In this document: piece after piece, positions 1 through 64,000 of the stretch
Layout: each line of letters opens with the position of its first letter
Numbering within the stretch: the stretch's first letter is position 1
Origin: Planctomycetota bacterium
GTDB lineage: Bacteria > Planctomycetota > JAMOSO01
Assembly: GCA_027063065.1 (NCBI GenBank)
Contig: JAMOSO010000071.1
Coordinates: 14,216 to 78,215 of the forward strand
Length of the DNA stretch: 64,000 bases
Reading direction: 5' to 3'
Made by a program: the position numbers and the translations under genes
The notes under the pieces: generated by a model
The model's database searches: none
What the model was told of the DNA's origin: nothing
The model's input: only the letters and a program-made list of their open reading frames with translations

Positions 1-335
1 AATGTTTGTAAAGTATGCAAATCGAGAGGCTTTGCTTCTAGTATGTCTTCTTGTAGTTGTTCTAATTTTTGCCATTGATTTTGGCTAAGTAATTTGTCGA
101 CTTTTAAATGGGGCTTCTTATCTGGATAATCGTGTATGTAAGCTTCGTGCATATTAATCACATTTGCTGGCAAATGATATTTTAGTTTTTTAAAATCATT
201 ACGCTTAGGACCTAAATATAGAATATTAAATCTAATATATGGCATTGCATCTAACAGTTGTTTAACCCAAGAGCTAACACCTCCTTGAACGTATGGGTAT
301 GTACCTTCTAAAATCAAACACACATCGGCTTTCAT
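1..335 (-). CDS. pelF: PelF-like cytoplasmic glycosyltransferase, N-terminal part (cut by window edge)
   Basis: Only the first 111 codons are visible; the gene runs off the left edge. The start ATG (333-335) lies one base beyond the stop of the HEAT-repeat gene, so it is the next gene of the pel operon. The N-terminus reads VCLILEGTYPYVQGGVSSWV, the signature start of PelF-type GT4 glycosyltransferases, in which the Gly-Gly-Val-Ser-Ser-Trp stretch begins the nucleotide-sugar transferase fold. In Pseudomonas, PelF is the cytosolic UDP-sugar-dependent polymerase of Pel polysaccharide (GalNAc/GlcNAc rich). The identification rests on this motif plus operon position; the catalytic C-terminal half is not in view. 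No strong ribosome binding site is seen, consistent with translational coupling. Confidence 0.88.
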   Translation of the reverse strand, partial: MKADVCLILEGTYPYVQGGVSSWVKQLLDAMPYIRFNILYLGPKRNDFKKLKYHLPANVINMHEAYIHDYPDKKPHLKVDKLLSQNQWQKLEQLQEDILEAKPLDLHTLQT

Positions 336-336
336 T

Positions 337-2259
337 TTAATGTTCTTTTTGCACTTGTATAAAATTGTTAGAAATAATTTTTGTGGCTAATTTTCTAACA
401 CTCAATTCTTCATCAAATAAACTGGCGTCAATAATACTAGCATAGATGTTACTGTTAATTAAATGCGGGGGGTGTAATAGGGTGGCAATTCTGATTTCTT
501 TTTGGGGTAATGTTAATAGATGTTTAATAGGCAGTGGATGTTTTAGTTGCTGTGATAAATCAGCTAGTACCCATGCTTCTATTAATGCTAAATTATAGCT
601 GTGGGTGCTTTCGGATAAAATTTCATTTAAAGGTTTTAAATCATATTGTGCCATTGAAATTAAAGCGTTAGTAGCCCAGTTTAAACCATTACTAGCTTGT
701 TTGGCTAGATATATGATAGCTTGTTTTTCTGCTTTGATTGAAGAGGCATATTTTATAATCAGTTTTAATTTAGCATGGTATTCAGGAAATTGTGTAATTA
801 ACTCATATAGAGAATAGTTATGTTGATATAGTAATGATTTAGAGATAGCTTTTAATAATTCTATTTCCGAGCTTTCTTGTAATAGATTTAGCATTTCTAT
901 ACTTAATGTTTTATTTTTGATATGCGCACTGACTCTGCATGCTAAAATAGCAATATTTAAATATGGATGCTTAAGTTTACTTTTAACACTTATTGCTATT
1001 TCTTCTGGTAATGTATGATTTTGTCCCCACATTTCTAATCGACTTAAAACACTTTCATATATGCTATTTGGGTGTTCTTCTTCTAAGATGGAGCTAAAAT
1101 CATATAGGTTTTTTTTAGTCAAAATTGAAGATAAGCTTTGCACTGCTGTATACGAGGTGAGTTCGTCAGTTTTTAGAGCCTCCCTTATTTGTGGCCATGC
1201 CTTTTTAAAACCCGCTTGTCCTGCAATTTCAATAATGTGCAAAATCACATTTGTATCTTTTTCTTGTTGCCACCAGTTACAAAAATTATCTTCTGTTTCA
1301 GGTAATGCTAAAAGTCCAGCTAATTCATAACCAATTATTCTTATATTTGCGTTTTGGCTTTGCATAGAGTTATTAGATATATGTATTATTAATTCTTCTG
1401 GCATAGCGCCTAAACTTTGTATACAAGTTCGTTTTAACTCTGGGTGAATTTTTGTAGCCATTACATTAATAATTTTAAAAGCTACATTTTCTTGAGGGTA
1501 GTTAGCTAATGCTTCTACAGCAGATTTGCGTAATATATTTTGATTTGTTTCATTTTCTAAAATATTTAATAAAGTGGATATGGCATCTTTTAGTTGATGT
1601 TTACCAAAAATTTTGCATAGGTATATTTTGACCTCTATATCCGCTTCTGTCTGTAGTGCTTGTAATAATATTTGTAACGGTTTGGATGTAATAGGTAAGT
1701 AGCATATTTGTTCGGCAGATAATTTGCGTATAGTTACAGAATTATGTGTAAGACAATTTAATAATAAATCAGCTAAATTTTTGCGAGCACTTTTTTTAAA
1801 ATTTAATTTGCTTAAAGAAAGCAAAGTAGCTTCGATAACTTTTTCAGATGTTGATTTTAGTAATCGGCGAATATAGGCAATATCAAAACCTAATCCATAA
1901 TAACAAAGCAAGTTTATTACTGGTATGCATAATTCAGAATTAACATCTTCTAGTAAAGATAAAACGTATTTTTGTGCATTGTAACCATCGATTTTACGCA
2001 AAGCGTTAAAAGCTTCGAGGCTTAAATCTTTATCTTTATTTTTAGTATATTCAATTAACAGTTCAATACATGGTTTGGCATTGGTCAAAGATAATAACGG
2101 ACATATTTTTTTTGCCTTTATATAATTTAAATCTTTAGCAAATTTACAAAAATCTAAAAGTTCTTTTGGGTTTTCTTCTAGTTGTTCCCAAAGAATACGC
2201 GCTTCTAAAATAGTTGCTTTTTCAAGTTCAGTAAAAATAGTTTCATTATTTTTATTCAT
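337..2259 (-). CDS. HEAT-repeat protein inside the pel operon
   Basis: A protein of about 640 residues made almost entirely of alpha-helical HEAT-like repeats (for example LEAFNALRKIDGYNAQKYVL and later repeats spaced about 30-35 residues). It has no signal peptide and no membrane segment, so it is probably cytoplasmic. I chose the ATG at 2259 because it overlaps the pelE stop in an ATGA arrangement; an in-frame upstream ATG at 2280 would lie inside pelE. pelF follows after one base. The canonical Pseudomonas pel operon (pelABCDEFG) has no such gene between pelE and pelF. PelE here also carries HEAT-like repeats, so the protein may be a scaffold that joins the inner-membrane PelD/PelE complex to PelF. 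That role is inference; no catalytic motif is visible. Confidence 0.85.
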   Translation of the reverse strand: MNKNNETIFTELEKATILEARILWEQLEENPKELLDFCKFAKDLNYIKAKKICPLLSLTNAKPCIELLIEYTKNKDKDLSLEAFNALRKIDGYNAQKYVLSLLEDVNSELCIPVINLLCYYGLGFDIAYIRRLLKSTSEKVIEATLLSLSKLNFKKSARKNLADLLLNCLTHNSVTIRKLSAEQICYLPITSKPLQILLQALQTEADIEVKIYLCKIFGKHQLKDAISTLLNILENETNQNILRKSAVEALANYPQENVAFKIINVMATKIHPELKRTCIQSLGAMPEELIIHISNNSMQSQNANIRIIGYELAGLLALPETEDNFCNWWQQEKDTNVILHIIEIAGQAGFKKAWPQIREALKTDELTSYTAVQSLSSILTKKNLYDFSSILEEEHPNSIYESVLSRLEMWGQNHTLPEEIAISVKSKLKHPYLNIAILACRVSAHIKNKTLSIEMLNLLQESSEIELLKAISKSLLYQHNYSLYELITQFPEYHAKLKLIIKYASSIKAEKQAIIYLAKQASNGLNWATNALISMAQYDLKPLNEILSESTHSYNLALIEAWVLADLSQQLKHPLPIKHLLTLPQKEIRIATLLHPPHLINSNIYASIIDASLFDEELSVRKLATKIISNNFIQVQKEH

Positions 2260-3224
2260 GCGGATATATTCTCTAGCCAAAAATCAATATTATGTTTAAT
2301 TCTAAGCGGAATCGTGCCAAATGTCGCAGCTTGTTGGCAACATAATGCAGTTTCTGCGAACTTGCCACAGTAATAATTTGCCTCAGCGCACCATAGTAAT
2401 GCAGTTTGAGGATTATCTGATGTTTTGGCTAATGTAGTAAAACACGCCAGTGCTGATTTGTAATCATGTAAACCTAAATCAATGCGTCCAGCTAATTCAT
2501 AGACTTTAGAGTCCGCTTGCTTGGGGTTGATTTTATTAATATACATTTTAGCTTTTTTTAGATAGTTTTTTTCTCTTTCACCTTCGGCAATATTATAATA
2601 ACTAAAATCAAAATAAGATTGGGCAAGGTTAAAGTAATCTAATGCAGAGGCTGTCGTGCGTGTTGCTCTTAAATCACGTTTTTTTAAGCTATCCGTTAAT
2701 TTGCTTTCAATTTTAGAAAGTATGCTAGCAGCAAAAAAGCGTACTTCAACTGATTCTAAACTTAATGCTTTACGCAAGGTTGCAACAGATTCTGGGGTTT
2801 CTAACTGGGCTAAAGCTTCAATGGCCGTGCGTTTTTCTAATAATGGTTGGTCGGATTTGAGAATGCTAAATAAAGATAGTAAACGTTCTGGATCGGGAGT
2901 AAATGTTTTAGTCGTATTGTTGTATTCTAAATCTTTTGCTAAGTGTTCTTGATAGTCTTCAAAGGTTCCTGATTTATGCTGCCCAGATGTAGCTAAAGAA
3001 TAATAACTGGCACACAAGCCTCCAAATACGGGAACGCCCATAGCTAATGTTATTTCAAAACTTGGCAATCGCCTTTCATCACGTCCAAAATAAACCGTTA
3101 TTAACCCTAATACTGCACTCGTCAAATGCATTTTAGTAGCATCTATAAACTGGTGTTGTTGCAAAAACATTAAGCATAACCCTGTAGCAATTATATTAAA
3201 AATAATGATAGGTATAAAACGCAT
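2256..3224 (-). CDS. pelE: PelE-like inner membrane protein with HEAT/TPR region
   Basis: 322 residues. Two hydrophobic segments (about residues 3-20 and 33-78, the latter broken by a charged GRDERR patch) are followed by a soluble part with a HEAT-like stretch (KRTAIEALAQLETPESVATL region, about 130-180) and TPR-like helices to the C-terminus. This is the architecture of PelE: two transmembrane helices and a cytosolic TPR domain that, with PelD, PelF and PelG, forms the inner-membrane synthase complex. The start codon overlaps the pelD stop by one base. Assignment depends mainly on architecture and on the position between pelD and pelF, since PelE is poorly conserved. Confidence 0.75.
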   Translation of the reverse strand: MRFIPIIIFNIIATGLCLMFLQQHQFIDATKMHLTSAVLGLITVYFGRDERRLPSFEITLAMGVPVFGGLCASYYSLATSGQHKSGTFEDYQEHLAKDLEYNNTTKTFTPDPERLLSLFSILKSDQPLLEKRTAIEALAQLETPESVATLRKALSLESVEVRFFAASILSKIESKLTDSLKKRDLRATRTTASALDYFNLAQSYFDFSYYNIAEGEREKNYLKKAKMYINKINPKQADSKVYELAGRIDLGLHDYKSALACFTTLAKTSDNPQTALLWCAEANYYCGKFAETALCCQQAATFGTIPLRIKHNIDFWLENISA

Positions 3225-4564
3225 TATAGCTCTTTGTAAAAAGTTTTTTGAAACTTATTAAACTCTGGTAGATTATTTACTTCTAGTAAATTTATATTAT
3301 CTGCAAAGTGGATAGGTTTTTTATTGTTATTGTTTAATATCATTAATTTATAATAAGCTAAAGTATTTAATATTTTTTCTTTGACTACATTTGCTCCAGC
3401 AATATTTGTAGAAGGTAAATATAGTAAAAATGTTTGCTGAGGATAATTATATGTTAATAAATCACTACCTCGTGCTATTTTTAAAATAATGTGTGATATT
3501 AACATTTCTAAACGCCAATGTGCTTTGCGGTTTAATGAAAATGACTGTAACGATAAACTTAAGATGGTAGCAGGTTTGGCTTCTCTGGCTAATAATCTAA
3601 TGGATTTAGATACATAATCACAAAAAAAGTTTTCACCATTTAAACCTAATTCTTGTAAATCAAAATCGTGAGAGCCTTTAGCTTGCATTATTTCAATTCT
3701 GTCTAAACTCATTCCAACCCAGTGTAAAATAGTTTCAAATACATCTACACTTAAAGACGCCATATTTTTAAAAGGTATCATACCAACAGTAATACCCATA
3801 ATTAGTTTTTCTTTGCGGTTATAAACCACGCCAGCAAGTATAGCATCATTTGGAATGTTTGGGTTATGTTTGGTGGTACAGCTTAAGATGCTTTTTGTTT
3901 GCATACTTTTACGTAGTAAGGCTGGTATGTTTGTTTCTTCAATTAATTTATTGTTTTGTAGCCAATCTCCGTTGTGGTGTTCGTATATACTGATGTCTTC
4001 GGCGTGTAAGATTTCTGATAGAGAATCCTTTAGACAGGTAATAAGTTCTTCTTTATTTCTAACCGAATTAAGCCTTTTTATCGGTCCGTGCATTCTAAAT
4101 AAATTTCCTTCACGGCCGGCAATGTTTGATTCTAAAAAGCGATATTTTTCTTCCAGTTGCAAATAATTTTTACGATTTATTTCTAGCTCTTCTTTTGTTT
4201 TTTGTAAATTTGTTTTAAAAAAAGTTGTCTTACAATCTCGGCTATTAAGAGCCTCGCTACAATAATGGCCTAACATAATCATAGATACTGGTATAATCAT
4301 TTTATTAGTATGTAGGTATAGCATATCACTAACGTTGTTGTCTATTTGATAATACCCCCAAAGAGTTAGTCCGGCACAGATTAAACTTATTAATTGTCCG
4401 TAAGGCTCACCATATCTAAAAGAAATCAATAAGATAATAAGCCAATAAGGCGACAGTGGCATTTGAGTAAAAAACATATCTTCAGGCATAGTAAAGAATG
4501 CAACTAGCTGTAAGCTAGCTAACATAAATAATGCTTCTGAATACACTTGAAGTTTTTTAGGCAT
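3224..4564 (-). CDS. pelD: PelD-like c-di-GMP receptor (TM + GAF + degenerate GGDEF)
   Basis: 446 residues. The N-terminal 105 residues hold several hydrophobic helices, followed by a coiled coil (about 115-145), a GAF domain (about 165-290) and a degenerate GGDEF domain. The I-site motif R365-G-S-D368 is intact, while the catalytic loop that should read GGDEF is PQQTF (375-379), so diguanylate cyclase activity is not expected. This matches PelD of Pseudomonas, whose RxxD at 367-370 binds cyclic di-GMP and activates Pel synthesis post-translationally. It sits three bases after pelC and overlaps pelE by one base. Membrane topology and domain borders are my estimate; the motif reading is direct. 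Confidence 0.9.
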   Translation of the reverse strand: MPKKLQVYSEALFMLASLQLVAFFTMPEDMFFTQMPLSPYWLIILLISFRYGEPYGQLISLICAGLTLWGYYQIDNNVSDMLYLHTNKMIIPVSMIMLGHYCSEALNSRDCKTTFFKTNLQKTKEELEINRKNYLQLEEKYRFLESNIAGREGNLFRMHGPIKRLNSVRNKEELITCLKDSLSEILHAEDISIYEHHNGDWLQNNKLIEETNIPALLRKSMQTKSILSCTTKHNPNIPNDAILAGVVYNRKEKLIMGITVGMIPFKNMASLSVDVFETILHWVGMSLDRIEIMQAKGSHDFDLQELGLNGENFFCDYVSKSIRLLAREAKPATILSLSLQSFSLNRKAHWRLEMLISHIILKIARGSDLLTYNYPQQTFLLYLPSTNIAGANVVKEKILNTLAYYKLMILNNNNKKPIHFADNINLLEVNNLPEFNKFQKTFYKEL

Positions 4565-4567
4565 AGA

Positions 4568-5137
4568 TTATTTTTTATTTTTAAAATTTCTTTTTTTTAT
4601 TTGGTTATTTTTATTTGTTTTAGGTATTAAATTTTGAACAATCTTAGCGCATTGTTGCTGAGTTAAATGCCCAAGGCTATTAGAACCAAAAATATTGTTA
4701 TTAGATTTAGCACAATTTGCAGACCATATAATCTTATTTGTTGCCACATTTAACATATATACAGTCATACCTATAGCTGGCTTTTGGCTGACTCCTGTTT
4801 TATAGCGATATTCTGTAACAGTACCAGTAATAATAGTTTGTGATTTGATAATATTTGCCATTTTTTTGGCAGTTAAAATTTTTCCTGCAAATGGAGCTAA
4901 CAGTAATCTTACTTTTTCTGGACTGAGGATATTTAAATTGGTATTAATCATTAGTTCGCTAGCAAGTTGATCAGACACGATTAAGCCGGCGTTGGGATTA
5001 TTAGAATAATTTTCAAAAGGTACGACGGCAATTTGACCCAAATTGTCAAAAGTATTTTGCGTTAATTGTGAATATTTATTAGATGTACAACCAGTAAATA
5101 AACTAATTGCCAATATGTAGGTTAGTAATTTAAACAT
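4568..5137 (-). CDS. pelC: PelC-like outer-membrane lipoprotein
   Basis: 189 residues with a lipoprotein signal peptide ending in a lipobox LFTG-C17, so it should be acylated and sorted to the outer membrane. The mature part resembles the TolB N-terminal-like fold of PelC (GQIAVVPFENYSNNPNAGLI, the strand-turn motif shared with CsgG/LpoB-type lipoproteins). PelC forms a ring under the PelB porin and guides the cationic polymer to the pore. The length is close to that of Pseudomonas PelC (about 170), with an extra Lys/Asn-rich C-terminal tail. It lies between the beta-barrel gene and pelD, as expected for the operon. Confidence 0.88.
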   Translation of the reverse strand: MFKLLTYILAISLFTGCTSNKYSQLTQNTFDNLGQIAVVPFENYSNNPNAGLIVSDQLASELMINTNLNILSPEKVRLLLAPFAGKILTAKKMANIIKSQTIITGTVTEYRYKTGVSQKPAIGMTVYMLNVATNKIIWSANCAKSNNNIFGSNSLGHLTQQQCAKIVQNLIPKTNKNNQIKKRNFKNKK

Positions 5138-5148
5138 TTTAACTCCAT

Positions 5149-6297
5149 TTAAAAAATAAAATTTATTCCAAAATCAGTATAGCGGGTTTTGCCTGTTGCA
5201 ATGCCGTTAGATGACTGGGAATCTATACCAAAGCCAAGCCATAGTCTAATATTATCTGTTGGAATAACATATAGATTTGCTTGTAATTCATATAATTTAT
5301 TCCAGCTGATTTGTCGTGGCGAATCTTGTCCTGTTGTAGCATCTAGGTGTACCCCATAGTTTTCCGTTAAAAAAACATTTGCTGTCAACCCAACTTTTAA
5401 TTTTAGTAAATGTTGTTCTTGTGGGATACGTGTTTCTTGATATGCCGAGTTAAATCTTGCGCCATCTAAGCTGGTGTATATTTGCAAAAAACTATATTGG
5501 TAATCTTTTTCAAGATAGTTTCCTGTGCCTAAAAAACCAGTTTTCAATTGGTGAGAATAATTATTCCATAAATTATATCCAATTTTTCCATGCCAGTTGT
5601 AGTTACGTCCTTCGTGATGTTCTGGAGAAAACGTACTGTCTGTGGTGTAAATTTCGGTAATGCTTGCGCCACAAGATAAAATTAATTTATTGTTTATGTT
5701 TTTGTAGAGCTCTGTTAATAGTTTAAATCCGCGATTGTCTTCTTGTATGGCTATTGTATTGTCAATTTGAGGAGTCCATATTTGAGCCTCGATTGTAAAA
5801 TTTAGATTATTATGTTTGATAAAACCTAAACGAAGTCCAGGGCTATTTATGTTAGAAGTATCGCTGAGTGATGTTTCTATATATGTGCTATAAAGTTTAG
5901 TTTCTTTTTGTAAGCGTATATTTATTTCTTTATTTTGTTCTTTAATTATATTTTCATCCGCTTCTAGCTGATAAGTATTTAATTTGATTATGGTAGCCAG
6001 TTTAAAGTATGCGGAAATGGGTACAATTCCAGTAATTTTTTGTAATGTGATGGTTTCTGCTTGGTTATAAGAATGTCTTGAGGTGTAAAGCAATTCTGGG
6101 CGGTGGTTGCGTATAAGTTCTGTTTGTCTTAATGTTATATATTCTAATTCTGTATCGTAGACTTGCTTGTAGTTTTTTGCAACTTGTGTAGGTTTTATAT
6201 CTTGAGGAACTTTTATTAACAATTCATCATTTGCTAATAATATATTTGAGCCTATATTACAGATAAGCCATACAATAAAAATAGTTTTCAAATTCAT
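5149..6297 (-). CDS. pelB: PelB C-terminal-type outer-membrane beta-barrel, separate gene
   Basis: 382 residues beginning with a cleavable signal peptide (hydrophobic 5-21, cleavage near NILLANDE). The rest is rich in alternating beta strands with aromatic girdles and ends in FGINFIF, a terminal aromatic residue typical of outer-membrane barrels. In Pseudomonas this porin is the C-terminal part of the single 1193-residue PelB. Here the barrel is its own gene overlapping the upstream TPR gene by four bases (ATGA), so the export channel is assembled from two polypeptides. The presence of its own signal peptide argues against a sequencing frameshift. Exact barrel strand number cannot be read by eye. 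Confidence 0.78.
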   Translation of the reverse strand: MNLKTIFIVWLICNIGSNILLANDELLIKVPQDIKPTQVAKNYKQVYDTELEYITLRQTELIRNHRPELLYTSRHSYNQAETITLQKITGIVPISAYFKLATIIKLNTYQLEADENIIKEQNKEINIRLQKETKLYSTYIETSLSDTSNINSPGLRLGFIKHNNLNFTIEAQIWTPQIDNTIAIQEDNRGFKLLTELYKNINNKLILSCGASITEIYTTDSTFSPEHHEGRNYNWHGKIGYNLWNNYSHQLKTGFLGTGNYLEKDYQYSFLQIYTSLDGARFNSAYQETRIPQEQHLLKLKVGLTANVFLTENYGVHLDATTGQDSPRQISWNKLYELQANLYVIPTDNIRLWLGFGIDSQSSNGIATGKTRYTDFGINFIF

Positions 6298-8249
6298 TGT
6301 TTAGCCTTGTTAATATATGCAATGGCATTGGAATATGCCGTATAAGTATCTAACCAAGAAGTATTTTTGTTGTGCCATTTTCCTGCATCGCTATTGTAGG
6401 CTTTGGTTAATAGCTGGTTGCGTTTATTCATTTGTGCAAATTTTTGTGGCGGATTTTTGATAATAACCTTTGCCTTGATAGGTCTAGGCACAATACCGCC
6501 TATTTTAGCTACTAGCCTGTAATACTCGTTTTGTATGTTTTGTTTGCCCGGTTGTAAGTCAAGTAATTTACGATAGTTTAAAATAGCCATTGGAATATCA
6601 TTAGTTTTTTCATAAAAATAGGCTTTGAGAGCCAATATATTTATATTAGATTTAGAATTATCAAATTTTCGGATAATATGTTTAGCTAATTTTAGATCGT
6701 TTTTATCTAAAGACATTTGTAACATTTGTTTGTCTATGTTGCTAATTTTAGTTTGGTATGTTTGGTATTCTGTTTTAGCTAATCGGTAGTTGTTGTCATC
6801 AATAAATAAGCTAATTAAATATGTTTTTTCGGCGGCAGACAAACCAAAAGGCTTTAATTTTGTTAATGCTTTTATTGCCTTGTTTCTATTTACTTGTCTT
6901 TGTATGTTAGTATCGTGAGCATAGTTGCGCCAATAGCGCTCTAAATAAATATTTGCTAAATATCTGGTTGCTTGTTTGGAGTTACGTTTACTAGCTAAGC
7001 GCAATAATTTATTTTGTTTTTCGGTGTCAAGTAAACGTGCGTAAAAATTAGATATGTCTATTAAATTTTCGACGCTTAAATTATCCCAGCCAATGGTTTT
7101 TTTTATATTTTGCAAATCATCCATTGCCAGTTGTCGTTTTTTTTGTCTTAGGTGCAAGCCTATTATTTTTACATATGCTGTTTTTGTTTGCGGAAACCCT
7201 TTGTCAATAATTTGTTTAAGTATAAGTTTGGCACGTGGATATTTTTTGTCTTTTATTAACAAATCAGCAATATATAAAAACATTGCACCATCTTGTTTTA
7301 ATTCGGCTAATTTAGTTAAGTAAAATATATATTGTTTGTTATTGTTTATTTTTTTAGAAAACACGGTTCCCATCCAACAGATTTTTTCTTTATAACCAAA
7401 TTGTTTGGCAGTTTGGTTAATAGTATTTAAAGCTTTGGCGGTTTGATTTGACCACGAATATAAATAAGCCAAGTCTTCCCAGTCGTGTATTGTAGCTTGT
7501 TGATGTTGGCATAATTTTTGTGAACTTATTATGGCGTTTGGAATATCTCTAGCGCGTATATAAAAGGTGGTTAATAATTTATAGTCATCGCAGGCACATT
7601 TATTGTGCATTAGTAATTCTTTTGCGTATGGTAATGCTTGTTCTATTTTACCTTGCCAAAGTAAAGTCTCTATTAAGCTGGCAAGGTCATTGTGCTTATG
7701 TTGAGTTTTTACCATACCCTGTAAAGCTTCTATGATGCCAGTTACATTCATTGACCATTCTTGATATGTTTTAATTTGTTCCCAAATGGCATAGTCGCTT
7801 TTGTCGTGTTTTAGTTGCTCTTTTAAAATTTTAATCGCCTCATTTAAGTCGCCAATTTCAACTAATAATTTTAAAATGGTTACATAATTTTGTTGGCGGT
7901 TTTCATTTAAAATAGCTAAAGCTTTTTGATAATAAAATAGTTTTTGATAGAAATTTACTAAAAAATCTTTTGCCCAAATATCAGATGGTTTTTGTTGTCT
8001 ATATTTTGTAATTAAATTTATAATGGTTGCGTTTTGCTTATCCTTTAGAAGTAAAGGTACAATCATTTCTAGTGCGCGTTTATCTCCGGGGTTTGCATGC
8101 AATACGTCTTGCAAAGATATAATCGCGATATCCGAAGAACTTCTTTGAGCCAACATAATGGCTTGTTCACGTTGCGGAGGTATGCATAAAAATGCTAGAG
8201 TAATGACACCTAAAGCAAAAAACAAAATTTGATGGATTTTAAAACCCAA
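6294..8249 (-). CDS. pelB: PelB N-terminal-type TPR periplasmic scaffold, separate gene
   Basis: 651 residues. A single N-terminal hydrophobic helix (about 6-22) would anchor the protein in the inner membrane or serve as a signal sequence; the remainder is TPR-like helical repeats with repeated A..A..L.L.P patterns (for example ALKAYFYEKTNDIPMAILNY near 540). In PelB the TPR region lies in the periplasm and binds PelA, coupling deacetylation to export. The start overlaps the pelA stop by 11 bases and the stop overlaps the beta-barrel gene by four. The combined length of this and the next gene (about 1030) approximates one PelB. Confidence 0.8.
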   Translation of the reverse strand: MGFKIHQILFFALGVITLAFLCIPPQREQAIMLAQRSSSDIAIISLQDVLHANPGDKRALEMIVPLLLKDKQNATIINLITKYRQQKPSDIWAKDFLVNFYQKLFYYQKALAILNENRQQNYVTILKLLVEIGDLNEAIKILKEQLKHDKSDYAIWEQIKTYQEWSMNVTGIIEALQGMVKTQHKHNDLASLIETLLWQGKIEQALPYAKELLMHNKCACDDYKLLTTFYIRARDIPNAIISSQKLCQHQQATIHDWEDLAYLYSWSNQTAKALNTINQTAKQFGYKEKICWMGTVFSKKINNNKQYIFYLTKLAELKQDGAMFLYIADLLIKDKKYPRAKLILKQIIDKGFPQTKTAYVKIIGLHLRQKKRQLAMDDLQNIKKTIGWDNLSVENLIDISNFYARLLDTEKQNKLLRLASKRNSKQATRYLANIYLERYWRNYAHDTNIQRQVNRNKAIKALTKLKPFGLSAAEKTYLISLFIDDNNYRLAKTEYQTYQTKISNIDKQMLQMSLDKNDLKLAKHIIRKFDNSKSNINILALKAYFYEKTNDIPMAILNYRKLLDLQPGKQNIQNEYYRLVAKIGGIVPRPIKAKVIIKNPPQKFAQMNKRNQLLTKAYNSDAGKWHNKNTSWLDTYTAYSNAIAYINKAKQ

Positions 8250-10293
8250 TTTTCAACTCCACTATTTTGACTTTGTCCGCAGGTATTTTAAAACTATAAA
8301 TACCGTTTTTAAAATTTGTTTTGATTTGTTTATTATTTAAATAAACAGTAGGGGTATGTATGCTTCTAAATTCAAATAAGCCACTTTTGCAAAACAATTT
8401 GATTTTGGCTAAAAAATTATGTTTGGTCAATTGTGGGGCTAATAGATTGTGAGTAGATTTTTTTAAACTGAAAATGTTTTTTGGATTTGCACTTAGGTAA
8501 ATTTTAGTATTTTTTGCATTTATACTTACATATAAAGAATTGCAAAAATAGTCCCATCCCAAAACACCTTTTGATTTTTGCATATCAACGGCACGAGTTT
8601 CGTTATCAAATCTGATGGTTTTTAAATAACCATTAGTTTTAAATTGCCAAGCGGAATTATCATCTGAAAGTCTATAAATTTTTAGTGATGTAAAATCTAA
8701 AACCATTCGGCAATAATCAGCTACATCAATCCAATTGAGTTCTTGTTTGCTTAGCCAAGCATATATTTTTTTTAATGAGTTTAACCCCGCCTGATTTTCA
8801 CAAATATAAAAATGATAGTATAAATTTAGTGCAATCAGTCTAGGTGAGGCTGTGTTTTTGAAAGTATCTAAAATATGTACAAAGCCGCCTTTATCTTGAT
8901 GCCAGCCGTTAGTGTATAAATATTCATTGCCTGCTGGTGCGTATATTTGTAACTCTTTGCCTTTTGCTACTGTAAGTGGTGCAATAGTAGCACGACTGTT
9001 ATATATAGCATCATATCTTGAGTTACCGCCATTTAGATTTAAATAACCGTTTTTGCGTAGCAATGCTATTTGTGCTTCGGTTGGGTCACAGTCACCAGTC
9101 CATAAAAACACCTGAGCTTTTTTGTTTTTTGGAACAGTTAATTTTTCAACTAATTTAATAGCGCCAACAGTTTCAAGGTAATCACTATAAATATAGTGGG
9201 GATATTTTATGCCGACTTTATGTTTTGCCCAATTCATAGGGTGGCAGTATCCATGTGCTGTAGGTTGTACATGGGGAAGTTGCATAATATTTTTAAAGAC
9301 ATCTAGTTGATTGTGTACTAAGCCGTTTTTATCTATCCGACAAGCAACTAATCCGATAGTAATAGGATATGTATTAGTTTTTAATATTTCATCATAGCAG
9401 ACTTCGGGAGAAATTCTTTGACGCCCTGGCAAGTTAATGCTTTTGTTTGCCATACCATCGCCATCGATATGCGAAAATGCAACTCGACAACCTGTAATGG
9501 TAGTAACATCAGCTTTAGGTAAATTTTGTGTGTTGAATGCGGCTTCTAAAAATATAAAAGGGTTTAAATCCCAACTGATTTGCCATTGTGGCGCTTCAAA
9601 AACTCTGTAAGCAAAATTTGGCTCACTGATAAATCCTCCACGCTTGCCAACACCAATAGCTATAGCTTGTGAATCGGCAATATCTTTTAGATATGTAATC
9701 CTCCAAGCTTGCATACCAAATCCCGAAGGGCGAATGTCGTGATAAATCAAATCTTGTGGTGGTAGTTTGGTTTCGTAATCAAATAAGTTTTTTTGCTCTT
9801 TGAGGTTGTGGTATTGCACACGAATAGGATCTATTAAATCTCCGTATTTGCCATAAGATAAACCCATAGCATTTAAAACTTGCGTGTATAAATGTTCATC
9901 GACACTTTTGCCTTGCATGTTGGTTTCGGCTCCTAAGCTACCAATTAATACAACGCGTTGATTGTTGTTTAGTTGTTTTAATAACCATTTCAGATACATG
10001 GCAGGATGTTGCATTTTTTGGTCATTAAACCAAATTAAAATCCCACGATATTTGGATGTGTCAATCAGCTTGTCTTTGGTTATATCTAAATAATCCACCA
10101 TTAAACCAAGGCGGTTAAGGGGCATTTCTAACCGTCCGTGGATATTGCTTTTTATTACAGAAGTCTCATTAGAGTCAAATAATGCTAAAATCCGTCTCGG
10201 TTCTATTTTTGAAGTGCTTGCAAGTATGTTTGATTGATTGTAGCATAAAAAAATGCTTAAAAATACAATTATGATGCCCCACCTTTTATGCAT
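8239..10293 (-). CDS. pelA: PelA-like polysaccharide deacetylase lacking the hydrolase domain
   Basis: 684 residues with an N-terminal signal peptide (hydrophobic 7-24). After a Rossmann-like middle domain (about 30-260) comes the deacetylase domain: SHIDGDG at 274-280 supplies the metal-binding and catalytic aspartates and HGYCHP at 347-352 the histidines, as in CE18 PelA. A beta-rich C-terminal region follows. PelA partly de-N-acetylates Pel in the periplasm, making it cationic. Pseudomonas PelA is about 948 residues because it starts with a GH166 hydrolase domain; that domain is absent here and a related hydrolase is encoded divergently at 10322. It is the first gene of the pel operon; the start has AAGG upstream. 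Confidence 0.9.
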   Translation of the reverse strand: MHKRWGIIIVFLSIFLCYNQSNILASTSKIEPRRILALFDSNETSVIKSNIHGRLEMPLNRLGLMVDYLDITKDKLIDTSKYRGILIWFNDQKMQHPAMYLKWLLKQLNNNQRVVLIGSLGAETNMQGKSVDEHLYTQVLNAMGLSYGKYGDLIDPIRVQYHNLKEQKNLFDYETKLPPQDLIYHDIRPSGFGMQAWRITYLKDIADSQAIAIGVGKRGGFISEPNFAYRVFEAPQWQISWDLNPFIFLEAAFNTQNLPKADVTTITGCRVAFSHIDGDGMANKSINLPGRQRISPEVCYDEILKTNTYPITIGLVACRIDKNGLVHNQLDVFKNIMQLPHVQPTAHGYCHPMNWAKHKVGIKYPHYIYSDYLETVGAIKLVEKLTVPKNKKAQVFLWTGDCDPTEAQIALLRKNGYLNLNGGNSRYDAIYNSRATIAPLTVAKGKELQIYAPAGNEYLYTNGWHQDKGGFVHILDTFKNTASPRLIALNLYYHFYICENQAGLNSLKKIYAWLSKQELNWIDVADYCRMVLDFTSLKIYRLSDDNSAWQFKTNGYLKTIRFDNETRAVDMQKSKGVLGWDYFCNSLYVSINAKNTKIYLSANPKNIFSLKKSTHNLLAPQLTKHNFLAKIKLFCKSGLFEFRSIHTPTVYLNNKQIKTNFKNGIYSFKIPADKVKIVELKIGF

Positions 10294-10321
10294 TTAAGAT
10301 ACCTTTTTTAGGAAATAAACT

Positions 10322-11254
10322 ATGTTTAATTATACTGTTTTGCGCTTTATTCTCAAGTTTAAGAACTTTTGTTTAATTAATTTTATATTGTTTTTTATAT
10401 GTATTTCTCAATGTATTGCCAGGGTCGATATTCAGTCATATTCGTATATATTGCAGGCGGAACAAGAGGTCAGTTCTAAGCAAGACGCTATTAAAAAATT
10501 GCGTGCTTTAGATAGTGATTTAATAATTTTAGATGCCAAATTTAGTAATACACAGAAATGGCTACCAAGTGATTTAGATGCAATACGCAATGGCAAAGTA
10601 GCAAAAAAAGTAATTTGTTATCTTTCAATAGGTGAGGCAGAAAATTATCGTGATTATTGGCAAACTTCTTGGGATAAAAATCCTCCATCGTGGTTGCTTG
10701 CCGAAAATCCAAATTGGGCAGGTAATTTTAAAGTGCAATATTGGAACGCAAATTGGCAAAAAATAATTTTACAAGATGTTGATAGTATAATGCTTCAAGG
10801 CTTTGATGGTCTATTTTTAGATATAGTTGATGGTTTTGAGTTTTTTGAAGAGCAGGGCGATAAATATATAGATTATAAGATTAATAGTTTAACAAAACAT
10901 AGTTATCGTCAAGATATGGTAAACTGGATAGGTTTAATAGCCAAGCGAGCTAAAGTAATAAAACATGATGCTTATATTGTACCGCAAAATGGTATACAGT
11001 TATTGCAAGAACCAAATTATACACAATACATTACTGCTCAGGCGTTAGAAGATTTATATACACTAAATAATAAAAAACAAAGCATAAGTAGAATAGAATA
11101 TATTTTAAACTTTGCTAAGGATTGTTTAGAGATTCCAATTTTAACTACTGAGTATCCTAGCAAAGAGAATATTAAAAAATATGCGCAACAAAAATCCGAA
11201 TATTATGCAACAATATTATTATTGACCAATAGGGATTTAACTAATTATCAATAG
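10322..11254 (+). CDS. GH114/GH166-like secreted glycoside hydrolase (stand-alone PelA hydrolase domain)
   Basis: 310 residues with a hydrophobic N-terminal segment (about 15-33) that reads as a signal peptide. The body is a TIM-barrel of the TM1410/GH114 type: VICYLSIGEAENYR at 97-110 (E105) and GFDGLFLDIVDGFEF at 160-174 (D167, D170) are the family's conserved strand ends with acidic catalytic candidates. GH114 and GH166 enzymes cleave alpha-1,4-galactosaminidic bonds in polymers such as Pel. The gene is divergent from pelA across only 28 bases and overlaps trmB tail-to-tail by 14. I infer it supplies the Pel hydrolase function missing from PelA. AGGA precedes the start. Whether it is GH114 or GH166 proper needs a profile search. 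Confidence 0.82.
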   Translation: MFNYTVLRFILKFKNFCLINFILFFICISQCIARVDIQSYSYILQAEQEVSSKQDAIKKLRALDSDLIILDAKFSNTQKWLPSDLDAIRNGKVAKKVICYLSIGEAENYRDYWQTSWDKNPPSWLLAENPNWAGNFKVQYWNANWQKIILQDVDSIMLQGFDGLFLDIVDGFEFFEEQGDKYIDYKINSLTKHSYRQDMVNWIGLIAKRAKVIKHDAYIVPQNGIQLLQEPNYTQYITAQALEDLYTLNNKKQSISRIEYILNFAKDCLEIPILTTEYPSKENIKKYAQQKSEYYATILLLTNRDLTNYQ

Positions 11255-11891
11255 TATCTAAAGAAAAACAGACATAAAAAATTTGTCTGCCCATAGCTAT
11301 ATGGCGTTTTTCGTAGACGGTTTCAATTAAAACCTCTTCGTCTTGACTTGGATTGTTTTTTAAATCTCGTATAAGGCTATGTATGCGAATGCCTTTGGTT
11401 GTGTTTAATGTTTCTATTGTATATTCAAATAATTCAGGATTGTCGGTTTTAAAATGTAACAGAGAAGTATCTTTAAATATGCAACGGTAACATTCTAAAA
11501 ACCTTGGAGAAGTCAAACGCCTGCTGGCCTTTGCTGGGAACGGATCAGAAAACGGTATCCATGCGCAATCTAATTCATTAGGCATAAAATAGTTGTCTAA
11601 AAATTCGCAACGTATTCTTAAAAAAGCAACATTTGTTAAGTTTTCTTCTATGGCGGTTAAAGCGCCTCGCCAAATCCTTGCCCCTTTGATGTCGATACCT
11701 ATAAAGTTTCTATTTGGATATTTTTTAGCTAGTGCCAAAGTGTAATCACCATATCCACAGCCTATTTCAATTGTAATGGGATTGTTGTTTTTAAAGTAAC
11801 TTTGCCAGTTGCCTTTTATTTTGTCATCTGTTTGAAAGACATTGGGCATTTGGTCAATTTCATTAAATTTTTTTTGTTTATTTCTAGCCAT
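11241..11891 (-). CDS. trmB: tRNA (guanine-N7-)-methyltransferase TrmB
   Basis: 216 residues. The SAM-binding motif IEIGCGYGDYTLALA (41-55) followed by the acidic strand FIGIDIKGARIWRG (63-76) and the WIPFSDPFPA motif identify TrmB, which methylates N7 of G46 in the variable loop of many tRNAs using S-adenosylmethionine. The length is slightly short of E. coli TrmB (239). The substitution of Pro-Phe-Ser-Asp-Pro for the usual Pro-Asp-Pro stretch is a small family variation. The stop lies inside the 3' end of the convergent hydrolase gene. Confidence 0.93.
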   Translation of the reverse strand: MARNKQKKFNEIDQMPNVFQTDDKIKGNWQSYFKNNNPITIEIGCGYGDYTLALAKKYPNRNFIGIDIKGARIWRGALTAIEENLTNVAFLRIRCEFLDNYFMPNELDCAWIPFSDPFPAKASRRLTSPRFLECYRCIFKDTSLLHFKTDNPELFEYTIETLNTTKGIRIHSLIRDLKNNPSQDEEVLIETVYEKRHIAMGRQIFYVCFSLDTIDN

Positions 11892-11950
11892 GGCGAGTTA
11901 TTGTGTTGATTTTAGGCGTATGGTCAAGTATTCAATGGGTTTTCTGTATA

Positions 11951-12077
11951 ATAAAAAACCCCAACTTAAAAGTTGGGGTTTCGTTAAAAGAGCTCCGCGA
12001 CCGTAGTCCAAGATAGTTTTAAAATTCGTTCGTGGCCTTTTAACTGTCTATAGGTTAGTGTTAAAAAAAAATTTTTC
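11951..12077 (-). ncRNA. Candidate structured small RNA with intrinsic terminator
   Basis: The stretch between trmB and the zinc-ribbon gene holds no convincing ORF but shows nested complementarity: arms 11983-11990 with 12037-12044 (8 bp), then 11995-12000 with 12030-12035 (6 bp including a G-U), followed on the minus strand by a strong G/C terminator hairpin (11957-11980) and a T run. A promoter-like TTGACA lies upstream on the same strand. Together this looks like an independent transcript of about 125 nt. It matches no RNA family I recognise. The start position is estimated from the promoter and could be off by several bases. Confidence 0.45.
11957..11980 (-). terminator. Intrinsic terminator of the candidate small RNA
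   Basis: A perfect 11-bp inverted repeat (AACCCCAACTT / AAGTTGGGGTT) with a 2-base loop. On the minus strand the hairpin is followed by TTTTTT, on the plus strand by TTTCG, so it works best for minus-strand transcription. Confidence 0.8.
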
Positions 12078-12083
12078 AAAAAA

Positions 12084-12114
12084 ATTTTAACATTTGTAGT
12101 TAACTCGTTGTCAA
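12084..12114 (-). promoter_or_regulatory. Promoter candidate for the small RNA
   Basis: On the minus strand a perfect TTGACA (12114-12109) is followed after 18 bases by TTAAAA (or after 19 by TAAAAT). Transcription would begin near 12077, directly ahead of the structured region. The spacing is slightly long and the surroundings are A/T-rich, so this is a candidate only. Confidence 0.4.
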
Positions 12115-12228
12115 ATAAGGGTTTAGTTATAAAGTTTTTTTCCGTTGATAATTAATAGTATTTTTTGACTTAAGTTTTATTAAGCAAAGTCGATAAAAAG
12201 GCTATACGAGGTGTTATTTGGGGGTTAG

Positions 12229-13080
12229 ATGGATAAACAAAAATGTGATGCTTGTGGTGAAATACTTGCAAATGATGCATTTGTATGTAGCAGTTGCGGT
12301 TCATTGGTACGTGATATTGATGAAATTAATGAGGATACAGATAAAGCAATTAAATCGCAATTTTATGAACGTCGCCGCCGTGAAAGAACACCAGATTATG
12401 AGCATGCTATCAAAAAAACACATATTTTGTTTTTGGTTTTGGGTGCAGTCTTAACGGTTTTATTTGTGATGATGTTTATGGCATCTAAATCACGCAAGGA
12501 TAATCTTAGTACTTCTTCTGATAAAATAGCTAAGGAAACCAAGACAGTAGCTAAAGCACGTGTTAAATTAGAGGGAGAGTTAAATGCTATAAAGGTAGTC
12601 GCTGATTTAAGTGAGCCAGGACGTGATTTTTATATAGTGCCTAATTTAGCAACAGTAGATGTTAAATTATCTGTTGCTACAGTTTTAGCTACAGGTAAAC
12701 CAACTTTAGATAAAAATGGTAAGGGTCGTATATCACTTAAACCAATTTCAGATCCTTATGCACCTATTATTGCTGATATTTTTTATAAAGATGGTAAACC
12801 TTTTAGGGTTTTAATTCCTAAAAATATAGAGCGTATTAAAAAAATTAATGGGGCAGAGTTAGAGGTGATTTCTAAGTTTAATTATATGTTTGAACAAAAA
12901 CGTCAACAGCTTAGTCCAGAAGAGATTGATGAATTGCGTAGGCAAATAACCGAAGACGCAGGTTATGATTATGATGCAGAAGTTGGTTCTGGATTTTGGC
13001 GAGCTTGTTACGAGTCTGAGTTATGGCGTGAGGAGTATCCTCTTTCTGCATTTTTTGGCTTAGTGCAAAAAAACAAATAG
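12229..13080 (+). CDS. Zinc-ribbon, single-pass membrane protein of unknown function
   Basis: 283 residues. An N-terminal zinc ribbon has two cysteine pairs (CDACGEILANDAFVCSSCG, residues 6-24), then a basic linker (YERRRRERTPDYEHAIKKTH) and one transmembrane helix (about 66-84), leaving a C-terminal domain of about 195 residues outside the cytoplasm. That domain has a beta-rich first half (KARVKLEGELNAIKVVADL) and an acidic helical tail. A GGGGG-containing ribosome binding site precedes the ATG. It stands alone between the small RNA locus and the convergent GT41 gene. I do not recognise the family; a sensor or assembly factor is possible but unproven. Confidence 0.85.
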   Translation: MDKQKCDACGEILANDAFVCSSCGSLVRDIDEINEDTDKAIKSQFYERRRRERTPDYEHAIKKTHILFLVLGAVLTVLFVMMFMASKSRKDNLSTSSDKIAKETKTVAKARVKLEGELNAIKVVADLSEPGRDFYIVPNLATVDVKLSVATVLATGKPTLDKNGKGRISLKPISDPYAPIIADIFYKDGKPFRVLIPKNIERIKKINGAELEVISKFNYMFEQKRQQLSPEEIDELRRQITEDAGYDYDAEVGSGFWRACYESELWREEYPLSAFFGLVQKNK

Positions 13081-13082
13081 CC

Positions 13083-14720
13083 CTATAAAAGATTTTTTAA
13101 TAATATTTCAAATTCTGTTGTCCAGTTTTTGTTATTTATGGTTTTTAAATGATTGTTTATTTTGTCTTTTAAATAGCTAGTGCCATTTTTAATAAACAAA
13201 TCGGCTTGTGATAAATATTGTTGTTTGGTAGTAGTTATGCAGTCTGTTAAGTTAAAGCTATGCAAAAAGGCACTTGAGGTACGTTTGACATGCGTGTCGC
13301 CCTGTAATGTTAGCACTGGCACACCCATAGCTAAAATTTCACAAGTGGTTGTAGTTCCATTGTATGGGTAAGTATCTAAACAAAACTCGCAGGCTATAAT
13401 GTTTTGACGGTGGCGCATTATATCTTTTTCGCCAGGCAATATAGTAATGCGGTTTTTATTAATATTTACGCTTAGGTCTTTTAATAATCTTTGTTTTGTA
13501 TCTTCTAACTTAAAGTTTCTGGAACTTATGATTAAATGAACTTTGGGATTGTTTTGTAAAATTTGATTCCAAAGAGCAATGAGTTTAGGGTTTAACTTAG
13601 CGATATTATTAAAAGAGCCAATAATATAACAATCTTCAGGTATATTTAATTGTTGTTTTAAATTAATTGTGTTTGGTGGCTTTTTAAAAGGAATAAATGG
13701 TAAAAAAATATGTTTTGGCATTCTGATTAAAATTTCACTATATAAATTTTGGGCATCTGGCAAATCTACTAATGTGTCACTTAATCTAAAATCAATTTCT
13801 TTAAGTCCAGTAGTATTTGGGTATCCCCAAGCAGTGATTATTTTAGGTGCTGGTTTTAATTTGCAAATTTCTAACCCATTATTTTGTGTATGTCCCGCAC
13901 ATTCAATTAATATATTTAGCTGATGATTGTAAATTGTTAAGGCAGCGTCTTTGGGTGACAGATTACTTATGTCGATAACTTTAAAATGTTTTTGAAACCA
14001 TATTGATAATTCATCATTGTATGTCTTTAAAGAAAATAAAGTTATGTCAAAATCTTTACTATGATTACTGATTATTTCTTTTAAAAATAATCCAACAGAA
14101 TGCTGTCTAAAATCAGGCGATAGATAGCCTATATGGATGTTTGTGTTATCAGATTTGTGTTGGTTAAAATTTTTAAAATAGTTTGAAGTTTGATTTAGAT
14201 CACCCCATAATTTATGTATGTTTGCTATGGTATTGGCTGGCAAATCTAAATAGTGTAAGTGTAACAACGTAAGATCTAAATCGTGATATTCCGCTTGAGA
14301 AAATGTAGTATTGCATAAGCCTTGAAAAACTATATCACTTAATTGCCATTTGTAAATTAAGGGTGCTATAGCTATCCAGTGTAGGTATGTTACAGCAGGC
14401 GTATGATGATTAGTTAGTAAGCGGTGGATATATTTTAAGGCAGATGGTAAATCTCCTAAATTAGCTTTTAATTTTATTAATTCCAATAAGCTTATTTCAA
14501 TATTGTGCGAAGTAGCTTTATTATTATGTACTATAAAGTATTCTAAAGATTTACAGGCCTCATTTAACAAACCTAAATCCAGTTGCATAATACCACAATA
14601 AAATGGTATTTCTGCGATAGGTGGTAAGCTTTGAAGCTTTTGCAACGCCATTTTTGTATGGCCATTTTGAAACAACTTTAATCCTTCTCGATAAATTGTT
14701 ATTAGCTCTTTTTTTTGCAT
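13083..14720 (-). CDS. TPR protein with GT41 (O-GlcNAc-transferase-like) domain
   Basis: 545 residues. Residues 1-190 are TPR-like helices; from about 194 the GT41 fold begins with NIHIGYLSPDFRQHSVG, where H207 matches the conserved histidine of O-GlcNAc transferases. Further family motifs are CAGHTQNNGLE, AWGYPNTTGL, the FNNIAKLNP loop and the C-terminal TTTTCEILAMGVPVLTLQGD / HVKRTSSAF nucleotide-sugar site. Bacterial homologues add sugars to Ser/Thr of proteins, including flagellins or adhesins, or work on surface glycans. The gene lies convergent with the zinc-ribbon gene and near flagellar genes at 15875-18136, so flagellin modification is a reasonable but untested guess. Confidence 0.88.
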   Translation of the reverse strand: MQKKELITIYREGLKLFQNGHTKMALQKLQSLPPIAEIPFYCGIMQLDLGLLNEACKSLEYFIVHNNKATSHNIEISLLELIKLKANLGDLPSALKYIHRLLTNHHTPAVTYLHWIAIAPLIYKWQLSDIVFQGLCNTTFSQAEYHDLDLTLLHLHYLDLPANTIANIHKLWGDLNQTSNYFKNFNQHKSDNTNIHIGYLSPDFRQHSVGLFLKEIISNHSKDFDITLFSLKTYNDELSIWFQKHFKVIDISNLSPKDAALTIYNHQLNILIECAGHTQNNGLEICKLKPAPKIITAWGYPNTTGLKEIDFRLSDTLVDLPDAQNLYSEILIRMPKHIFLPFIPFKKPPNTINLKQQLNIPEDCYIIGSFNNIAKLNPKLIALWNQILQNNPKVHLIISSRNFKLEDTKQRLLKDLSVNINKNRITILPGEKDIMRHRQNIIACEFCLDTYPYNGTTTTCEILAMGVPVLTLQGDTHVKRTSSAFLHSFNLTDCITTTKQQYLSQADLFIKNGTSYLKDKINNHLKTINNKNWTTEFEILLKNLL

Positions 14721-14764
14721 TTATTGAGTTTAATCATTTAAAAGTCGCAAACAAAGGACAAATA

Positions 14765-14792
14765 TTGAATTTTAGCCCTTTTTTGTTAAAAT
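14765..14792 (+). promoter_or_regulatory. Promoter candidate for DAHP synthase
   Basis: TTGAAT (14765-14770) and TAAAAT (14787-14792) separated by 16 bases, 33 bases upstream of the aroG-type start. No leader peptide or attenuator hairpin is visible. Confidence 0.4.
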
Positions 14793-14825
14793 ATTTTTTT
14801 ATTATTATCCTTATGAAAGAAAATT

Positions 14826-15875
14826 ATGTTAAAAATAGACAATGTTAATGTAAAAAGTATCGAACCATTGATGTCTCCTAATAGCCTTAAATCTGAATAT
14901 TCAATTAGTAGCGATGTAGTTGAGCAAATAAATCGTTCTCGCAATGATGTTTATAATATTATTAATCATCACGATTCACGTTTTTTGGTAATTACAGGGC
15001 CTTGTTCAATTCATGATGAAAAAATGGCATATGAATATGCTCAAAAATTGATAAAACTGCGTGCTGAAGTTGGCAATAAGATTATGCTTTTAATGAGAGT
15101 ATATTTTGAAAAACCACGCACTACAGTTGGTTGGAAGGGTTTGATTAATGATCCTGATTTAAACGGTACTTTAAATATTGCCAAGGGTTTGGCAAAGGCG
15201 CGTACTATTTTAACATCTATAGCAGAAATGGGTTTGCCAATAGCAACAGAATTTTTAGATCCGATTTCACCGCAGTATTATTCTGATTTAATTAGTTGGG
15301 TTGCTATTGGTGCGCGTACCACAGAAAGTCAAACGCATCGCGAAATGGCCAGTGGCGTTTCGGCTCCTGTTGGCTATAAAAATGGTACAAGAGGTAATTT
15401 AGATGTAGCTTTTAATGCTATGGAATCGGCTAGGCATTCGCATAGTTTTATTGGTATTGATGGCGAAGGTCGGGTAGGGACAGTACATACTTTAGGCAAT
15501 AAAGGGGGGCATTTAGTTTTGCGAGGTGGTAGTGATGGAGCTAATTATGATGCTAAATCTATTAATATAGCCGAAGAAGGCTTGCGTAATTCAGGTGCAA
15601 ATGAGGCTATTATTGTTGATTGTTCGCATGCTAATTCTTCTAAGGATCATAATCGTCAAGGTGTAGTATTAAAGGATATTTTATCACAAAAGCAAGCTGG
15701 TAATAAATCTATTGTAGGGTTGATGCTTGAAAGTAATCTAGCAGCTGGTAATCAAAAAGTGCCTGAAGATGTAAAATTATTAAAATATGGAGTATCCATT
15801 ACAGATGCCTGTATTGATTGGGATACAACAGAAACTTTAATTAGGGATTTAGCTAAGGGTTTGCCTAACGTATAA
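14826..15875 (+). CDS. aroG: 3-deoxy-7-phosphoheptulonate (DAHP) synthase, class I
   Basis: 349 residues, the usual length of AroF/G/H enzymes. It catalyses the first step of the shikimate pathway, joining phosphoenolpyruvate and erythrose 4-phosphate. Diagnostic motifs are VITGPCSIHD (metal-binding cysteine), KPRTTVGWKGLINDP, the GARTTESQTHREMASG loop and the C-terminal DCSHANSSKDH. I cannot tell which aromatic amino acid feeds back on it, so the symbol marks the family rather than the isozyme. Its stop overlaps the next start (TAATG), so the flagellar-type genes downstream may be co-transcribed with it. Confidence 0.93.
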   Translation: MLKIDNVNVKSIEPLMSPNSLKSEYSISSDVVEQINRSRNDVYNIINHHDSRFLVITGPCSIHDEKMAYEYAQKLIKLRAEVGNKIMLLMRVYFEKPRTTVGWKGLINDPDLNGTLNIAKGLAKARTILTSIAEMGLPIATEFLDPISPQYYSDLISWVAIGARTTESQTHREMASGVSAPVGYKNGTRGNLDVAFNAMESARHSHSFIGIDGEGRVGTVHTLGNKGGHLVLRGGSDGANYDAKSINIAEEGLRNSGANEAIIVDCSHANSSKDHNRQGVVLKDILSQKQAGNKSIVGLMLESNLAAGNQKVPEDVKLLKYGVSITDACIDWDTTETLIRDLAKGLPNV

Positions 15876-16429
15876 TGTTTGGCACGCAAGATATAAATAA
15901 CTGGTGGCCGTTTTTAGTTTTTTTAGCGGCCACTGGTATGTTGTTTTTTCGCTTGCGTTTAAGAAATGCTATGCAAAAGACTTCTTCGCGAGAGGAGGGT
16001 TTAGAGCGTTTAAAAGAATCAAATCGTCGAAAATCATTAGAGGGTATGTTGGTAGAGATTCACGATATTAACAGAGAATTAACAGCCCGTGTAGATAATA
16101 AATTATCCATAGTAAGTACTATAATTAAAAATATAGAAAATACCCCACAAGATAAAAATCTTATAAGTAAAATTGACATTTTAGAATCTCGTATAGTTGA
16201 GTTAGAAAAACGTTTAGGCGTTTTAGAAGACGGTACACAAACTAAGGTAGATTTAGATACGCAACAATGTATGTATGAACGACAAAATCGTCATGCGGAA
16301 GTCTTTAAGTTATTTAAAGATGGTTTGACCTCTTTGGAAATTGCAGAACAGGTTGGACGTCAAAGAGGCGAAATAGAATTGATTTTAGGTTTAGGTGGGA
16401 TTGATGCAAGTTCCAACACAACAGTCTAA
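15875..16429 (+). CDS. DUF2802-like membrane protein of a flagellar mini-operon
   Basis: 184 residues: one N-terminal transmembrane helix (about 9-26), a basic stretch, a coiled coil (about 75-125) and a C-terminal helix-turn-helix-like segment (LFKDGLTSLEIAEQVGRQRG, about 146-165). This architecture matches the DUF2802-type proteins often found next to flagellar or chemotaxis genes in proteobacteria. The ATG shares its first base with the stop of the DAHP synthase, and the 3' end overlaps the FliK-like gene by about 26 bases. The function of the family is not established. Confidence 0.75.
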   Translation: MFGTQDINNWWPFLVFLAATGMLFFRLRLRNAMQKTSSREEGLERLKESNRRKSLEGMLVEIHDINRELTARVDNKLSIVSTIIKNIENTPQDKNLISKIDILESRIVELEKRLGVLEDGTQTKVDLDTQQCMYERQNRHAEVFKLFKDGLTSLEIAEQVGRQRGEIELILGLGGIDASSNTTV

Positions 16430-17876
16430 GTTATTAGATTTGTTGACAATTAAATTAAGTGATAAATTACAACAGGAATTAAAAATACCTTCCAGATTGC
16501 GTGTGCCTTTTAGTAAAATAGTTGAAGGCGAAATATTGTTAAACGAATCTGAAAAAATTTCACAAAATCAATTTAGCAAAACGCCCATTGATTTGCCAAG
16601 TGTAAACACACTTTTAAAAAATAGCATAAGTGGTCAAAAGTTAATAAATGATTTATATAGTTTTGCCAAGCCTGCCGAGTTGCAAAAGGGTAATTTTGAT
16701 TTGGTTAAAGATATCAGAAGTTTTTTAACTAAACAGTTAGATGTTTATTTATTACAAAGTAAGCCGTTAAAGCAACTAGATAGCATTATTACCGATGTTA
16801 AAAATTTGCAAAAAAAAGTAAGTAATAATTTAGATAACTCTTTTAATACTTCGTTTAAAACTATTCTTGCTACATCAACGGACATAAATATACCTATTAA
16901 AGAAATTGTAAATACGGTTTTGCAAATGCAACCTGATGAGCTTGATACAGAACTATCAAAGTCATCGCCCATATTATTAAAGAATATTGCCAATGCTTTG
17001 GAAGCAGAATTTTTAAAACAAGCGAGTCCAGATTTAAAAGATGCATATACTAAACTTACTAAATTAATATTTGATAATTCACCTGATGATGTAAAATTAT
17101 TAAAGACTATAGGTGTTTTATTAGAAAGACAGCCACAATTAAGAGCTATTGAAAAAACTTTAAGAAGAGTATTAATATTGGTAAATAAAAGTATAAAAAC
17201 TAAATCCATTACAAGTGGTATATTAAAAAATATTGATAAATTTACGCAAAATAAAATCCAATATAAAACAGATTTATTGTTGGATACATTAATGTCTTTG
17301 CCAGAGGTGGATATCCCTAAAACTTTAGAAACTTTTATGCCATTATTGCCCAAACAGCAGTTTGGATTATTGGCACAATTATTGGGTTTAAGTTTAAAGC
17401 GAGAGTCCAATTTAATAAATGACGATTCTGCAATACAGTTAATTAAAGATGCAATGACTGAATTAGATGTTTTAGATGATGAAATTGTAACTCGCAAATT
17501 ACAGTCTTTATTTTTGTCTACAGATGATAAGACTCTTGATTTTATATTTCCATTTGATAAACAAATACACCGTGCTTTGATTACTAGGCACAAATCACAA
17601 GGCTCTTCAAAAATAGATGATATACCTAGGTGGAGTATCCATTTATCTTTACCAAAATTAGGACATATACGAGTTGAATTAACTACATCTAATAAATTTT
17701 TGCAAATTGGCTTTAATTGTAGTATGCAAGAGACGGTTGAGTTTTTAAAAAACAATCGGCAAGAATTAGAGTGTAAATTACAAAGATTAGGTTTTGTTTC
17801 TAGGATATCTTACTGTTTTGACGATTCTTATGAGCAAAGTAATAAAATGTCAAGTACAATGGATTTGCAAGCATGA
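16404..17876 (+). CDS. fliK: FliK-like flagellar hook-length control protein
   Basis: About 490 residues. The C-terminal 80 residues match the Flg_hook (FliK C-terminal) domain: WSIHLSLPKLGHIRVELTTS followed by a long helix ending NRQELECKLQRLGF. The N-terminal 400 residues are helical and low in similarity to anything I know, as is normal for FliK rulers. FliK measures hook length and switches export specificity through FlhB. I chose the ATG at 16404 because AGGTGGG lies four bases ahead; an upstream GTG at 16395 is the alternative. FhlB follows with a four-base overlap, a common pairing. The symbol is a family label; a more distant FliK-like paralogue is possible. Confidence 0.72.
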   Translation: MQVPTQQSKLLDLLTIKLSDKLQQELKIPSRLRVPFSKIVEGEILLNESEKISQNQFSKTPIDLPSVNTLLKNSISGQKLINDLYSFAKPAELQKGNFDLVKDIRSFLTKQLDVYLLQSKPLKQLDSIITDVKNLQKKVSNNLDNSFNTSFKTILATSTDINIPIKEIVNTVLQMQPDELDTELSKSSPILLKNIANALEAEFLKQASPDLKDAYTKLTKLIFDNSPDDVKLLKTIGVLLERQPQLRAIEKTLRRVLILVNKSIKTKSITSGILKNIDKFTQNKIQYKTDLLLDTLMSLPEVDIPKTLETFMPLLPKQQFGLLAQLLGLSLKRESNLINDDSAIQLIKDAMTELDVLDDEIVTRKLQSLFLSTDDKTLDFIFPFDKQIHRALITRHKSQGSSKIDDIPRWSIHLSLPKLGHIRVELTTSNKFLQIGFNCSMQETVEFLKNNRQELECKLQRLGFVSRISYCFDDSYEQSNKMSSTMDLQA

Positions 17877-18136
17877 GTAAGCGACAGGTTGCGGTTGCTT
17901 TGGGATATGATAGCGACACTATGCCAGCTCCAAAAGTTTTGGCAAAAGGTGGTGGCGTTATTGCAGATAAAATCATCGCCCTTGCAAAAGAGCAGGGTAT
18001 ACCTATTCAGAGCAATGAAGCCTTGGTGTCTTCTTTACAGCAATTAGATTTGGGAGTAATTATTCCAGAAGAGTTATACGAGGCGGTAGTTGAATTATTA
18101 GTTTTTATGATGCAATTAGAAAAATCTAGGATGTGA
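17873..18136 (+). CDS. fhlB: FhlB: stand-alone C-terminal domain of FlhB
   Basis: 87 residues that correspond to the cytoplasmic C-terminal domain of the flagellar export switch FlhB/EscU. The characteristic features are AVALGYDSDTMPAPKVLAKG, where a NPTH-like autocleavage loop would precede in full FlhB but is absent, and LGVIIPEELYEAVVELLVFM at the end. FhlB proteins are thought to substitute for or modulate the cleaved FlhB fragment. It overlaps the FliK-like stop (ATGA), which fits joint action in substrate-specificity switching. Confidence 0.9.
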   Translation: MSKRQVAVALGYDSDTMPAPKVLAKGGGVIADKIIALAKEQGIPIQSNEALVSSLQQLDLGVIIPEELYEAVVELLVFMMQLEKSRM

Positions 18137-18137
18137 T

Positions 18138-19931
18138 ATGGATAAAAAATCAACAGTTTTACAAGCGCAGGAGTTTTTTCAGGCGGGTAATTATTCTGAT
18201 GCTGAAAAGTTGTGTTTATCTTTATTAAAACATAAAGATGATGGTTTAATATCTCATATTTTAGGTCTTATTTTAATGCGAACCAATAGATTTGAGCAGG
18301 GTATTATACATTTACAAAAAAGTTTAGAATTGCAACCAAACAATGCACATTTTTTTAATAATGCTGGGATTGCTTTTAAAGATTGTAATTACACAGAGAC
18401 TGCTAAAAATTTATACTTAGGAGCTATCGCAATTGACTGTAAATTTGCACAAGCTTATTTTAATTTAGCCTTGTTGTTATCTGAATCTTTAAAAACACAA
18501 GATGAAGCATTAAAAATGTATACTAAAGCATTGGAGTGTGATTGTAATTTTATAATGGCTTTTAATAATCGTGGTAACTTATTGCGAGATTTAAATCGTT
18601 ATGATGAAGCTCTTAATGATTTTAAGCGTGCGTTAGAAATTGATAATCAATGTTCTATGGCGCATTTTAATATAGGTAATTTATATTTTGATACACATAA
18701 GTTTGATAGCGCTATAGAGGCGTATGCTTTAGCTCTTAAGTATGATGAAAATTATCAAGATGCCAAGTATAACATGGCGGCCTGTTATGATTTTATGGGG
18801 AATTTAGACAAGGCTATAGAATTATTTGATCAGCTTATTATTCAGTACGGTGCTTCTCCCTTGTATCTAGCGGGATTGGCTTCTGTATATGAGAAAAAAA
18901 ATCTAAAACAAAAAGCCGCATTAATTTTACAAGGTGCCATTCCAGACGGATTAGATGATTATATAGTATTATTGCAGGTTATTAAGTTGATAGATTATTT
19001 GGATTTAGACCCCTTGGATGTAGCTAAAATATCAGAAGAAGTATATATAAAAAATCAACATAAAGTCACAGATCCACGCTCTCTTGAATTAGCTTTTTCT
19101 TTGGGCAGATTATTTGATAAATTAAAAAATTATCGCAAGGCATTTTATTATTATCGCCAAGCAAATAATAAAGATAATGTTTTGTATAATCATCAGGCAA
19201 CTATTGAAAAATGTAATAATGCAATAGCACAGTGGCAGTGTAAATCAAATATTGTGCCAGATAAATCATTGCCAACACCTATATTTATTATTGGAATGCC
19301 AAGATCGGGTTCAACATTGGTAGAGACGATTTTAGATAGACATTCTGATGTTGTTGCAATAGGAGAATCAACAATATTATCAGAGGTTTGTTGTGAGGCC
19401 GAGGTAGATGTAGCGTATTTTAAAAAAATTAAAAATAAGTATGAAGACTCATCATTTTATGTGGATAAAAATCTGTTTAATTTTTGGCGTTTACCTTTGT
19501 TAGACAGGCATTTTGCCAATGCAAAAATTATTCATTGTCAGCGTCATCCTTTAGATGTTGTTTTGTCGATTTATAGTTTATCTTTTATATATTCTATGCC
19601 ATTTTCTGGTAAATTAGAAGATATTGCCAATTATTATGTTGAGTATATGCGTTTAATAAATTTCTATAGAGATAAGATAGATATCTTAGAGATTTCTAAT
19701 AAGGAATTGAGTTTAAATCCAGAAATAGAAATAAAAAAGATTTTAGATTATTGTAATTTGCCTTGGCAGCAGCAATGTTTAAGTCCTCATAAAAGTAATA
19801 GATTGGCTCAAACAGCAAGTTATAATCAAGTACGACAACCAATTAATGCAAGCGGTGTAGATCGTTGGAAGGCTTATGAAAAATATCTAGTACCTGCAAT
19901 AAATATTTTAGAAAAAGCTGGTTTATTATAA
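18138..19931 (+). CDS. TPR protein with C-terminal sulfotransferase domain
   Basis: 597 residues. Residues 1-280 contain TPRs (for example AFNNRGNLLRDLNRYDEALN, 141-160). The C-terminal part is a Sulfotransfer_3-type domain: IFIIGMPRSGSTLVETILD at 382-400 is the PAPS 5'-phosphosulfate loop, and RHPLDVVLSIYS carries the 3'-phosphate binding Arg/Ser. Such fusions sulfate peptides, sugars or surface polymers using PAPS. It starts one base after the fhlB stop and so belongs to the flagellar-type operon. Together with the GT41 gene on the other side of DAHP synthase this suggests surface-protein modification; the substrate is unknown. Confidence 0.85.
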   Translation: MDKKSTVLQAQEFFQAGNYSDAEKLCLSLLKHKDDGLISHILGLILMRTNRFEQGIIHLQKSLELQPNNAHFFNNAGIAFKDCNYTETAKNLYLGAIAIDCKFAQAYFNLALLLSESLKTQDEALKMYTKALECDCNFIMAFNNRGNLLRDLNRYDEALNDFKRALEIDNQCSMAHFNIGNLYFDTHKFDSAIEAYALALKYDENYQDAKYNMAACYDFMGNLDKAIELFDQLIIQYGASPLYLAGLASVYEKKNLKQKAALILQGAIPDGLDDYIVLLQVIKLIDYLDLDPLDVAKISEEVYIKNQHKVTDPRSLELAFSLGRLFDKLKNYRKAFYYYRQANNKDNVLYNHQATIEKCNNAIAQWQCKSNIVPDKSLPTPIFIIGMPRSGSTLVETILDRHSDVVAIGESTILSEVCCEAEVDVAYFKKIKNKYEDSSFYVDKNLFNFWRLPLLDRHFANAKIIHCQRHPLDVVLSIYSLSFIYSMPFSGKLEDIANYYVEYMRLINFYRDKIDILEISNKELSLNPEIEIKKILDYCNLPWQQQCLSPHKSNRLAQTASYNQVRQPINASGVDRWKAYEKYLVPAINILEKAGLL

Positions 19932-19933
19932 AT

Positions 19934-20284
19934 TTATTGATTACGTTTTTTTGCTTTTATGGCAGTAGCAATAAAAGAAATAGTACAAAATTCATCTCTT
20001 ATTATACGCACGCCAACACGAAAGTTGTGGTTGGTTAGAGGTATGCAGTCCATTACTCTAATTTGTATTAACCGTTCTTTATGAAGCCAATGTAGTTCAA
20101 AACCAAGTAAATAATCTTTGCCTGGTTTTAACGCTTGATTTAATTGTAATCCAAGACCTGTTGAGCTTAAATCTAAAATTTTGGCTTCTTTGTCAATTTT
20201 TTTTCCAAAGAAGCCAATTTCTTTAATAGAGACAGTAACATCATTTACGGTTGTTCTTGATGCCCGTCTACGCTCTTGGCTCAT
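19934..20284 (-). CDS. PilZ-domain c-di-GMP binding protein
   Basis: 116 residues forming a single PilZ domain. The N-terminal ERRRASR gives the RxxxR motif (R6, R10) and DLSSTG (38-43) gives the D/NxSxxG motif, both required for cyclic di-GMP binding. It is the last gene of the pilB-pilT operon, two bases after pilT, and convergent with the sulfotransferase gene. PilZ proteins in this context tune pilus motors or twitching; here both binding motifs are intact, unlike the non-binding founder PilZ of Pseudomonas. Confidence 0.87.
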   Translation of the reverse strand: MSQERRRASRTTVNDVTVSIKEIGFFGKKIDKEAKILDLSSTGLGLQLNQALKPGKDYLLGFELHWLHKERLIQIRVMDCIPLTNHNFRVGVRIIRDEFCTISFIATAIKAKKRNQ

Positions 20285-20286
20285 AC

Positions 20287-21372
20287 TTATTTTTTACCGC
20301 TAGTAGCAGCTTGATATTCCCTTATTTTTTTGGTTATATCATCTTTGTTTTTACAACATTCAAGTGTGCTAGCAAAGTCTATTAAGCCATTTATATACAG
20401 TTTAAATAAATGATCATCACGTGTTACCATTCCCATTTTACCGCTGGTTTGTAGTACAGATTCGATACCAAAAATCCTATTTTCTCTTATGAGATGCGCA
20501 ATAGAGTGGGTATTAAATAATATTTCAAATGCAGGTACACGCCCGCCACCAATTTTTGGTAATAAAGATTGTGTTATAATAGCTCTTAGTGAGCCACTTA
20601 ACTGGGTGCGTACTTGTTCCTGTTGATCTGCTGGAAAGGCGTCTATTAGGCGACTAATTGTTTCTCCAGCTCCAGTGGTGTGTAAAGTTCCAAAAACTAG
20701 ATGTCCTGTTTCGGCAGCAGTAATAGCGGCCTGAATTGTTTCTAAATCACGCATCTCGCCTACAAGAATTACATCAGGGTCTTCGCGTAAGGCACGTCTT
20801 AATGCTTCAGAAAAACTAGGTACATCTGTGCCGATTTCACGTTGATTAATTAGGGATTTTTTGTGTTCGTGATAAAATTCAATAGGATCTTCAATAGTTA
20901 TAATATGGTGTGGCTTTTCTTCATTAATCATGTTGATTAGTGAAGCTAATGTTGTACTTTTACCAGAACCAGTTGGCCCTGTTACTAAAAATAGTCCACG
21001 AGGTTTAAATATATAATCTTTTACCTGTGGTGGTAGGCCTAGTTCTTTAAATTTTAAAATTCGATTTGGTATTATGCGTAAAACTATCGCAATATTGCCC
21101 CTTTGTTTAAAAACAGAAGCTCTAAAGCGGGCTTGGTCTTCAAAAGAAAATCCAAAATCAGTAGAGCCAATTTCTGCTAGTTCAACTTGGTTTTTGTCTG
21201 ATGTAAGAGCCTTCATATAAGCTGTCATGTCGTCTGCGTTTAGTTCAGGCAAGTTTACACTGCGTAATGCTCCTGATATTCTAAGACATGGCGGTCTGCC
21301 AACTGTCAAATGTAAATCACTTGCATCATGGTCAATAACCATTTGTAAAAGTTTGTTAATTTCTGTGGCCAT
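20287..21372 (-). CDS. pilT: Type IV pilus retraction ATPase PilT
   Basis: 361 residues. Walker A is GPTGSGKST (132-140); the Asp box (TIEDPIEFYH), Walker B (DPDVILVGEMRD) and His box (ETGHLVFGTLHT) follow. The C-terminus keeps a retraction-type region (AFEILFNTHSIAHLIRENR), close to the AIRNLIRE motif of PilT. It powers pilus disassembly for twitching motility. The gene begins at the base next to the upstream pilB-type stop, so the two are one transcription unit. A paralogue is encoded at 33888-35072. Confidence 0.92.
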   Translation of the reverse strand: MATEINKLLQMVIDHDASDLHLTVGRPPCLRISGALRSVNLPELNADDMTAYMKALTSDKNQVELAEIGSTDFGFSFEDQARFRASVFKQRGNIAIVLRIIPNRILKFKELGLPPQVKDYIFKPRGLFLVTGPTGSGKSTTLASLINMINEEKPHHIITIEDPIEFYHEHKKSLINQREIGTDVPSFSEALRRALREDPDVILVGEMRDLETIQAAITAAETGHLVFGTLHTTGAGETISRLIDAFPADQQEQVRTQLSGSLRAIITQSLLPKIGGGRVPAFEILFNTHSIAHLIRENRIFGIESVLQTSGKMGMVTRDDHLFKLYINGLIDFASTLECCKNKDDITKKIREYQAATSGKK

Positions 21373-23064
21373 TTATGTTACCTTAGTTCTAGCTACTTTT
21401 AATACTTCTTCAGGCGTTGTTAAGCCCGTTAAAACTTTTTGTGCTCCATCGGCAAGTAGAGGGCTCATACCTGAGGCAATGGCTGTTTTGCGGATTTCAA
21501 TAGTTGTTGCACCAGCAAATGCCATTTTTCTAATTGGGGCAGTCATAACTAGCATTTCAAATATGGCTAGTCGACCTTTGTAGCCTTTGTGTTCGCAAGC
21601 ATTGCAACCCTTTGGCTTGTATACAGTATTATTGGCAACATTTTCAGCTTTTAGTTCTAGAGCAGAAATCATACTAGGACTAAGCTTAGTTGCTTCTTTG
21701 CATTCTGGGCATAATCGTCTAACTAGACGTTGGGCAATGATTGCCTGTATGGATGAGGCAACTAGAAACGGTTTAATACCAATATCTGTTAAACGAGTAA
21801 TAGCAGAGGGCGCATCGTTGGTATGCAATGTCGAAAATACCAAATGTCCTGTTAATGATGCTTCTACTGCTATTTCAGCTGTCTCCATATCACGAATTTC
21901 ACCGATAAGTATTATGTTTGGTGCTTGGCGTAGCATGGAACGTATAATACGGGCAAAAGTCATACCGGCAGATTCGTCTACCTGTGCCTGATTAATACCA
22001 GACAAATAGTATTCTACTGGATTTTCTGCAGTTATAATTTTGCGATTAGGTGTATTGAGCTCATTTAATGCGGCATATAGTGTTGTTGTTTTTCCTGAAC
22101 CAGTAGGTCCTGTTACCAAGATAATACCATTTGGTCTTTTAATTAATTTTTTAAATAATTGTTCATCATGATCGCTCATACCTGTATCGCCTAAACCGCC
22201 ACTGATTGAGGCTTTGTCTAAAATACGTAGTACGATTGACTCTCCGTGAACAGCTGGCAAACTATTTACACGCAAATCGATACTTTTACCGACTAAATTT
22301 AACTTAATTCTACCGTCCTGAGGTAAACGTTTTTCGGCAATGTCCATACCGGACATAATTTTAAATCTAGATAACAATGGTTTTTGTAGTCTTTTCGGTG
22401 GTGAGTCTATTTCGCGACAAACACCATCAACTCGATATCGTACTCTTAGACGATTATCCATTGGCTCTATATGAATATCTGAAGCCCTTTGTTTAACAGC
22501 TTCGGCAATAATCATCATTGCTAATTTGATAACAGGCGCATCGTCTTCGTCTTCATTGTCATCATCTAAATCTAAATCACGGGCTTCGATATCATCAGCA
22601 TTCAAATCACCCATCATTTCGTCTATTTGTTCTTCTGTAGCACCGTAGGCGCGTTGGGTAAGCTCTGCAATGCCTGTAGCAGAAGCCAAAACTGTTTCAA
22701 AGGGGCAACTTAAAATAAAATTTAAATTGTCGGCAATATGTATATTAAGCGGATCTGAAGTGGCTACAAGTAAGACTCCTTCATCAATATCAAGAGGGAC
22801 TATGCCATTGTCTCTGGCAGCACTTTCTGGTATTAAAGCCATGGCGTCTTTTGAAACTTCAAATTCTTCCAAGTCGACATAGCGCATATCAAATTGGGTG
22901 GCCAAAGCTTCGTATAATTGTTCTTCAGTAACTAAATTGTTTTCGATTAAGTAGTCCCCCATACGTTGGCCACTTTCCATAGTGTCCATAATGGCTTCCG
23001 TGAGCTTTTCTAAGCTTAGGTATTCTAAATCTACTAATATTTCACCGATACGTTTACGTGCCAA
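21373..23064 (-). CDS. pilB: Type IV pilus assembly ATPase PilB/GspE family with MshEN-like N-terminus
   Basis: 563 residues. The N-terminus holds two tandem RxG-type motifs (RIGEILVDLEYLSLEKL and RMGDYLIENNLVTEEQL, residues 5-50) as in MshEN domains, some of which bind cyclic di-GMP. An acidic linker (165-175) precedes the ATPase: Walker A GPTGSGKTT (319-327), Walker B NIILIGEIRD, and a four-cysteine zinc site (CPEC ... CNAC). It drives pilus extension, or possibly a related secretion system; the pilT and PilZ neighbours favour pili. The minus-strand start faces a divergent small-peptide gene across 117 bases. Confidence 0.87.
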   Translation of the reverse strand: MARKRIGEILVDLEYLSLEKLTEAIMDTMESGQRMGDYLIENNLVTEEQLYEALATQFDMRYVDLEEFEVSKDAMALIPESAARDNGIVPLDIDEGVLLVATSDPLNIHIADNLNFILSCPFETVLASATGIAELTQRAYGATEEQIDEMMGDLNADDIEARDLDLDDDNEDEDDAPVIKLAMMIIAEAVKQRASDIHIEPMDNRLRVRYRVDGVCREIDSPPKRLQKPLLSRFKIMSGMDIAEKRLPQDGRIKLNLVGKSIDLRVNSLPAVHGESIVLRILDKASISGGLGDTGMSDHDEQLFKKLIKRPNGIILVTGPTGSGKTTTLYAALNELNTPNRKIITAENPVEYYLSGINQAQVDESAGMTFARIIRSMLRQAPNIILIGEIRDMETAEIAVEASLTGHLVFSTLHTNDAPSAITRLTDIGIKPFLVASSIQAIIAQRLVRRLCPECKEATKLSPSMISALELKAENVANNTVYKPKGCNACEHKGYKGRLAIFEMLVMTAPIRKMAFAGATTIEIRKTAIASGMSPLLADGAQKVLTGLTTPEEVLKVARTKVT

Positions 23065-23126
23065 CTTATGCTCCTTTAACGACTTATATCCCGTAGTCTA
23101 CCTTTGAAACTGCTTGCTGTCAAACT

Positions 23127-23154
23127 TTGCAAATTGTTTTAATTTGTTTATAGT
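23127..23154 (+). promoter_or_regulatory. Promoter candidate for the Pro/Gly-rich peptide gene
   Basis: TTGCAA (23127-23132), 16-base spacer, TATAGT (23149-23154), placed about 28 bases before the small gene's start. A second TATAGT at 23156 is badly spaced. Confidence 0.38.
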
Positions 23155-23181
23155 TTATAGTACTTTGTAATGGAGACAATA

Positions 23182-23355
23182 ATGATAAAATATAGCGTGT
23201 TATGTGTATTAGGATTGGTTTTGTTTGTATTGATTAATTCGGTAATGGCAACATTGCCACCACCTCCTCCTGGAGGCGGGGATACATCTTCTTCAGAAGG
23301 TTCAAGCTCTGGAGGGGGTGGTGGAGGTGGATGTTTAATTTTAACTTTGAGATAG
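23182..23355 (+). CDS. Tiny secreted Pro/Gly-rich peptide
   Basis: 57 residues from the ATG at 23182, which has GGAGA five bases upstream; an in-frame ATG at 23170 overlaps that site. A hydrophobic signal peptide (VLCVLGLVLFVLINSVMA) is followed by LPPPPPGGG, a Ser/Glu patch and a run of glycines ending in a single cysteine and LILTLR. The mature peptide would be about 35 residues. It has its own promoter candidate and a strong terminator, so it is probably a real gene and not a shadow, although the complementary frame is also open for 76 codons because of the repeats. The function is unknown; the composition suggests a flexible surface or matrix peptide. Confidence 0.55.
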   Translation: MIKYSVLCVLGLVLFVLINSVMATLPPPPPGGGDTSSSEGSSSGGGGGGGCLILTLR

Positions 23356-23360
23356 AAATT

Positions 23361-23396
23361 CAAAAAAAAGCCAATCATAAAGATTGGCTTTTTTGA
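23361..23396. terminator. Bidirectional intrinsic terminator
   Basis: Stem AGCCAATC / GATTGGCT (23369-23376 with 23382-23389) is preceded by an A run and followed by a T run, so it can end both the plus-strand peptide gene and the minus-strand rplT transcript. Confidence 0.85.
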
Positions 23397-23414
23397 ATAT
23401 AAATTTACTTTTAC

Positions 23415-23777
23415 TTATGCTGCTGAACGAGCTGCTTTAGAAATTTCTACAAGCTTGTCAAAAGTAGCAGGGGCTTCAATTGCAAGTTGTGAAAGTTGCT
23501 TGCGATTAAGCTCAACTTTAGCAATAGATAACCCATTCATAAATGTAGAATAATTAAGTCCACGCATTTTACATGCGGCAGAAATACGTGTAATCCACAA
23601 TTTACGGAAGTCACCAGCACGTTTTTTGCGGTGAGCATAAGAAAATGCTAAAGAACGACGGATATTGTCTTTCGCAATTTTTAATAATTTAGAACGTCCA
23701 CCTCGTTGACCTTTTACAGCCTTCATTAAGCGTTTTTTCTTTTTGTGTCTTGCTACAGCGTTTGATGTTCTTGCCAT
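23415..23777 (-). CDS. rplT: 50S ribosomal protein L20
   Basis: 120 residues with the canonical L20 start ARTSNAVARHKKKKRLMKAV and the RISAACKMRGLNYSTFMNGL core. L20 binds 23S rRNA early in large-subunit assembly and in enteric bacteria also represses its own operon at the rpmI leader. It is the last gene of infC-rpmI-rplT; pheS and pheT, which commonly follow, are not here. Confidence 0.97.
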   Translation of the reverse strand: MARTSNAVARHKKKKRLMKAVKGQRGGRSKLLKIAKDNIRRSLAFSYAHRKKRAGDFRKLWITRISAACKMRGLNYSTFMNGLSIAKVELNRKQLSQLAIEAPATFDKLVEISKAARSAA

Positions 23778-23788
23778 GGTAGTATCTC

Positions 23789-23986
23789 CTAATTAGCGCC
23801 TATAAGAACTTTAATTTTAGAAGCCATTTTGCCTTTAACGTAACTATTTTCGTTAAGACGACGGCGTGTACTACCACTCATGTGGCCAGTTAAATGACCC
23901 ATGCCACCTTTTTTAAACTTTACTTTACCAGTTCCGGTAATGCGTACTCGCTTGGCGAGTCCTTTGTGAGTTTTGAGCTTGTACAT
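23789..23986 (-). CDS. rpmI: 50S ribosomal protein L35
   Basis: 65 residues with the family pattern YKLKTHKGLAKRVRITGTGK and a basic middle part, LTGHMSGSTRRRLNENSYV, ending in a short helix. L35 is a small large-subunit protein. It sits 11 bases ahead of rplT and 21 bases after infC in the standard order. Confidence 0.96.
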   Translation of the reverse strand: MYKLKTHKGLAKRVRITGTGKVKFKKGGMGHLTGHMSGSTRRRLNENSYVKGKMASKIKVLIGAN

Positions 23987-24007
23987 TTTTTCTCCTTTAT
24001 GTCTGCT

Positions 24008-24517
24008 CTATTTTTTATTCAGCGGGAGGATCTGTACCTCCATACGCCGCCCGGCTTTTCGCAGTTCGCCGTCGGGTTTGGCGAGGTCTGAACACGCAGC
24101 GACGAAGTCATTCATAACTTCTTCGGCACGGTCGACATACATCATTTCACGTCCGCGAAAACGCATTGATAACAAGACGCGGTCGTGTTTTTCGAGGAAT
24201 TTGCGCGCGTGTTTCAACTTTACCTCAAAATCGTGTTTTTCAATTTTAGGGCTCAATCGAATCTCTTTCACGTGAATAACGTGAGCTCGTTTCTTCGATT
24301 CTTTTTCCTTTTTCTTTTTTTGAAATTTAAAGGAACCAAAATCCATAATGCGACATACGGGTGGTTCTGCGTTGGGGGCTACCTCAACTAGATCCAAGCC
24401 GACGTCTTTGGCTTTTGCGATGGCTACAACAGTTGGAATTACACCTAACTGTTCTCCGTCAGAAGAAACCACACGGACTTCTTTGACTCTTATTTGCTCG
24501 TTGGCGCGATTATTAAT
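24008..24517 (-). CDS. infC: Translation initiation factor IF-3
   Basis: 169 residues if translation begins at ATT (24517-24515), giving an N-terminus aligned with other IF-3 proteins (NNRANEQIRVKEVRVVSSDG). ATT is the known autoregulatory start of infC in many bacteria, and GGAG lies upstream, although 14 bases away, which is long. In-frame ATGs at 24574 and 24619 would add 19 or 34 residues that do not resemble IF-3. IF-3 binds the 30S subunit and checks the initiator tRNA and start codon. The C-terminal domain (VHVKEIRLSPKIEKHDFEVK) is intact. Confidence 0.92.
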   Translation of the reverse strand: MNNRANEQIRVKEVRVVSSDGEQLGVIPTVVAIAKAKDVGLDLVEVAPNAEPPVCRIMDFGSFKFQKKKKEKESKKRAHVIHVKEIRLSPKIEKHDFEVKLKHARKFLEKHDRVLLSMRFRGREMMYVDRAEEVMNDFVAACSDLAKPDGELRKAGRRMEVQILPLNKK

Positions 24518-24704
24518 AGAAACGGCTAATTCTCCAAAAAGTACTTTAAACCTTGCTACGCACAAGATTTTCATAAATATATGAATTGCGAATTTTAATG
24601 ATTTTATAAAAACTGTCAATTAATTTATAAAAATTGTTAGCACAAAGTAGAATTATATAAACGCAAAATTAAAATGTCCGCTTATATTTGAATAAAATAA
24701 ATTT

Positions 24705-24725
24705 AAACAAGTAGGATAAAATTTA
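24705..24725. repeat. Left copy of a short direct repeat flanking the AAA-ATPase locus
   Basis: AAACAAGTAGGATAAAATTT here and AAACAAGTAGGATGAAATTT at 26640 differ at one of 20 positions. The surrounding 24620-24842 stretch shows no gene. The pair may mark the ends of an insertion. Confidence 0.4.
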
Positions 24726-24842
24726 CACTAAAAATCAGCGGAAGACTGCTACGCAGTCGTTAATTAACTTTTTTAAATTTAATGATTTTTTTCTTATTTA
24801 CCACTGAATCTGTCCGTTGATTGGGGACCACTTTAGAATTTA

Positions 24843-24986
24843 TACAAAGATGTTAACGCTTCTTTAGAGGGTAAATCTATAGCGTTAATTAATCAAACAG
24901 AGGATATATCAACAACTTATTTGATATTGTTTTCAATACCAAGCCTTACTTTAAGCGCAGATGTTATTGAATATACAAAAGAATAA
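24843..24986 (+). pseudogene. Small gene remnant without a start codon
   Basis: An open stretch of 47 codons in the plus strand (beginning YKDVNASLEGKS and ending VIEYTKE) follows an in-frame stop by one codon and has no usable start. It is followed 22 bases later by a plus-strand intrinsic terminator, as if it were the 3' end of an eroded gene. I do not recognise the product. Confidence 0.3.
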
Positions 24987-25008
24987 TTTTTTTTGTTCTT
25001 AAATTTAA

Positions 25009-25037
25009 GGTCACGGTTTTTAGCTGTGGCCTTTTTT
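25009..25037 (+). terminator. Plus-strand intrinsic terminator after the gene remnant
   Basis: Stem GGTCAC / GTGGCC (25009-25014 with 25026-25031, one G-U pair) and then TTTTTT. On the minus strand the same hairpin has a mismatch, so plus-strand use is favoured. Confidence 0.6.
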
Positions 25038-25041
25038 AGTT

Positions 25042-26571
25042 TTAAATTTTTTGCCACTCAAAAGCTCTGATATTTTTTTGAGATTTATCAAAAAGGATTC
25101 CAATGATATAGCATTCACCTTTGTATTTTTCATAATATTTTTTATCTTTGATTTGTTGAAGTGGGTCTGAACCCGTCATTTTAAATTCAAAGATATATGT
25201 GTAATCATTACATTGTAAAGTTAAATCTATTCTTCCTTGGTTGGTGACATCTTCGGCGGTTAATTTTAAACCCAGTGAAGCAAAGTAAGCATAAAGCACA
25301 CTGGCATAAAAGCCTTCGTAGTTGGCTATATCATTATTGGTGAAATTGTTATAGGCAATGCTAGCAAAAAGGCGACTTATGATTGGCTCTACCTTGTCAA
25401 TTTCCCCACGGTGCATAGCAGTTAAGATTTCTCTTTTGATGGGGATTTTTTGGCTGACATTTAAAAATAAATCGCTAACAGAATTATTAAAAGCAATGGT
25501 TACTTCTTTATTTGGAAAATGTAATTGATAGGTAATCATATCAAATTCATTGATTACATTTTTAATGGTAAGGTAGCCCGCTTGTAGTAATAGGGTTTCG
25601 ATATTGATGTTTTCAATATCAAAACTATTGGCAACATTGGCATCAACTTCAATGTTTTCAAGTTTGGGTACAAAGTATTTTTTATTTTTTATTAATTTGA
25701 TTAAATATGATGGAGTGCCAGTTTCAAACCAATAATTTTGATAAGAATGTTTTTTAGTGATAAAGAGCAAAATATCAAAGGGGTTGTAAACCTTTGTACC
25801 TAAAAAATTATAACCGTTATACCAAGTCTTTAGTTTTTCTAAATTCACCCCTTGTAAGTATGGTAAAAAAGACGATTCAATATCGTCTTGGGTATACCCG
25901 CAAATATCTCCAAAGTCCTCATCTAAGCTAATATCAGTTAAATTATTTAAACCACTAAAAATAGAAACTTTAGAGAATTTAGAAACCCCAGTTAGCATGG
26001 CAAATTTTATAAACTCATCATTATCTTTTATTTGGGTGTAAAAGCCTTTTAATAATTCTCTAATCTCTTGGGCTATTTCAAGATGTTCAATATTATCTAA
26101 AATGGGCTTGTCGTATTCATCGATTAGAATAACTACTTTTTGATTATATTTTTGAAAACTCTCACGGATAAGTTGCGCAAAGAAGATATCAGGAGTTAAG
26201 CTTTGTTCAAAGGTAATACCTAAGCGTTTAGCATTTTTAAAAAGTATATCATTTAATTTTAAGTCAAATGTTTGACGGTCTTGTATTCCACCACTAAAAC
26301 TAATTTTAATAACGGGATATTTAGTTTCCCAATCCCATTTATCATAGATGTATAAACCTTTAAAAAGTCCTTTATTGCCTTCAAAAATATTATGCAAGGT
26401 ATCTAAAAATAATGATTTACCAAATCTTCTTGGGCGAGATAAAAAAACATATTTATTTTCATCTATTAAGTCAAAAGCATGCTTAGTTTTATCAATATAA
26501 AGTCTATCTTCTTCTATAATTTGGCTAAAAGTTTGGATGCCAGTAGGAAGTTTTCTAAGTTTATTACTCAT
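25042..26571 (-). CDS. AAA-ATPase-like protein with C-terminal PD-(D/E)XK nuclease domain
   Basis: 509 residues of the AAA-ATPase-like/PDDEXK_9 family. The N-terminus has the family start (LPTGIQTFSQIIEEDRLYID), a Walker A-like RPRRFGKSLFLDT (46-58) and Walker B KVVILIDEYDKP; the C-terminus has the nuclease core GRIDLTLQ ... YIFEFKM. These genes occur in many copies in gut and host-associated bacteria and behave as mobile or lineage-expanded accessory genes; their function is not established. It stands alone between intergenic stretches and near-identical 20-bp direct repeats. Confidence 0.88.
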   Translation of the reverse strand: MSNKLRKLPTGIQTFSQIIEEDRLYIDKTKHAFDLIDENKYVFLSRPRRFGKSLFLDTLHNIFEGNKGLFKGLYIYDKWDWETKYPVIKISFSGGIQDRQTFDLKLNDILFKNAKRLGITFEQSLTPDIFFAQLIRESFQKYNQKVVILIDEYDKPILDNIEHLEIAQEIRELLKGFYTQIKDNDEFIKFAMLTGVSKFSKVSIFSGLNNLTDISLDEDFGDICGYTQDDIESSFLPYLQGVNLEKLKTWYNGYNFLGTKVYNPFDILLFITKKHSYQNYWFETGTPSYLIKLIKNKKYFVPKLENIEVDANVANSFDIENINIETLLLQAGYLTIKNVINEFDMITYQLHFPNKEVTIAFNNSVSDLFLNVSQKIPIKREILTAMHRGEIDKVEPIISRLFASIAYNNFTNNDIANYEGFYASVLYAYFASLGLKLTAEDVTNQGRIDLTLQCNDYTYIFEFKMTGSDPLQQIKDKKYYEKYKGECYIIGILFDKSQKNIRAFEWQKI

Positions 26572-26639
26572 AGTGTTATTATAGCAAAAATAAAGCTTTG
26601 CTCCAATATCCCTTGGTTGTTTATTATAAATAGGAGTTG

Positions 26640-26660
26640 AAACAAGTAGGATGAAATTTT
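26640..26660. repeat. Right copy of the short direct repeat
   Basis: See the left copy at 24705; 19 of 20 positions match. It lies in the 152-base gap between the AAA-ATPase start and the NUDIX stop, in which I see no gene. Confidence 0.4.
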
Positions 26661-26723
26661 AGTTCATATTTTAGAATCTCGTCTTTGTAATATTGCAAAA
26701 GCAGACAATTGATAAAAGTTTTT

Positions 26724-27344
26724 TTAAATTACACTCTGAATATACGGGATTGCAATTTTGCTCCAATTTTCAATTTCAGCATCTTGGCTTAGCTCTAGAT
26801 TTTGTATAAAGCTAAACGGTCGCATGGATCCGCAACTGCTTTCTTTGTCATTAGGATATGCGATGGTGGCATCGGTAATTATTGCATATAGAATACCAAA
26901 ATGTACTTTGCCAACATCGTTGGAGTCGTCGTTAATATAACCTATCACTTGAGGTTTAATACTGCCTTTGATAGTTATTTCTTCCTGTAATTCACGCAAC
27001 ATAGAAGAGTGTATTGGGTTTGCTTGGGTAATTTCGCAACCATCTATATGTCCGCCTACTCCCCAAGACCATTTACCCTCTAATCTGTTTTCATCATAAT
27101 TGTTTTGTCCTGCCCGTTGGTAAATATACACAAGTTTTTTTGTGGGATTAATAATAATAGCATAACCTATGGGTTGTTTGTATGTTGTGTCAACTTCGGC
27201 ATCGCCACGTCTGATGGTTGTCATATTTTTTAGTATGCGCTGTTCGTAATTAATGCCGTCTTTTGTAGCAAAGCCTTCAAAATAATCATCTCCAAAAAGT
27301 TTTTTAGTTGGAGTGACAATTATTTGTGTATCATTTTTGTTCAT
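26724..27344 (-). CDS. NUDIX hydrolase
   Basis: 206 residues. The Nudix region is GVGGHIDGCEITQANPIHSS followed by MLRELQEEI, giving the RELxEE catalytic helix that binds the metal; the Gly-to-Arg spacing is longer than the standard 23-residue box by a few residues. The enzyme should hydrolyse a nucleoside diphosphate linked to another moiety, but the substrate cannot be read from sequence. Its start overlaps the trpA stop by four bases (ATGA), so the two are translationally coupled. Confidence 0.82.
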   Translation of the reverse strand: MNKNDTQIIVTPTKKLFGDDYFEGFATKDGINYEQRILKNMTTIRRGDAEVDTTYKQPIGYAIIINPTKKLVYIYQRAGQNNYDENRLEGKWSWGVGGHIDGCEITQANPIHSSMLRELQEEITIKGSIKPQVIGYINDDSNDVGKVHFGILYAIITDATIAYPNDKESSCGSMRPFSFIQNLELSQDAEIENWSKIAIPYIQSVI

Positions 27345-28120
27345 GGGGCTATTTCTGCTACAAAATCTTTTGCCGTTTTGACTTCATTGCCCTTGCTACA
27401 GTTCATTACTTTATCGGCAATTGCGGATGCTATAATTGCGCCATCGGCAAAAGTACCAACTTCTTTAATATGTTTTTTATTGGATAGTCCAAAGCCAACA
27501 GCTAAAGGTAGTTTGGTAAATTTACGAACGCGATTGGTAAACTTTCTTAAATTTGGATCTAGTTTTTTACGTGCTCCAGTTACGCCTAATACTGCCACAA
27601 GATATAAAAATCCGCTGGCTATACTCACTATTTTTTTAATGCGTTCATCGGTACTTGTTTGAGCTATTAAATAAATAAAATGTATGTTTTTTTTAGCTAA
27701 TTTTTTTTGAAATTCAATACTTTCTTCCAGTGGCATATCTGGAATTAAAACCCCATCAACGCCGGCGTTATGTGCTTGTTTGATAAATTTGTCAATACCC
27801 ATTGCGTATATGGGGTTGTAATAAGAAAACAAGACAATAGGAATATTTGATTGCTTTCTAATATTAATTACACTTTCGATTGAATTAGCTAGGGTTGTGC
27901 CACCATCTAAGGCAATTTCAGATGCGCGTTGTATTGTTGGTCCATCTGCTACGGGGTCGCTAAATGGTATGCCTAACTCTATTAATTTTGCACCGGATTT
28001 TTCCATAGCTACGACTGTTTCTTCGGTTATTTTATTTGTTGGTAGCCCAGCTTCTACAAAAGGCATTAATAAAGGTTTGTCGCCACGATTTGTAAATGCT
28101 TTGTCGATGTTATTTTTCAT
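27341..28120 (-). CDS. trpA: Tryptophan synthase alpha subunit
   Basis: 259 residues of TIM-barrel fold that cleaves indole-3-glycerol phosphate to indole and glyceraldehyde 3-phosphate. The active-site glutamate lies in MPFVEAGLPT and the aspartate in LIELGIPFSDPVADGP; GVTGARK and the phosphate-binding VGFGLSNKKH are present. No trpB or other trp gene is adjacent: the upstream gene is trmL and the downstream one a NUDIX hydrolase, so trpA is detached from the usual trpBA pair. Confidence 0.93.
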   Translation of the reverse strand: MKNNIDKAFTNRGDKPLLMPFVEAGLPTNKITEETVVAMEKSGAKLIELGIPFSDPVADGPTIQRASEIALDGGTTLANSIESVINIRKQSNIPIVLFSYYNPIYAMGIDKFIKQAHNAGVDGVLIPDMPLEESIEFQKKLAKKNIHFIYLIAQTSTDERIKKIVSIASGFLYLVAVLGVTGARKKLDPNLRKFTNRVRKFTKLPLAVGFGLSNKKHIKEVGTFADGAIIASAIADKVMNCSKGNEVKTAKDFVAEIAP

Positions 28121-28187
28121 TTATTTCCTCTTTTTAATAAATCTTTAATAATTTAGCATAGAATAATAAGTATGAACATAGTTATTA

Positions 28188-28652
28188 TTAAAAATCAATT
28201 TTGACGCTTTGGCGGTATATCTCATAAGCGATAACGCTTGCGGCATTGGCGATGTTATGGCTACGTCCAAAATGACCTGGCATCGGGATAGTGATAAGTT
28301 TGTCACTAAGTTGATTTTGTAAATCTTTTGGTAACCCTACAGATTCAGATCCAAAAATGATATAGCTATTTTTTGGATATGTTATATCAAAATAGGCTGT
28401 GTTGGTATTGGCTGTGGTTAAAAATATATGCTTGGGGTTTTCTTGATTAATAAAATCTTGCCAATCATTATGTATGGCTAAATCAACATGTTGCCAATAG
28501 TCCATTCCTGCCCGACGCAGTTTTTTTTCGTCCAGATTAAAACCTAATGGCTTGATTAGGTGTAGTTTTGCTTGCAACCCGACACATAGACGGCCAATGG
28601 CGCCTGTATTTTGTGGTATTTCTGGTTTATATAATACTATATTTAATTGCAT
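28188..28652 (-). CDS. trmL: tRNA (cytidine(34)-2'-O)-methyltransferase TrmL
   Basis: 154 residues of the SPOUT family. It begins NIVLYKPEIPQNTGAIGRLC and ends with the knot motifs FGSESVGLPKDL and IPMPGHFGRSHNIANAASV. TrmL methylates the 2'-O of the wobble base in leucine tRNAs. It is a single gene with its own start, divergent from the oxidoreductase at 28743. An A/T-rich hairpin (28162-28169 with 28182-28189) lies at the stop. Confidence 0.92.
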   Translation of the reverse strand: MQLNIVLYKPEIPQNTGAIGRLCVGLQAKLHLIKPLGFNLDEKKLRRAGMDYWQHVDLAIHNDWQDFINQENPKHIFLTTANTNTAYFDITYPKNSYIIFGSESVGLPKDLQNQLSDKLITIPMPGHFGRSHNIANAASVIAYEIYRQSVKIDF

Positions 28653-28678
28653 TTAAAGTCCGCTATTTTACCTGTGTA

Positions 28679-28706
28679 TTGACAATATTGATAATTATTG
28701 TAGCAT
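28679..28706 (+). promoter_or_regulatory. Sigma-70-like promoter of the FAD oxidoreductase
   Basis: Perfect TTGACA (28679-28684), 16-base spacer and TAGCAT (28701-28706), 36 bases ahead of a start with a strong AAAGGAG ribosome binding site. Confidence 0.6.
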
Positions 28707-28742
28707 AGTTAGGCAAGCTTAACAATTTTAAAGGAGTGTAGT

Positions 28743-30092
28743 ATGAAATATGATGTAATTGTTTTGGGTGGTGGCCCAGCAGGGTTGTCAGTGGCTATGG
28801 CGTTAAAGGCAAAATATTCAAATAAATCAATTTTGCTAATCCGTGAAGAAGAAAAAGGTATGGTTCCATGTGGTATGCCGTATATTTTTGGTAAATTAAA
28901 TTATGATGTAGATGCGGATGTTAAGCCTCACGGTCAGTTTATCAAGATCGGTGGTGTGTTTATGGTTGATACAGTAACCGAAATAAACCGAGAAGCTAAA
29001 TTTGTTTTGACTAAAAATAATGATGCCATTAGCTATGAGAAATTAATCATTGCGACAGGTTCTGAACCAATGGTTCCAAAATTTATTAAAGGATATGATA
29101 ATCCAAATGTTTATTACATTAAAAAAAGTTATCAATATATGGTTAAATTGGCAAAGGTTTTAAAGCCTGCTAAGCGTATAGCTATTATTGGTGGTGGATT
29201 TATAGGTTTGGAAACAGCAGATGAGTTAGCTTCAGATTCTGATAAAGAAATTGCCGTCATAGAAATGCAAGATAATGTATTGTCTTTAGCTTTTTCTAAA
29301 CCTTTTAGTCAAAAAGCTGAAGAAGCGTTGTCAAAGCGTGGGGTTAAGGTTTTGACTCAAACAAGTTTGCAAGAGGTGGAGCAAAAAGGCACAGATACTA
29401 TTTTGCATTTTAATGATGGCTCTAATTTAGCAGTTGATGCTGTTATATTTGCATTGGGATATCGCCCAAGGGTTGATGTAGCTGTAAAAGCAGGTCTGCC
29501 AGTTAATCGTTTTGGAGCATTAATAGTTGATAATTTTATGCGTACTGATGATGAAAACATTGTGGCTATTGGCGATTGCGCTAAAAAACGTGATTTTTTT
29601 ACTCGAAAAGATTCTAATGCTATGTTAGCTTCTGTAGCGGGTTCTGAGTCGCGTTTTGTGGCTGAAAACCTTTTTGAGGTAACAAGTATAAAAAATAGCT
29701 TAGGTACTATCCGTGTATTTGGCACTGTATTAAATGAAGTATCTTTTGGCGTTGCTGGTATTACTGCCAAAGAAGCTAGTATGGAAAATATGGATATTGT
29801 CATGGGTACTTTTACTGGTTTTGATAAGCATCCTGCCACTATGCCAGATACTAATAAAGTAGAGGTTCATTTAACTGTATTGCGTAAAACAGGTACAATT
29901 ATTGGTGGTGAAATTTCTGGTGGTGCAACTGTTGGAGAGATGATTAATGTTTTGAGTATGGCAATTCAATCTCAATTGACCATATATAATTTTTACACTT
30001 ATCAAATGGGTACACAACCACTTTTAACAGCTGGCCCAACGGTTGTGCCTTTAATGAAGGCGGTAGAAAATATAATTCGCCAGTTAGGTTAG
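28743..30092 (+). CDS. FAD-dependent pyridine nucleotide-disulfide oxidoreductase (CoA-disulfide reductase/NADH oxidase-like)
   Basis: 449 residues. The FAD dinucleotide fold is VIVLGGGPAGLSVAMAL at the N-terminus; the single-cysteine motif MVPCGMPYIFG (C43 region) marks the CoA-disulfide reductase/NADH oxidase branch; the NAD(P)H fold is RIAIIGGGFIGLETADEL; the second FAD motif is IVAIGDCA. The C-terminal dimerisation domain is complete. Possible roles are reduction of CoA-type disulfides, of oxygen, or of polysulfide; sequence alone does not decide. A strong promoter and ribosome binding site suggest high expression. Confidence 0.85.
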   Translation: MKYDVIVLGGGPAGLSVAMALKAKYSNKSILLIREEEKGMVPCGMPYIFGKLNYDVDADVKPHGQFIKIGGVFMVDTVTEINREAKFVLTKNNDAISYEKLIIATGSEPMVPKFIKGYDNPNVYYIKKSYQYMVKLAKVLKPAKRIAIIGGGFIGLETADELASDSDKEIAVIEMQDNVLSLAFSKPFSQKAEEALSKRGVKVLTQTSLQEVEQKGTDTILHFNDGSNLAVDAVIFALGYRPRVDVAVKAGLPVNRFGALIVDNFMRTDDENIVAIGDCAKKRDFFTRKDSNAMLASVAGSESRFVAENLFEVTSIKNSLGTIRVFGTVLNEVSFGVAGITAKEASMENMDIVMGTFTGFDKHPATMPDTNKVEVHLTVLRKTGTIIGGEISGGATVGEMINVLSMAIQSQLTIYNFYTYQMGTQPLLTAGPTVVPLMKAVENIIRQLG

Positions 30093-30116
30093 GTTGATGA
30101 TTTATCATCTTTAAAT

Positions 30117-30149
30117 AATAGTTAGTTGCTCTTATAGCGACTAACTATT
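30117..30149. repeat. Long hairpin between the oxidoreductase and hrpA
   Basis: A 14-bp inverted repeat (AATAGTTAGTTGCT / AGCGACTAACTATT, one G-U) with a 5-base loop, not followed by a T run. It may be a terminator, a processing site or an operator for hrpA. Confidence 0.45.
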
Positions 30150-30175
30150 ATATTTGCAATATTTATTAAAATAGT

Positions 30176-33100
30176 ATGCAAATAACCTATCCTGAAAATT
30201 TACCTGTTTGTCAAAGACGTTTTGAAATTGCTAAGGCTATTAAGCAATCGCAAGTAGTTATTGTTTGTGGGGATACTGGCTCTGGCAAAACAACCCAGTT
30301 GCCAAAAATATTATCAGAGTTAGGTTATGGCAAAAATGCTCTTATAGGTTGTACGCAACCACGCCGTTTAGCTGCTGTATCAGTTGCTAATAGACTGGCT
30401 GAGGAAATGGGTGTGGGACTTGGTCAAGAGGTTGGCTATCAGGTGCGTTTTGATGCTAGAGTTTGTAAAAAAACTCAAATCAAGTTTATGACTGATGGCA
30501 TTTTATTGGCAGAGACCAGAGCTAATGCAAATCTAAGCCAATATGATGCTATTATTGTTGATGAGGCTCATGAGCGCAGTTTAAATATTGATTTTACGTT
30601 AGGTTATCTAAAACAGCTTTTACTTAAAAGACCAAAATTAAAAATTGTTATTTCTTCGGCTACCTTAGATGCTCAAGGCTTTGCCGAGTTTTTTAATAAT
30701 GCGCCAATTATTACTGTGCAAGGTAGAACATATCCCGTTGAGGATTTTTTCTTACCTGCCATTGAAGATGGTGAAGAGCTTGCCAGCCATTTGCGGCGAG
30801 GTGTAACATTTATTAATGATTTGGATTCATCAGGCGATATTTTAATATTTTTGCCAGGTGAACGAGAAATTAATGATTGTATGGACGTGATTAAAGGTAT
30901 GCGTTTAAAAGATACTGATGTCTTGGCGTTATATGGTAGGTTAGAGATGTCCAAGCAACAGCAAGTTTTTAAGCCTATGCAATCTAAAAGGCGTATAATA
31001 TTGGCGACTAATGTTGCAGAAACATCTTTGACTATCCCCCGTATTAGATATGTGATTGATTCTGGACTTGTGCGTTTAAGTAGGTATTCCAGTAAAAATC
31101 ATGTTCAGAGACTGCAAGTCGAAATGGTATCTAAAGCTTCTGCCAAGCAAAGGCGTGGGCGTTGTGGTAGATTAAGCGATGGTATATGTGTTAAGTTATA
31201 TTCACAGGCAGAGTTTGATAGTTTTAAAGAATTTACAGATCCAGAAATTAGACGAACTTCTTTGGCCGGTGTAATTTTACAGATGTTAGATTTGGGGATA
31301 GGAAATATCGAAGATTTTCCATTTTTAAATCCACCGCAACATAGATTGATTCAGTCTGGATATAAGGTCTTGTCAGAGGTAGGCGCGGTAGAAAAACATA
31401 GGCGTGGTTGGTTGCTAAGCTCTTATGGTAAAACTTTAGCGCATTTGCCTCTAGACCCTCATATTGGCAGGATGGCAATAGAAGCATCTAAAATAGGTGT
31501 ATTAAATGAGGTTGTTCCACTATTAGCCTTTTTGTCTATACAAGACCCCCGTGAACGCCCCAGTGATAATCAAGAGGCGGCCGATAAAGCTAGGCAGAAG
31601 TGGCTGTCTAAAGGTTCTGATTTTATAGCCATTTTAAATATGTGGCGTGCAACTCAAGAGGTGCGTCAAAGTCAAAGTAAAGGGGCATTAAAAAAGTTTT
31701 ATCGCCAACATTTTTTAAATTGGCGAAGAATGCAAGAGTGGCATAATTTGTATGAAGAATTATTTAAATATTGTAAAGAATTAAAATGGCACATTGCCAA
31801 ATTTAATATAGATAAAAAACTGCCAGAGCAACAAATTCATCGTGCTATTTTATCGGGTATACCAAAAAATGTTGGCGTGTTAGAGGATAAATTTGAATAT
31901 TTAGGCATGGCTAATAGACGTTTTTTTGTTTTTCCTGGCTCTAATTTGGCGCGTAAAAAAATTAGATGGATTATGTCTTTTTCTTTAGTGGAAACCTCTA
32001 GGTTGTTTGGTCGTGATTGTGCCGAAATTAACCCCGCATGGATAGAGGAGGTAGCTCCTCATTTATGTAAATATCGTTATAGTGCACCAGCTTGGAGCAA
32101 TTCTAATGGTGCAGTATATGCGCGGGAAACAGTATTGGCAGGAGGGTTAACTATTGTCAGTAATCGCCAACGTCATTATGGTGGCATCAATCCAGTTGAA
32201 AGTAGAGAAATATTTATCAGAGAAGCTTTAACGACTGGAAAGTTACGCAGTAAGGGTGATTTTTTAAAACATAATAAGAATGTTGTAGAAAAAATTATTA
32301 AATTAGAACACAAATTAAGACGAGTTGATTCGTTGGTTGTTTGGGAATCTATTTTTAATTTTTTTGATTTAAAGATACCGCAAAATATATGTACCTTAAA
32401 GGCTTTTGAAAAATGGCGTAAGCAAATAGAAGTTGCACAACCAGATTTTTTATGTTTTAACGAAGTTATTGCTTTGGGTGGGGAACAACTAAATATCTCC
32501 GAAGATGATTATCCCGATTATATTGTTTGGCAAAACCAACAATTTGATTTGCGATACACTTGGGCTCCAGGTGAGGTTGATAATGGTATAGTTTTAACTG
32601 TTGATATTGCCCAATTAAATGTTTTAAAAGCTCCGCTTATGCAATGGTTAGTTGCTGGATACCGTCGGGAATTATTAGGCTGTTTATTAAAATCTTTACC
32701 AAAGTCTAAGAGATCAAAATGCGTTCCTCATCAGCAGACAATCGAAGTTTTTTTAAATAGTGATATTGATTTTACCCAAGAGGTTTTGGTGCAGTTGTGT
32801 TGGTTTTTAAAGAATCAATATAATCTTATTGTGGATCGTACGGATTTTGATTTGAGTCGTATTCCAGATTATTTAATTATGAAAATAGAAGTTGTCGATG
32901 ATAATCAAATATTAGCAGTACATCATGATTTGGATTTCTTAACTAAGCAATTAAAAGAAAAGGTTCAAAAGTCATTTGCCAAAACTGCGTCTAAATTATG
33001 GCATCGTAGTAAAATGACATCTTGGGAATGTCAATCTCTGCCAGAAAAAGTTGAATTGCCCAGTGGTTTGTGTGGTTATCCAGCATTGATTGATGAAGGT

Positions 33101-33850
33101 CAAACAGTTGGATTAAAATTATTTGAACATCATAAGCAGGCTAAATTGCAGCATAGGCTAGCTCAGGCAAGGTTATTTTGTATTTTATATAATAAGCAGT
33201 TATCTTGGGTAGAGTCTAAATTGTTTCAGAACAATAGCACGATGGTATATTTAAGTTTGTTATGTAAACGGGGTGATTTTAAAGATAATTTGCGTCTTCT
33301 TTTGGCGGACACGGCTTTAAATGGTTATTATTATGATGCAGATGCTTTTAAGGTAGCCTCAGAAAAAGCCAATGAAAATTTATATGATGTCGGTGTTAAT
33401 ATACAAGATGTTTTAATAAATATCGTTAAGTCTCATAAAGAAACTTTGGCTTATGATATTGCTAGTAAAAACGTTGATTGGTTAAATGGAATGGATGATA
33501 TAAAAAAACAGGCAGAGTTTTTGTTTGGAAGGTATTTTCCATTGTTAAATTTTTATGATGGCTTGCAAATGTACCCGTGGTATTTAAGGGGGTTGTTGTT
33601 ACGCTGTAATAGATTAAAACAAAATCCAGCTAAGGATGCTTTAAAGTTACAGGAGTTAATACCGTTTCGAGAAGATTTCTTGCGTGAACTTAATAAATAT
33701 CCGACAGTTAAGGAAGTTCCTTATAGTTTGCTAGATTTTGGCTGGATTTTAGAGGATTTTAGATTGTCTTTATTGACGCCAGAGGTTAAGCCACGTCAAA
33801 AGGTGTCTATAAAAAGGTTGCTTAAGGCTTGGCATTTAGTTGTAAAATAG
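30176..33850 (+). CDS. hrpA: ATP-dependent RNA helicase HrpA
   Basis: 1224 residues, close to the 1300 of E. coli HrpA. Motif I is VCGDTGSGKTTQLPK, motif II DEAHERS, motif III SATLD and motif VI QRRGRCGR, followed by the helicase-associated and OB domains and a long C-terminal DUF3418-type extension. HrpA is a DEAH helicase that helps rescue stalled or collided ribosomes and processes some mRNAs. No clear ribosome binding site precedes the ATG, and a 14-bp hairpin lies just upstream. Confidence 0.93.
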   Translation: MQITYPENLPVCQRRFEIAKAIKQSQVVIVCGDTGSGKTTQLPKILSELGYGKNALIGCTQPRRLAAVSVANRLAEEMGVGLGQEVGYQVRFDARVCKKTQIKFMTDGILLAETRANANLSQYDAIIVDEAHERSLNIDFTLGYLKQLLLKRPKLKIVISSATLDAQGFAEFFNNAPIITVQGRTYPVEDFFLPAIEDGEELASHLRRGVTFINDLDSSGDILIFLPGEREINDCMDVIKGMRLKDTDVLALYGRLEMSKQQQVFKPMQSKRRIILATNVAETSLTIPRIRYVIDSGLVRLSRYSSKNHVQRLQVEMVSKASAKQRRGRCGRLSDGICVKLYSQAEFDSFKEFTDPEIRRTSLAGVILQMLDLGIGNIEDFPFLNPPQHRLIQSGYKVLSEVGAVEKHRRGWLLSSYGKTLAHLPLDPHIGRMAIEASKIGVLNEVVPLLAFLSIQDPRERPSDNQEAADKARQKWLSKGSDFIAILNMWRATQEVRQSQSKGALKKFYRQHFLNWRRMQEWHNLYEELFKYCKELKWHIAKFNIDKKLPEQQIHRAILSGIPKNVGVLEDKFEYLGMANRRFFVFPGSNLARKKIRWIMSFSLVETSRLFGRDCAEINPAWIEEVAPHLCKYRYSAPAWSNSNGAVYARETVLAGGLTIVSNRQRHYGGINPVESREIFIREALTTGKLRSKGDFLKHNKNVVEKIIKLEHKLRRVDSLVVWESIFNFFDLKIPQNICTLKAFEKWRKQIEVAQPDFLCFNEVIALGGEQLNISEDDYPDYIVWQNQQFDLRYTWAPGEVDNGIVLTVDIAQLNVLKAPLMQWLVAGYRRELLGCLLKSLPKSKRSKCVPHQQTIEVFLNSDIDFTQEVLVQLCWFLKNQYNLIVDRTDFDLSRIPDYLIMKIEVVDDNQILAVHHDLDFLTKQLKEKVQKSFAKTASKLWHRSKMTSWECQSLPEKVELPSGLCGYPALIDEGQTVGLKLFEHHKQAKLQHRLAQARLFCILYNKQLSWVESKLFQNNSTMVYLSLLCKRGDFKDNLRLLLADTALNGYYYDADAFKVASEKANENLYDVGVNIQDVLINIVKSHKETLAYDIASKNVDWLNGMDDIKKQAEFLFGRYFPLLNFYDGLQMYPWYLRGLLLRCNRLKQNPAKDALKLQELIPFREDFLRELNKYPTVKEVPYSLLDFGWILEDFRLSLLTPEVKPRQKVSIKRLLKAWHLVVK

Positions 33851-33881
33851 CGTGTTTAAAATTGTATAATTTTAAACACGC
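33850..33881. terminator. Convergent terminator-like hairpin
   Basis: A perfect 14-bp inverted repeat (GCGTGTTTAAAATT / AATTTTAAACACGC) with a 4-base loop lies between the hrpA and PilT-paralogue stops. There is no long T tract, but its position between convergent genes suggests termination. Confidence 0.6.
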
Positions 33882-33887
33882 TTAAAT

Positions 33888-35072
33888 TTACTTTAATTTT
33901 AAAGATAATTTAGGTTTGTTGGTAGGTTCTTCAGAGGTGGTTTTTTCGGTGTCAGTATTGTTGGTTTCTGTCGATGAAGTTTCGCCTATTTGACTAATAT
34001 CAAAATCTATATCTGCAGTTTTAAAGGCTTTTAGAAGTCCTTCTTTATTTGCAGATTTCATATAAGCTTCTTTGGCTTCGACTTGGTTTTCTTTAACTAA
34101 TTTAACAAGGGCATCATTTAGTAGAACCATACCGTGTCGAGCGCCAATTTGCATTTGTGATTCTATTTGGTAAGTTTTGCCTTCGCGTATTAAATTGGCA
34201 ATACCATCTGTGATGACTAGCGTTTCTAAGGCTGCTATGCGTCCTTTGGTTTTTTTCTTGCATAGAGTTTGGGCGATAACCCCTTTTAATCCCGTTGCTA
34301 ACATTGATTTAATTTGTGCCTGTCTATTGGCGGGAAACACATCAACAATACGATTGACGGTGCTTGATGCTGTGTTTGTGTGTAAGGTTCCAAAAACAAG
34401 ATGTCCTGTTTCGGCGGTTTCAATAGCCATTTCAATTGTTTCTAAATCACGCATTTCGCCGACTAAAATAATATCTGGATCTTGTCTCAAGGCTGCCCGT
34501 AAGGCGTTTGAAAAACTTTTTGTATGACTGTGCACTTCTCTGTGGTTAATTAGGCATTTATCGTCTTTATGTACAAATTCTACCGGGTCTTCTATCGTGA
34601 TAAGGTGTTCGCTTCTTGTTTTATTTATTAAGTCTATCATTGCGGCTAAGGTTGTTGATTTGCCACTTCCAGTTGGGCCTGTAACTACTACTAATCCTTT
34701 GGATAGGTAGCATAATTTGCGTACGGCATCAGGTAAGTTTAATTGATCTGCGGTTAAAATTTCTTCTGGTATCTGTCTAAATACCATTCCTACGCCGTCT
34801 CGATCTTTAAATACATTTGCTCTAAATCGTGCTAAGCCTTTGATTTCGTAAGCAAAATCAGTATCCCAATTTTCTTCGAATTGTTGTATGTTTTTGGCTG
34901 GCATAATTTCCATAATCAGACGCTCGTTATAGTCTGAGGTCAAAATAGGCATATCATTTAGGCGTACGATTTCGCCACTTTCGCGTATGATGGGTGGTCG
35001 TCCAACAGACATATGCAGGTCACTTGCGCCCATTTCAACCATTTTACGGAATAACTCATCTATTTCAGCCAT
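33888..35072 (-). CDS. pilU: PilT/PilU-like pilus retraction ATPase, second copy
   Basis: 394 residues from the ATG at 35072, chosen because AAGGAGA precedes it; an ATG at 35135 would add 21 unrelated residues. Walker A is GPTGSGKST (132-140), Walker B DPDIILVGEMRD, His box ETGHLVFGTLHT. The C-terminus carries a Ser/Thr/Glu/Lys-rich tail of about 40 residues beyond the PilT core, a feature more like PilU. PilU assists PilT in retraction. It is unlinked to pilB-pilT at 20287-23064. The PilU label is inference from being the second paralogue and from the tail. Confidence 0.78.
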   Translation of the reverse strand: MAEIDELFRKMVEMGASDLHMSVGRPPIIRESGEIVRLNDMPILTSDYNERLIMEIMPAKNIQQFEENWDTDFAYEIKGLARFRANVFKDRDGVGMVFRQIPEEILTADQLNLPDAVRKLCYLSKGLVVVTGPTGSGKSTTLAAMIDLINKTRSEHLITIEDPVEFVHKDDKCLINHREVHSHTKSFSNALRAALRQDPDIILVGEMRDLETIEMAIETAETGHLVFGTLHTNTASSTVNRIVDVFPANRQAQIKSMLATGLKGVIAQTLCKKKTKGRIAALETLVITDGIANLIREGKTYQIESQMQIGARHGMVLLNDALVKLVKENQVEAKEAYMKSANKEGLLKAFKTADIDFDISQIGETSSTETNNTDTEKTTSEEPTNKPKLSLKLK

Positions 35073-35263
35073 AGAATCTCCTTGTTTGTATACATTTAAA
35101 TAATATTGATAATTAATATATCGCAAAATTATCATCTAAAACAGTATTTAATATATGTCCCCAAATGTCATTGATGCCAATATTGATGGGTGTAATGTAT
35201 TGTATGTAAATCATTGTCATTTAGGATTTGGACAAATCTTTATATGTTAGGTATAATATAAAT

Positions 35264-35764
35264 ATGACAAATAAATATAAATTACAGGTATATCCTGCTT
35301 TAGTTTTAAAGCAGCGTGCGAAGGAAGTTTTGGATTTTAATCAAGACTTAAAAGAGAAAACTGATGCAATGTTTGAGATTATGTATGAATACAACGGCAT
35401 CGGTTTAGCTGGAAATCAAGCTGGTATAGCAGAACGTATAGTGGTTGTTGATTTGGGCAAGGAACAAGATCAGGGTAGAGTTTTTATAAATCCAGAAATT
35501 ATAGAAGCAGGTGCAGATCGTGAAAGTAGTGAAGAGGGCTGTTTAAGTTTTCCAGATATTTATGAGCCAGTGATGCGCTCTAAAGCTATTAAAATTAAGT
35601 ATGTAGATTTACAGGGTAACTCTCACGAGGAAGAAATGGATGGCTTATTGGCGCGATGTCTTCAACATGAAGTAGATCATTTAAATGGTATAGTTTTTGT
35701 TGATAGGGTTAGTAAGGCGCGTAAAATAGGCTTAAAGAAAAAATTGCGTAATTTAGCTAATTAA
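35264..35764 (+). CDS. def: Peptide deformylase
   Basis: 166 residues from the ATG at 35264 (an in-frame ATG at 35228 adds 12 residues that do not fit the family). All three motifs are present: GIGLAGNQAG (motif 1), EEGCLSFP (motif 2, metal-binding cysteine) and QHEVDHLNG (motif 3, HExxH). It removes the N-formyl group from new proteins using a ferrous ion. fmt follows after seven bases, the classical def-fmt pair. Confidence 0.95.
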   Translation: MTNKYKLQVYPALVLKQRAKEVLDFNQDLKEKTDAMFEIMYEYNGIGLAGNQAGIAERIVVVDLGKEQDQGRVFINPEIIEAGADRESSEEGCLSFPDIYEPVMRSKAIKIKYVDLQGNSHEEEMDGLLARCLQHEVDHLNGIVFVDRVSKARKIGLKKKLRNLAN

Positions 35765-35771
35765 TTTTGTT

Positions 35772-36716
35772 ATGCGCATTTTATTTATAGGTACTCCTGA
35801 TTATGCTATTCCTTCGTTAGAGGGGTTGATAAATGCAGGTCATACGATAGTTGGGGTTTTGTGCCAAGAGGATAAACCCGTTGGGCGCAAGAGGATTTTA
35901 ACATCACCACCAATTAAAATTTTTGCCGAAAGTCATCATATACCAGTTTTACAGCCAATTAAAGTTTCAGATGCCAATCAAGAAATTAAAACTTTGCATC
36001 CTGATATTTTTGTTGTTGTTGCGTTTGGTAAATTAATACCACAATCTACGCTGGATTTGTCTGTTTTGCCCCCAATTAATGCTCATGCGTCTTTATTGCC
36101 TAAATTTAGAGGTGCCGCACCTGCGGGACGGGCTATTATGGCAGGTGAAACTAAAACAGGCATATCCGTAATGCGTGTGGTTAAAGAGTTAGATGCGGGG
36201 CCAGTTATGTTGGTAAAAGAAATTGATATTTTACCAAATATGACACGTTTTGAGTTGCTGGACGAATTAAGTAAAATGAGCCCAATAGCCTTGATAGATG
36301 CCTTAAATTTACTTCATAATAATGAAGCTAAATTTATAGAGCAAAATCATAATGAATATACTTATGCTCCTAAAATTGTTCGTGAAGATGGAGCTTTAAA
36401 CTGGCATAAAACTGCCGATGAGTTATATAATCAATTTAGAGGCGTATCTCCATTTCCGGGTGCATTTGGCAAGTTGCATATCACAGCTAAATCAACTGAT
36501 ATTGTAGTTAAGATTGAAGAGGTAGAAGTTGTGCGTCAAAAGTCTAATAAGCCAGGTTGTATTATAAAATGCGAAAACAGTGGTATAGTTGTTGGCTGTG
36601 GTAAAGATTCCTTAAAAATTTTAAAACTAAAACCACAGGGTAAACGTCAGATGGGTGCGTCAGATTTTATAAACGGTTATCGTTTAGCCAACACAGACTA
36701 TTTTATCTTGGAGTGA
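35772..36716 (+). CDS. fmt: Methionyl-tRNA formyltransferase
   Basis: 314 residues. The N-terminal Rossmann domain begins RILFIGTPDYAIPSL; the active site is INAHASLLPKFRGAAP with the later Asp in ELDAGPVML; the C-terminal OB-like domain begins near 205. It transfers a formyl group from 10-formyltetrahydrofolate to Met-tRNA(fMet). It is directly downstream of def and upstream of a small membrane protein. Confidence 0.96.
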   Translation: MRILFIGTPDYAIPSLEGLINAGHTIVGVLCQEDKPVGRKRILTSPPIKIFAESHHIPVLQPIKVSDANQEIKTLHPDIFVVVAFGKLIPQSTLDLSVLPPINAHASLLPKFRGAAPAGRAIMAGETKTGISVMRVVKELDAGPVMLVKEIDILPNMTRFELLDELSKMSPIALIDALNLLHNNEAKFIEQNHNEYTYAPKIVREDGALNWHKTADELYNQFRGVSPFPGAFGKLHITAKSTDIVVKIEEVEVVRQKSNKPGCIIKCENSGIVVGCGKDSLKILKLKPQGKRQMGASDFINGYRLANTDYFILE

Positions 36717-36720
36717 TTAT

Positions 36721-37080
36721 ATGAAAACTATTGTCAAAATAGTTGTGGGCTTAATCTTACTAGGTGTGATTGTTTTTTTAGGTTCAATTTTGGTAGAGAA
36801 GTATAGCTACACACAAGAATTTAACCTAGGTAATGATAAAGTTGACGCTGGACTCAACGGGGACGCCGCTGTTTATTTTGAACAATTACAAATAAAGTAT
36901 GCCGATGATGCAACGCGTTTAAAGGAGATAAACAAAAATTTAATACAGTGTTATCGCAGTTTAGCTAACGATAGTAGATTTAATCTTATACAAAAACAGG
37001 CAGTGTTAAAACGCATTCAAGAAATTGACAAAAATGCACTTACGCCTGAAGAAATAAAAATTTTAGGTAAAAAACAATGA
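36721..37080 (+). CDS. Small membrane-anchored protein of unknown function
   Basis: 119 residues: an N-terminal transmembrane helix (about 5-25) and an extracytoplasmic helical domain (EYFEQ-type repeats such as AAVYFEQLQIKYADDATRLK). It starts four bases after fmt and its stop overlaps the cmk start (ATGA), so it is part of the def-fmt-cmk-fliO run. I do not recognise it; the helix pattern vaguely recalls a TPR pair. Confidence 0.8.
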   Translation: MKTIVKIVVGLILLGVIVFLGSILVEKYSYTQEFNLGNDKVDAGLNGDAAVYFEQLQIKYADDATRLKEINKNLIQCYRSLANDSRFNLIQKQAVLKRIQEIDKNALTPEEIKILGKKQ

Positions 37081-37742
37081 TAAAACAAATAGCGATAGAT
37101 GGGCCTGCCGGGGCAGGTAAAAGCTCTGTTGCCAAAATGGTAGCACAAAAATTAAATTATTTATTTGTTGATTCTGGAGCTATGTATCGTTGTATAGCAG
37201 CTTTGGCAATTCGCAAAGGCTTAGACCAAAACGATACGGCAGCTTGGTTAGATATTGCTTTGACACATAAAATTGATTTAGAAGATAATTCTACTATTGT
37301 CAAGGCAGGCGGTATTGATTTAACCGATGAGATACGTTCTCCAGAAGTAACTTTGGCAACTAGATTTGCAGCTAATAATCCAGAAATACGTAAAATTTTG
37401 GTAAATCGTCAACGTCAGATAGGACAGTCGGTATCCATAGTTATGGAAGGGCGTGATATAGGTACGGTAGTTTTGCCCAATGCTACTTGTAAGATTTATT
37501 TAGATGCTTCATCATCGGTCAGAGCCAAAAGACGTTATGACCAAATCATAGCAAAAGGTTTGCCTGCTAATTTGCAAGAAATACATCAAGCTGTGGTCGA
37601 TCGAGATTCTAGCGATAAAAACCGCAAGGTTGGCCCTTTAAAACAAGCCGATGATGCGGTTTATTTAGACACCTCTGATATGTTGTTTGATGAAGTGGTG
37701 GATAAGATTATTGCTATATCTAATGGTCAACTAAATGATTAA
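37077..37742 (+). CDS. cmk: Cytidylate kinase
   Basis: 221 residues. The P-loop IAIDGPAGAGKSSVAK is at the start; YLFVDSGAMYRCIA, the CMP-binding EGRDIGTVVLP and the lid DRDSSDKNRKVGPL are all typical. It phosphorylates CMP and dCMP with ATP. It overlaps the preceding small gene by four bases and the fliO-like gene by eight. Confidence 0.95.
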   Translation: MIKQIAIDGPAGAGKSSVAKMVAQKLNYLFVDSGAMYRCIAALAIRKGLDQNDTAAWLDIALTHKIDLEDNSTIVKAGGIDLTDEIRSPEVTLATRFAANNPEIRKILVNRQRQIGQSVSIVMEGRDIGTVVLPNATCKIYLDASSSVRAKRRYDQIIAKGLPANLQEIHQAVVDRDSSDKNRKVGPLKQADDAVYLDTSDMLFDEVVDKIIAISNGQLND

Positions 37743-38328
37743 ATTAATATCTGTGATATTTGTTTTTTTATTGTCTATACAGGTAGTGGTTGCTAAAACT
37801 AATAAAACTTCATCGACAACATTGCTTTCAGAAAAAGAGATGATGTTAGAAGAATCAAAACCATGGACATTGGAAGAAAAAACCCCAACCGAGCAAACTA
37901 CCCAAGTACCCAAGAGTTCGTTGGCGTCTCAAGTTGGGGTGATGGTTGTATGGTTGATTTTTATTGTAGTTTTAATTTATGCTTTGGCTTATGCTTTTAA
38001 AAAATTGGCGCCCCCAAAGGCTGGCTTAATTAATAATGATGCAATAGAAGTGCTATGCAAACAGTATATCGATCCTAAACAAAAAATTGCTGTGGTAAAA
38101 GTACATAATAAAGTATTAATCCTAGGTGTTGGCACCAATGGTATTACTAAAATTTCAGAATTTACAGACAAGGCAGATGTCGATTATTTTACATCTATGT
38201 TTGCGTTGGATAAAAATAATTTATTTGGACGTATGTTAAATAAACAAACTCAAAAAATAGTTGAAGAAAATCAGGATAGTTTTGATAAAAAATTAACTGA
38301 AGTACGCGATTCTCTTAAAAAGACTTAG
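37735..38328 (+). CDS. fliO: FliO-like flagellar export apparatus protein
   Basis: 197 residues: a signal-like hydrophobic start (3-20), a Thr/Ser/Glu-rich linker, a transmembrane helix (about 66-87) and a cytoplasmic domain with the FliO pattern IEVLCKQYIDPKQKIAVVKV and VLILGVGTNGITKISEF. FliO helps assemble the FliP-FliQ-FliR export gate. It is separated from fliP, which normally follows; the next gene is riboflavin synthase. The assignment is by pattern and topology, as FliO is weakly conserved. Confidence 0.72.
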   Translation: MIKLISVIFVFLLSIQVVVAKTNKTSSTTLLSEKEMMLEESKPWTLEEKTPTEQTTQVPKSSLASQVGVMVVWLIFIVVLIYALAYAFKKLAPPKAGLINNDAIEVLCKQYIDPKQKIAVVKVHNKVLILGVGTNGITKISEFTDKADVDYFTSMFALDKNNLFGRMLNKQTQKIVEENQDSFDKKLTEVRDSLKKT

Positions 38329-38339
38329 AAGGAGCTAAA

Positions 38340-38984
38340 ATGTTTACAGGGATAATTCAAAAAAAAGGCAAAGTAGTTGCTGTTAATAAAAGTGTTGATG
38401 CGGGTAGTTTAACAGTTGATTGTGGTTCTTTAGTTGAGGGTGCAAAATTTGGAGACAGTATTGCCAATAATGGTACTTGTTTAACTATTGCAGGCATTGA
38501 AGGTTCTATAGTGGTTTTTGATGTGATGAAATGTACGTATGATTCTACAAATTTAGGCGATTTGCAAGTAGGTGATTATGTAAATTTGGAAAAAGCTTTG
38601 AGTTTTAGTGGTAACTTAGGTGGCCATATGGTAACAGGTCATGTCGATGGCTGTGCTACTATCGCAAAAATAGATGATGGTGAAGAATTTTACACAATCA
38701 CGTACAGTTGTTCAAAAAAACTCACAGATGAGATGGTTATGAAAGGCTCTGTTGCAGTTGATGGTGTTAGTATGACAATACAGGATTTACAAACAGGTTC
38801 ATTTTCAATATCACTTATACCAGTTACAAAAGCAGATACAAATTTAGCAACTAAGCAGATAGGTCAAAAGGTCAATGTGGAAACCGATATGATTGGCAAG
38901 TATGTTATTAAAGTTGTTAGTAATATGCTAAGTCAAGATGATGGTGAATTTAATTTAAACTCTTTATTGCAAAAGAATAATTAA
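38340..38984 (+). CDS. ribE: Riboflavin synthase, alpha subunit
   Basis: 214 residues made of two similar lumazine-binding halves: MFTGIIQKKGKVVAVNKS at the start and MVTGHVDGCATIAKIDDG from about 99. NGTCLTI and DGVSMTI are the paired substrate-binding loops. It dismutates two lumazine molecules to riboflavin and a pyrimidine. An AAGGAG ribosome binding site precedes the ATG. I see no FMN riboswitch upstream. Confidence 0.94.
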   Translation: MFTGIIQKKGKVVAVNKSVDAGSLTVDCGSLVEGAKFGDSIANNGTCLTIAGIEGSIVVFDVMKCTYDSTNLGDLQVGDYVNLEKALSFSGNLGGHMVTGHVDGCATIAKIDDGEEFYTITYSCSKKLTDEMVMKGSVAVDGVSMTIQDLQTGSFSISLIPVTKADTNLATKQIGQKVNVETDMIGKYVIKVVSNMLSQDDGEFNLNSLLQKNN

Positions 38985-38986
38985 TT

Positions 38987-41900
38987 ATGAATAACAGCGT
39001 TCGAGAAATACCATATAACTACACTTCATTATCCGACAAGGAAATTGTTTTAAAATACATAGATGCTGAGGCTTGGGATATTTTAGAACGCTTGCGCAAA
39101 CATCGGGTAACAGGCAGAAGTGCGAAATTATTATTTGAAATATATGGTGATTTATTTGTGATAGATAGAAATCCATATATTTATAATGATTTGTTAGAAA
39201 ACAAATCAAAGGTCGAAGTTTTTTGGGCAAAGCAAGAAAATCGCTTGGTTAAATTAATTGAAAATATGACCGAGGATCACGGCGAACGCAGATTGATTGA
39301 AAAAACAAGATATGTTATAGAAAACTTTGTACGTGGGGTTGATGTTGAAAAGAAAAGGCGTAAAGAAATACTTGCCAAATTAACTCCTATTACCAAAGAA
39401 GTATCTTTTTCTGCATTTGATAAGGTTTCACACTGTACGGATGCAACCGACTGGCGCATTGAATATCCTGCTGTTGTTGTATTTCCAAGCAAGCAAATTG
39501 ATGTTGTTAGGCTAGTAAAGGCTGCGCAAGAGTTGGGCTTAAAAATTATTGCACGCGGTGGCGGTACGGGTTTGACTGGTGGGGCAGTACCTGTTTATCG
39601 CAACACTATGATTATCAATACAGAGAAATTAAATAAAATTGGTGCCATTACTAAAGTAAGTGAAGGAGGTAAGGTATTTCCTATTATAACTGTGGAGGCA
39701 GGTGCAGTTACAGGAGATGTTGCCACCCATTGTAATGATTTAAATTATATTTTTGCTACCGATCCAACTTCGGCGTGGGCATCAACATTGGGCGGAAATA
39801 TAGCCGAAAACGCCGGTGGTAAAAAAGCGGTTATGTGGGGTACTTGTATCGATAATATCTACTCTTTTGATATTGTGTGCAGTCAAGGTGATATTTTGCG
39901 AGTAAAACGTAAAAATCATTTGCATAGAAAAATTAAAGCTGGTGATATTGTTAGTTTTGAAGTGTTTAAAATTGATGGATTTGGCAATGCTAGCTTATTA
40001 AAAACAATTGATTTGAATGATGTTGAAATACATAAACCGGGTTTGGGTAAAGATATTACCAACAAAGCTTTAGGTGGTGTTCCTGGCATACAAAAAGAAG
40101 GTGGCGATGGTGTAATTGTTAATACACAATTTGTTGTATACGAACCGTTTACATATAACCGCACTATGTGTTTAGAGTTTTATGGCAAAAATATGCTTAA
40201 TGCCTCTAAGGCTATTGTGGATATTATGGAACGCTTTGGCGATGATAAAGAAGTGTTTTTGACAGCTTTAGAACATTTTGATGACAAGTATATGGAAGTT
40301 ATTAATTATAATAACAAATCAGATCGTCAGGATCCTTTAAAAGCAGCCTTATTAATTGATATTGAAAGCAATGATGAAGATGCTTTAAATAAAGCATGTG
40401 ATGAAATGCTAAAAATGGTGCGTCCTTACGATACTGAAGGTTTTATTGCTAAAACACCTAATGAGGCAAAAGTGTTTTGGAAGGATAGGCATAATCTGGG
40501 GGCTATTTCTAAAAACACAAATGGTTTTAAAATTAATGAAGATATTGTAATACCTATTAAATCATTGCCAGAGTTTACAGATTACATAGACAAATTAAAT
40601 ATTCAAAAAGAGTTAGAAAATAATATTAAGTGCATAGATGATGTTTTAGAATTATGCACACGGCTCACGGATAACACTGTAGATGGTTTAAATCAAATTC
40701 GTTTGGATAATTATGTATCAGAGATAAAAAACTTTAAGGATAAGAATTTAGATTATCTTTCAAAATTAGATCAATCAGGTCAAGCTATTGGTTTGGTTGA
40801 TGAGAAACGCTCTATATTTGAATTGATTCAAGAGGGTGATATTGATGTTAATTTTGAAGTGGAAATTAGGGAAAACTTTATAAAAAACTTTCATATTTTT
40901 GAAGATATATGTACGGTTTTTAACAAAATAGTGGATGAACAACGTCGTCGGCAAATCCGCATTGCCACACATATGCATGCTGGAGATGGCAACAATCATG
41001 TTAATATCCCAGTGCTTTCTAGCGATTATATAATGATGCGTGAAGCGCATGAAACTGTTGATTTATTTATGAAAGAAACTGTGCGTTTAGGTGGAGTTGT
41101 CAGCGGTGAGCATGGCATTGGTATATCTAAATTAAAATATTTGGACAAAGAAATAATTGACAAATATGCGTTGTATAAAGCTGATCATGATCCAAATAAT
41201 ATTTTTAATCCAGGCAAGTTAAGCGTTAATTTTCCTTTTGATAGAGTATATACGCCATCTTTTAATTTGTTGGAATTAGAAGCTTTTATTTTAACATCTA
41301 CTGATTTAAAATCTCTTTCACAGTCAATTGCTAATTGCGTAAGGTGTGCTAAGTGTAAGCCAGTATGTAATACCAATTATCCTGCGGGTAGTATGTTTTA
41401 TAGTCCGCGTAATAAGATTTTAGCAGTTGGGCTTATTATTGAAGCGGTGTTATACGATACTATGACATCTCACGGTTTGAGTTTTGGTTATTTTAAAAAA
41501 TTGGCTAATATCGCCGAACATTGTACTGGATGTCATAAATGCGAAGTGCCATGTCCAGTGGATATAGATTTTGGTGATGTAACTATTTTAATTCGCAAGT
41601 TAATGGTGCAAAGACGCAAAGCTCCATTTAAAGCTGTAACATCTTTTACATATTTTTACCTCGATAGACAAAACTATTATGTTAATAAAGCATTTAGGTA
41701 TTTATTATTTAAAGGTGCGTATGCCGCTCAGCGTTTAGGGCATAGATTAAATAAGCCCATTGCTCATATTACAAAAAAGCTGTCTCCTTGGACTAACAAT
41801 ATGTTAAAGGGGCGGTTTCCTAAGACGGGCAATCCCAGTTTGCGTGAATATCTTAAATTAAGCGATCCAAATACTATTTATATTTTTAGTAATCCCGATA

Positions 41901-42673
41901 AGGAAATTGTCAAAACGGTTTTTTATTTTCCGGGATGTGGTTCAGAGCGAATGTTACCAGAAATCAGTATAGCTACAGTGGCTATGTTATATAATTTGGG
42001 CGTAAGGGTTGTAATGCCGCCTAGATATACTTGCTGTGCTTATCCTTTTAAAAATGCTGGTAAGGCTCAAAAGGTTAAAGCTATGGTTTCAGATAATAAG
42101 GTGATGTTTCATAAAATTGCTTCAATGGTTGAATATATGGGTATCGAATCAACTGTTTTAAGTTGTGGTACTTGTTATGAAATGTTGGGAACTTATGGTT
42201 TAGAAAATATTTTTAAAGGTTCAGATATTTTGGATATTAATGATTTTATTGTTAAAAATAATTTATTACCGCAGGTATGTTCTGAACAAATTATTTATCA
42301 TGAGCCTTGTCATTCACCAATGAAAGATACTGATAGTGAAGCGGTAATTGAGCATTTAACTGGTTCACAACCAAAATTAACGCCAAATTGTTGTGGTGAT
42401 GGTGGTACTTTAGCTTTGTCTACGCCAGAGATATCAAATACTTTACGCGAGCGTAAAAAAAGAAATTTAAAACAGTTAAGTGATAAACGCAATTTAACGG
42501 TTTTGACCAGTTGTCCGGCATGTGTTCAAGGTTTATCTAAAATAAATGATGATATAACTGTGGAGGCAAAATCTATTATTGTTTATTTGGCAGAAAAACA
42601 TCTTGGCAAAAATTGGAAGGATGATTTTATTAAAGAGGTATCAGTTAGGGGCGTTGATAAGGCTATGATGTAA
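38987..42673 (+). CDS. Large FAD-linked oxidoreductase with 4Fe-4S and CCG domains (DUF3683-type start)
   Basis: 1228 residues in one chain. The N-terminal 130 residues resemble DUF3683; next is the VAO-type FAD domain (IIARGGGTGLTGGAVPVY), its C-terminal substrate domain with HMHAGDGNNHVNIPV and GGVVSGEHGIG, then two ferredoxin-type clusters (CVRCAKCKPVC and CTGCHKCEVPCP) and a tail with two CCG domains (FPGCGSERMLPE, SCGTCYEMLGTYG, HEPCHSP, NCCGDGG). The layout fuses the parts of a GlcD/D-lactate dehydrogenase and a GlcF/LldE-type Fe-S subunit, so it probably oxidises a 2-hydroxy acid and passes electrons to quinone. The substrate is not determined. It starts two bases after ribE. Confidence 0.85.
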   Translation: MNNSVREIPYNYTSLSDKEIVLKYIDAEAWDILERLRKHRVTGRSAKLLFEIYGDLFVIDRNPYIYNDLLENKSKVEVFWAKQENRLVKLIENMTEDHGERRLIEKTRYVIENFVRGVDVEKKRRKEILAKLTPITKEVSFSAFDKVSHCTDATDWRIEYPAVVVFPSKQIDVVRLVKAAQELGLKIIARGGGTGLTGGAVPVYRNTMIINTEKLNKIGAITKVSEGGKVFPIITVEAGAVTGDVATHCNDLNYIFATDPTSAWASTLGGNIAENAGGKKAVMWGTCIDNIYSFDIVCSQGDILRVKRKNHLHRKIKAGDIVSFEVFKIDGFGNASLLKTIDLNDVEIHKPGLGKDITNKALGGVPGIQKEGGDGVIVNTQFVVYEPFTYNRTMCLEFYGKNMLNASKAIVDIMERFGDDKEVFLTALEHFDDKYMEVINYNNKSDRQDPLKAALLIDIESNDEDALNKACDEMLKMVRPYDTEGFIAKTPNEAKVFWKDRHNLGAISKNTNGFKINEDIVIPIKSLPEFTDYIDKLNIQKELENNIKCIDDVLELCTRLTDNTVDGLNQIRLDNYVSEIKNFKDKNLDYLSKLDQSGQAIGLVDEKRSIFELIQEGDIDVNFEVEIRENFIKNFHIFEDICTVFNKIVDEQRRRQIRIATHMHAGDGNNHVNIPVLSSDYIMMREAHETVDLFMKETVRLGGVVSGEHGIGISKLKYLDKEIIDKYALYKADHDPNNIFNPGKLSVNFPFDRVYTPSFNLLELEAFILTSTDLKSLSQSIANCVRCAKCKPVCNTNYPAGSMFYSPRNKILAVGLIIEAVLYDTMTSHGLSFGYFKKLANIAEHCTGCHKCEVPCPVDIDFGDVTILIRKLMVQRRKAPFKAVTSFTYFYLDRQNYYVNKAFRYLLFKGAYAAQRLGHRLNKPIAHITKKLSPWTNNMLKGRFPKTGNPSLREYLKLSDPNTIYIFSNPDKEIVKTVFYFPGCGSERMLPEISIATVAMLYNLGVRVVMPPRYTCCAYPFKNAGKAQKVKAMVSDNKVMFHKIASMVEYMGIESTVLSCGTCYEMLGTYGLENIFKGSDILDINDFIVKNNLLPQVCSEQIIYHEPCHSPMKDTDSEAVIEHLTGSQPKLTPNCCGDGGTLALSTPEISNTLRERKKRNLKQLSDKRNLTVLTSCPACVQGLSKINDDITVEAKSIIVYLAEKHLGKNWKDDFIKEVSVRGVDKAMM

Positions 42674-42692
42674 GTTTGGTTATAAAATAGAT

Positions 42693-43646
42693 ATGACAAT
42701 TAAATCAATTATTGCCAAAATACAAGAGTATCAATCATTTGTTGTTACGGGGCATGATCCGGCCGATGCGGATTGTGTTGGTTCGTGCCTCACTTTGGTA
42801 AAGATGTTAAAAATTTTAAATAAAAAAGCTTATCATGTGCGCTCATGTAAAGTGCCGGGTAATTGTCAATTTTTACCATCAGTTGCAGATACTTTTGTAT
42901 TGCCAAATTGGCAAAGTAAAAAAATTGATTGTTTAATAGTTGTTGATTCTCCAGATAAATTTAGAATAGACAACGTCTTATCTCTTTTTGTTGGTATACC
43001 TATTGTTGTAATAGATCATCATCAATATAACAGAATTGAAAGTCAAATTTCTTGGGTAGATAAGAGCAAATCTTCCACCTCAGAAATGTTATGCGAATTA
43101 GCTCAAGAGATGAACATCCCATTAGATTTGGATATGGCAATGTGTTTGTATGCTGGCATGGCATCCGACACTGGTTTTTTTCATTATGCTAATACTACGC
43201 CTAAGACAATGCTATGGGCTTCGCAGTTGATGTCTGTAGGGATAGATACAGATTATATATATCGTCAATTAACCTGTTTTTTAACGCCGTCTGAATTATC
43301 TTGCTGTACGGAAATGATTGCAAATGTTCAGTATTATGATGATGTGGCAGTTTGTATCTTAAAAAAAGAAATGTTACGCCGTTATAAATTGCGTGCAATT
43401 TCTATGCAATATATCCACGAAATTATTTTAACTGTTGCAACAACAAAGGTTTCTATTACAGCTCAGGAGCTAGAACCAAGTTTAACAAAGATTGGTTTGC
43501 GTAGTAAAGATACGCCAAATGTGGCAGATATAGCTAAAATATTTGATGGTGGTGGTCATATTAATGCAGCTGGATGTACTATACAAGAACCGTTTAAAAA
43601 AGCAGTTAGTAATGTTTTGTTGGCATTGGGCAATCGGTCACTATGA
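42693..43646 (+). CDS. DHH/DHHA1 phosphoesterase, NrnA-like
   Basis: 317 residues. FVVTGHDPADADCVGSCL supplies the first metal ligands, VVIDHHQYNRI is the DHH motif, and the C-terminal DHHA1 domain ends in GGGHINAAGC. NrnA-type enzymes degrade nanoRNA and 3'-phosphoadenosine 5'-phosphate (pAp). A pAp phosphatase would fit a cell that uses PAPS-dependent sulfotransferases such as the one at 18138; this link is inference. Its last four bases overlap the glycosyltransferase start. Confidence 0.87.
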   Translation: MTIKSIIAKIQEYQSFVVTGHDPADADCVGSCLTLVKMLKILNKKAYHVRSCKVPGNCQFLPSVADTFVLPNWQSKKIDCLIVVDSPDKFRIDNVLSLFVGIPIVVIDHHQYNRIESQISWVDKSKSSTSEMLCELAQEMNIPLDLDMAMCLYAGMASDTGFFHYANTTPKTMLWASQLMSVGIDTDYIYRQLTCFLTPSELSCCTEMIANVQYYDDVAVCILKKEMLRRYKLRAISMQYIHEIILTVATTKVSITAQELEPSLTKIGLRSKDTPNVADIAKIFDGGGHINAAGCTIQEPFKKAVSNVLLALGNRSL

Positions 43647-44785
43647 AAATTTTATATCCAATATATTTACAATTACCTTCTCCATTAGCTAGATCTGTGC
43701 AAATAGTAAATACTTGTTATCACTTGGCTTTGCAAGGGGTGGCAGTTGATTTGTTGTGTGCTAATAGATGCGATATAAAAGAGATACAAGAGTTTTATGG
43801 CCTAGGCGATATACCAGCCAATTTTAAAATAATAGGCTTGCCCGCTTTAATTAAAACACCGACAAGTAAGTTGCGATTTTCAAGTAGGTTGCCATGGGAT
43901 TTCTTTTTAAAGCGCTATATTAAAAAAATAATAAATAATAGTGAAAGCCCTATTATTTATTTGCGTGAATTAAAAACAGCTAAAGCTGTTTTACCTATTT
44001 TAAAACAGTATCAATTAAAATCTGTGTACGAAGCACATCATATTGAATATCGTGTTTCAGATGCTAATTTATTATCTTTAGAAACCAAATTGTACAATGA
44101 AGTTTCTAAGGTTATTTGTATTACAAAGCAATTGTTGACAGAGATGCGAACAATATTTGTTGATGCCAATATTGGGCCGGCATTACCAAATGGTTGTAAT
44201 CCTGTCGATTTGTCCGCATTATCAGTCAGTCGAGAATATTTATTTTATGCTGGGCAGTTATACCGATGGAAAGGTGTAGATACCATTATAAAAATGATGA
44301 AATTTCTGCCTGAGCAAAAGTTGTTAATTGTCGGTGGCTCTAGCCAAGAAGATGTACAACGATGTAAAAAACTAGCTAGTGCAGAAAACGTACTTTCGCA
44401 AATTGACTTTATAGGTCAAGTTCCTCCATCACAGGTTGCTTTTTATGGGGCTAAGGCCAAGATTATGTTGTTGCCAAATGGCGATGAACTTTATAATAGT
44501 AGCTATACTTCCCCTATAAAATTATTTGAATATTTAAGTTATGCCAAGCCAATTGTCGCTTCTGATTTACCAACGATTTCTGATATTACTGCTTCGACAA
44601 AAAGTGCTTTGTTGGCAAAGCCAGATAACCCTCAATCATTTGCGGATGCGGTGCAACATATTTTAAATTCACCAGATTTATCAAACAAACTGTCAAAAAA
44701 TGCTTTGGCGCTTTCTAAAGCATATACTTGGGAACATAGAGCAACAGAACTTAAAAAATGTTTTAAACATATTTTGTCCAATTAA
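43643..44785 (+). CDS. Glycosyltransferase family 4-type protein
   Basis: 380 residues of GT-B fold. The N-terminal half has the acceptor domain (SLETKLYNEVSKVICITKQL, ALPNGCNPVDL) and the C-terminal half the donor site (EYLFYAGQLYRWKGVDTIIK and later SPIKLFEYLSYAKPIVASDL with the E(x7)E-like motif). It should transfer a sugar from a nucleotide donor to a lipid or glycan acceptor. It overlaps the phosphoesterase stop by four bases and has no other glycan gene next to it. Confidence 0.86.
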   Translation: MKILYPIYLQLPSPLARSVQIVNTCYHLALQGVAVDLLCANRCDIKEIQEFYGLGDIPANFKIIGLPALIKTPTSKLRFSSRLPWDFFLKRYIKKIINNSESPIIYLRELKTAKAVLPILKQYQLKSVYEAHHIEYRVSDANLLSLETKLYNEVSKVICITKQLLTEMRTIFVDANIGPALPNGCNPVDLSALSVSREYLFYAGQLYRWKGVDTIIKMMKFLPEQKLLIVGGSSQEDVQRCKKLASAENVLSQIDFIGQVPPSQVAFYGAKAKIMLLPNGDELYNSSYTSPIKLFEYLSYAKPIVASDLPTISDITASTKSALLAKPDNPQSFADAVQHILNSPDLSNKLSKNALALSKAYTWEHRATELKKCFKHILSN

Positions 44786-44871
44786 TAATATATATTTGCT
44801 ATAAATACAGTGGTTTACCTTAAGTCAATCATTATAATATTGTTCAAATAATATTTATATATGGAGCAGTA

Positions 44872-45486
44872 ATGCAAACACAGGTAGAAAAAGTAAGTTA
44901 TTGTATCGGTCAACAAATTGGTAATGATTTTAAACGTCAAGGTATTGAAGTTTGTGCAGATACATTAGGTAAGTCAATCGCCGATGCTTTGGCAAATGCG
45001 GAGCCAAAATTAAGCGTTGAAGAACAAGGTCAAGTTATGCAGGCTTTTCAAATGGAGATGCAAGGTAAACAACAAAAAGCTGCTGCGGAAGCAGGTGAGG
45101 TTAATCGTAAACTTGGCGTTGATTTCTTAAACGAAAAAGAATCTGCCGAAGGTGTACAAAAGACAGAATCTGGTTTATTGTATAAAATTATTGAAGAAGG
45201 TTCAGGTGATTCTCCAAAACCAACAGATACAGTAGAATGTCATTATCGCGGTACTTTAATTGATGGTAAGGAGTTTGACTCTTCTTATAAACGTGGTGAA
45301 ACAGCAAGTTTTCCAGTTAATGGCGTGATACAGGGCTGGCAAGAAGCGTTGCCAATGATGAAAGTTGGCGCAAAATGGGAACTTTATATCCATGCTGATT
45401 TGGCTTATGGCAATCAAGGTGCTGGTGCAGATATTGCACCTGGAGCAGCTTTGATTTTTGAAATAGAGTTAGTTAGCATAAAATAA
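44872..45486 (+). CDS. FKBP-type peptidyl-prolyl cis-trans isomerase, FklB-like
   Basis: 204 residues: a helical dimerisation domain (1-95, KVSYCIGQQIGNDFKRQGIE) and a C-terminal FKBP domain (KPTDTVECHYRGTLIDGKEF, then FPVNGVIQGWQEALPMMKVG). There is no signal peptide, so it resembles cytoplasmic FklB (FKBP22) more than periplasmic FkpA or secreted Mip. It catalyses proline isomerisation and acts as a chaperone. GGAG lies six bases before the ATG, and a strong terminator follows. Confidence 0.9.
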   Translation: MQTQVEKVSYCIGQQIGNDFKRQGIEVCADTLGKSIADALANAEPKLSVEEQGQVMQAFQMEMQGKQQKAAAEAGEVNRKLGVDFLNEKESAEGVQKTESGLLYKIIEEGSGDSPKPTDTVECHYRGTLIDGKEFDSSYKRGETASFPVNGVIQGWQEALPMMKVGAKWELYIHADLAYGNQGAGADIAPGAALIFEIELVSIK

Positions 45487-45518
45487 TCTTTTAAACTAAA
45501 TAAGATTAATTATATAAT

Positions 45519-45545
45519 GGGCGAACTTTATGTTCGCTCATTTTT
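45519..45545 (+). terminator. Intrinsic terminator of the FKBP gene
   Basis: Stem GGGCGAAC / GTTCGCTC (45519-45526 with 45532-45539, one G-U) followed by ATTTTT. Confidence 0.8.
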
Positions 45546-45575
45546 AAATAAGGGTTTATATGACAGGTTTTAAAC

Positions 45576-45692
45576 GTGCTGTTTGGACAATTGTCTACTC
45601 TTAATACCTTGTCGTTGGGTTTTGCAATAGTTTGCATTAGTGTTTTGGTGTGTATTGCGCTTTTAAGACAGTTATCAAAAAATCGACTATAA
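45576..45692 (+). CDS. Possible 38-residue single-pass membrane peptide
   Basis: A GTG-initiated frame of 38 codons between the FKBP terminator and the ileS promoter. It encodes one hydrophobic helix (LSLGFAIVCISVLVCIALL) followed by a basic tail RQLSKNRL, as in many small inner-membrane proteins. An AGG lies eight bases upstream. A short ATG frame at 45560 overlaps it. Nothing else is seen in the 307-base gap apart from the terminator and promoter. The call is tentative. Confidence 0.3.
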   Translation: MLFGQLSTLNTLSLGFAIVCISVLVCIALLRQLSKNRL

Positions 45693-45731
45693 TATTTGAA
45701 TCAAAAGAGTCCAAAACGGATATCGTTAGGT

Positions 45732-45759
45732 TTGATTTGCCACTTAATTACGCTATAAT
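45732..45759 (+). promoter_or_regulatory. Promoter candidate of ileS
   Basis: TTGATT (45732-45737), 16-base spacer, perfect TATAAT (45754-45759), 34 bases before the start. The leader is too short for a T-box. Confidence 0.55.
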
Positions 45760-45793
45760 TTAAAATTTTGTATCAAGACTCAGGAATAAAGCA

Positions 45794-48700
45794 ATGTGCA
45801 TACCATATAAACCAGTACCTTCAAAGGTAGATTTTGCCGATTTGGAAACTTCAATCCTAGATTTTTGGGATAAAAATAATATTTTTAAGAAAAGTTGTGA
45901 TCCTGCTAGGTTTACAAAATCGTATAGATTTTACGATGGACCTCCATTTGCAACAGGTTTGCCACATTATGGTCATTTGTTGGCTGGTATTATTAAGGAT
46001 ATTGTTCCAAGATTTTGGACAATGCGTGGCTATTATGTTGAACGCCGTTTTGGGTGGGATTGTCATGGTTTGCCTGTTGAGTTTGAAATGGAAAAAGAGC
46101 TTAATTTAAATGGTAAACATGAGATAGAGGATTATGGTGTTGATAAATTTAATGAGGATTGTCGCGGTATAGTTTTGCGATATACAGCACAATGGCAAGA
46201 TACTGTTAAGCGTATAGGTCGTTGGGTAGATTTTGACAATGACTATAAAACTATGGATCCAGAATTTATGGAGTCAATCTGGTGGGTTTTTAAAAGCTTA
46301 TGGGATAAAGGTTTGGTTTATGAAGGCCATAAGGTTATGCCTTATTGTCCAAGATGTACCACGGTTTTGTCTAATTTTGAAACAAATCAAGGTTATAAAG
46401 ATACGCAAGATCCAGCAATTACTGTTCGTTTTAAATTAAAAGATATGGACAATACCTATGTGATAGCATGGACAACCACGCCTTGGACCTTGCCGTCAAA
46501 TATTGCTTTAGCTACAGGAGCTAATATTGACTATGTTAAGGTTAAGGATGAACAGGGTGATATTTATATTATTGCCAAGGCTAGGGTGGGTAATTATTTT
46601 AATGACGAAAGTACCTTTGAAATTTTGGGTGAGTTAAAAGGTTCAGAGCTAAAAGGTTTATCTTATGAGCCATTGTTTGATTGTTGTCGTGAAGATATTG
46701 GTGATAAAAAAGCTTATGAAGTTGTCAATGCTGATTATGTCAGTACAGAAGATGGTACAGGTATAGTACATATTGCTCCAGCATTTGGTGAAGATGACTA
46801 TGCTGTTGCTCAAGCAAATGATATGGCATTTATTTGTACAGTTGACGATCAAGGTAAAATAGATAAGCATTTGCCAGAATATGAAGGTATGTTTGTTAAA
46901 GATGCGGACAAGGGTTTAATTAAACAGTTAAAAAATGAGGGTAAGTTGGTACATCAGGCTACTATACAACACTCATATCCGTTTTGTTGGCGGTGTGATT
47001 CGCCATTGATTTATCGTGCAGTATCTACTTGGTTTGTCAGTGTAGAAAAAATTAAGGATAAGATGTTGTCTACCAATGCTCAAACATCTTGGGTACCTAG
47101 CCATTTAAAAGATGGTCGTTTTGGTAAATGGTTGTCTGGCGCAAGAGATTGGGCTATTTCTCGCAATAGATATTGGGGCTCACCAATTCCTATTTGGCGA
47201 TGTCAAGAATGTGATGCTAAAAAAGTGATGGGTTCTATTGCAGAGTTAGAAAACGAATGTTCTCAAACTGTCAGTGATATTCATAAGCATTTTGTGGATA
47301 AAATAAGTTTAACTTGTCAATGTGGTGGCAAGATGACACGTGTAACCGAAGTTTTAGACTGCTGGTTTGAGTCGGGTTCTATGCCTTATGCACAGATGCA
47401 TTATCCTTTTGAAAATAAAGAAACCTTTGAAAATAATTTTCCAGCCGATTTTGTAGCTGAGGGCTTAGATCAAACCCGTGGTTGGTTTTATACTTTAACA
47501 GTTTTAGGTGCGGCCTTATTTGAAAAGCCAGCATTTAAAAATGTCATAGTTAATGGTTTGATTTTAGCCGAAGATGGCAAAAAGATGTCAAAGCGTCTTA
47601 AAAATTATCCTGCTCCAGATGTGGTTATGAATAAATATGGAGCCGAAGCATTGCGTTTATATTTAATTAATTCGCCTGTTGTACGCGGTGAAAGTTTAAA
47701 GTTCTCTGAAGATGGCATAGGCGAAATTATGCGTCAGGTGTTGTTGCCTCTGTGGAATTCTTATTCTTTTTTTACTACCTATGCCAATATTGATGGTTGG
47801 AAACCAGGTGATAAGATTAAAATAACTAGCGATATGGATAAATGGATTTTATCCAGAATGCAAACTTTGATTAAAGAAGTTAATGAAGAAATGGAAGCCT
47901 ATCGCTTGTATAAGGTGGTGGATTCTTTAGTTAGTTTTATTGATGACTTAACTAATTGGTATATAAGGCGTTCACGTCGTCGTTTTTGGAAATCTGAGGA
48001 TGACAGTGATAAAAATCAAGCATATCAAACATTATATAGTGTATTGGTAGAGTTATGTCATATTTTGGCTCCATTTTTGCCATTTGTCAGTGAAGAAATT
48101 TATGCTAATTTGGTAAAATCGGTTGATGAAAACGCTGAAGAATCGATACATTTATGTAAATTTCCATCTTATAATCCAGACTTGCGCGATGAGGCTTTAG
48201 AGGCAGAGATGGCAAATGTTATGCGTACCGTAGAAATGGGGCGTGCATTGCGTTCTACCCATGATTTGCGTATACGCCAACCGCTTGGGACGATTACGAT
48301 TATTTCTCGTGATGCCAGCGTAGAAAAAATATGTCAAAATCATCGTGATATCATTTTGGGAGAATTAAATATTAAAAATATAGAATTTTCTAGTGATGAG
48401 GCCTCTTTGGTAGATTTAAGTGCTAAGGCCAATTTTAAGATGTTGGGACGTAAATTAGGCAAAAATATGAAAGCAGCGGCATCGCTAATTGCTAAATTTG
48501 ATTCTGCTTTGATTTCTAAATTACAAGAGGGTGGTACTACAGATATTGTTATTGATAATCAAACTTTTACTTTGAGTTTAGATGATATTATTGTGCATCG
48601 TACTTGTAAGGAAGGTACTGTAATAGAAACGGACAAGGGGATTACAGTTGCTATTGACACTACAATTACTGATGAGTTACGTATAGAAGGCACTGCTAGA

Positions 48701-48940
48701 GAGCTTGTTAATCGTATTCAAAACTTGCGCAAAGAAGCTGGTTTTGAGGTTGCTGATCGTATACAGATGGCGTTAGTGGGCGGTAACGATGATATTAAAA
48801 CTGCCATAGACCAGCATAAGGATTATTTATGTGCTGAGACTCTATGTCGGGAAATTTTAACAGAAATACCTAAAGATTCATTTAACAAGGATGAGGATAT
48901 TTTGGGTTCTAAACTCAGTATCTATTTGGTAAGAGTTTAG
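45794..48940 (+). CDS. ileS: Isoleucyl-tRNA synthetase
   Basis: 1048 residues. The class I motifs are DGPPFATGLPHYGHLLAG (HIGH) and DGKKMSKRLKNYP (KMSKS); between them is the editing domain (IAWTTTPWTLPSN), and the anticodon-binding region follows. The length and HYGHLLAG form point to the longer, eukaryote-like (IleRS2-type) branch, members of which can resist mupirocin; E. coli IleRS is 938 residues. This subtype call is by motif only. The gene has its own promoter and is followed after 23 bases by an unknown membrane protein gene. Confidence 0.95.
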   Translation: MCIPYKPVPSKVDFADLETSILDFWDKNNIFKKSCDPARFTKSYRFYDGPPFATGLPHYGHLLAGIIKDIVPRFWTMRGYYVERRFGWDCHGLPVEFEMEKELNLNGKHEIEDYGVDKFNEDCRGIVLRYTAQWQDTVKRIGRWVDFDNDYKTMDPEFMESIWWVFKSLWDKGLVYEGHKVMPYCPRCTTVLSNFETNQGYKDTQDPAITVRFKLKDMDNTYVIAWTTTPWTLPSNIALATGANIDYVKVKDEQGDIYIIAKARVGNYFNDESTFEILGELKGSELKGLSYEPLFDCCREDIGDKKAYEVVNADYVSTEDGTGIVHIAPAFGEDDYAVAQANDMAFICTVDDQGKIDKHLPEYEGMFVKDADKGLIKQLKNEGKLVHQATIQHSYPFCWRCDSPLIYRAVSTWFVSVEKIKDKMLSTNAQTSWVPSHLKDGRFGKWLSGARDWAISRNRYWGSPIPIWRCQECDAKKVMGSIAELENECSQTVSDIHKHFVDKISLTCQCGGKMTRVTEVLDCWFESGSMPYAQMHYPFENKETFENNFPADFVAEGLDQTRGWFYTLTVLGAALFEKPAFKNVIVNGLILAEDGKKMSKRLKNYPAPDVVMNKYGAEALRLYLINSPVVRGESLKFSEDGIGEIMRQVLLPLWNSYSFFTTYANIDGWKPGDKIKITSDMDKWILSRMQTLIKEVNEEMEAYRLYKVVDSLVSFIDDLTNWYIRRSRRRFWKSEDDSDKNQAYQTLYSVLVELCHILAPFLPFVSEEIYANLVKSVDENAEESIHLCKFPSYNPDLRDEALEAEMANVMRTVEMGRALRSTHDLRIRQPLGTITIISRDASVEKICQNHRDIILGELNIKNIEFSSDEASLVDLSAKANFKMLGRKLGKNMKAAASLIAKFDSALISKLQEGGTTDIVIDNQTFTLSLDDIIVHRTCKEGTVIETDKGITVAIDTTITDELRIEGTARELVNRIQNLRKEAGFEVADRIQMALVGGNDDIKTAIDQHKDYLCAETLCREILTEIPKDSFNKDEDILGSKLSIYLVRV

Positions 48941-48963
48941 TTAATTTACGGAGTTATGGAGCA

Positions 48964-49356
48964 GTGATATATTTTGCATCGCCGGTTTTTTTACTTTTGG
49001 TTGTGCCATTAGGTGTATTACTGCTTTATGCTTTGATTAAATTTGCCAATCCACCGCAGTTTAATCCACCAAGCATAAGATTTTATAGTAAAATAAACAA
49101 GCGTGAATTAAGTATGAAATTTGGATTAGGCTTAGATGTGTGGTTGCTCTTTAGTATAGCGTTTATGTCTATAATCACGCTTTCAGAACCAGTTGTTTAT
49201 GTGGTTAATCATATAATCTCTTTTAATGCTTTTTGTATGGCTTATTGTTTGATAGCTAGTTTATGTTGGTTGTTTGTAGATTTTACAATGGTTTATAAAA
49301 ACAAGGAGCAACTTAGACAATTTAAGCTATTAGTTCCAAGGGTTCCCATTGACTAA
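48964..49356 (+). CDS. Small membrane protein of unknown function downstream of ileS
   Basis: 130 residues from a GTG start with GGAG seven bases upstream. Hydrophobic segments lie at about 6-25, 53-75 and 84-105, so three membrane helices are likely. The second half of the gap-free run continues into 49370. No family recognised; the lipoprotein signal peptidase gene that often follows ileS is not here. Confidence 0.7.
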   Translation: MIYFASPVFLLLVVPLGVLLLYALIKFANPPQFNPPSIRFYSKINKRELSMKFGLGLDVWLLFSIAFMSIITLSEPVVYVVNHIISFNAFCMAYCLIASLCWLFVDFTMVYKNKEQLRQFKLLVPRVPID

Positions 49357-49369
49357 AAAGGGCAGGCAT

Positions 49370-49624
49370 ATGTCGCTGGGTAAAATTCTAAACAAGCAAA
49401 TAGCTTGGTTAGAAAGTTTTGATGTTGTAAAAAAAGTTATTTTAGGGCGTACAGAAAATTGCAGGCATTCATTTAGATCTGGATATTTAAAAGTACAGCA
49501 TGATTTAGATGGTGGGTTTATAATTAAAGCTTTTTCTGGCAATGGGGTAGTTGATATTTTTGTAAGGTGTGAGGAGCAACATCGTGAGTATATTAAAGAT
49601 TTGATACGCAAGCGGTTCACATGA
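49370..49624 (+). CDS. Small soluble protein of unknown function
   Basis: 84 residues from the ATG at 49370 (GGCAGG ahead); a TTG at 49349 with AAGGG upstream is an alternative and would overlap the previous gene. The product is a mixed alpha/beta chain (MSLGKILNKQIAWLESFDVV). It overlaps the next gene by four bases (ATGA), so translation is coupled. No motif I recognise. Confidence 0.68.
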   Translation: MSLGKILNKQIAWLESFDVVKKVILGRTENCRHSFRSGYLKVQHDLDGGFIIKAFSGNGVVDIFVRCEEQHREYIKDLIRKRFT

Positions 49625-50199
49625 TTAGAATATTGTTGTTATTTTGTTTTGTATTATCATTTAATTGTGCTAAATCACAACCAACTACAGCTAAAGATGC
49701 GTCTGTGGATAATAAGCAAGAAGCAGAGTTTTCTGCTTTTGGATATAGATTGGGTGATGTATTGCCAGAAACAGATATTATATCTGTTAAAGGACTAAAA
49801 AATAAAATCGAACCATTAATATCTTATAAAATATTTAAAAATTATTATGCAGAAATAACTCCTGATAGTCGTTTGATTTATCGCATTGATGCTGATGGTA
49901 TATTGCCAAGTTTAAAACAGGCGAAAGATGAAATAGAAATTTTAAGGCGTTTATTGTCTAAAAAATATGGCTCGGGGATAGATAAGGTTAATTTAAATAA
50001 TAATCGCTATTTAGAGTTTAGTTGTCAGAGGGGGGTGATTCGTATGAGTCGACGCAAAAAACGTGTAAATATTTGTTATATTGATTTTGATACTATGATT
50101 ATAGCCAATCAAGAATATCAAAAAAAACGTGAGCAACAAAACAAAGAGAAGGCTTTGGAGGTGAAAAAAGGGGCATTTAGAAATTTAGATGCATTGTAA
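49621..50199 (+). CDS. Secreted protein of unknown function
   Basis: 192 residues with an N-terminal signal peptide (IRILLLFCFVLSFNCAKSQ); the cysteine at 16 does not sit in a convincing lipobox. The mature part is an alpha/beta domain with a basic C-terminal tail of Lys/Gln/Arg. It is the third gene of the ileS-downstream run and probably periplasmic. I do not recognise the family. Confidence 0.75.
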   Translation: MIRILLLFCFVLSFNCAKSQPTTAKDASVDNKQEAEFSAFGYRLGDVLPETDIISVKGLKNKIEPLISYKIFKNYYAEITPDSRLIYRIDADGILPSLKQAKDEIEILRRLLSKKYGSGIDKVNLNNNRYLEFSCQRGVIRMSRRKKRVNICYIDFDTMIIANQEYQKKREQQNKEKALEVKKGAFRNLDAL

Positions 50200-50410
50200 G
50201 TGTTGGAATTAAATCTAAAAGTTATCAAATTTACAAAAGCATTGTTTATGCTTAAGTTGTTGTACTGTAAATAGTTATATATATCAATTTTATTGGTATG
50301 TCGGAAGGCAGAAAAAGGTGATTAAAAAATTGCCAGATGATATAAGCTGGCTAATATAAAAAGAACAATGTAGTAATGTTATTTATATGGCAACACTTTT
50401 GGGAGTTTGT

Positions 50411-50572
50411 ATGAGTCATCAGCAAAAATCACGTTGTATCCGTTTTGAAAAAAAATCACAAGTTCGTTCTGAACGCAGAAAAATTCATGGAATTCTTGAA
50501 GATGTAAGGCGTTCTGGGCAGTTAGAAGAATATTCTGAATGTACTGCAGAAGATATTTTAAGGGCTAGTTAA
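50411..50572 (+). CDS. Small charged cytoplasmic protein
   Basis: 53 residues from the ATG at 50411, which has GGGAG upstream; an in-frame ATG at 50387 lacks a ribosome binding site. The chain is rich in Arg, Lys and Glu (KKSQVRSERRKIHGILEDVR) and looks like a single long helix with one short turn. The 211 bases before it hold only a short inverted repeat and no clear gene. Function unknown. Confidence 0.55.
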   Translation: MSHQQKSRCIRFEKKSQVRSERRKIHGILEDVRRSGQLEEYSECTAEDILRAS

Positions 50573-50740
50573 TTATTGGGGGAGGGTTTTGTTGGTGTAA
50601 TCACAAAAAGGGCGGTCAATTGGTATTATTTAAATCGGTAAGAATAAAAAATGTTTATTTTAATTTTCTATTTGTTATATTGTCCGTAAATAAGTATGAG
50701 TTTGCCTAAATAGGTGTGTTTTGTAAATTGAGGAGTAAAA

Positions 50741-51217
50741 ATGCAAAAATTGAAGGTGTCAGTGTTGGTGGTAATGGGTTTTGGTTTTTTTATGGCAGCA
50801 AATGTACAAGCAAAGTCAGAAGCTGCATTTCCAAAAGATTGGAAAACATGGAAAGTGGTTAGGTCGGGTGCAATTCCGGCAAAAGGTGCAATGCCCAAGG
50901 ATTTAGCTCATGTGGTCGCCGATACTTATGAGACTTATGCTTGGGTCAATAATGGCAAGGGCTCAGCTTATAATATTCGTATTAATCCTAAGCAAACCAA
51001 AGATTACGATGAAGATATTGCAACTGGTGTCTTAGAATTAGTAGATATAAAAGCTATTCTTGTAACAGAACATCTTTTGGGTGAGCCAGTATACGGAGCG
51101 TATACTTATGATGGTAAGGATATTTCATCTGCACATCCTTCTTTAGAAGTTAAATCATGTATTAAATGCCATACTGGTTACGAAGGTTTTAAGGCTGGGG
51201 TTTTTCAAGTAAAATAA
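50741..51217 (+). CDS. Secreted c-type haem protein, cytochrome P460-like
   Basis: 158 residues with a clear signal peptide ([19 protein letters not shown], cleavage near 24). The mature protein begins [13 protein letters not shown] and has one haem c attachment site, CIKCH at 140-144, close to the C-terminus, with an arrangement like cytochrome P460 and related small monohaem proteins (FPxxWxxW near the start, CxxCH near the end). P460 proteins bind nitric oxide or oxidise hydroxylamine. The chemoreceptor gene starts four bases after its stop, so it may be a periplasmic ligand or redox partner for that receptor. The P460 label is tentative. Confidence 0.72.
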
Positions 51218-51221
51218 TTTA

Positions 51222-52991
51222 ATGACTTCTATAAAGAAAAAAATAATATTAGGGCAAGCTTTAATGCTTGTCCTAATGAGTATTCTTTTTGGCTATTCTA
51301 GGTATAATGGACAATTTAATTTTGCTTTAAGGGCTTCAGAAAAATCAGGCAGTGAGGCTACCAAGCCTATTATTGAGTTAATGGAAAAATCCATTGCTGG
51401 CGGTAATTATCTATATATTTTAGATCCAGAATTTGCAAAATTCTTTTTTCATAAAATATTGTATTTTGAAGTTGAAGGAGTCTCAAAAAACTCAACTAGG
51501 CTGGGTATTGTTTATGATCAAAAAAATAAATGCAATATAAGAAGTGTTTATTCAACAGAATATAAAGCAAAGCTCACTAAAAAAATAGCAAAGGCTCAAA
51601 AGGTTTTGGCTAAGCTACCAGAATCTCATCCCAAACGGGCTAAAATTTTAGATTTAAAAAATAAATTTCAGGCATCTTTGGATGAAGTAAGTTCTAATTT
51701 ATCACGTGTTGCGTTATTAAAACGTACATATCAAATGCCAAAAGAGTTGCAGGCCACAGATGCTTTTCTTGATAAGAAAAGATGGTTGCTACATATGATT
51801 ATTCCCTTTGGAGAAAACAACTCTGGCAAAATGCATTTGGTTTTAGATGCATCTGAGTTTAAAGGGTTTAAAAGCGAAATTTTAAGCGATGTAATTCCAA
51901 TGACTGCTGGGTTGCTTGTGATAGGTTTGGTTATTGCTATTTTGTTGGCTAGAGCAATAGCTGCCCCATTGTATAAAACAGCTAGTTATGTTAAAGAGTT
52001 GGCAGAAGGCGGCGGTGATTTAACTAAACAAATTGAGTTTAGTAATTATAAAGAGATTGACTCTATGGTTGAGCAATTAAATTTATTTTTAGCGAATATG
52101 CGCAGTATAATTGTGTCGGTGAAAAGTACGTCTGAGGCATTAAGAAATTTATCAGAATCATTGATGAATGTCGGTGCCGAGATGGTTACTGAAGCTGAAT
52201 CTACAGATAGAAGTACAGCTGAAATGGCTGAAATAACTAATAAGCTGAAAGATAAAATATATAAAATTTCGCAACGTTCTGATAATATCTCTAGCTCTTT
52301 TGAAGAAGTATCGCAATCCACCAAAAGTTTAGAAACTTCATTTAAAGAGGTTACTGCTGAGGCTCAAGATGTGGCTAATAAATCAGGCGAAGCAAAGCGT
52401 AAGTCTGAAAATGCGTTAAATGAAATGCAAAACTTATCTAATGAAGTGGCTGGTATTGAAAAGTTTTCTGGTATTATTATGGATATTGCCAGTCAAACCA
52501 ATTTGTTAGCATTAAATGCTACAATAGAGTCTGCTTCGGCGGGTGAAGTGGGTAAGGGCTTTGCAGTTGTTGCCAATGAAATCAAGGTATTAGCTAAAAA
52601 AAGTGCTGAGGCGGCGCAAGAAATTACTGCTAGACTTGAGACAATACAAGCTAGTACAGACATTTCTTTAGAAACCTTTGAAGGGGTGTCTAACGCAGTT
52701 GATTCAAACAGTAAAAGCAACGAAATGATTGCTAAAAATACTGCAGATCAAAATAGCAATGTACAAAAAGTGCATGATATTGTGCAGGAAAATAACGCAG
52801 AAATATCTGAAATCTCATTTGCTGTCGATGAGGTGGCGGTTGATGCTGTTAAGGTTACAGATAATGCGCATAATTCTTCTAAAAGTATTACAGAAGTATT
52901 AGATAAAATTTTGTCGGTTAATAAGACGGCAGAAGACCTGTCTGAAAAATCAGTTGTTCTGTCTGATTTGGTTAACAAATTTAAAGTTTAA
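51222..52991 (+). CDS. Methyl-accepting chemotaxis protein
   Basis: 589 residues: transmembrane helix 1 (about 8-25), a periplasmic sensor region of about 200 residues with no domain I recognise, transmembrane helix 2 (about 226-247), HAMP (248-300) and a long coiled-coil signalling domain with the hairpin tip [20 protein letters not shown] (421-440). It ends FKV and lacks a C-terminal CheR-binding pentapeptide. It should signal through CheW and CheA to the flagellar motor. The four-base gap to the secreted haem protein makes co-transcription near certain. Confidence 0.92.
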
Positions 52992-53004
52992 AATTTCAAA
53001 AAGA

Positions 53005-53034
53005 AAACCCCAGTGATTTGCACCACTGGGGTTT
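53005..53034. terminator. Intrinsic terminator shared by convergent genes
   Basis: An 11-bp stem AAACCCCAGTG / CACTGGGGTTT with an 8-base loop. On the minus strand it is followed by TCTTTTT, so it mainly ends the zinc-ribbon gene transcript, but it also lies 14 bases after the chemoreceptor stop. Confidence 0.8.
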
Positions 53035-53040
53035 CCAACC

Positions 53041-53109
53041 CTTGTAACCCGGAGCCTCTACTGGTTCCGTACTATCAAAACGATGCGCTGATAGAAGCGC
53101 CTAAATCGG
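53041..53109 (-). ncRNA. Candidate structured 3' UTR or small RNA downstream of the zinc-ribbon gene
   Basis: Between the zinc-ribbon stop and the terminator lie two stems: 53050-53056 with 53063-53069 (7 bp including a G-U, 6-base loop) and 53072-53077 with 53089-53094 (6 bp). The stretch is more G/C-rich than its surroundings. It may be a structured 3' UTR, possibly releasing a small RNA that ends at the strong terminator. No known family matched by eye. Confidence 0.35.
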
Positions 53110-53280
53110 TTAAACGTTTAAAGCCTCTTGCGAAATGGCTGCTCCCTTAGCTGCGCAGTCTGGACATTCCACTTGTGCTATATGTGGAAGTTTGATAGAC
53201 ATGCGGCCAAAAAGCCATTTATCATCATAGAGAACCCGATGACATCCCTTGCATTGGGCGGATAACGCTCCTTTAACCAT
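53110..53280 (-). CDS. 56-residue zinc-ribbon protein
   Basis: A short gene with a strong ribosome binding site (GAGAGGAG seven bases before the ATG). The product has two cysteine pairs, C10-K-G-C13 and C39-P-D-C42, which can bind one zinc, with a basic middle. It has its own promoter candidate, an inverted repeat upstream and a strong terminator downstream, all supporting a real gene. Such small ribbons act in nucleic-acid binding or as adaptors; the function is unknown. Confidence 0.7.
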   Translation of the reverse strand: MVKGALSAQCKGCHRVLYDDKWLFGRMSIKLPHIAQVECPDCAAKGAAISQEALNV

Positions 53281-53315
53281 ACCTTGCTCCTCTCATAAAA
53301 AAATTGAGACAGTCA

Positions 53316-53344
53316 TATATAGCAAAGGTCATGCCAAAAGGCAA
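53316..53344 (-). promoter_or_regulatory. Promoter candidate of the zinc-ribbon gene
   Basis: On the minus strand TTGCCT (53344-53339), 17-base spacer and TATATA (53321-53316), about 36 bases before the start. Confidence 0.45.
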
Positions 53345-53358
53345 AAGCAACGGTATAA

Positions 53359-53389
53359 ACGTAAAGCGTTTTAGTGTAAGGCTTTACGT
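53359..53389. promoter_or_regulatory. Operator-like inverted repeat upstream of the zinc-ribbon gene
   Basis: A perfect 9-bp inverted repeat, ACGTAAAGC / GCTTTACGT, with a 13-base spacer; a further ACGTAAA lies at 53394. It sits just upstream of the promoter's -35 box, where an activator or repressor could bind. It lies in the gap before the HD-GYP gene's 3' end, which has no other feature. Confidence 0.4.
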
Positions 53390-53475
53390 TAATACGTAAA
53401 TATAAATTTTGGATTTAAATTTTATAGGTAGGAGATGCTTTCCATTGAGAAGATATTTCTTCCCGTATAAGAGTG

Positions 53476-54540
53476 TTAATCTAAAAATTTATCGTGTATA
53501 TCAATAAATTTATCTTCAAGGTATAAAAAAATTTCAAATATCTTTGGATCAAAAGCTCCATTCATTTCTTCAACCATAATTTCTTTGGCTTGTTCGTGAG
53601 AGAACATAGGCTTATAGCATCGTGCACTGGTAAGGGCGTCATATACGTCCACAAGAGCTACAATACGTCCTGCAATTGGAATTTCTTGTCCCTTTGCCTT
53701 GGTTGGGTATCCATTCCCATCAAAGCGTGCATGGTGGTATAGAGCAATGTCGGCAGCCATATCTAAGAAATAATCGACTACATTTTCACCTTTAGTAGCA
53801 CTGAGTGCCTCATACCCTAAAGAGGCATGGGTACGCATAATTTCAAATTCTTCGGCTGTTAATTTACCAGGTTTTAATAATATAGCATCGGGTATGCCAA
53901 CTTTTCCAATATCATGCAATGGGCTAGAGTAATAAATAGATTCAACAAATTTTGGAGTTATGATATCAGCGTATATGCCTTGTGCTAGTAATTCATTGGC
54001 TAATAATCTTGAGTAGTGCTGTACTCTTTTAATGTGTGCGCCGGTTTCTGGATCGCGTGTTTCAGCTAAAGTGGCAACTACGCGTAAGGCGGTTTCTCTT
54101 AGGTCGTTAATCTCTTGGGTTTTTTCGACAACTAGTTGCTCTAGGTCGCTTAATAAATGGTAGTGACTGATATGTGTAGATACGCGCGCTTTTAATTCCA
54201 CCATACGAACAGGCTTGACTAGAAAATCAACAGCGCCTAATTCAAAAGCTTTTTCTAAACGTTTTTCACCTGCTAGACCCGTTAAAAAAATAATTGGTAT
54301 ATCAGAGATTTCTGGTATAGATTTAATTTGAGCGCAGGCTTCCATGCCATTCATAATTGGCATTTCTATATCCATTAATATCAAATCAGGGTGGATTTGT
54401 TTGGTTTTTTCAATGCCGATTAAACCATTTTCTGCACTAAAAACTTGATATTCAAGTTCTTGTAGTAGTGCAGTTAACATATCTCTATTAATGCTATTGT
54501 CTTCTATTAATAAAATTGTGCCAAGATGTTTTTTAGTCAT
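53476..54540 (-). CDS. Response regulator with HD-GYP c-di-GMP phosphodiesterase domain
   Basis: 354 residues. The receiver domain (1-125) has the phosphoacceptor D57 in LILMDIEMP, with the acidic pair ED at 13-14 and the conserved Lys in DFLVKPV. After a coiled linker, the HD-GYP domain shows ETGAHIKRVQ, SPLHDIGKVGIPDAILLKPG and HHARFDGNGYP. It should hydrolyse cyclic di-GMP when phosphorylated, opposing Pel and pilus activation by PelD and PilZ. The symbol rpfG is avoided because the cognate kinase is unknown. It overlaps the 80-residue gene upstream by eight bases. Confidence 0.92.
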   Translation of the reverse strand: MTKKHLGTILLIEDNSINRDMLTALLQELEYQVFSAENGLIGIEKTKQIHPDLILMDIEMPIMNGMEACAQIKSIPEISDIPIIFLTGLAGEKRLEKAFELGAVDFLVKPVRMVELKARVSTHISHYHLLSDLEQLVVEKTQEINDLRETALRVVATLAETRDPETGAHIKRVQHYSRLLANELLAQGIYADIITPKFVESIYYSSPLHDIGKVGIPDAILLKPGKLTAEEFEIMRTHASLGYEALSATKGENVVDYFLDMAADIALYHHARFDGNGYPTKAKGQEIPIAGRIVALVDVYDALTSARCYKPMFSHEQAKEIMVEEMNGAFDPKIFEIFLYLEDKFIDIHDKFLD

Positions 54541-54775
54541 ATTGTATTTTCCTAGACGATTCTAAGGCCTGTAGGCTTTGTATACTAAATGTGGCTATAT
54601 CTCTAATGGTTTCATCTCCTCTATAAAAAATAGGTCCAGCAATAAATAGCCCGTGCTCATCTTCAATGCGCTTGGTCTGATTGTTGATTTCATTATCAGA
54701 CTTAACGTTAGTTAAGCCTGATTTATTAATGTTTATATTGGATTTAATACCATAAGTAGATGGATTAATATTCAT
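54533..54775 (-). CDS. Small protein coupled to the HD-GYP regulator
   Basis: 80 residues, Asn/Ile/Ser-rich at the start (MNINPSTYGIKSNININKS) and helical at the end (DIATFSIQSLQALESSRK). No signal peptide or membrane helix. Its stop overlaps the start of the response regulator by eight bases, so it is likely translated with it. I do not recognise it; a small regulator of the phosphodiesterase or a flagellar-type protein is possible, but nothing in the sequence proves this. Confidence 0.6.
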   Translation of the reverse strand: MNINPSTYGIKSNININKSGLTNVKSDNEINNQTKRIEDEHGLFIAGPIFYRGDETIRDIATFSIQSLQALESSRKIQYD

Positions 54776-54827
54776 ATACTTAATATAACCTATATTTTTT
54801 TATATTCTATACTCAATATCGCAAAAT

Positions 54828-56645
54828 TTATTTAGCTTTTGCTCGCATGGCTTGTTTGCGTTCGTTTTCAGTTAAAAAGCGTTTGCGTAAGCGCATACTT
54901 TCTGGAGTTACTTCTAAAAGCTCGTCTTCTTCGATATATTCTAAATTTTCTTCTAGGGTAAATTTAGTTGCAGGTGCAAGCTGTACTGTGCCATCGCTTC
55001 CAGAAGAACGCATATTAGTCAATTGTTTGCCTTTTGCCTGATTAACTGTAATGTCGTTATCCTTGCTGTGTTCGCCAACAATCATTCCTTCATAACATTT
55101 TGTACCAGGTGGAACAAATAAACGACCTCTGGCTTCTAAGGCATCCAATGCAAAGGCCAAGGCTTTACCGCTTTGCATACTTATCATAACGCCATTGGGT
55201 CGTTTAGGTAGTGGTCCTTTAAACGCTCCGTATTCGCTAAAGGTATGAAACATTATACCTTCGCCTTTAGTTGCATTTAATATGCGTGTTCTTAAACCCA
55301 TTAGCCCACGTGCTGGTATTTTAAATTCAAGATGAGTTAAAGCACCTTTTTCGTTCATTTCAATCATTTCGCCTAATCTGCTTCCCATTAGTTCTATAAC
55401 TTTACCTGCGTACAGACCGGGAACATCAACTACGGCTAATTCAATTGGCTCTAATTTTTGTCCATTTTCTTCATGAAAGATTACATGAGGTCTAGCTACT
55501 TGTAGTTCAAATCCTTCACGGCGCAATGTTTCGATTAATACTGATAAATGCAATATGCCACGTCCCGATACTATAATACCATCGCGATCAGGGGTTTCTT
55601 CCATTACTAAAGATATATTACCTTCAGCCTCTTTAAATAAACGATCTTTTAATTGGCGTGATGTAACTTTGTCGCCTTCAGTACCGACAAAAGGACTAGA
55701 ATTTGCAGAAAATACCATTGAAATTGTTGGAGCTTCTAGTTCGATAGGATCTAGTTTAATAGGATTTTCAGGGTCAGTAATGGTGTCGCCAATATCTGTG
55801 TCTTCAATGCCGACTACTGCTACAATATCACCAGCTTGCGCTTCTTTAACTTCTTTACGGCCTAACGACTCAAAAGTAAACACTTGTTTAATGCGTCCGT
55901 TTCTTTCGCTGCCGTCATTAGCAATAACCTTAACTTGTTGATTAGCTTTTATCGTACCAGAATAAATACGGCCAATCGCTATGCGTCCTACATAAGAAGA
56001 ATAATCTAATGTACAAGTTTGCAATGCTGTAGGTCCATCAATATTAACTTCAGGGCCAGGAATGTGCTCTAAGACAGCATCTAACAAAGGGGTCATATCC
56101 ATATTATCGTCGTCAGGATCTAATCTTGCATAACCGTTGACACCACTGGCGTAAATAACTGGGAAATCTAATTGTTCATCATTGGCGTCTAAATCAATAA
56201 ATAAAGAAAATACTTCATCGAGAGCCTCGTGAGGTCTGGCACCTTGTCGATCTATTTTATTGACTACTACTAAAGGTTTTAAGCCATGAGACAATGCTTT
56301 TTTTAATACAAACCGAGTCTGTGGCATTGGTCCTTCAAATGCGTCAACTAACAATAAAACTCCGTCAGCCATTTTTAGCACACGTTCTACTTCGCCTCCA
56401 AAGTCGGCGTGTCCTGGGGTATCAATTACATTTATTTTAACATCTTTATATTTAATCGAAATATTTTTAGACAAAATAGTTATACCGCGTTCACGCTCTA
56501 AGTCGTTTGAGTCTAAAACACAATCGTCTACTTCTTGGTGAGAAGAAAAAACATTAGTCGCCTCTAATAATTTATCCACGAGTGTAGTTTTCCCGTGGTC
56601 AACATGGGCGATGATAGCGATATTACGAATTGATTCTTGTCTCAT
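54828..56645 (-). CDS. typA: Ribosome-associated GTPase TypA/BipA
   Basis: 605 residues. The G1 motif [12 protein letters not shown] and G3 [14 protein letters not shown] are at the N-terminus, [14 protein letters not shown] is G4, and the C-terminal region ([20 protein letters not shown]) is the BipA-specific domain. BipA acts in 50S assembly, especially at low temperature. It stands alone with ordinary spacing on both sides. Confidence 0.96.
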
Positions 56646-56768
56646 TTTCTCTAACCTAGCTTAATAAGGTGGTTTACATAAAATTATGGGATTGTGCCAT
56701 AGGGCGCAACATTGTAATTGGCAATAAATAAATGTCTAGCTTAATATTAATTTTTAATAATAGCTGTA

Positions 56769-57125
56769 CTAATTGACTTTTTTAACAAACTCAGATTTCA
56801 ACTTCATAGAGCCAAAACCTGGTATTTTGCAGTCGATATTGTGATCGCCATCTACTAAACGTATTTTTTTAACTTTGGTGCCTACTTTAAGGCTTGTTGA
56901 AGAACCTTTGACTTTTAAATCTTTAGCTATGCTAATGGTATCTCCGTCTTGCAATTTTATCCCGTTGGCATCGAGAACAGTTAAATCTTCGTTAGAATGG
57001 TCTTCTTCTATATTAAATTCGTGGGAACATTCTGGACAAATCAAAATGGATCTGTCTTCATAAACGTAAGCCGATTGGCATTTTGGGCATGGTGGTAATT
57101 CATTCATGGATAAAAGTATAAACAT
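56769..57125 (-). CDS. YjdM/PhnA-type zinc-ribbon protein
   Basis: 118 residues: a zinc ribbon ([20 protein letters not shown], two Cys pairs) followed by the conserved PhnA C-terminal beta domain ([40 protein letters not shown]). Although named after the phosphonate operon, the role of this family is not settled. No phn genes are nearby. An alternative start six codons downstream ([10 protein letters not shown]) would fit the family better. Confidence 0.86.
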
Positions 57126-57185
57126 TTTGTCTATATAAAACTATTAATTTATTATAAAATAAAATTATTTTAAGCAGAACTTATT

Positions 57186-57905
57186 ATGTCGTTTAATTTA
57201 ATTGCAGAATGTTATGATTTGTTGTCAAATCCAAAATCGCGAATATCCAAAGAAAGCGGGTTGTATAAAAAATTAATTAAGCCCAAACAGCGGGCATTGG
57301 ATTTAGCTTGCGGCACAGGGCCTCAGGCTTTATTTTTGGCAGAACATTGTGAGGCAATTGTAGATGCTAATGACTTATCCTCGGATATGATTGCGTATGC
57401 AAAAGAGCATAGAAATCATAAAAATATTAATTATCAAATAGGCGATATGAGTCAAAAATTTGATGGACAATATCAGTTAATAATATGCGTTGGAAATTCT
57501 CTTAATTTATTACCGTCTAAAGATTTGGCATATCAAACAATACATAATAGCATTGAGAGTTTGGTTTGTGGTGGCGCATTAGTAGTGCATATAATCAATC
57601 CGCAAGCAACCCAAAATCAAAAGGTTAAACGTCTTGAAAAACAAATTAGCCTTGCTAATGGCAAAATAAGTATTACTAAGGTTTTAACTCCGCATAAAAC
57701 AGGTAGAAATTTGCATATTACATACAAACCTGTTTCAGGTAAGATAGTTGAAGAAGATACAGAATTGTTAGATATCACTAAAGATGAGTTGTTGGATATG
57801 TGTTCTGTAGCGGAGGTGTGTCAATTAGACTGTTATGGCAGTTTGGATTGTCAGGCATTTACTAATGAATCATTAGATATTTTAGTAGTTTTGCGTAAAT
57901 CATAA
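57186..57905 (+). CDS. Class I SAM-dependent methyltransferase
   Basis: 239 residues with motif I ALDLACGTGPQALFLAEH (37-54) and an acidic motif II VDANDLSSDMIAYAK. The second half is variable. The substrate cannot be told; small-molecule or tRNA targets are all possible. It precedes the metallopeptidase gene by six bases, likely one transcript. Confidence 0.82.
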   Translation: MSFNLIAECYDLLSNPKSRISKESGLYKKLIKPKQRALDLACGTGPQALFLAEHCEAIVDANDLSSDMIAYAKEHRNHKNINYQIGDMSQKFDGQYQLIICVGNSLNLLPSKDLAYQTIHNSIESLVCGGALVVHIINPQATQNQKVKRLEKQISLANGKISITKVLTPHKTGRNLHITYKPVSGKIVEEDTELLDITKDELLDMCSVAEVCQLDCYGSLDCQAFTNESLDILVVLRKS

Positions 57906-57911
57906 GATTGT

Positions 57912-58595
57912 ATGTTGCCGTTTCGAGCTATTATCAAAACTGATACGCGTTCAAAAAAAATCCGTATAAAGATAGGTTTAATGGGCGATGTGGTGGTTTC
58001 TAAGCCAAAGTACTGTAGTCAAAGTTGTGCTCAAGATTTTGTAAATTTGCATAGTGATTGGATTGAAGCTCAACTTGCTAAGATTAAAGACAGGCGTATG
58101 CCATTACAATTGCCTACAAAGATTGATTTGAAGGCAATGGGACAAACTTTTAATATTAAAACTAATATAAGTGGTAGAGGTGTTAAATTGATTAATAATG
58201 AAATTATTATTAATCGGTTTAATCAAGATGATATAAAAAAAGATATTTTGCGTTTACAAAAATATATCAAAAAAATTGCCGAAGATTTTATTCCAAAAGA
58301 AGTCAAAGCTTTAAGTATGCTTACTAAATTACAACCGCAAACTATTTGTATACGAAACCAACAAACTAGGTGGGGATCTTGTTCTAATAGGGGTTGTATT
58401 AGTTTGAATCAGAAATTATTGTTAATTAATCCAACTTTGATGAGATATGTTATTATTCATGAATTATGTCATTTGCAAGAAATGAATCATTCAAAAAACT
58501 TTTGGAAATTAGTACAACGATATCAGCCAAATTTTAAAGAGCTTGATAGTAAGTTAGATTTTAATAAATTACCAGTTTGGGCAATAGTAAAATAA
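57912..58595 (+). CDS. YgjP-like metallopeptidase (M48-type HExxH)
   Basis: 227 residues. The zinc motif is HELCH (H183, E184, H187) with a further acidic residue and MNHSKNFW after it, preceded by RWGSCSNRGCISLNQKLLL, the hallmark of the YgjP/DUF45 family. It is a cytoplasmic metalloprotease-like protein of undetermined substrate, sometimes linked to restriction or DNA-repair operons. It follows the methyltransferase by six bases. Confidence 0.88.
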   Translation: MLPFRAIIKTDTRSKKIRIKIGLMGDVVVSKPKYCSQSCAQDFVNLHSDWIEAQLAKIKDRRMPLQLPTKIDLKAMGQTFNIKTNISGRGVKLINNEIIINRFNQDDIKKDILRLQKYIKKIAEDFIPKEVKALSMLTKLQPQTICIRNQQTRWGSCSNRGCISLNQKLLLINPTLMRYVIIHELCHLQEMNHSKNFWKLVQRYQPNFKELDSKLDFNKLPVWAIVK

Positions 58596-58607
58596 TTTTG
58601 TAAAAAA

Positions 58608-58698
58608 TGGCAGAGAGTAAGGGATTTGAACCCTTGGTACCAGTATTAGGTACGCATCCTTAGCAAGGATGTGCTTTCGGCCACTCAGCCAACTCTCT
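58608..58698 (-). tRNA. tRNA-Ser (anticodon GCT)
   Basis: 91 nt including an encoded CCA. The acceptor stem AGAGAGT pairs with ACTCTCT; the anticodon stem CATCC / GGATG closes the loop TTGCTAA, giving anticodon GCT for AGU/AGC codons. A long variable arm, TGCGTACCTAATACTGGTAC, is typical of tRNA-Ser, and the T-loop is GGTTCAAATCC. Confidence 0.95.
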
Positions 58699-58731
58699 AC
58701 TTGGGCGCAGATTATATGCTTTTTTTATAAG

Positions 58732-58761
58732 TGGGCAAGTATTTTTTTTAATACTTGCCCA
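58732..58761. terminator. Terminator-like hairpin between tRNA-Ser and the PEPCK gene
   Basis: A 12-bp perfect inverted repeat TGGGCAAGTATT / AATACTTGCCCA with a T-only loop. The T tract lies in the loop, not after the stem, so termination is possible but not certain. Confidence 0.5.
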
Positions 58762-58772
58762 ATAAAATAAAA

Positions 58773-61700
58773 TTATCCTTTGTAAAGAATATCGGCACCA
58801 ATAGTGCCTATTAAGCTTTGGCGATATTCTGCACTTTGATACCTTTCTAGGTTGTCTTTAACAAATTTAATTCGATTATCTATATTCAAATTATTGACCA
58901 ATTCTTGGTTATTTATTTCTTTAAATTCGTTCAAGTTAGCTAGTTGCCGTTTGGCAGATGCTATATCAATTTTTTGTTTGTTATCTAATCGCGCTTTATA
59001 CCAGTCGCTATTAATTACATAGTCTCTTTCAAATAATCTACGTATTGCAATATCGTCAATTTTTTTGCCGTTAAATTCTCCATTACTCATTATGTGCAAT
59101 AAAGCTTCAATAGGTGGTATTGCCCCTTTGACCGATCCATCCGCTAAGTATGACTTGGCTACTTTTTCTTGGGCTTCTGCGATGTTTTTTAGACCATCTA
59201 CATAGTCTTCCATGCTTTGTTTTTCTGGACAAAGCATTTCTTCACTAAAAACAGCGTGGGGGGCATTAAAAATACGACCAAAATAATTACCCATAAAACG
59301 TTTGGTTATACGGTAACCTAAACGACTAGCCAGGATAGTTTCGCCATTATATTCAAAGTCTTCTAATTTTTCTAAGCATCCTTCTTGGATTAAAAAATCA
59401 GGATTTCTTTCATGCTCGTTTAATCGGCACCAAATTTCAGGTATTAAAAGACTAACATCGTGTTCTACTCGATTGTGAGGGCCAATAAAGCCCGCCGCAG
59501 AAGTGTAACCACTATAGCCAGTTAAAATAAAAGATAGTAAGGCATTATTTAAATCGCTCGTTGCAATTAATGCGTTAAAAGGTCCTTTGGTTAGCGCTCC
59601 TTCACTGCCAGCGCCTGTTGTCGATGGGCTTTTGCCTGTTAGCGAACATATAAAATCCATAAAAAGTTCAGGCAGTTCCTGAAAATGGATAGGGTTGTAT
59701 ACTGCTAAGGCTCTTATGCCAGCTTCTTTGTCAGCGGGATTATTGCGTCTACCTGCAAGAACAGCGTTGACGGGGTGATGTACAGGTTTGTCAGCAGGTA
59801 TCATGCGTTCAAGTCTAGTGCTAACATCGGCAATGTAAGGCTCGCGAGGATTAATTACAGAAGGGCTATCTTGTAAATAACGTGGGTTTTTTGATGGTTT
59901 ACCATCTACTATGCGCGGATGAGAAGATGAAACAAAATAACCGCTTTCTGACTCTTGGGCTGCTTTTAAAATCATATTTTTCATTGGTTCTGTATATGAT
60001 TCATAACTAATGGCTTTATCTACAATTTCTCTGGCAGCCTTTGTGGAAAGAGGTTCAAAATTAGAGATAAATGAACCATCAGATGCTAAGTCGCTTTCCG
60101 CTTGTTTGTCATATCCACGTACAATTGCTTCGTCAGGTCTTTGAAATAATCTATATTCGCAATTTGAAACAATTTTAACACTAGGATTGCTATATTCTTG
60201 ATCTAAATATTCTAATTGTTCTGCTGGCAAGACTATTGATGAGCTGATATCGTCTTCTAGCTGAATTTTTTCTGAGGGTATAAAATCATGGCGTAAGCGG
60301 TACGTGTTCCAAGCCCCTAGATTACTCATACCAACGCGCAGAAAACTACCAACTAGCTTGCGATCTCCGTGGCGTAATTCATGCCCGTCTTGTCCGTTAA
60401 TACGATCAACACTAAAGCGCTCTTTCCATGTGTTACCCCATTCAGGTTGATAGAAACGTTTTACATAAAATAAAATATCTTTGATATGATTAGGTATGTT
60501 GATAAGCCATTGGTTGAACTCAGGTTTATATTTTTCTGAAGGTGTCAGTAAACGTATAACAGAACCCAACGAGCGTGCAGGGCCTAATATTGGTCTGGCC
60601 TTTGAACCAGCACCATTTGGGTGTTCACCTATAAATCTATTGTCGTAATTGGTGTTGATAAGTTCTTCTACAGCAGCCATATCTTTTTCAAAGTCATTGA
60701 CAAAAATAGGTCCAAAATGAATGGCGTCCCATATTGATTTTGATATTTCTGATTTACCACCACCAGATACGGTCGCTGGTTTGTGGCAAAAAGTCCCTTT
60801 GCTAGATGTGCCTACTAAGCGCCAGGAATTTGCGCCAGGGTGTTTTTCTAGTCGTACTTTAAAACCAGTTGGATAAATATATGTTTTATCTCTTAGCAAA
60901 CGCATTTCGTGTTTTTGCCCGTTTTGATTCCATGTAATTTGTTGCGTTTTTACATGCATTTCAGCGGTTTCATTTAAATATACAATAGAATCAAAATGCT
61001 TATCTATGGCATATCCTTCTTTGTGGACTTGAATATTTGTACCCATGGATTTTTTGATATTTTCAAAAGTGTAACCCTTGGCAACTAAGTCTCGGTCTGC
61101 ATAATAATGCATACCCAAATTATAACTTGCAAATGCTAAAGCACCGCCGGCGTGTTCTTCTTCTACATTGCCCAATAAATTGGCGGCATAACCTATTTGT
61201 GTTTTAACTTCTTTTTTACAATAGCCAAAATAATTGTCAGATATTAAAGTGATAATTATGCCGTTTTCATCGCGACAAGTTAATTTAAATGCAGAACCAT
61301 CGTTGTATAATTCTCCGTCTTGTTTCCAACACATTCCCTCATCTTTTTGGCGTTGAGTTGCATTGTCAATATGTGGTAAACCTAGCTCTTTTTTTGTTAT
61401 TTTAGTTAGGTGTGGAGCTAAAATAACACATCCTGTATGCCCAGTCCAGTGTTCAACATCTAAGGCTGCGTCATTGGTTGCTAGTGCTGGATTACCAGCA
61501 TTGCCAAAAATAGATTCTACAAAATCTAAATTACTAATTAATGATGCAGGTGCAATAAAGCGAGTTTCCATAGTTTTAGCTGGGGTAATACCGTTTATAG
61601 CTGGAGAGACTATTGGGCGTAACATTAAGGATACAAAAGTGTATGCTTTGTCCTGTTGGCTTGATGTAAAAGGTAATTCTAGTAATTCCTTTGGCGGGTT

Positions 61701-62222
61701 AAGTGCAATTTTAAGCATTTTAGCAAAGGTTTCTTTGGGGACTGCTTTTTTGTCAAGAGGTATGGGCAAGCCACCTTCCGCAATATGAAAAACCCCTTTT
61801 GTGGTGCGTCTATCGCTTTTTGGATTGTGCAAAACGCCTTGTTTAATGCGGTAAGAGGCAATGTTTTCGTTTATATATTCTGTTTTATCCGCTGGTATTG
61901 CCATTTCACGGGCTAAACCATGTCTATCTAAATTTAAAGTCAGTGAAGGTAGCTGAGGTATCTCTGTGCAGTCTGCCAAATATGTGTTTAAGAAATTTTG
62001 AATTCGTTTGTCAATTGGGCAATGGTGATTTGCCAAAATGCGGTTTTTTTCGCGAAGCCCATCAATTAAATCTGATGCTAATTCTAAAACTTTTCCTTGA
62101 TTTTGGTTGTAGACAGGCAATCCTAATGATGCTAGTTTTAAATTGATATATAAGATTAATTCTTTGCGTTGTTCGCTATTAAGAGTTTCTACTCCCATGC
62201 CCAATGATCTTTTTAGATCCAT
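58773..62222 (-). CDS. PPi-type phosphoenolpyruvate carboxykinase candidate
   Basis: 1149 residues, about twice the length of ATP or GTP PEPCK but the expected size of the PPi-dependent enzyme known from Propionibacterium and Entamoeba. The PEPCK-like P-loop is KPATVSGGGKSEISKSIWDA (481-500; SGGGKS at 486-491), and EHWTGHTGCVILAP plus the Gly-rich STTGAGSEGALTKGPFNAL region support the family. It would interconvert oxaloacetate and PEP using pyrophosphate or phosphate, sparing ATP. The start has AGGAGA upstream. No neighbour gene tells more. The family call is from memory of its size and P-loop and should be confirmed by profile search. Confidence 0.74.
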   Translation of the reverse strand: MDLKRSLGMGVETLNSEQRKELILYINLKLASLGLPVYNQNQGKVLELASDLIDGLREKNRILANHHCPIDKRIQNFLNTYLADCTEIPQLPSLTLNLDRHGLAREMAIPADKTEYINENIASYRIKQGVLHNPKSDRRTTKGVFHIAEGGLPIPLDKKAVPKETFAKMLKIALNPPKELLELPFTSSQQDKAYTFVSLMLRPIVSPAINGITPAKTMETRFIAPASLISNLDFVESIFGNAGNPALATNDAALDVEHWTGHTGCVILAPHLTKITKKELGLPHIDNATQRQKDEGMCWKQDGELYNDGSAFKLTCRDENGIIITLISDNYFGYCKKEVKTQIGYAANLLGNVEEEHAGGALAFASYNLGMHYYADRDLVAKGYTFENIKKSMGTNIQVHKEGYAIDKHFDSIVYLNETAEMHVKTQQITWNQNGQKHEMRLLRDKTYIYPTGFKVRLEKHPGANSWRLVGTSSKGTFCHKPATVSGGGKSEISKSIWDAIHFGPIFVNDFEKDMAAVEELINTNYDNRFIGEHPNGAGSKARPILGPARSLGSVIRLLTPSEKYKPEFNQWLINIPNHIKDILFYVKRFYQPEWGNTWKERFSVDRINGQDGHELRHGDRKLVGSFLRVGMSNLGAWNTYRLRHDFIPSEKIQLEDDISSSIVLPAEQLEYLDQEYSNPSVKIVSNCEYRLFQRPDEAIVRGYDKQAESDLASDGSFISNFEPLSTKAAREIVDKAISYESYTEPMKNMILKAAQESESGYFVSSSHPRIVDGKPSKNPRYLQDSPSVINPREPYIADVSTRLERMIPADKPVHHPVNAVLAGRRNNPADKEAGIRALAVYNPIHFQELPELFMDFICSLTGKSPSTTGAGSEGALTKGPFNALIATSDLNNALLSFILTGYSGYTSAAGFIGPHNRVEHDVSLLIPEIWCRLNEHERNPDFLIQEGCLEKLEDFEYNGETILASRLGYRITKRFMGNYFGRIFNAPHAVFSEEMLCPEKQSMEDYVDGLKNIAEAQEKVAKSYLADGSVKGAIPPIEALLHIMSNGEFNGKKIDDIAIRRLFERDYVINSDWYKARLDNKQKIDIASAKRQLANLNEFKEINNQELVNNLNIDNRIKFVKDNLERYQSAEYRQSLIGTIGADILYKG

Positions 62223-62433
62223 AATTATCTCCTGATTATCTCTTGATATTCTCGATATAAGAATAGCGGTTGAATTTTTTATTATAACAATAATATAATG
62301 ACGTGTAAAATTAATCTCTGGCTTAAGTATTTTGCAAGTAATTCGCTTTTATGTGTAAATTGTCTAAAAAAATGTTTTTATTTTGATGACAGTTTAAAAA
62401 AATCATTATAACAAACTTAATTAGATGGATTAA

Positions 62434-63251
62434 CTAAGCAGTAAAAATGAAGATGCTGCGAGTACATCTTTTAAATCTGATGAAGTTGCTTATGCTTCCT
62501 CGTAAGTAAATACTTCAATAGCAAATGTGGCTGGTGAGTCTACAGATATGTCAAATGTAATAGGAAGTATCTCAAATGAGATTTTTCAAATGGGAGATCA
62601 TATCAAAGATATCGCCGAAAATTCTGCAAATTCTTCAAATATTGTGCAAGATGCTGATCAAAAGGCTGTGCTTACACAAGAAACAATGGAGAAATTAAAA
62701 CAGTCTGCACTTTCTATTGGTAAAGTTAATGAAGTGATTACTGATATTTCAGCGCAAACTAAATTGTTAGCTTTAAATGCTACAATTGAGGCGCTAGTGC
62801 GGGAGAGGCAGGTAAAGGTTTTGCCGTTGTAGCTAATGAAGTTAAAGATTTAGCTGCTCAAAGTGCTACTGCTACGGAACAAATAGGTGAGAGTATTGAT
62901 GAAATACAAGATGCATGCGAAGATTCTTATAATGCTATTGTAGAAATTGTAGAAATTATTCGTAAAGTTACTGACATTTCATCTAAAATTGCCAGTTCTA
63001 CAGAGGAGCAAAGCGTGGCGATTAGTAAAATAGTTAATGAAATTAGTGGGGCAAATGAATCCACAATTAGTATCTCGCAAGGTGTTAAGGGAATATCTGA
63101 AAGAATGGAAAATATTAATGATTCAATTACTGGCATTAGTAAAATGGCTGATAATTCTGCTACAAGTGCCCATCAGGCTATAGAACTTTCACAAGAATTA
63201 AATAATATAACTACTACATTGACTAATGTGGTAGGTAAATTTAAGGTCTAA
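62434..63251 (+). pseudogene. Decayed chemoreceptor signalling domain
   Basis: The reading frame has no start codon, a premature stop at 62501-62503 and a one-base deletion at about 62793 inside the conserved chemoreceptor tip (NATIEA, then frame shifts to [19 protein letters not shown]). Correcting both gives a continuous methyl-accepting signalling domain ending LTNVVGKFKV, like the intact receptor at 51222. No sensor or membrane part is left upstream. The 211 bases between it and the PEPCK start contain no gene I can see. Confidence 0.85.
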
Positions 63252-63272
63252 TAAGGATATTAATTAAGTGCT

Positions 63273-63616
63273 ATGGCTCGTTATTTAAAAGATACTTATA
63301 TTAGTTCTTTTACGGATTTTGGTTTTAAAAAATTATTTAAACAAGCAGAAATAGCCCAATACACAGAACAAGAATATGACGAATACGAACTAAGCCTAAA
63401 ATATTATCGCGATTTAAAAAACTCGAAGGTGTAGAAAAAGGTATCGAGAAAGGTATCAAAAAAGGCAAGGAAGAAGGTATTCAGCTTGGCATAGAAAAAG
63501 GTACAGAAGAAACCACTATCGCTATGGTTAAAAATCTTAAAAAATCAGGCGTATCAAACGATATAATTTGCCAAGCTACAGGGCTTTCAATAGCAGAGAT
63601 AAATAAAATCCAATAA
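63273..63616 (+). pseudogene. Rpn family (PD-(D/E)XK) recombination-promoting nuclease relic
   Basis: The first residues (ARYLKDTYISSFTDFGFKKL) are the start of an Rpn/PDDEXK-type transposase-like nuclease, but they are joined after only 26 residues to a C-terminal tail (YTEQEYDEYELSLKYYRDLK), so the catalytic middle of about 200 residues is missing. A frameshift follows at about 63420, after which the usual EKG-repeat coiled tail (EKGIEKGIKKGKEEG) and a small helical end continue to the stop at 63616. It is clearly inactive. Confidence 0.8.
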
Positions 63617-63635
63617 TTTGATAGCCAATCGATGC

Positions 63636-64000
63636 TTAATTTTTGCTGTTGTTTTTTCGCCAGATGGTTGGAGAAACCCCCATAGATTGTTTAAAGGCAC
63701 GGTTAAAGCAGGAGAGTGTGGGGTAGCCACAGGCGACTGAAATATCAATAATTTTATCATTGGTGTTTTCGAGCATAATAAGTGCGGTTTTTATTCGGAA
63801 TGTTGTAAGGTAGGCGGATGGCGACATACCAATTGCTTCGCGAAAAATCTTGCGAAAATGCGGCGGACTTAGGTGGCAGGTTTGGGCTAGCTTGTCCATA
63901 TTAAGCGGATGAGAAAAATGATTGGCCATATATTTAATGGCAGGACTAACCCTAAGTATTTGCTCGCGTTTTAGTGGTGGGTTTTTTTTAGGTGCAGACT
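63636..64000 (-). CDS. AraC-family transcription regulator, C-terminal part (cut by window edge)
   Basis: The frame is open from the window edge to the stop at 63636 (121 codons), so the gene's 5' part lies beyond 64000. It holds two helix-turn-helix units: MDKLAQTCHLSPPHFRKIFR and KIIDISVACGYPTLSCFNRA, with the closing AFKQSMGVSPTIWRK. AraC regulators bind DNA through this domain and a ligand through the missing N-terminus. Its target cannot be told. Confidence 0.9.
   Translation of the reverse strand, partial: SAPKKNPPLKREQILRVSPAIKYMANHFSHPLNMDKLAQTCHLSPPHFRKIFREAIGMSPSAYLTTFRIKTALIMLENTNDKIIDISVACGYPTLSCFNRAFKQSMGVSPTIWRKNNSKN

Follow-up and report, generated by a model that had tools for sequence, protein, structure and literature searches.

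A candidate secreted GH191 hydrolase encoded divergently from a hydrolase-less pelA in a Planctomycetota pel locus

Which enzyme cuts Pel in a locus whose PelA has no hydrolase domain, and is that enzyme a detached piece of PelA? The question is raised by two neighboring genes in the stretch of DNA analyzed here (the window, 64,000 nucleotides, positions 14216–78215 of a 78-kb contig). An earlier note had read them as a PelA function split into two divergent genes, one for the deacetylase and one for a secreted hydrolase. Both open reading frames are present and divergent, with start codons 28 bp apart. In our preferred reading, to which we assign a probability of about 0.7, the divergent gene supplies the Pel-cutting enzyme of the locus, an endo-acting galactosaminidase of family GH191 that is secreted and stands in for the GH166 domain of P. 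aeruginosa PelA.

The pel locus and its PelA

The genes of the pel locus lie on the minus strand in the order pelA, TPR gene, putative barrel gene, pelC, pelD, pelE, HEAT-repeat gene, pelF, and pelG, the last two following the HEAT-repeat gene beyond the window edge. PelG (PF16933, 2.7e-124) and PelF (DUF3492 and GT4 domains) are secure, and pelF, pelG, pelC, and pelA together identify a pel biosynthetic locus. Its features in the window are as follows.

337–2280, minus strand: HEAT-repeat protein of ~650 aa between pelE and pelF, with HEAT matches, kept in other pel loci
2256–3224, minus strand: pelE, by comparison with other pel loci
3224–4564, minus strand: pelD, resembling proteins at the pelD position in other loci, with a weak GGDEF-like match
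4568–5137, minus strand: pelC lipoprotein, matching the solved PelC 9h80 (E = 1.1e-9)
5149–6297, minus strand: putative PelB-like outer-membrane barrel gene, by position and a relative in locus L044
6294–8249, minus strand: PelB-like TPR protein as its own gene, by TPR Pfam matches and the L044 relative
8239–10293, minus strand: pelA, 684 aa, by its open reading frame, the 9cgy match, conserved residues, and the AF2 model
8674–9501, minus strand: PelA deacetylase domain, about aa 265–540, by conserved columns in 12 relatives and the 9cgy match
Within the deacetylase domain, minus strand: motifs SHIDGDG (aa 274–280) and HGYCHP (aa 347–352)
10322–11254, plus strand: divergent hydrolase gene of the GH191 (TM1410) type, 310 aa, by profiles, structures, tree, and fold

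The barrel gene gave no match in a Pfam search, and phmmer found nothing useful for PelD among solved structures. PelB is apparently split into the TPR gene and the barrel gene (5149–8249, minus strand). The L044 relative has the same split, with proteins of 1110 and 419 aa, and pelB fission is known from aquatic thermophiles (PMC7112194). A HEAT-repeat gene of matching size and place is found in pel loci of Bdellovibrionota, Auribacterota, Myxococcota, and others (profile-profile probability of 98.6% across loci) and was found at pel in none of the Pseudomonadota loci examined. Its product is possibly an unnamed pel component. The 3′ end of the hydrolase gene overlaps the convergent trmB (11241–11891) by 14 bp.

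PelA: Pfam and NCBIfam searches with this protein returned no domains. Residues 27–600 align to chain residues 251–818 of PelA from P. thermotolerans (9cgy; E = 2.4e-46), whose GH166 domain occupies residues 37–292 in native numbering (PMC12022489). As the match starts only at chain residue 251, PelA lacks the N-terminal GH166 domain of the full-length protein. The AF2 model, built from a 12-row alignment (mean pLDDT 78), agrees, and its sole strong structural match is 9cgy (E = 3.5e-40). A hydrolase hidden elsewhere in PelA is ruled out by the PDB match and the model. The protein consists of a signal peptide, a mixed alpha/beta region, a CE21-type deacetylase, and a beta-rich C-terminus. Twelve relatives share residues D277, D279, H347, H351, E457, and H494, and nearly all of them have H275. 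The catalytic and metal residues of a CE21 deacetylase are thus in place, and the alignment is to the non-hydrolase part of PelA. Both the missing hydrolase domain and the deacetylase motifs had been pointed out in the earlier note and are confirmed here. Judged from its sequence, PelA is a secreted deacetylase lacking GH166.

Family and active site of the divergent hydrolase

The hydrolase matches Pfam Glyco_hydro_114 (5.8e-17) and TIGR01370 MJ1477/TM1410 (3.4e-47; 161 bits, under the curated cut-off of 181). The Pfam GH114 model covers all the families considered here and matched 16/16 GH166-type sequences tested. Among solved structures, TmGH191 (TM1410) gave 5e-29, Env-GH191 3e-13, Ega3 (6ojb) 5e-5, and PelA (5tcb) 0.3. 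A GH191 profile made from the window protein and six relatives scored TM1410 with 240 bits, Env-GH191 (9ep5) with 167, and PelA with 24. With a GH166 profile of PelA-type hydrolases, PelA reached 199 bits and TM1410 90.

The AF2 model of the hydrolase (pLDDT 81) is a modified TIM barrel that superposes on GH191 structures. Foldseek returned 9eux (E = 4.1e-20, TMt 0.79), 9ep5 (E = 3.3e-18, TMt 0.81), and 5tcb (E = 1.2e-11). In a 63-row tree made by a quick method, whose single inner branches need caution, GH166 and GH191 form separate clades, each with 100% SH-aLRT, and the window hydrolase groups inside GH191 and outside GH166. GH166 identity is strongly disfavored by this tree and by the weak match to 5tcb (E = 0.3), and a GH114 of the fungal Ega3 type by the difference between 6ojb (5e-5) and TM1410 (5e-29). 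From the initial description as "GH114/GH166-like", the Pfam GH114 match and the shared clan stand, whereas tree and profiles give the family as GH191, not GH166. The active-site residues, with roles assigned after PMC12054363, are predicted at the following positions.

10820–10822, plus strand: catalytic nucleophile Asp167, equivalent to TmGH191 Asp156, invariant in the alignment
11048–11050, plus strand: acid/base Glu243, equivalent to TmGH191 Glu225, invariant in the alignment

The spacing of the catalytic Asp to Glu was checked in TM1410. By its sequence, the hydrolase is a GH191 member with the catalytic Asp/Glu pair intact. By inspection, the N-terminus looks like a Sec signal peptide and lacks a clear lipobox. 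A secreted hydrolase next to pelA, as first proposed, is supported by this signal and by the Glyco_hydro_114 and TM1410 matches, and we regard the protein as a candidate secreted GH191 alpha-galactosaminidase. A PHROGs search with it returned nothing. In the genome, the sole match to PF03537 (GH114) and to the GH166 profile was the window hydrolase. No GH166 gene was found elsewhere by profile, an absence that is not absolute because the assembly is ~90% complete.

Hydrolases at other pel loci

We surveyed ~80 pelA loci in total. Hydrolase-less PelA is common in the Gram-negatives among them, and GH166 is fused or the next gene in most loci. A contig scan with PelA (3-row alignment), annotated with the GH166 and GH191 profiles, covered 56 loci from many Gram-negative phyla. 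GH166 was fused to PelA in 9 of these and formed its own gene adjoining pelA on the same strand in 22, upstream of pelA in 19 and downstream in 3 (KSB1/Caldithrix L049, L050, and L055). GH191 was present in 11, and the remaining loci had neither family or were cut by contig ends. Over the whole survey, GH191 was located in 17 pel or pelA loci. Related hydrolases are found repeatedly alongside pel in other phyla. Only one locus, L071 of Desulfovibrio, has both families. Its two hydrolase genes lie at 6481–7449 (minus strand) and 8324–9289 (plus strand), one GH191 and one separate GH166. GH191 at pel loci is recurrent and nearly mutually exclusive with GH166.

Eight Bdellovibrionota loci (L131–L136, L139, and L150) carry GH191 immediately after pelG on the same strand, and this pair is on the same contigs as pelA. 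A genome-wide search of these genomes with the GH166 profile returned GH191 genes only. The same divergent pair as in the window was found in two Halobacteriovorax genomes, with starts ~40 bp apart. In Halobacteriovorax (L070 and L084), the pelA/GH191 pair stands apart from the operon pelC-pelG, which was found elsewhere in the genome with neither pelA nor GH191 in the DNA examined there.

Among 392 sampled genomes of Planctomycetota, the phylum of the window, 29 have PelA. GH191 lies in the pel locus of the window and of five others, in convergent orientation with pelA or pelG: G027, G237 (convergent to pelG), G041, G062, and G260 (convergent to pelA). The loci with a fused or adjacent GH166 are those of G023, G063, G028, G083, G150, G236, and G292, and none of these Planctomycetota loci has both families. 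G062, near-equal for both (101 vs 94), falls with GH191 in the tree; the fragment G260 (67 vs 59) and G237 were left out of the tree. In G023 (locus L206, 5830–11220, plus strand), a GH166 domain and PelA share one 1797-aa open frame, of which the N-terminal ~840 aa may be partly a non-coding open frame in GC-rich DNA.

Within GH191, pel linkage requires six changes on the tree, which may combine gains and losses and of which at least five are forced by starred branches. Hence, a single ancient linkage inherited unchanged is excluded. Chance adjacency is rejected as the linkage recurs across lineages. Among 99 relatives, a hit to the window hydrolase was obtained in 10/13 PelA genomes vs 18/99 overall; this measures the clan and not GH191 alone because some hits (e.g., G023, G028, and G083) are GH166-type. 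GH191 is also present in relatives without detected PelA (G047, G068, G039, G075, and G048). The most similar GH191 and PelA were found in G093 (also L044), yet not on the same contig. No hydrolase lies near some of the hydrolase-less pelA genes, e.g., in L054, L062, and L068; hence, a hydrolase may be dispensable.

Proposed role and comparison with known systems

The GH191 gene is best read as a non-homologous substitute for the PelA hydrolase. In the periplasm, PelA would deacetylate the growing polymer; together with PelB and PelC it would also handle export. The GH191 enzyme would cut partly deacetylated Pel, i.e., polymer that PelA has already processed, and this would set the chain length, release short soluble Pel, and limit adherent biomass. 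We infer that the substrate is the organism's own Pel, and we likewise infer the site of action.

A hydrolase domain split off from the original PelA, like the PelA_H/PelA_DA split in Bacillus, would have the same fold, clan, and position as the known split hydrolases, and real GH166 splits adjoin pelA in the 22 loci described above. Such an origin is very improbable here, as the window protein falls within GH191 with full support, outside GH166, and scores 400 bits with the GH191 profile, among whose sequences it is, against 86 with GH166. The idea of a PelA split into two genes is therefore abandoned: the partner belongs to a clade apart from GH166 (100% SH-aLRT; reciprocal profiles). The presence of GH191 in genomes without pel would suit a nutritional or predatory enzyme with no relation to Pel, which digests the galactosamine polymers of other organisms and adjoins pel by coincidence. 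This is improbable given the linkage in several lineages, with at least five forced tree changes, and the near mutual exclusion of GH191 and GH166. Alginate lyase AlgL is a precedent for an enzyme that clears the periplasm. The hydrolase might similarly remove stranded polymer and protect the cell, with a minor role in biofilm shape; its Sec signal fits a periplasmic or membrane-anchored site, and the Halobacteriovorax and Desulfovibrio relatives have lipoprotein-type signals. We consider this role unlikely, as a clear lipobox is missing from the window enzyme and known Pel hydrolases alter both the mass of the biofilm and the release of Pel (PMC7112168, PMC9894940).

The divergent layout could also constitute a regulatory switch, in which expression of the hydrolase is uncoupled from, or inverse to, that of the pel operon, so that Pel release or dispersal is timed. 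Two features between and within the divergent genes are relevant.

10294–10321, no strand: 28-bp gap between the divergent start codons, with a Shine-Dalgarno-like site facing each gene
10329–10356, minus strand: candidate pelA promoter TTGAGA-N16-TATAAT, 11/12 match to the consensus

The candidate promoter sits within the start of the hydrolase coding sequence, and the chance of a match of at least 11 of 12 is ~0.0035 per 100 bp. Because of this position, taken from a sequence match, transcription of pelA and of the hydrolase may interfere, one hindering the other. The close starts here and in Halobacteriovorax (28 and ~40 bp) fit a switch, as does the divergent hydrolase of Bacillus (PMC7112168). 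In the eight Bdellovibrionota loci, however, GH191 on the same strand after pelG is probably co-transcribed with it; separate control is thus not general, and we hold the switch as tentative. Read from the gene layout, the hydrolase would be transcribed apart from the pel operon, and control of Pel release independent of export is possible. More speculative, and rather doubtful, is a general scheme in which Pel systems have interchangeable hydrolase designs, GH191 is a dedicated Pel-operon enzyme recruited several times for GH166, and, in the divergent form, overlapping control regions set export and deacetylation against cleavage as a build/release switch for the matrix.

Under the preferred reading of GH191 as a replacement hydrolase, the same swap in other bacteria suggests a real, previously unnoticed part of Pel systems. 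As deacetylase-only PelA is common in the Gram-negatives surveyed, having the hydrolase on the PelA chain appears to be one design among several. The pel link gives the family a likely physiological role in Pel production, predicts Pel activity for named GH191 enzymes of Bdellovibrionota and Planctomycetota, and makes GH191 at pel loci new candidate biofilm-dispersing enzymes. Why bacteria keep four galactosaminidase families is a question posed in the GH191 paper (PMC12054363).

TmGH191 (TM1410) and Env-GH191 (9ep5) share family, fold, and catalytic Asp/Glu with the window hydrolase; the accessible portion of their description gives no pel-locus context, whereas GH191 is here tied to pel loci (PMC12054363). 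Env-GH191, the only GH191 enzyme for which Pel cleavage is known, favors GalN-rich stretches, and T. maritima GH191 neither acted on nor bound GAG oligomers (PMC12054363). Hence, substrates may differ within the family. In the open-access articles searched, we found no report of GH191 in pel loci or of free-standing GH166 in Gram-negative pel loci. SIR_1591 of Streptococcus intermedius, a pel-cluster hydrolase that disrupts Pel aggregates, is likewise a non-PelA hydrolase encoded at pel but has another type of TIM barrel and a DUF4832 domain, and its deletion gave no phenotype (PMC12345266).

In P. aeruginosa and P. thermotolerans, PelA (5tcb, 9cgy) has GH166 and CE21 on one chain (PMC12022489). 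The window PelA keeps the deacetylase, middle, and beta-rich domains and the catalytic residues of Pseudomonas PelA but not the N-terminal GH166, and the hydrolase is of another family in another gene. The P. aeruginosa PelA hydrolase yields short secreted Pel and lowers adherent biomass, which is higher when PelA lacks hydrolase activity (PMC9894940). Gram-positives are known to combine deacetylase-only PelA with a hydrolase encoded divergently (PMC7112168, PMC13254593). B. cereus ATCC 10987, published in 2020, has pelDEA(DA)FG with a divergent pelA_H (BCE_5582), and deletion of this hydrolase gene increased biofilm and adherent biomass (PMC7112168). It shares with the window a deacetylase-only PelA and a separate secreted hydrolase encoded divergently beside the pel operon; its hydrolase, however, is described as resembling that of PelA (GH166), and it is Gram-positive, whereas the window locus is Gram-negative with pelB and pelC (PMC7112168). 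Bacillus thus already provided a precedent for a PelA that lacks its hydrolase and adjoins a divergent hydrolase gene; the window locus differs in having GH191 as the partner.
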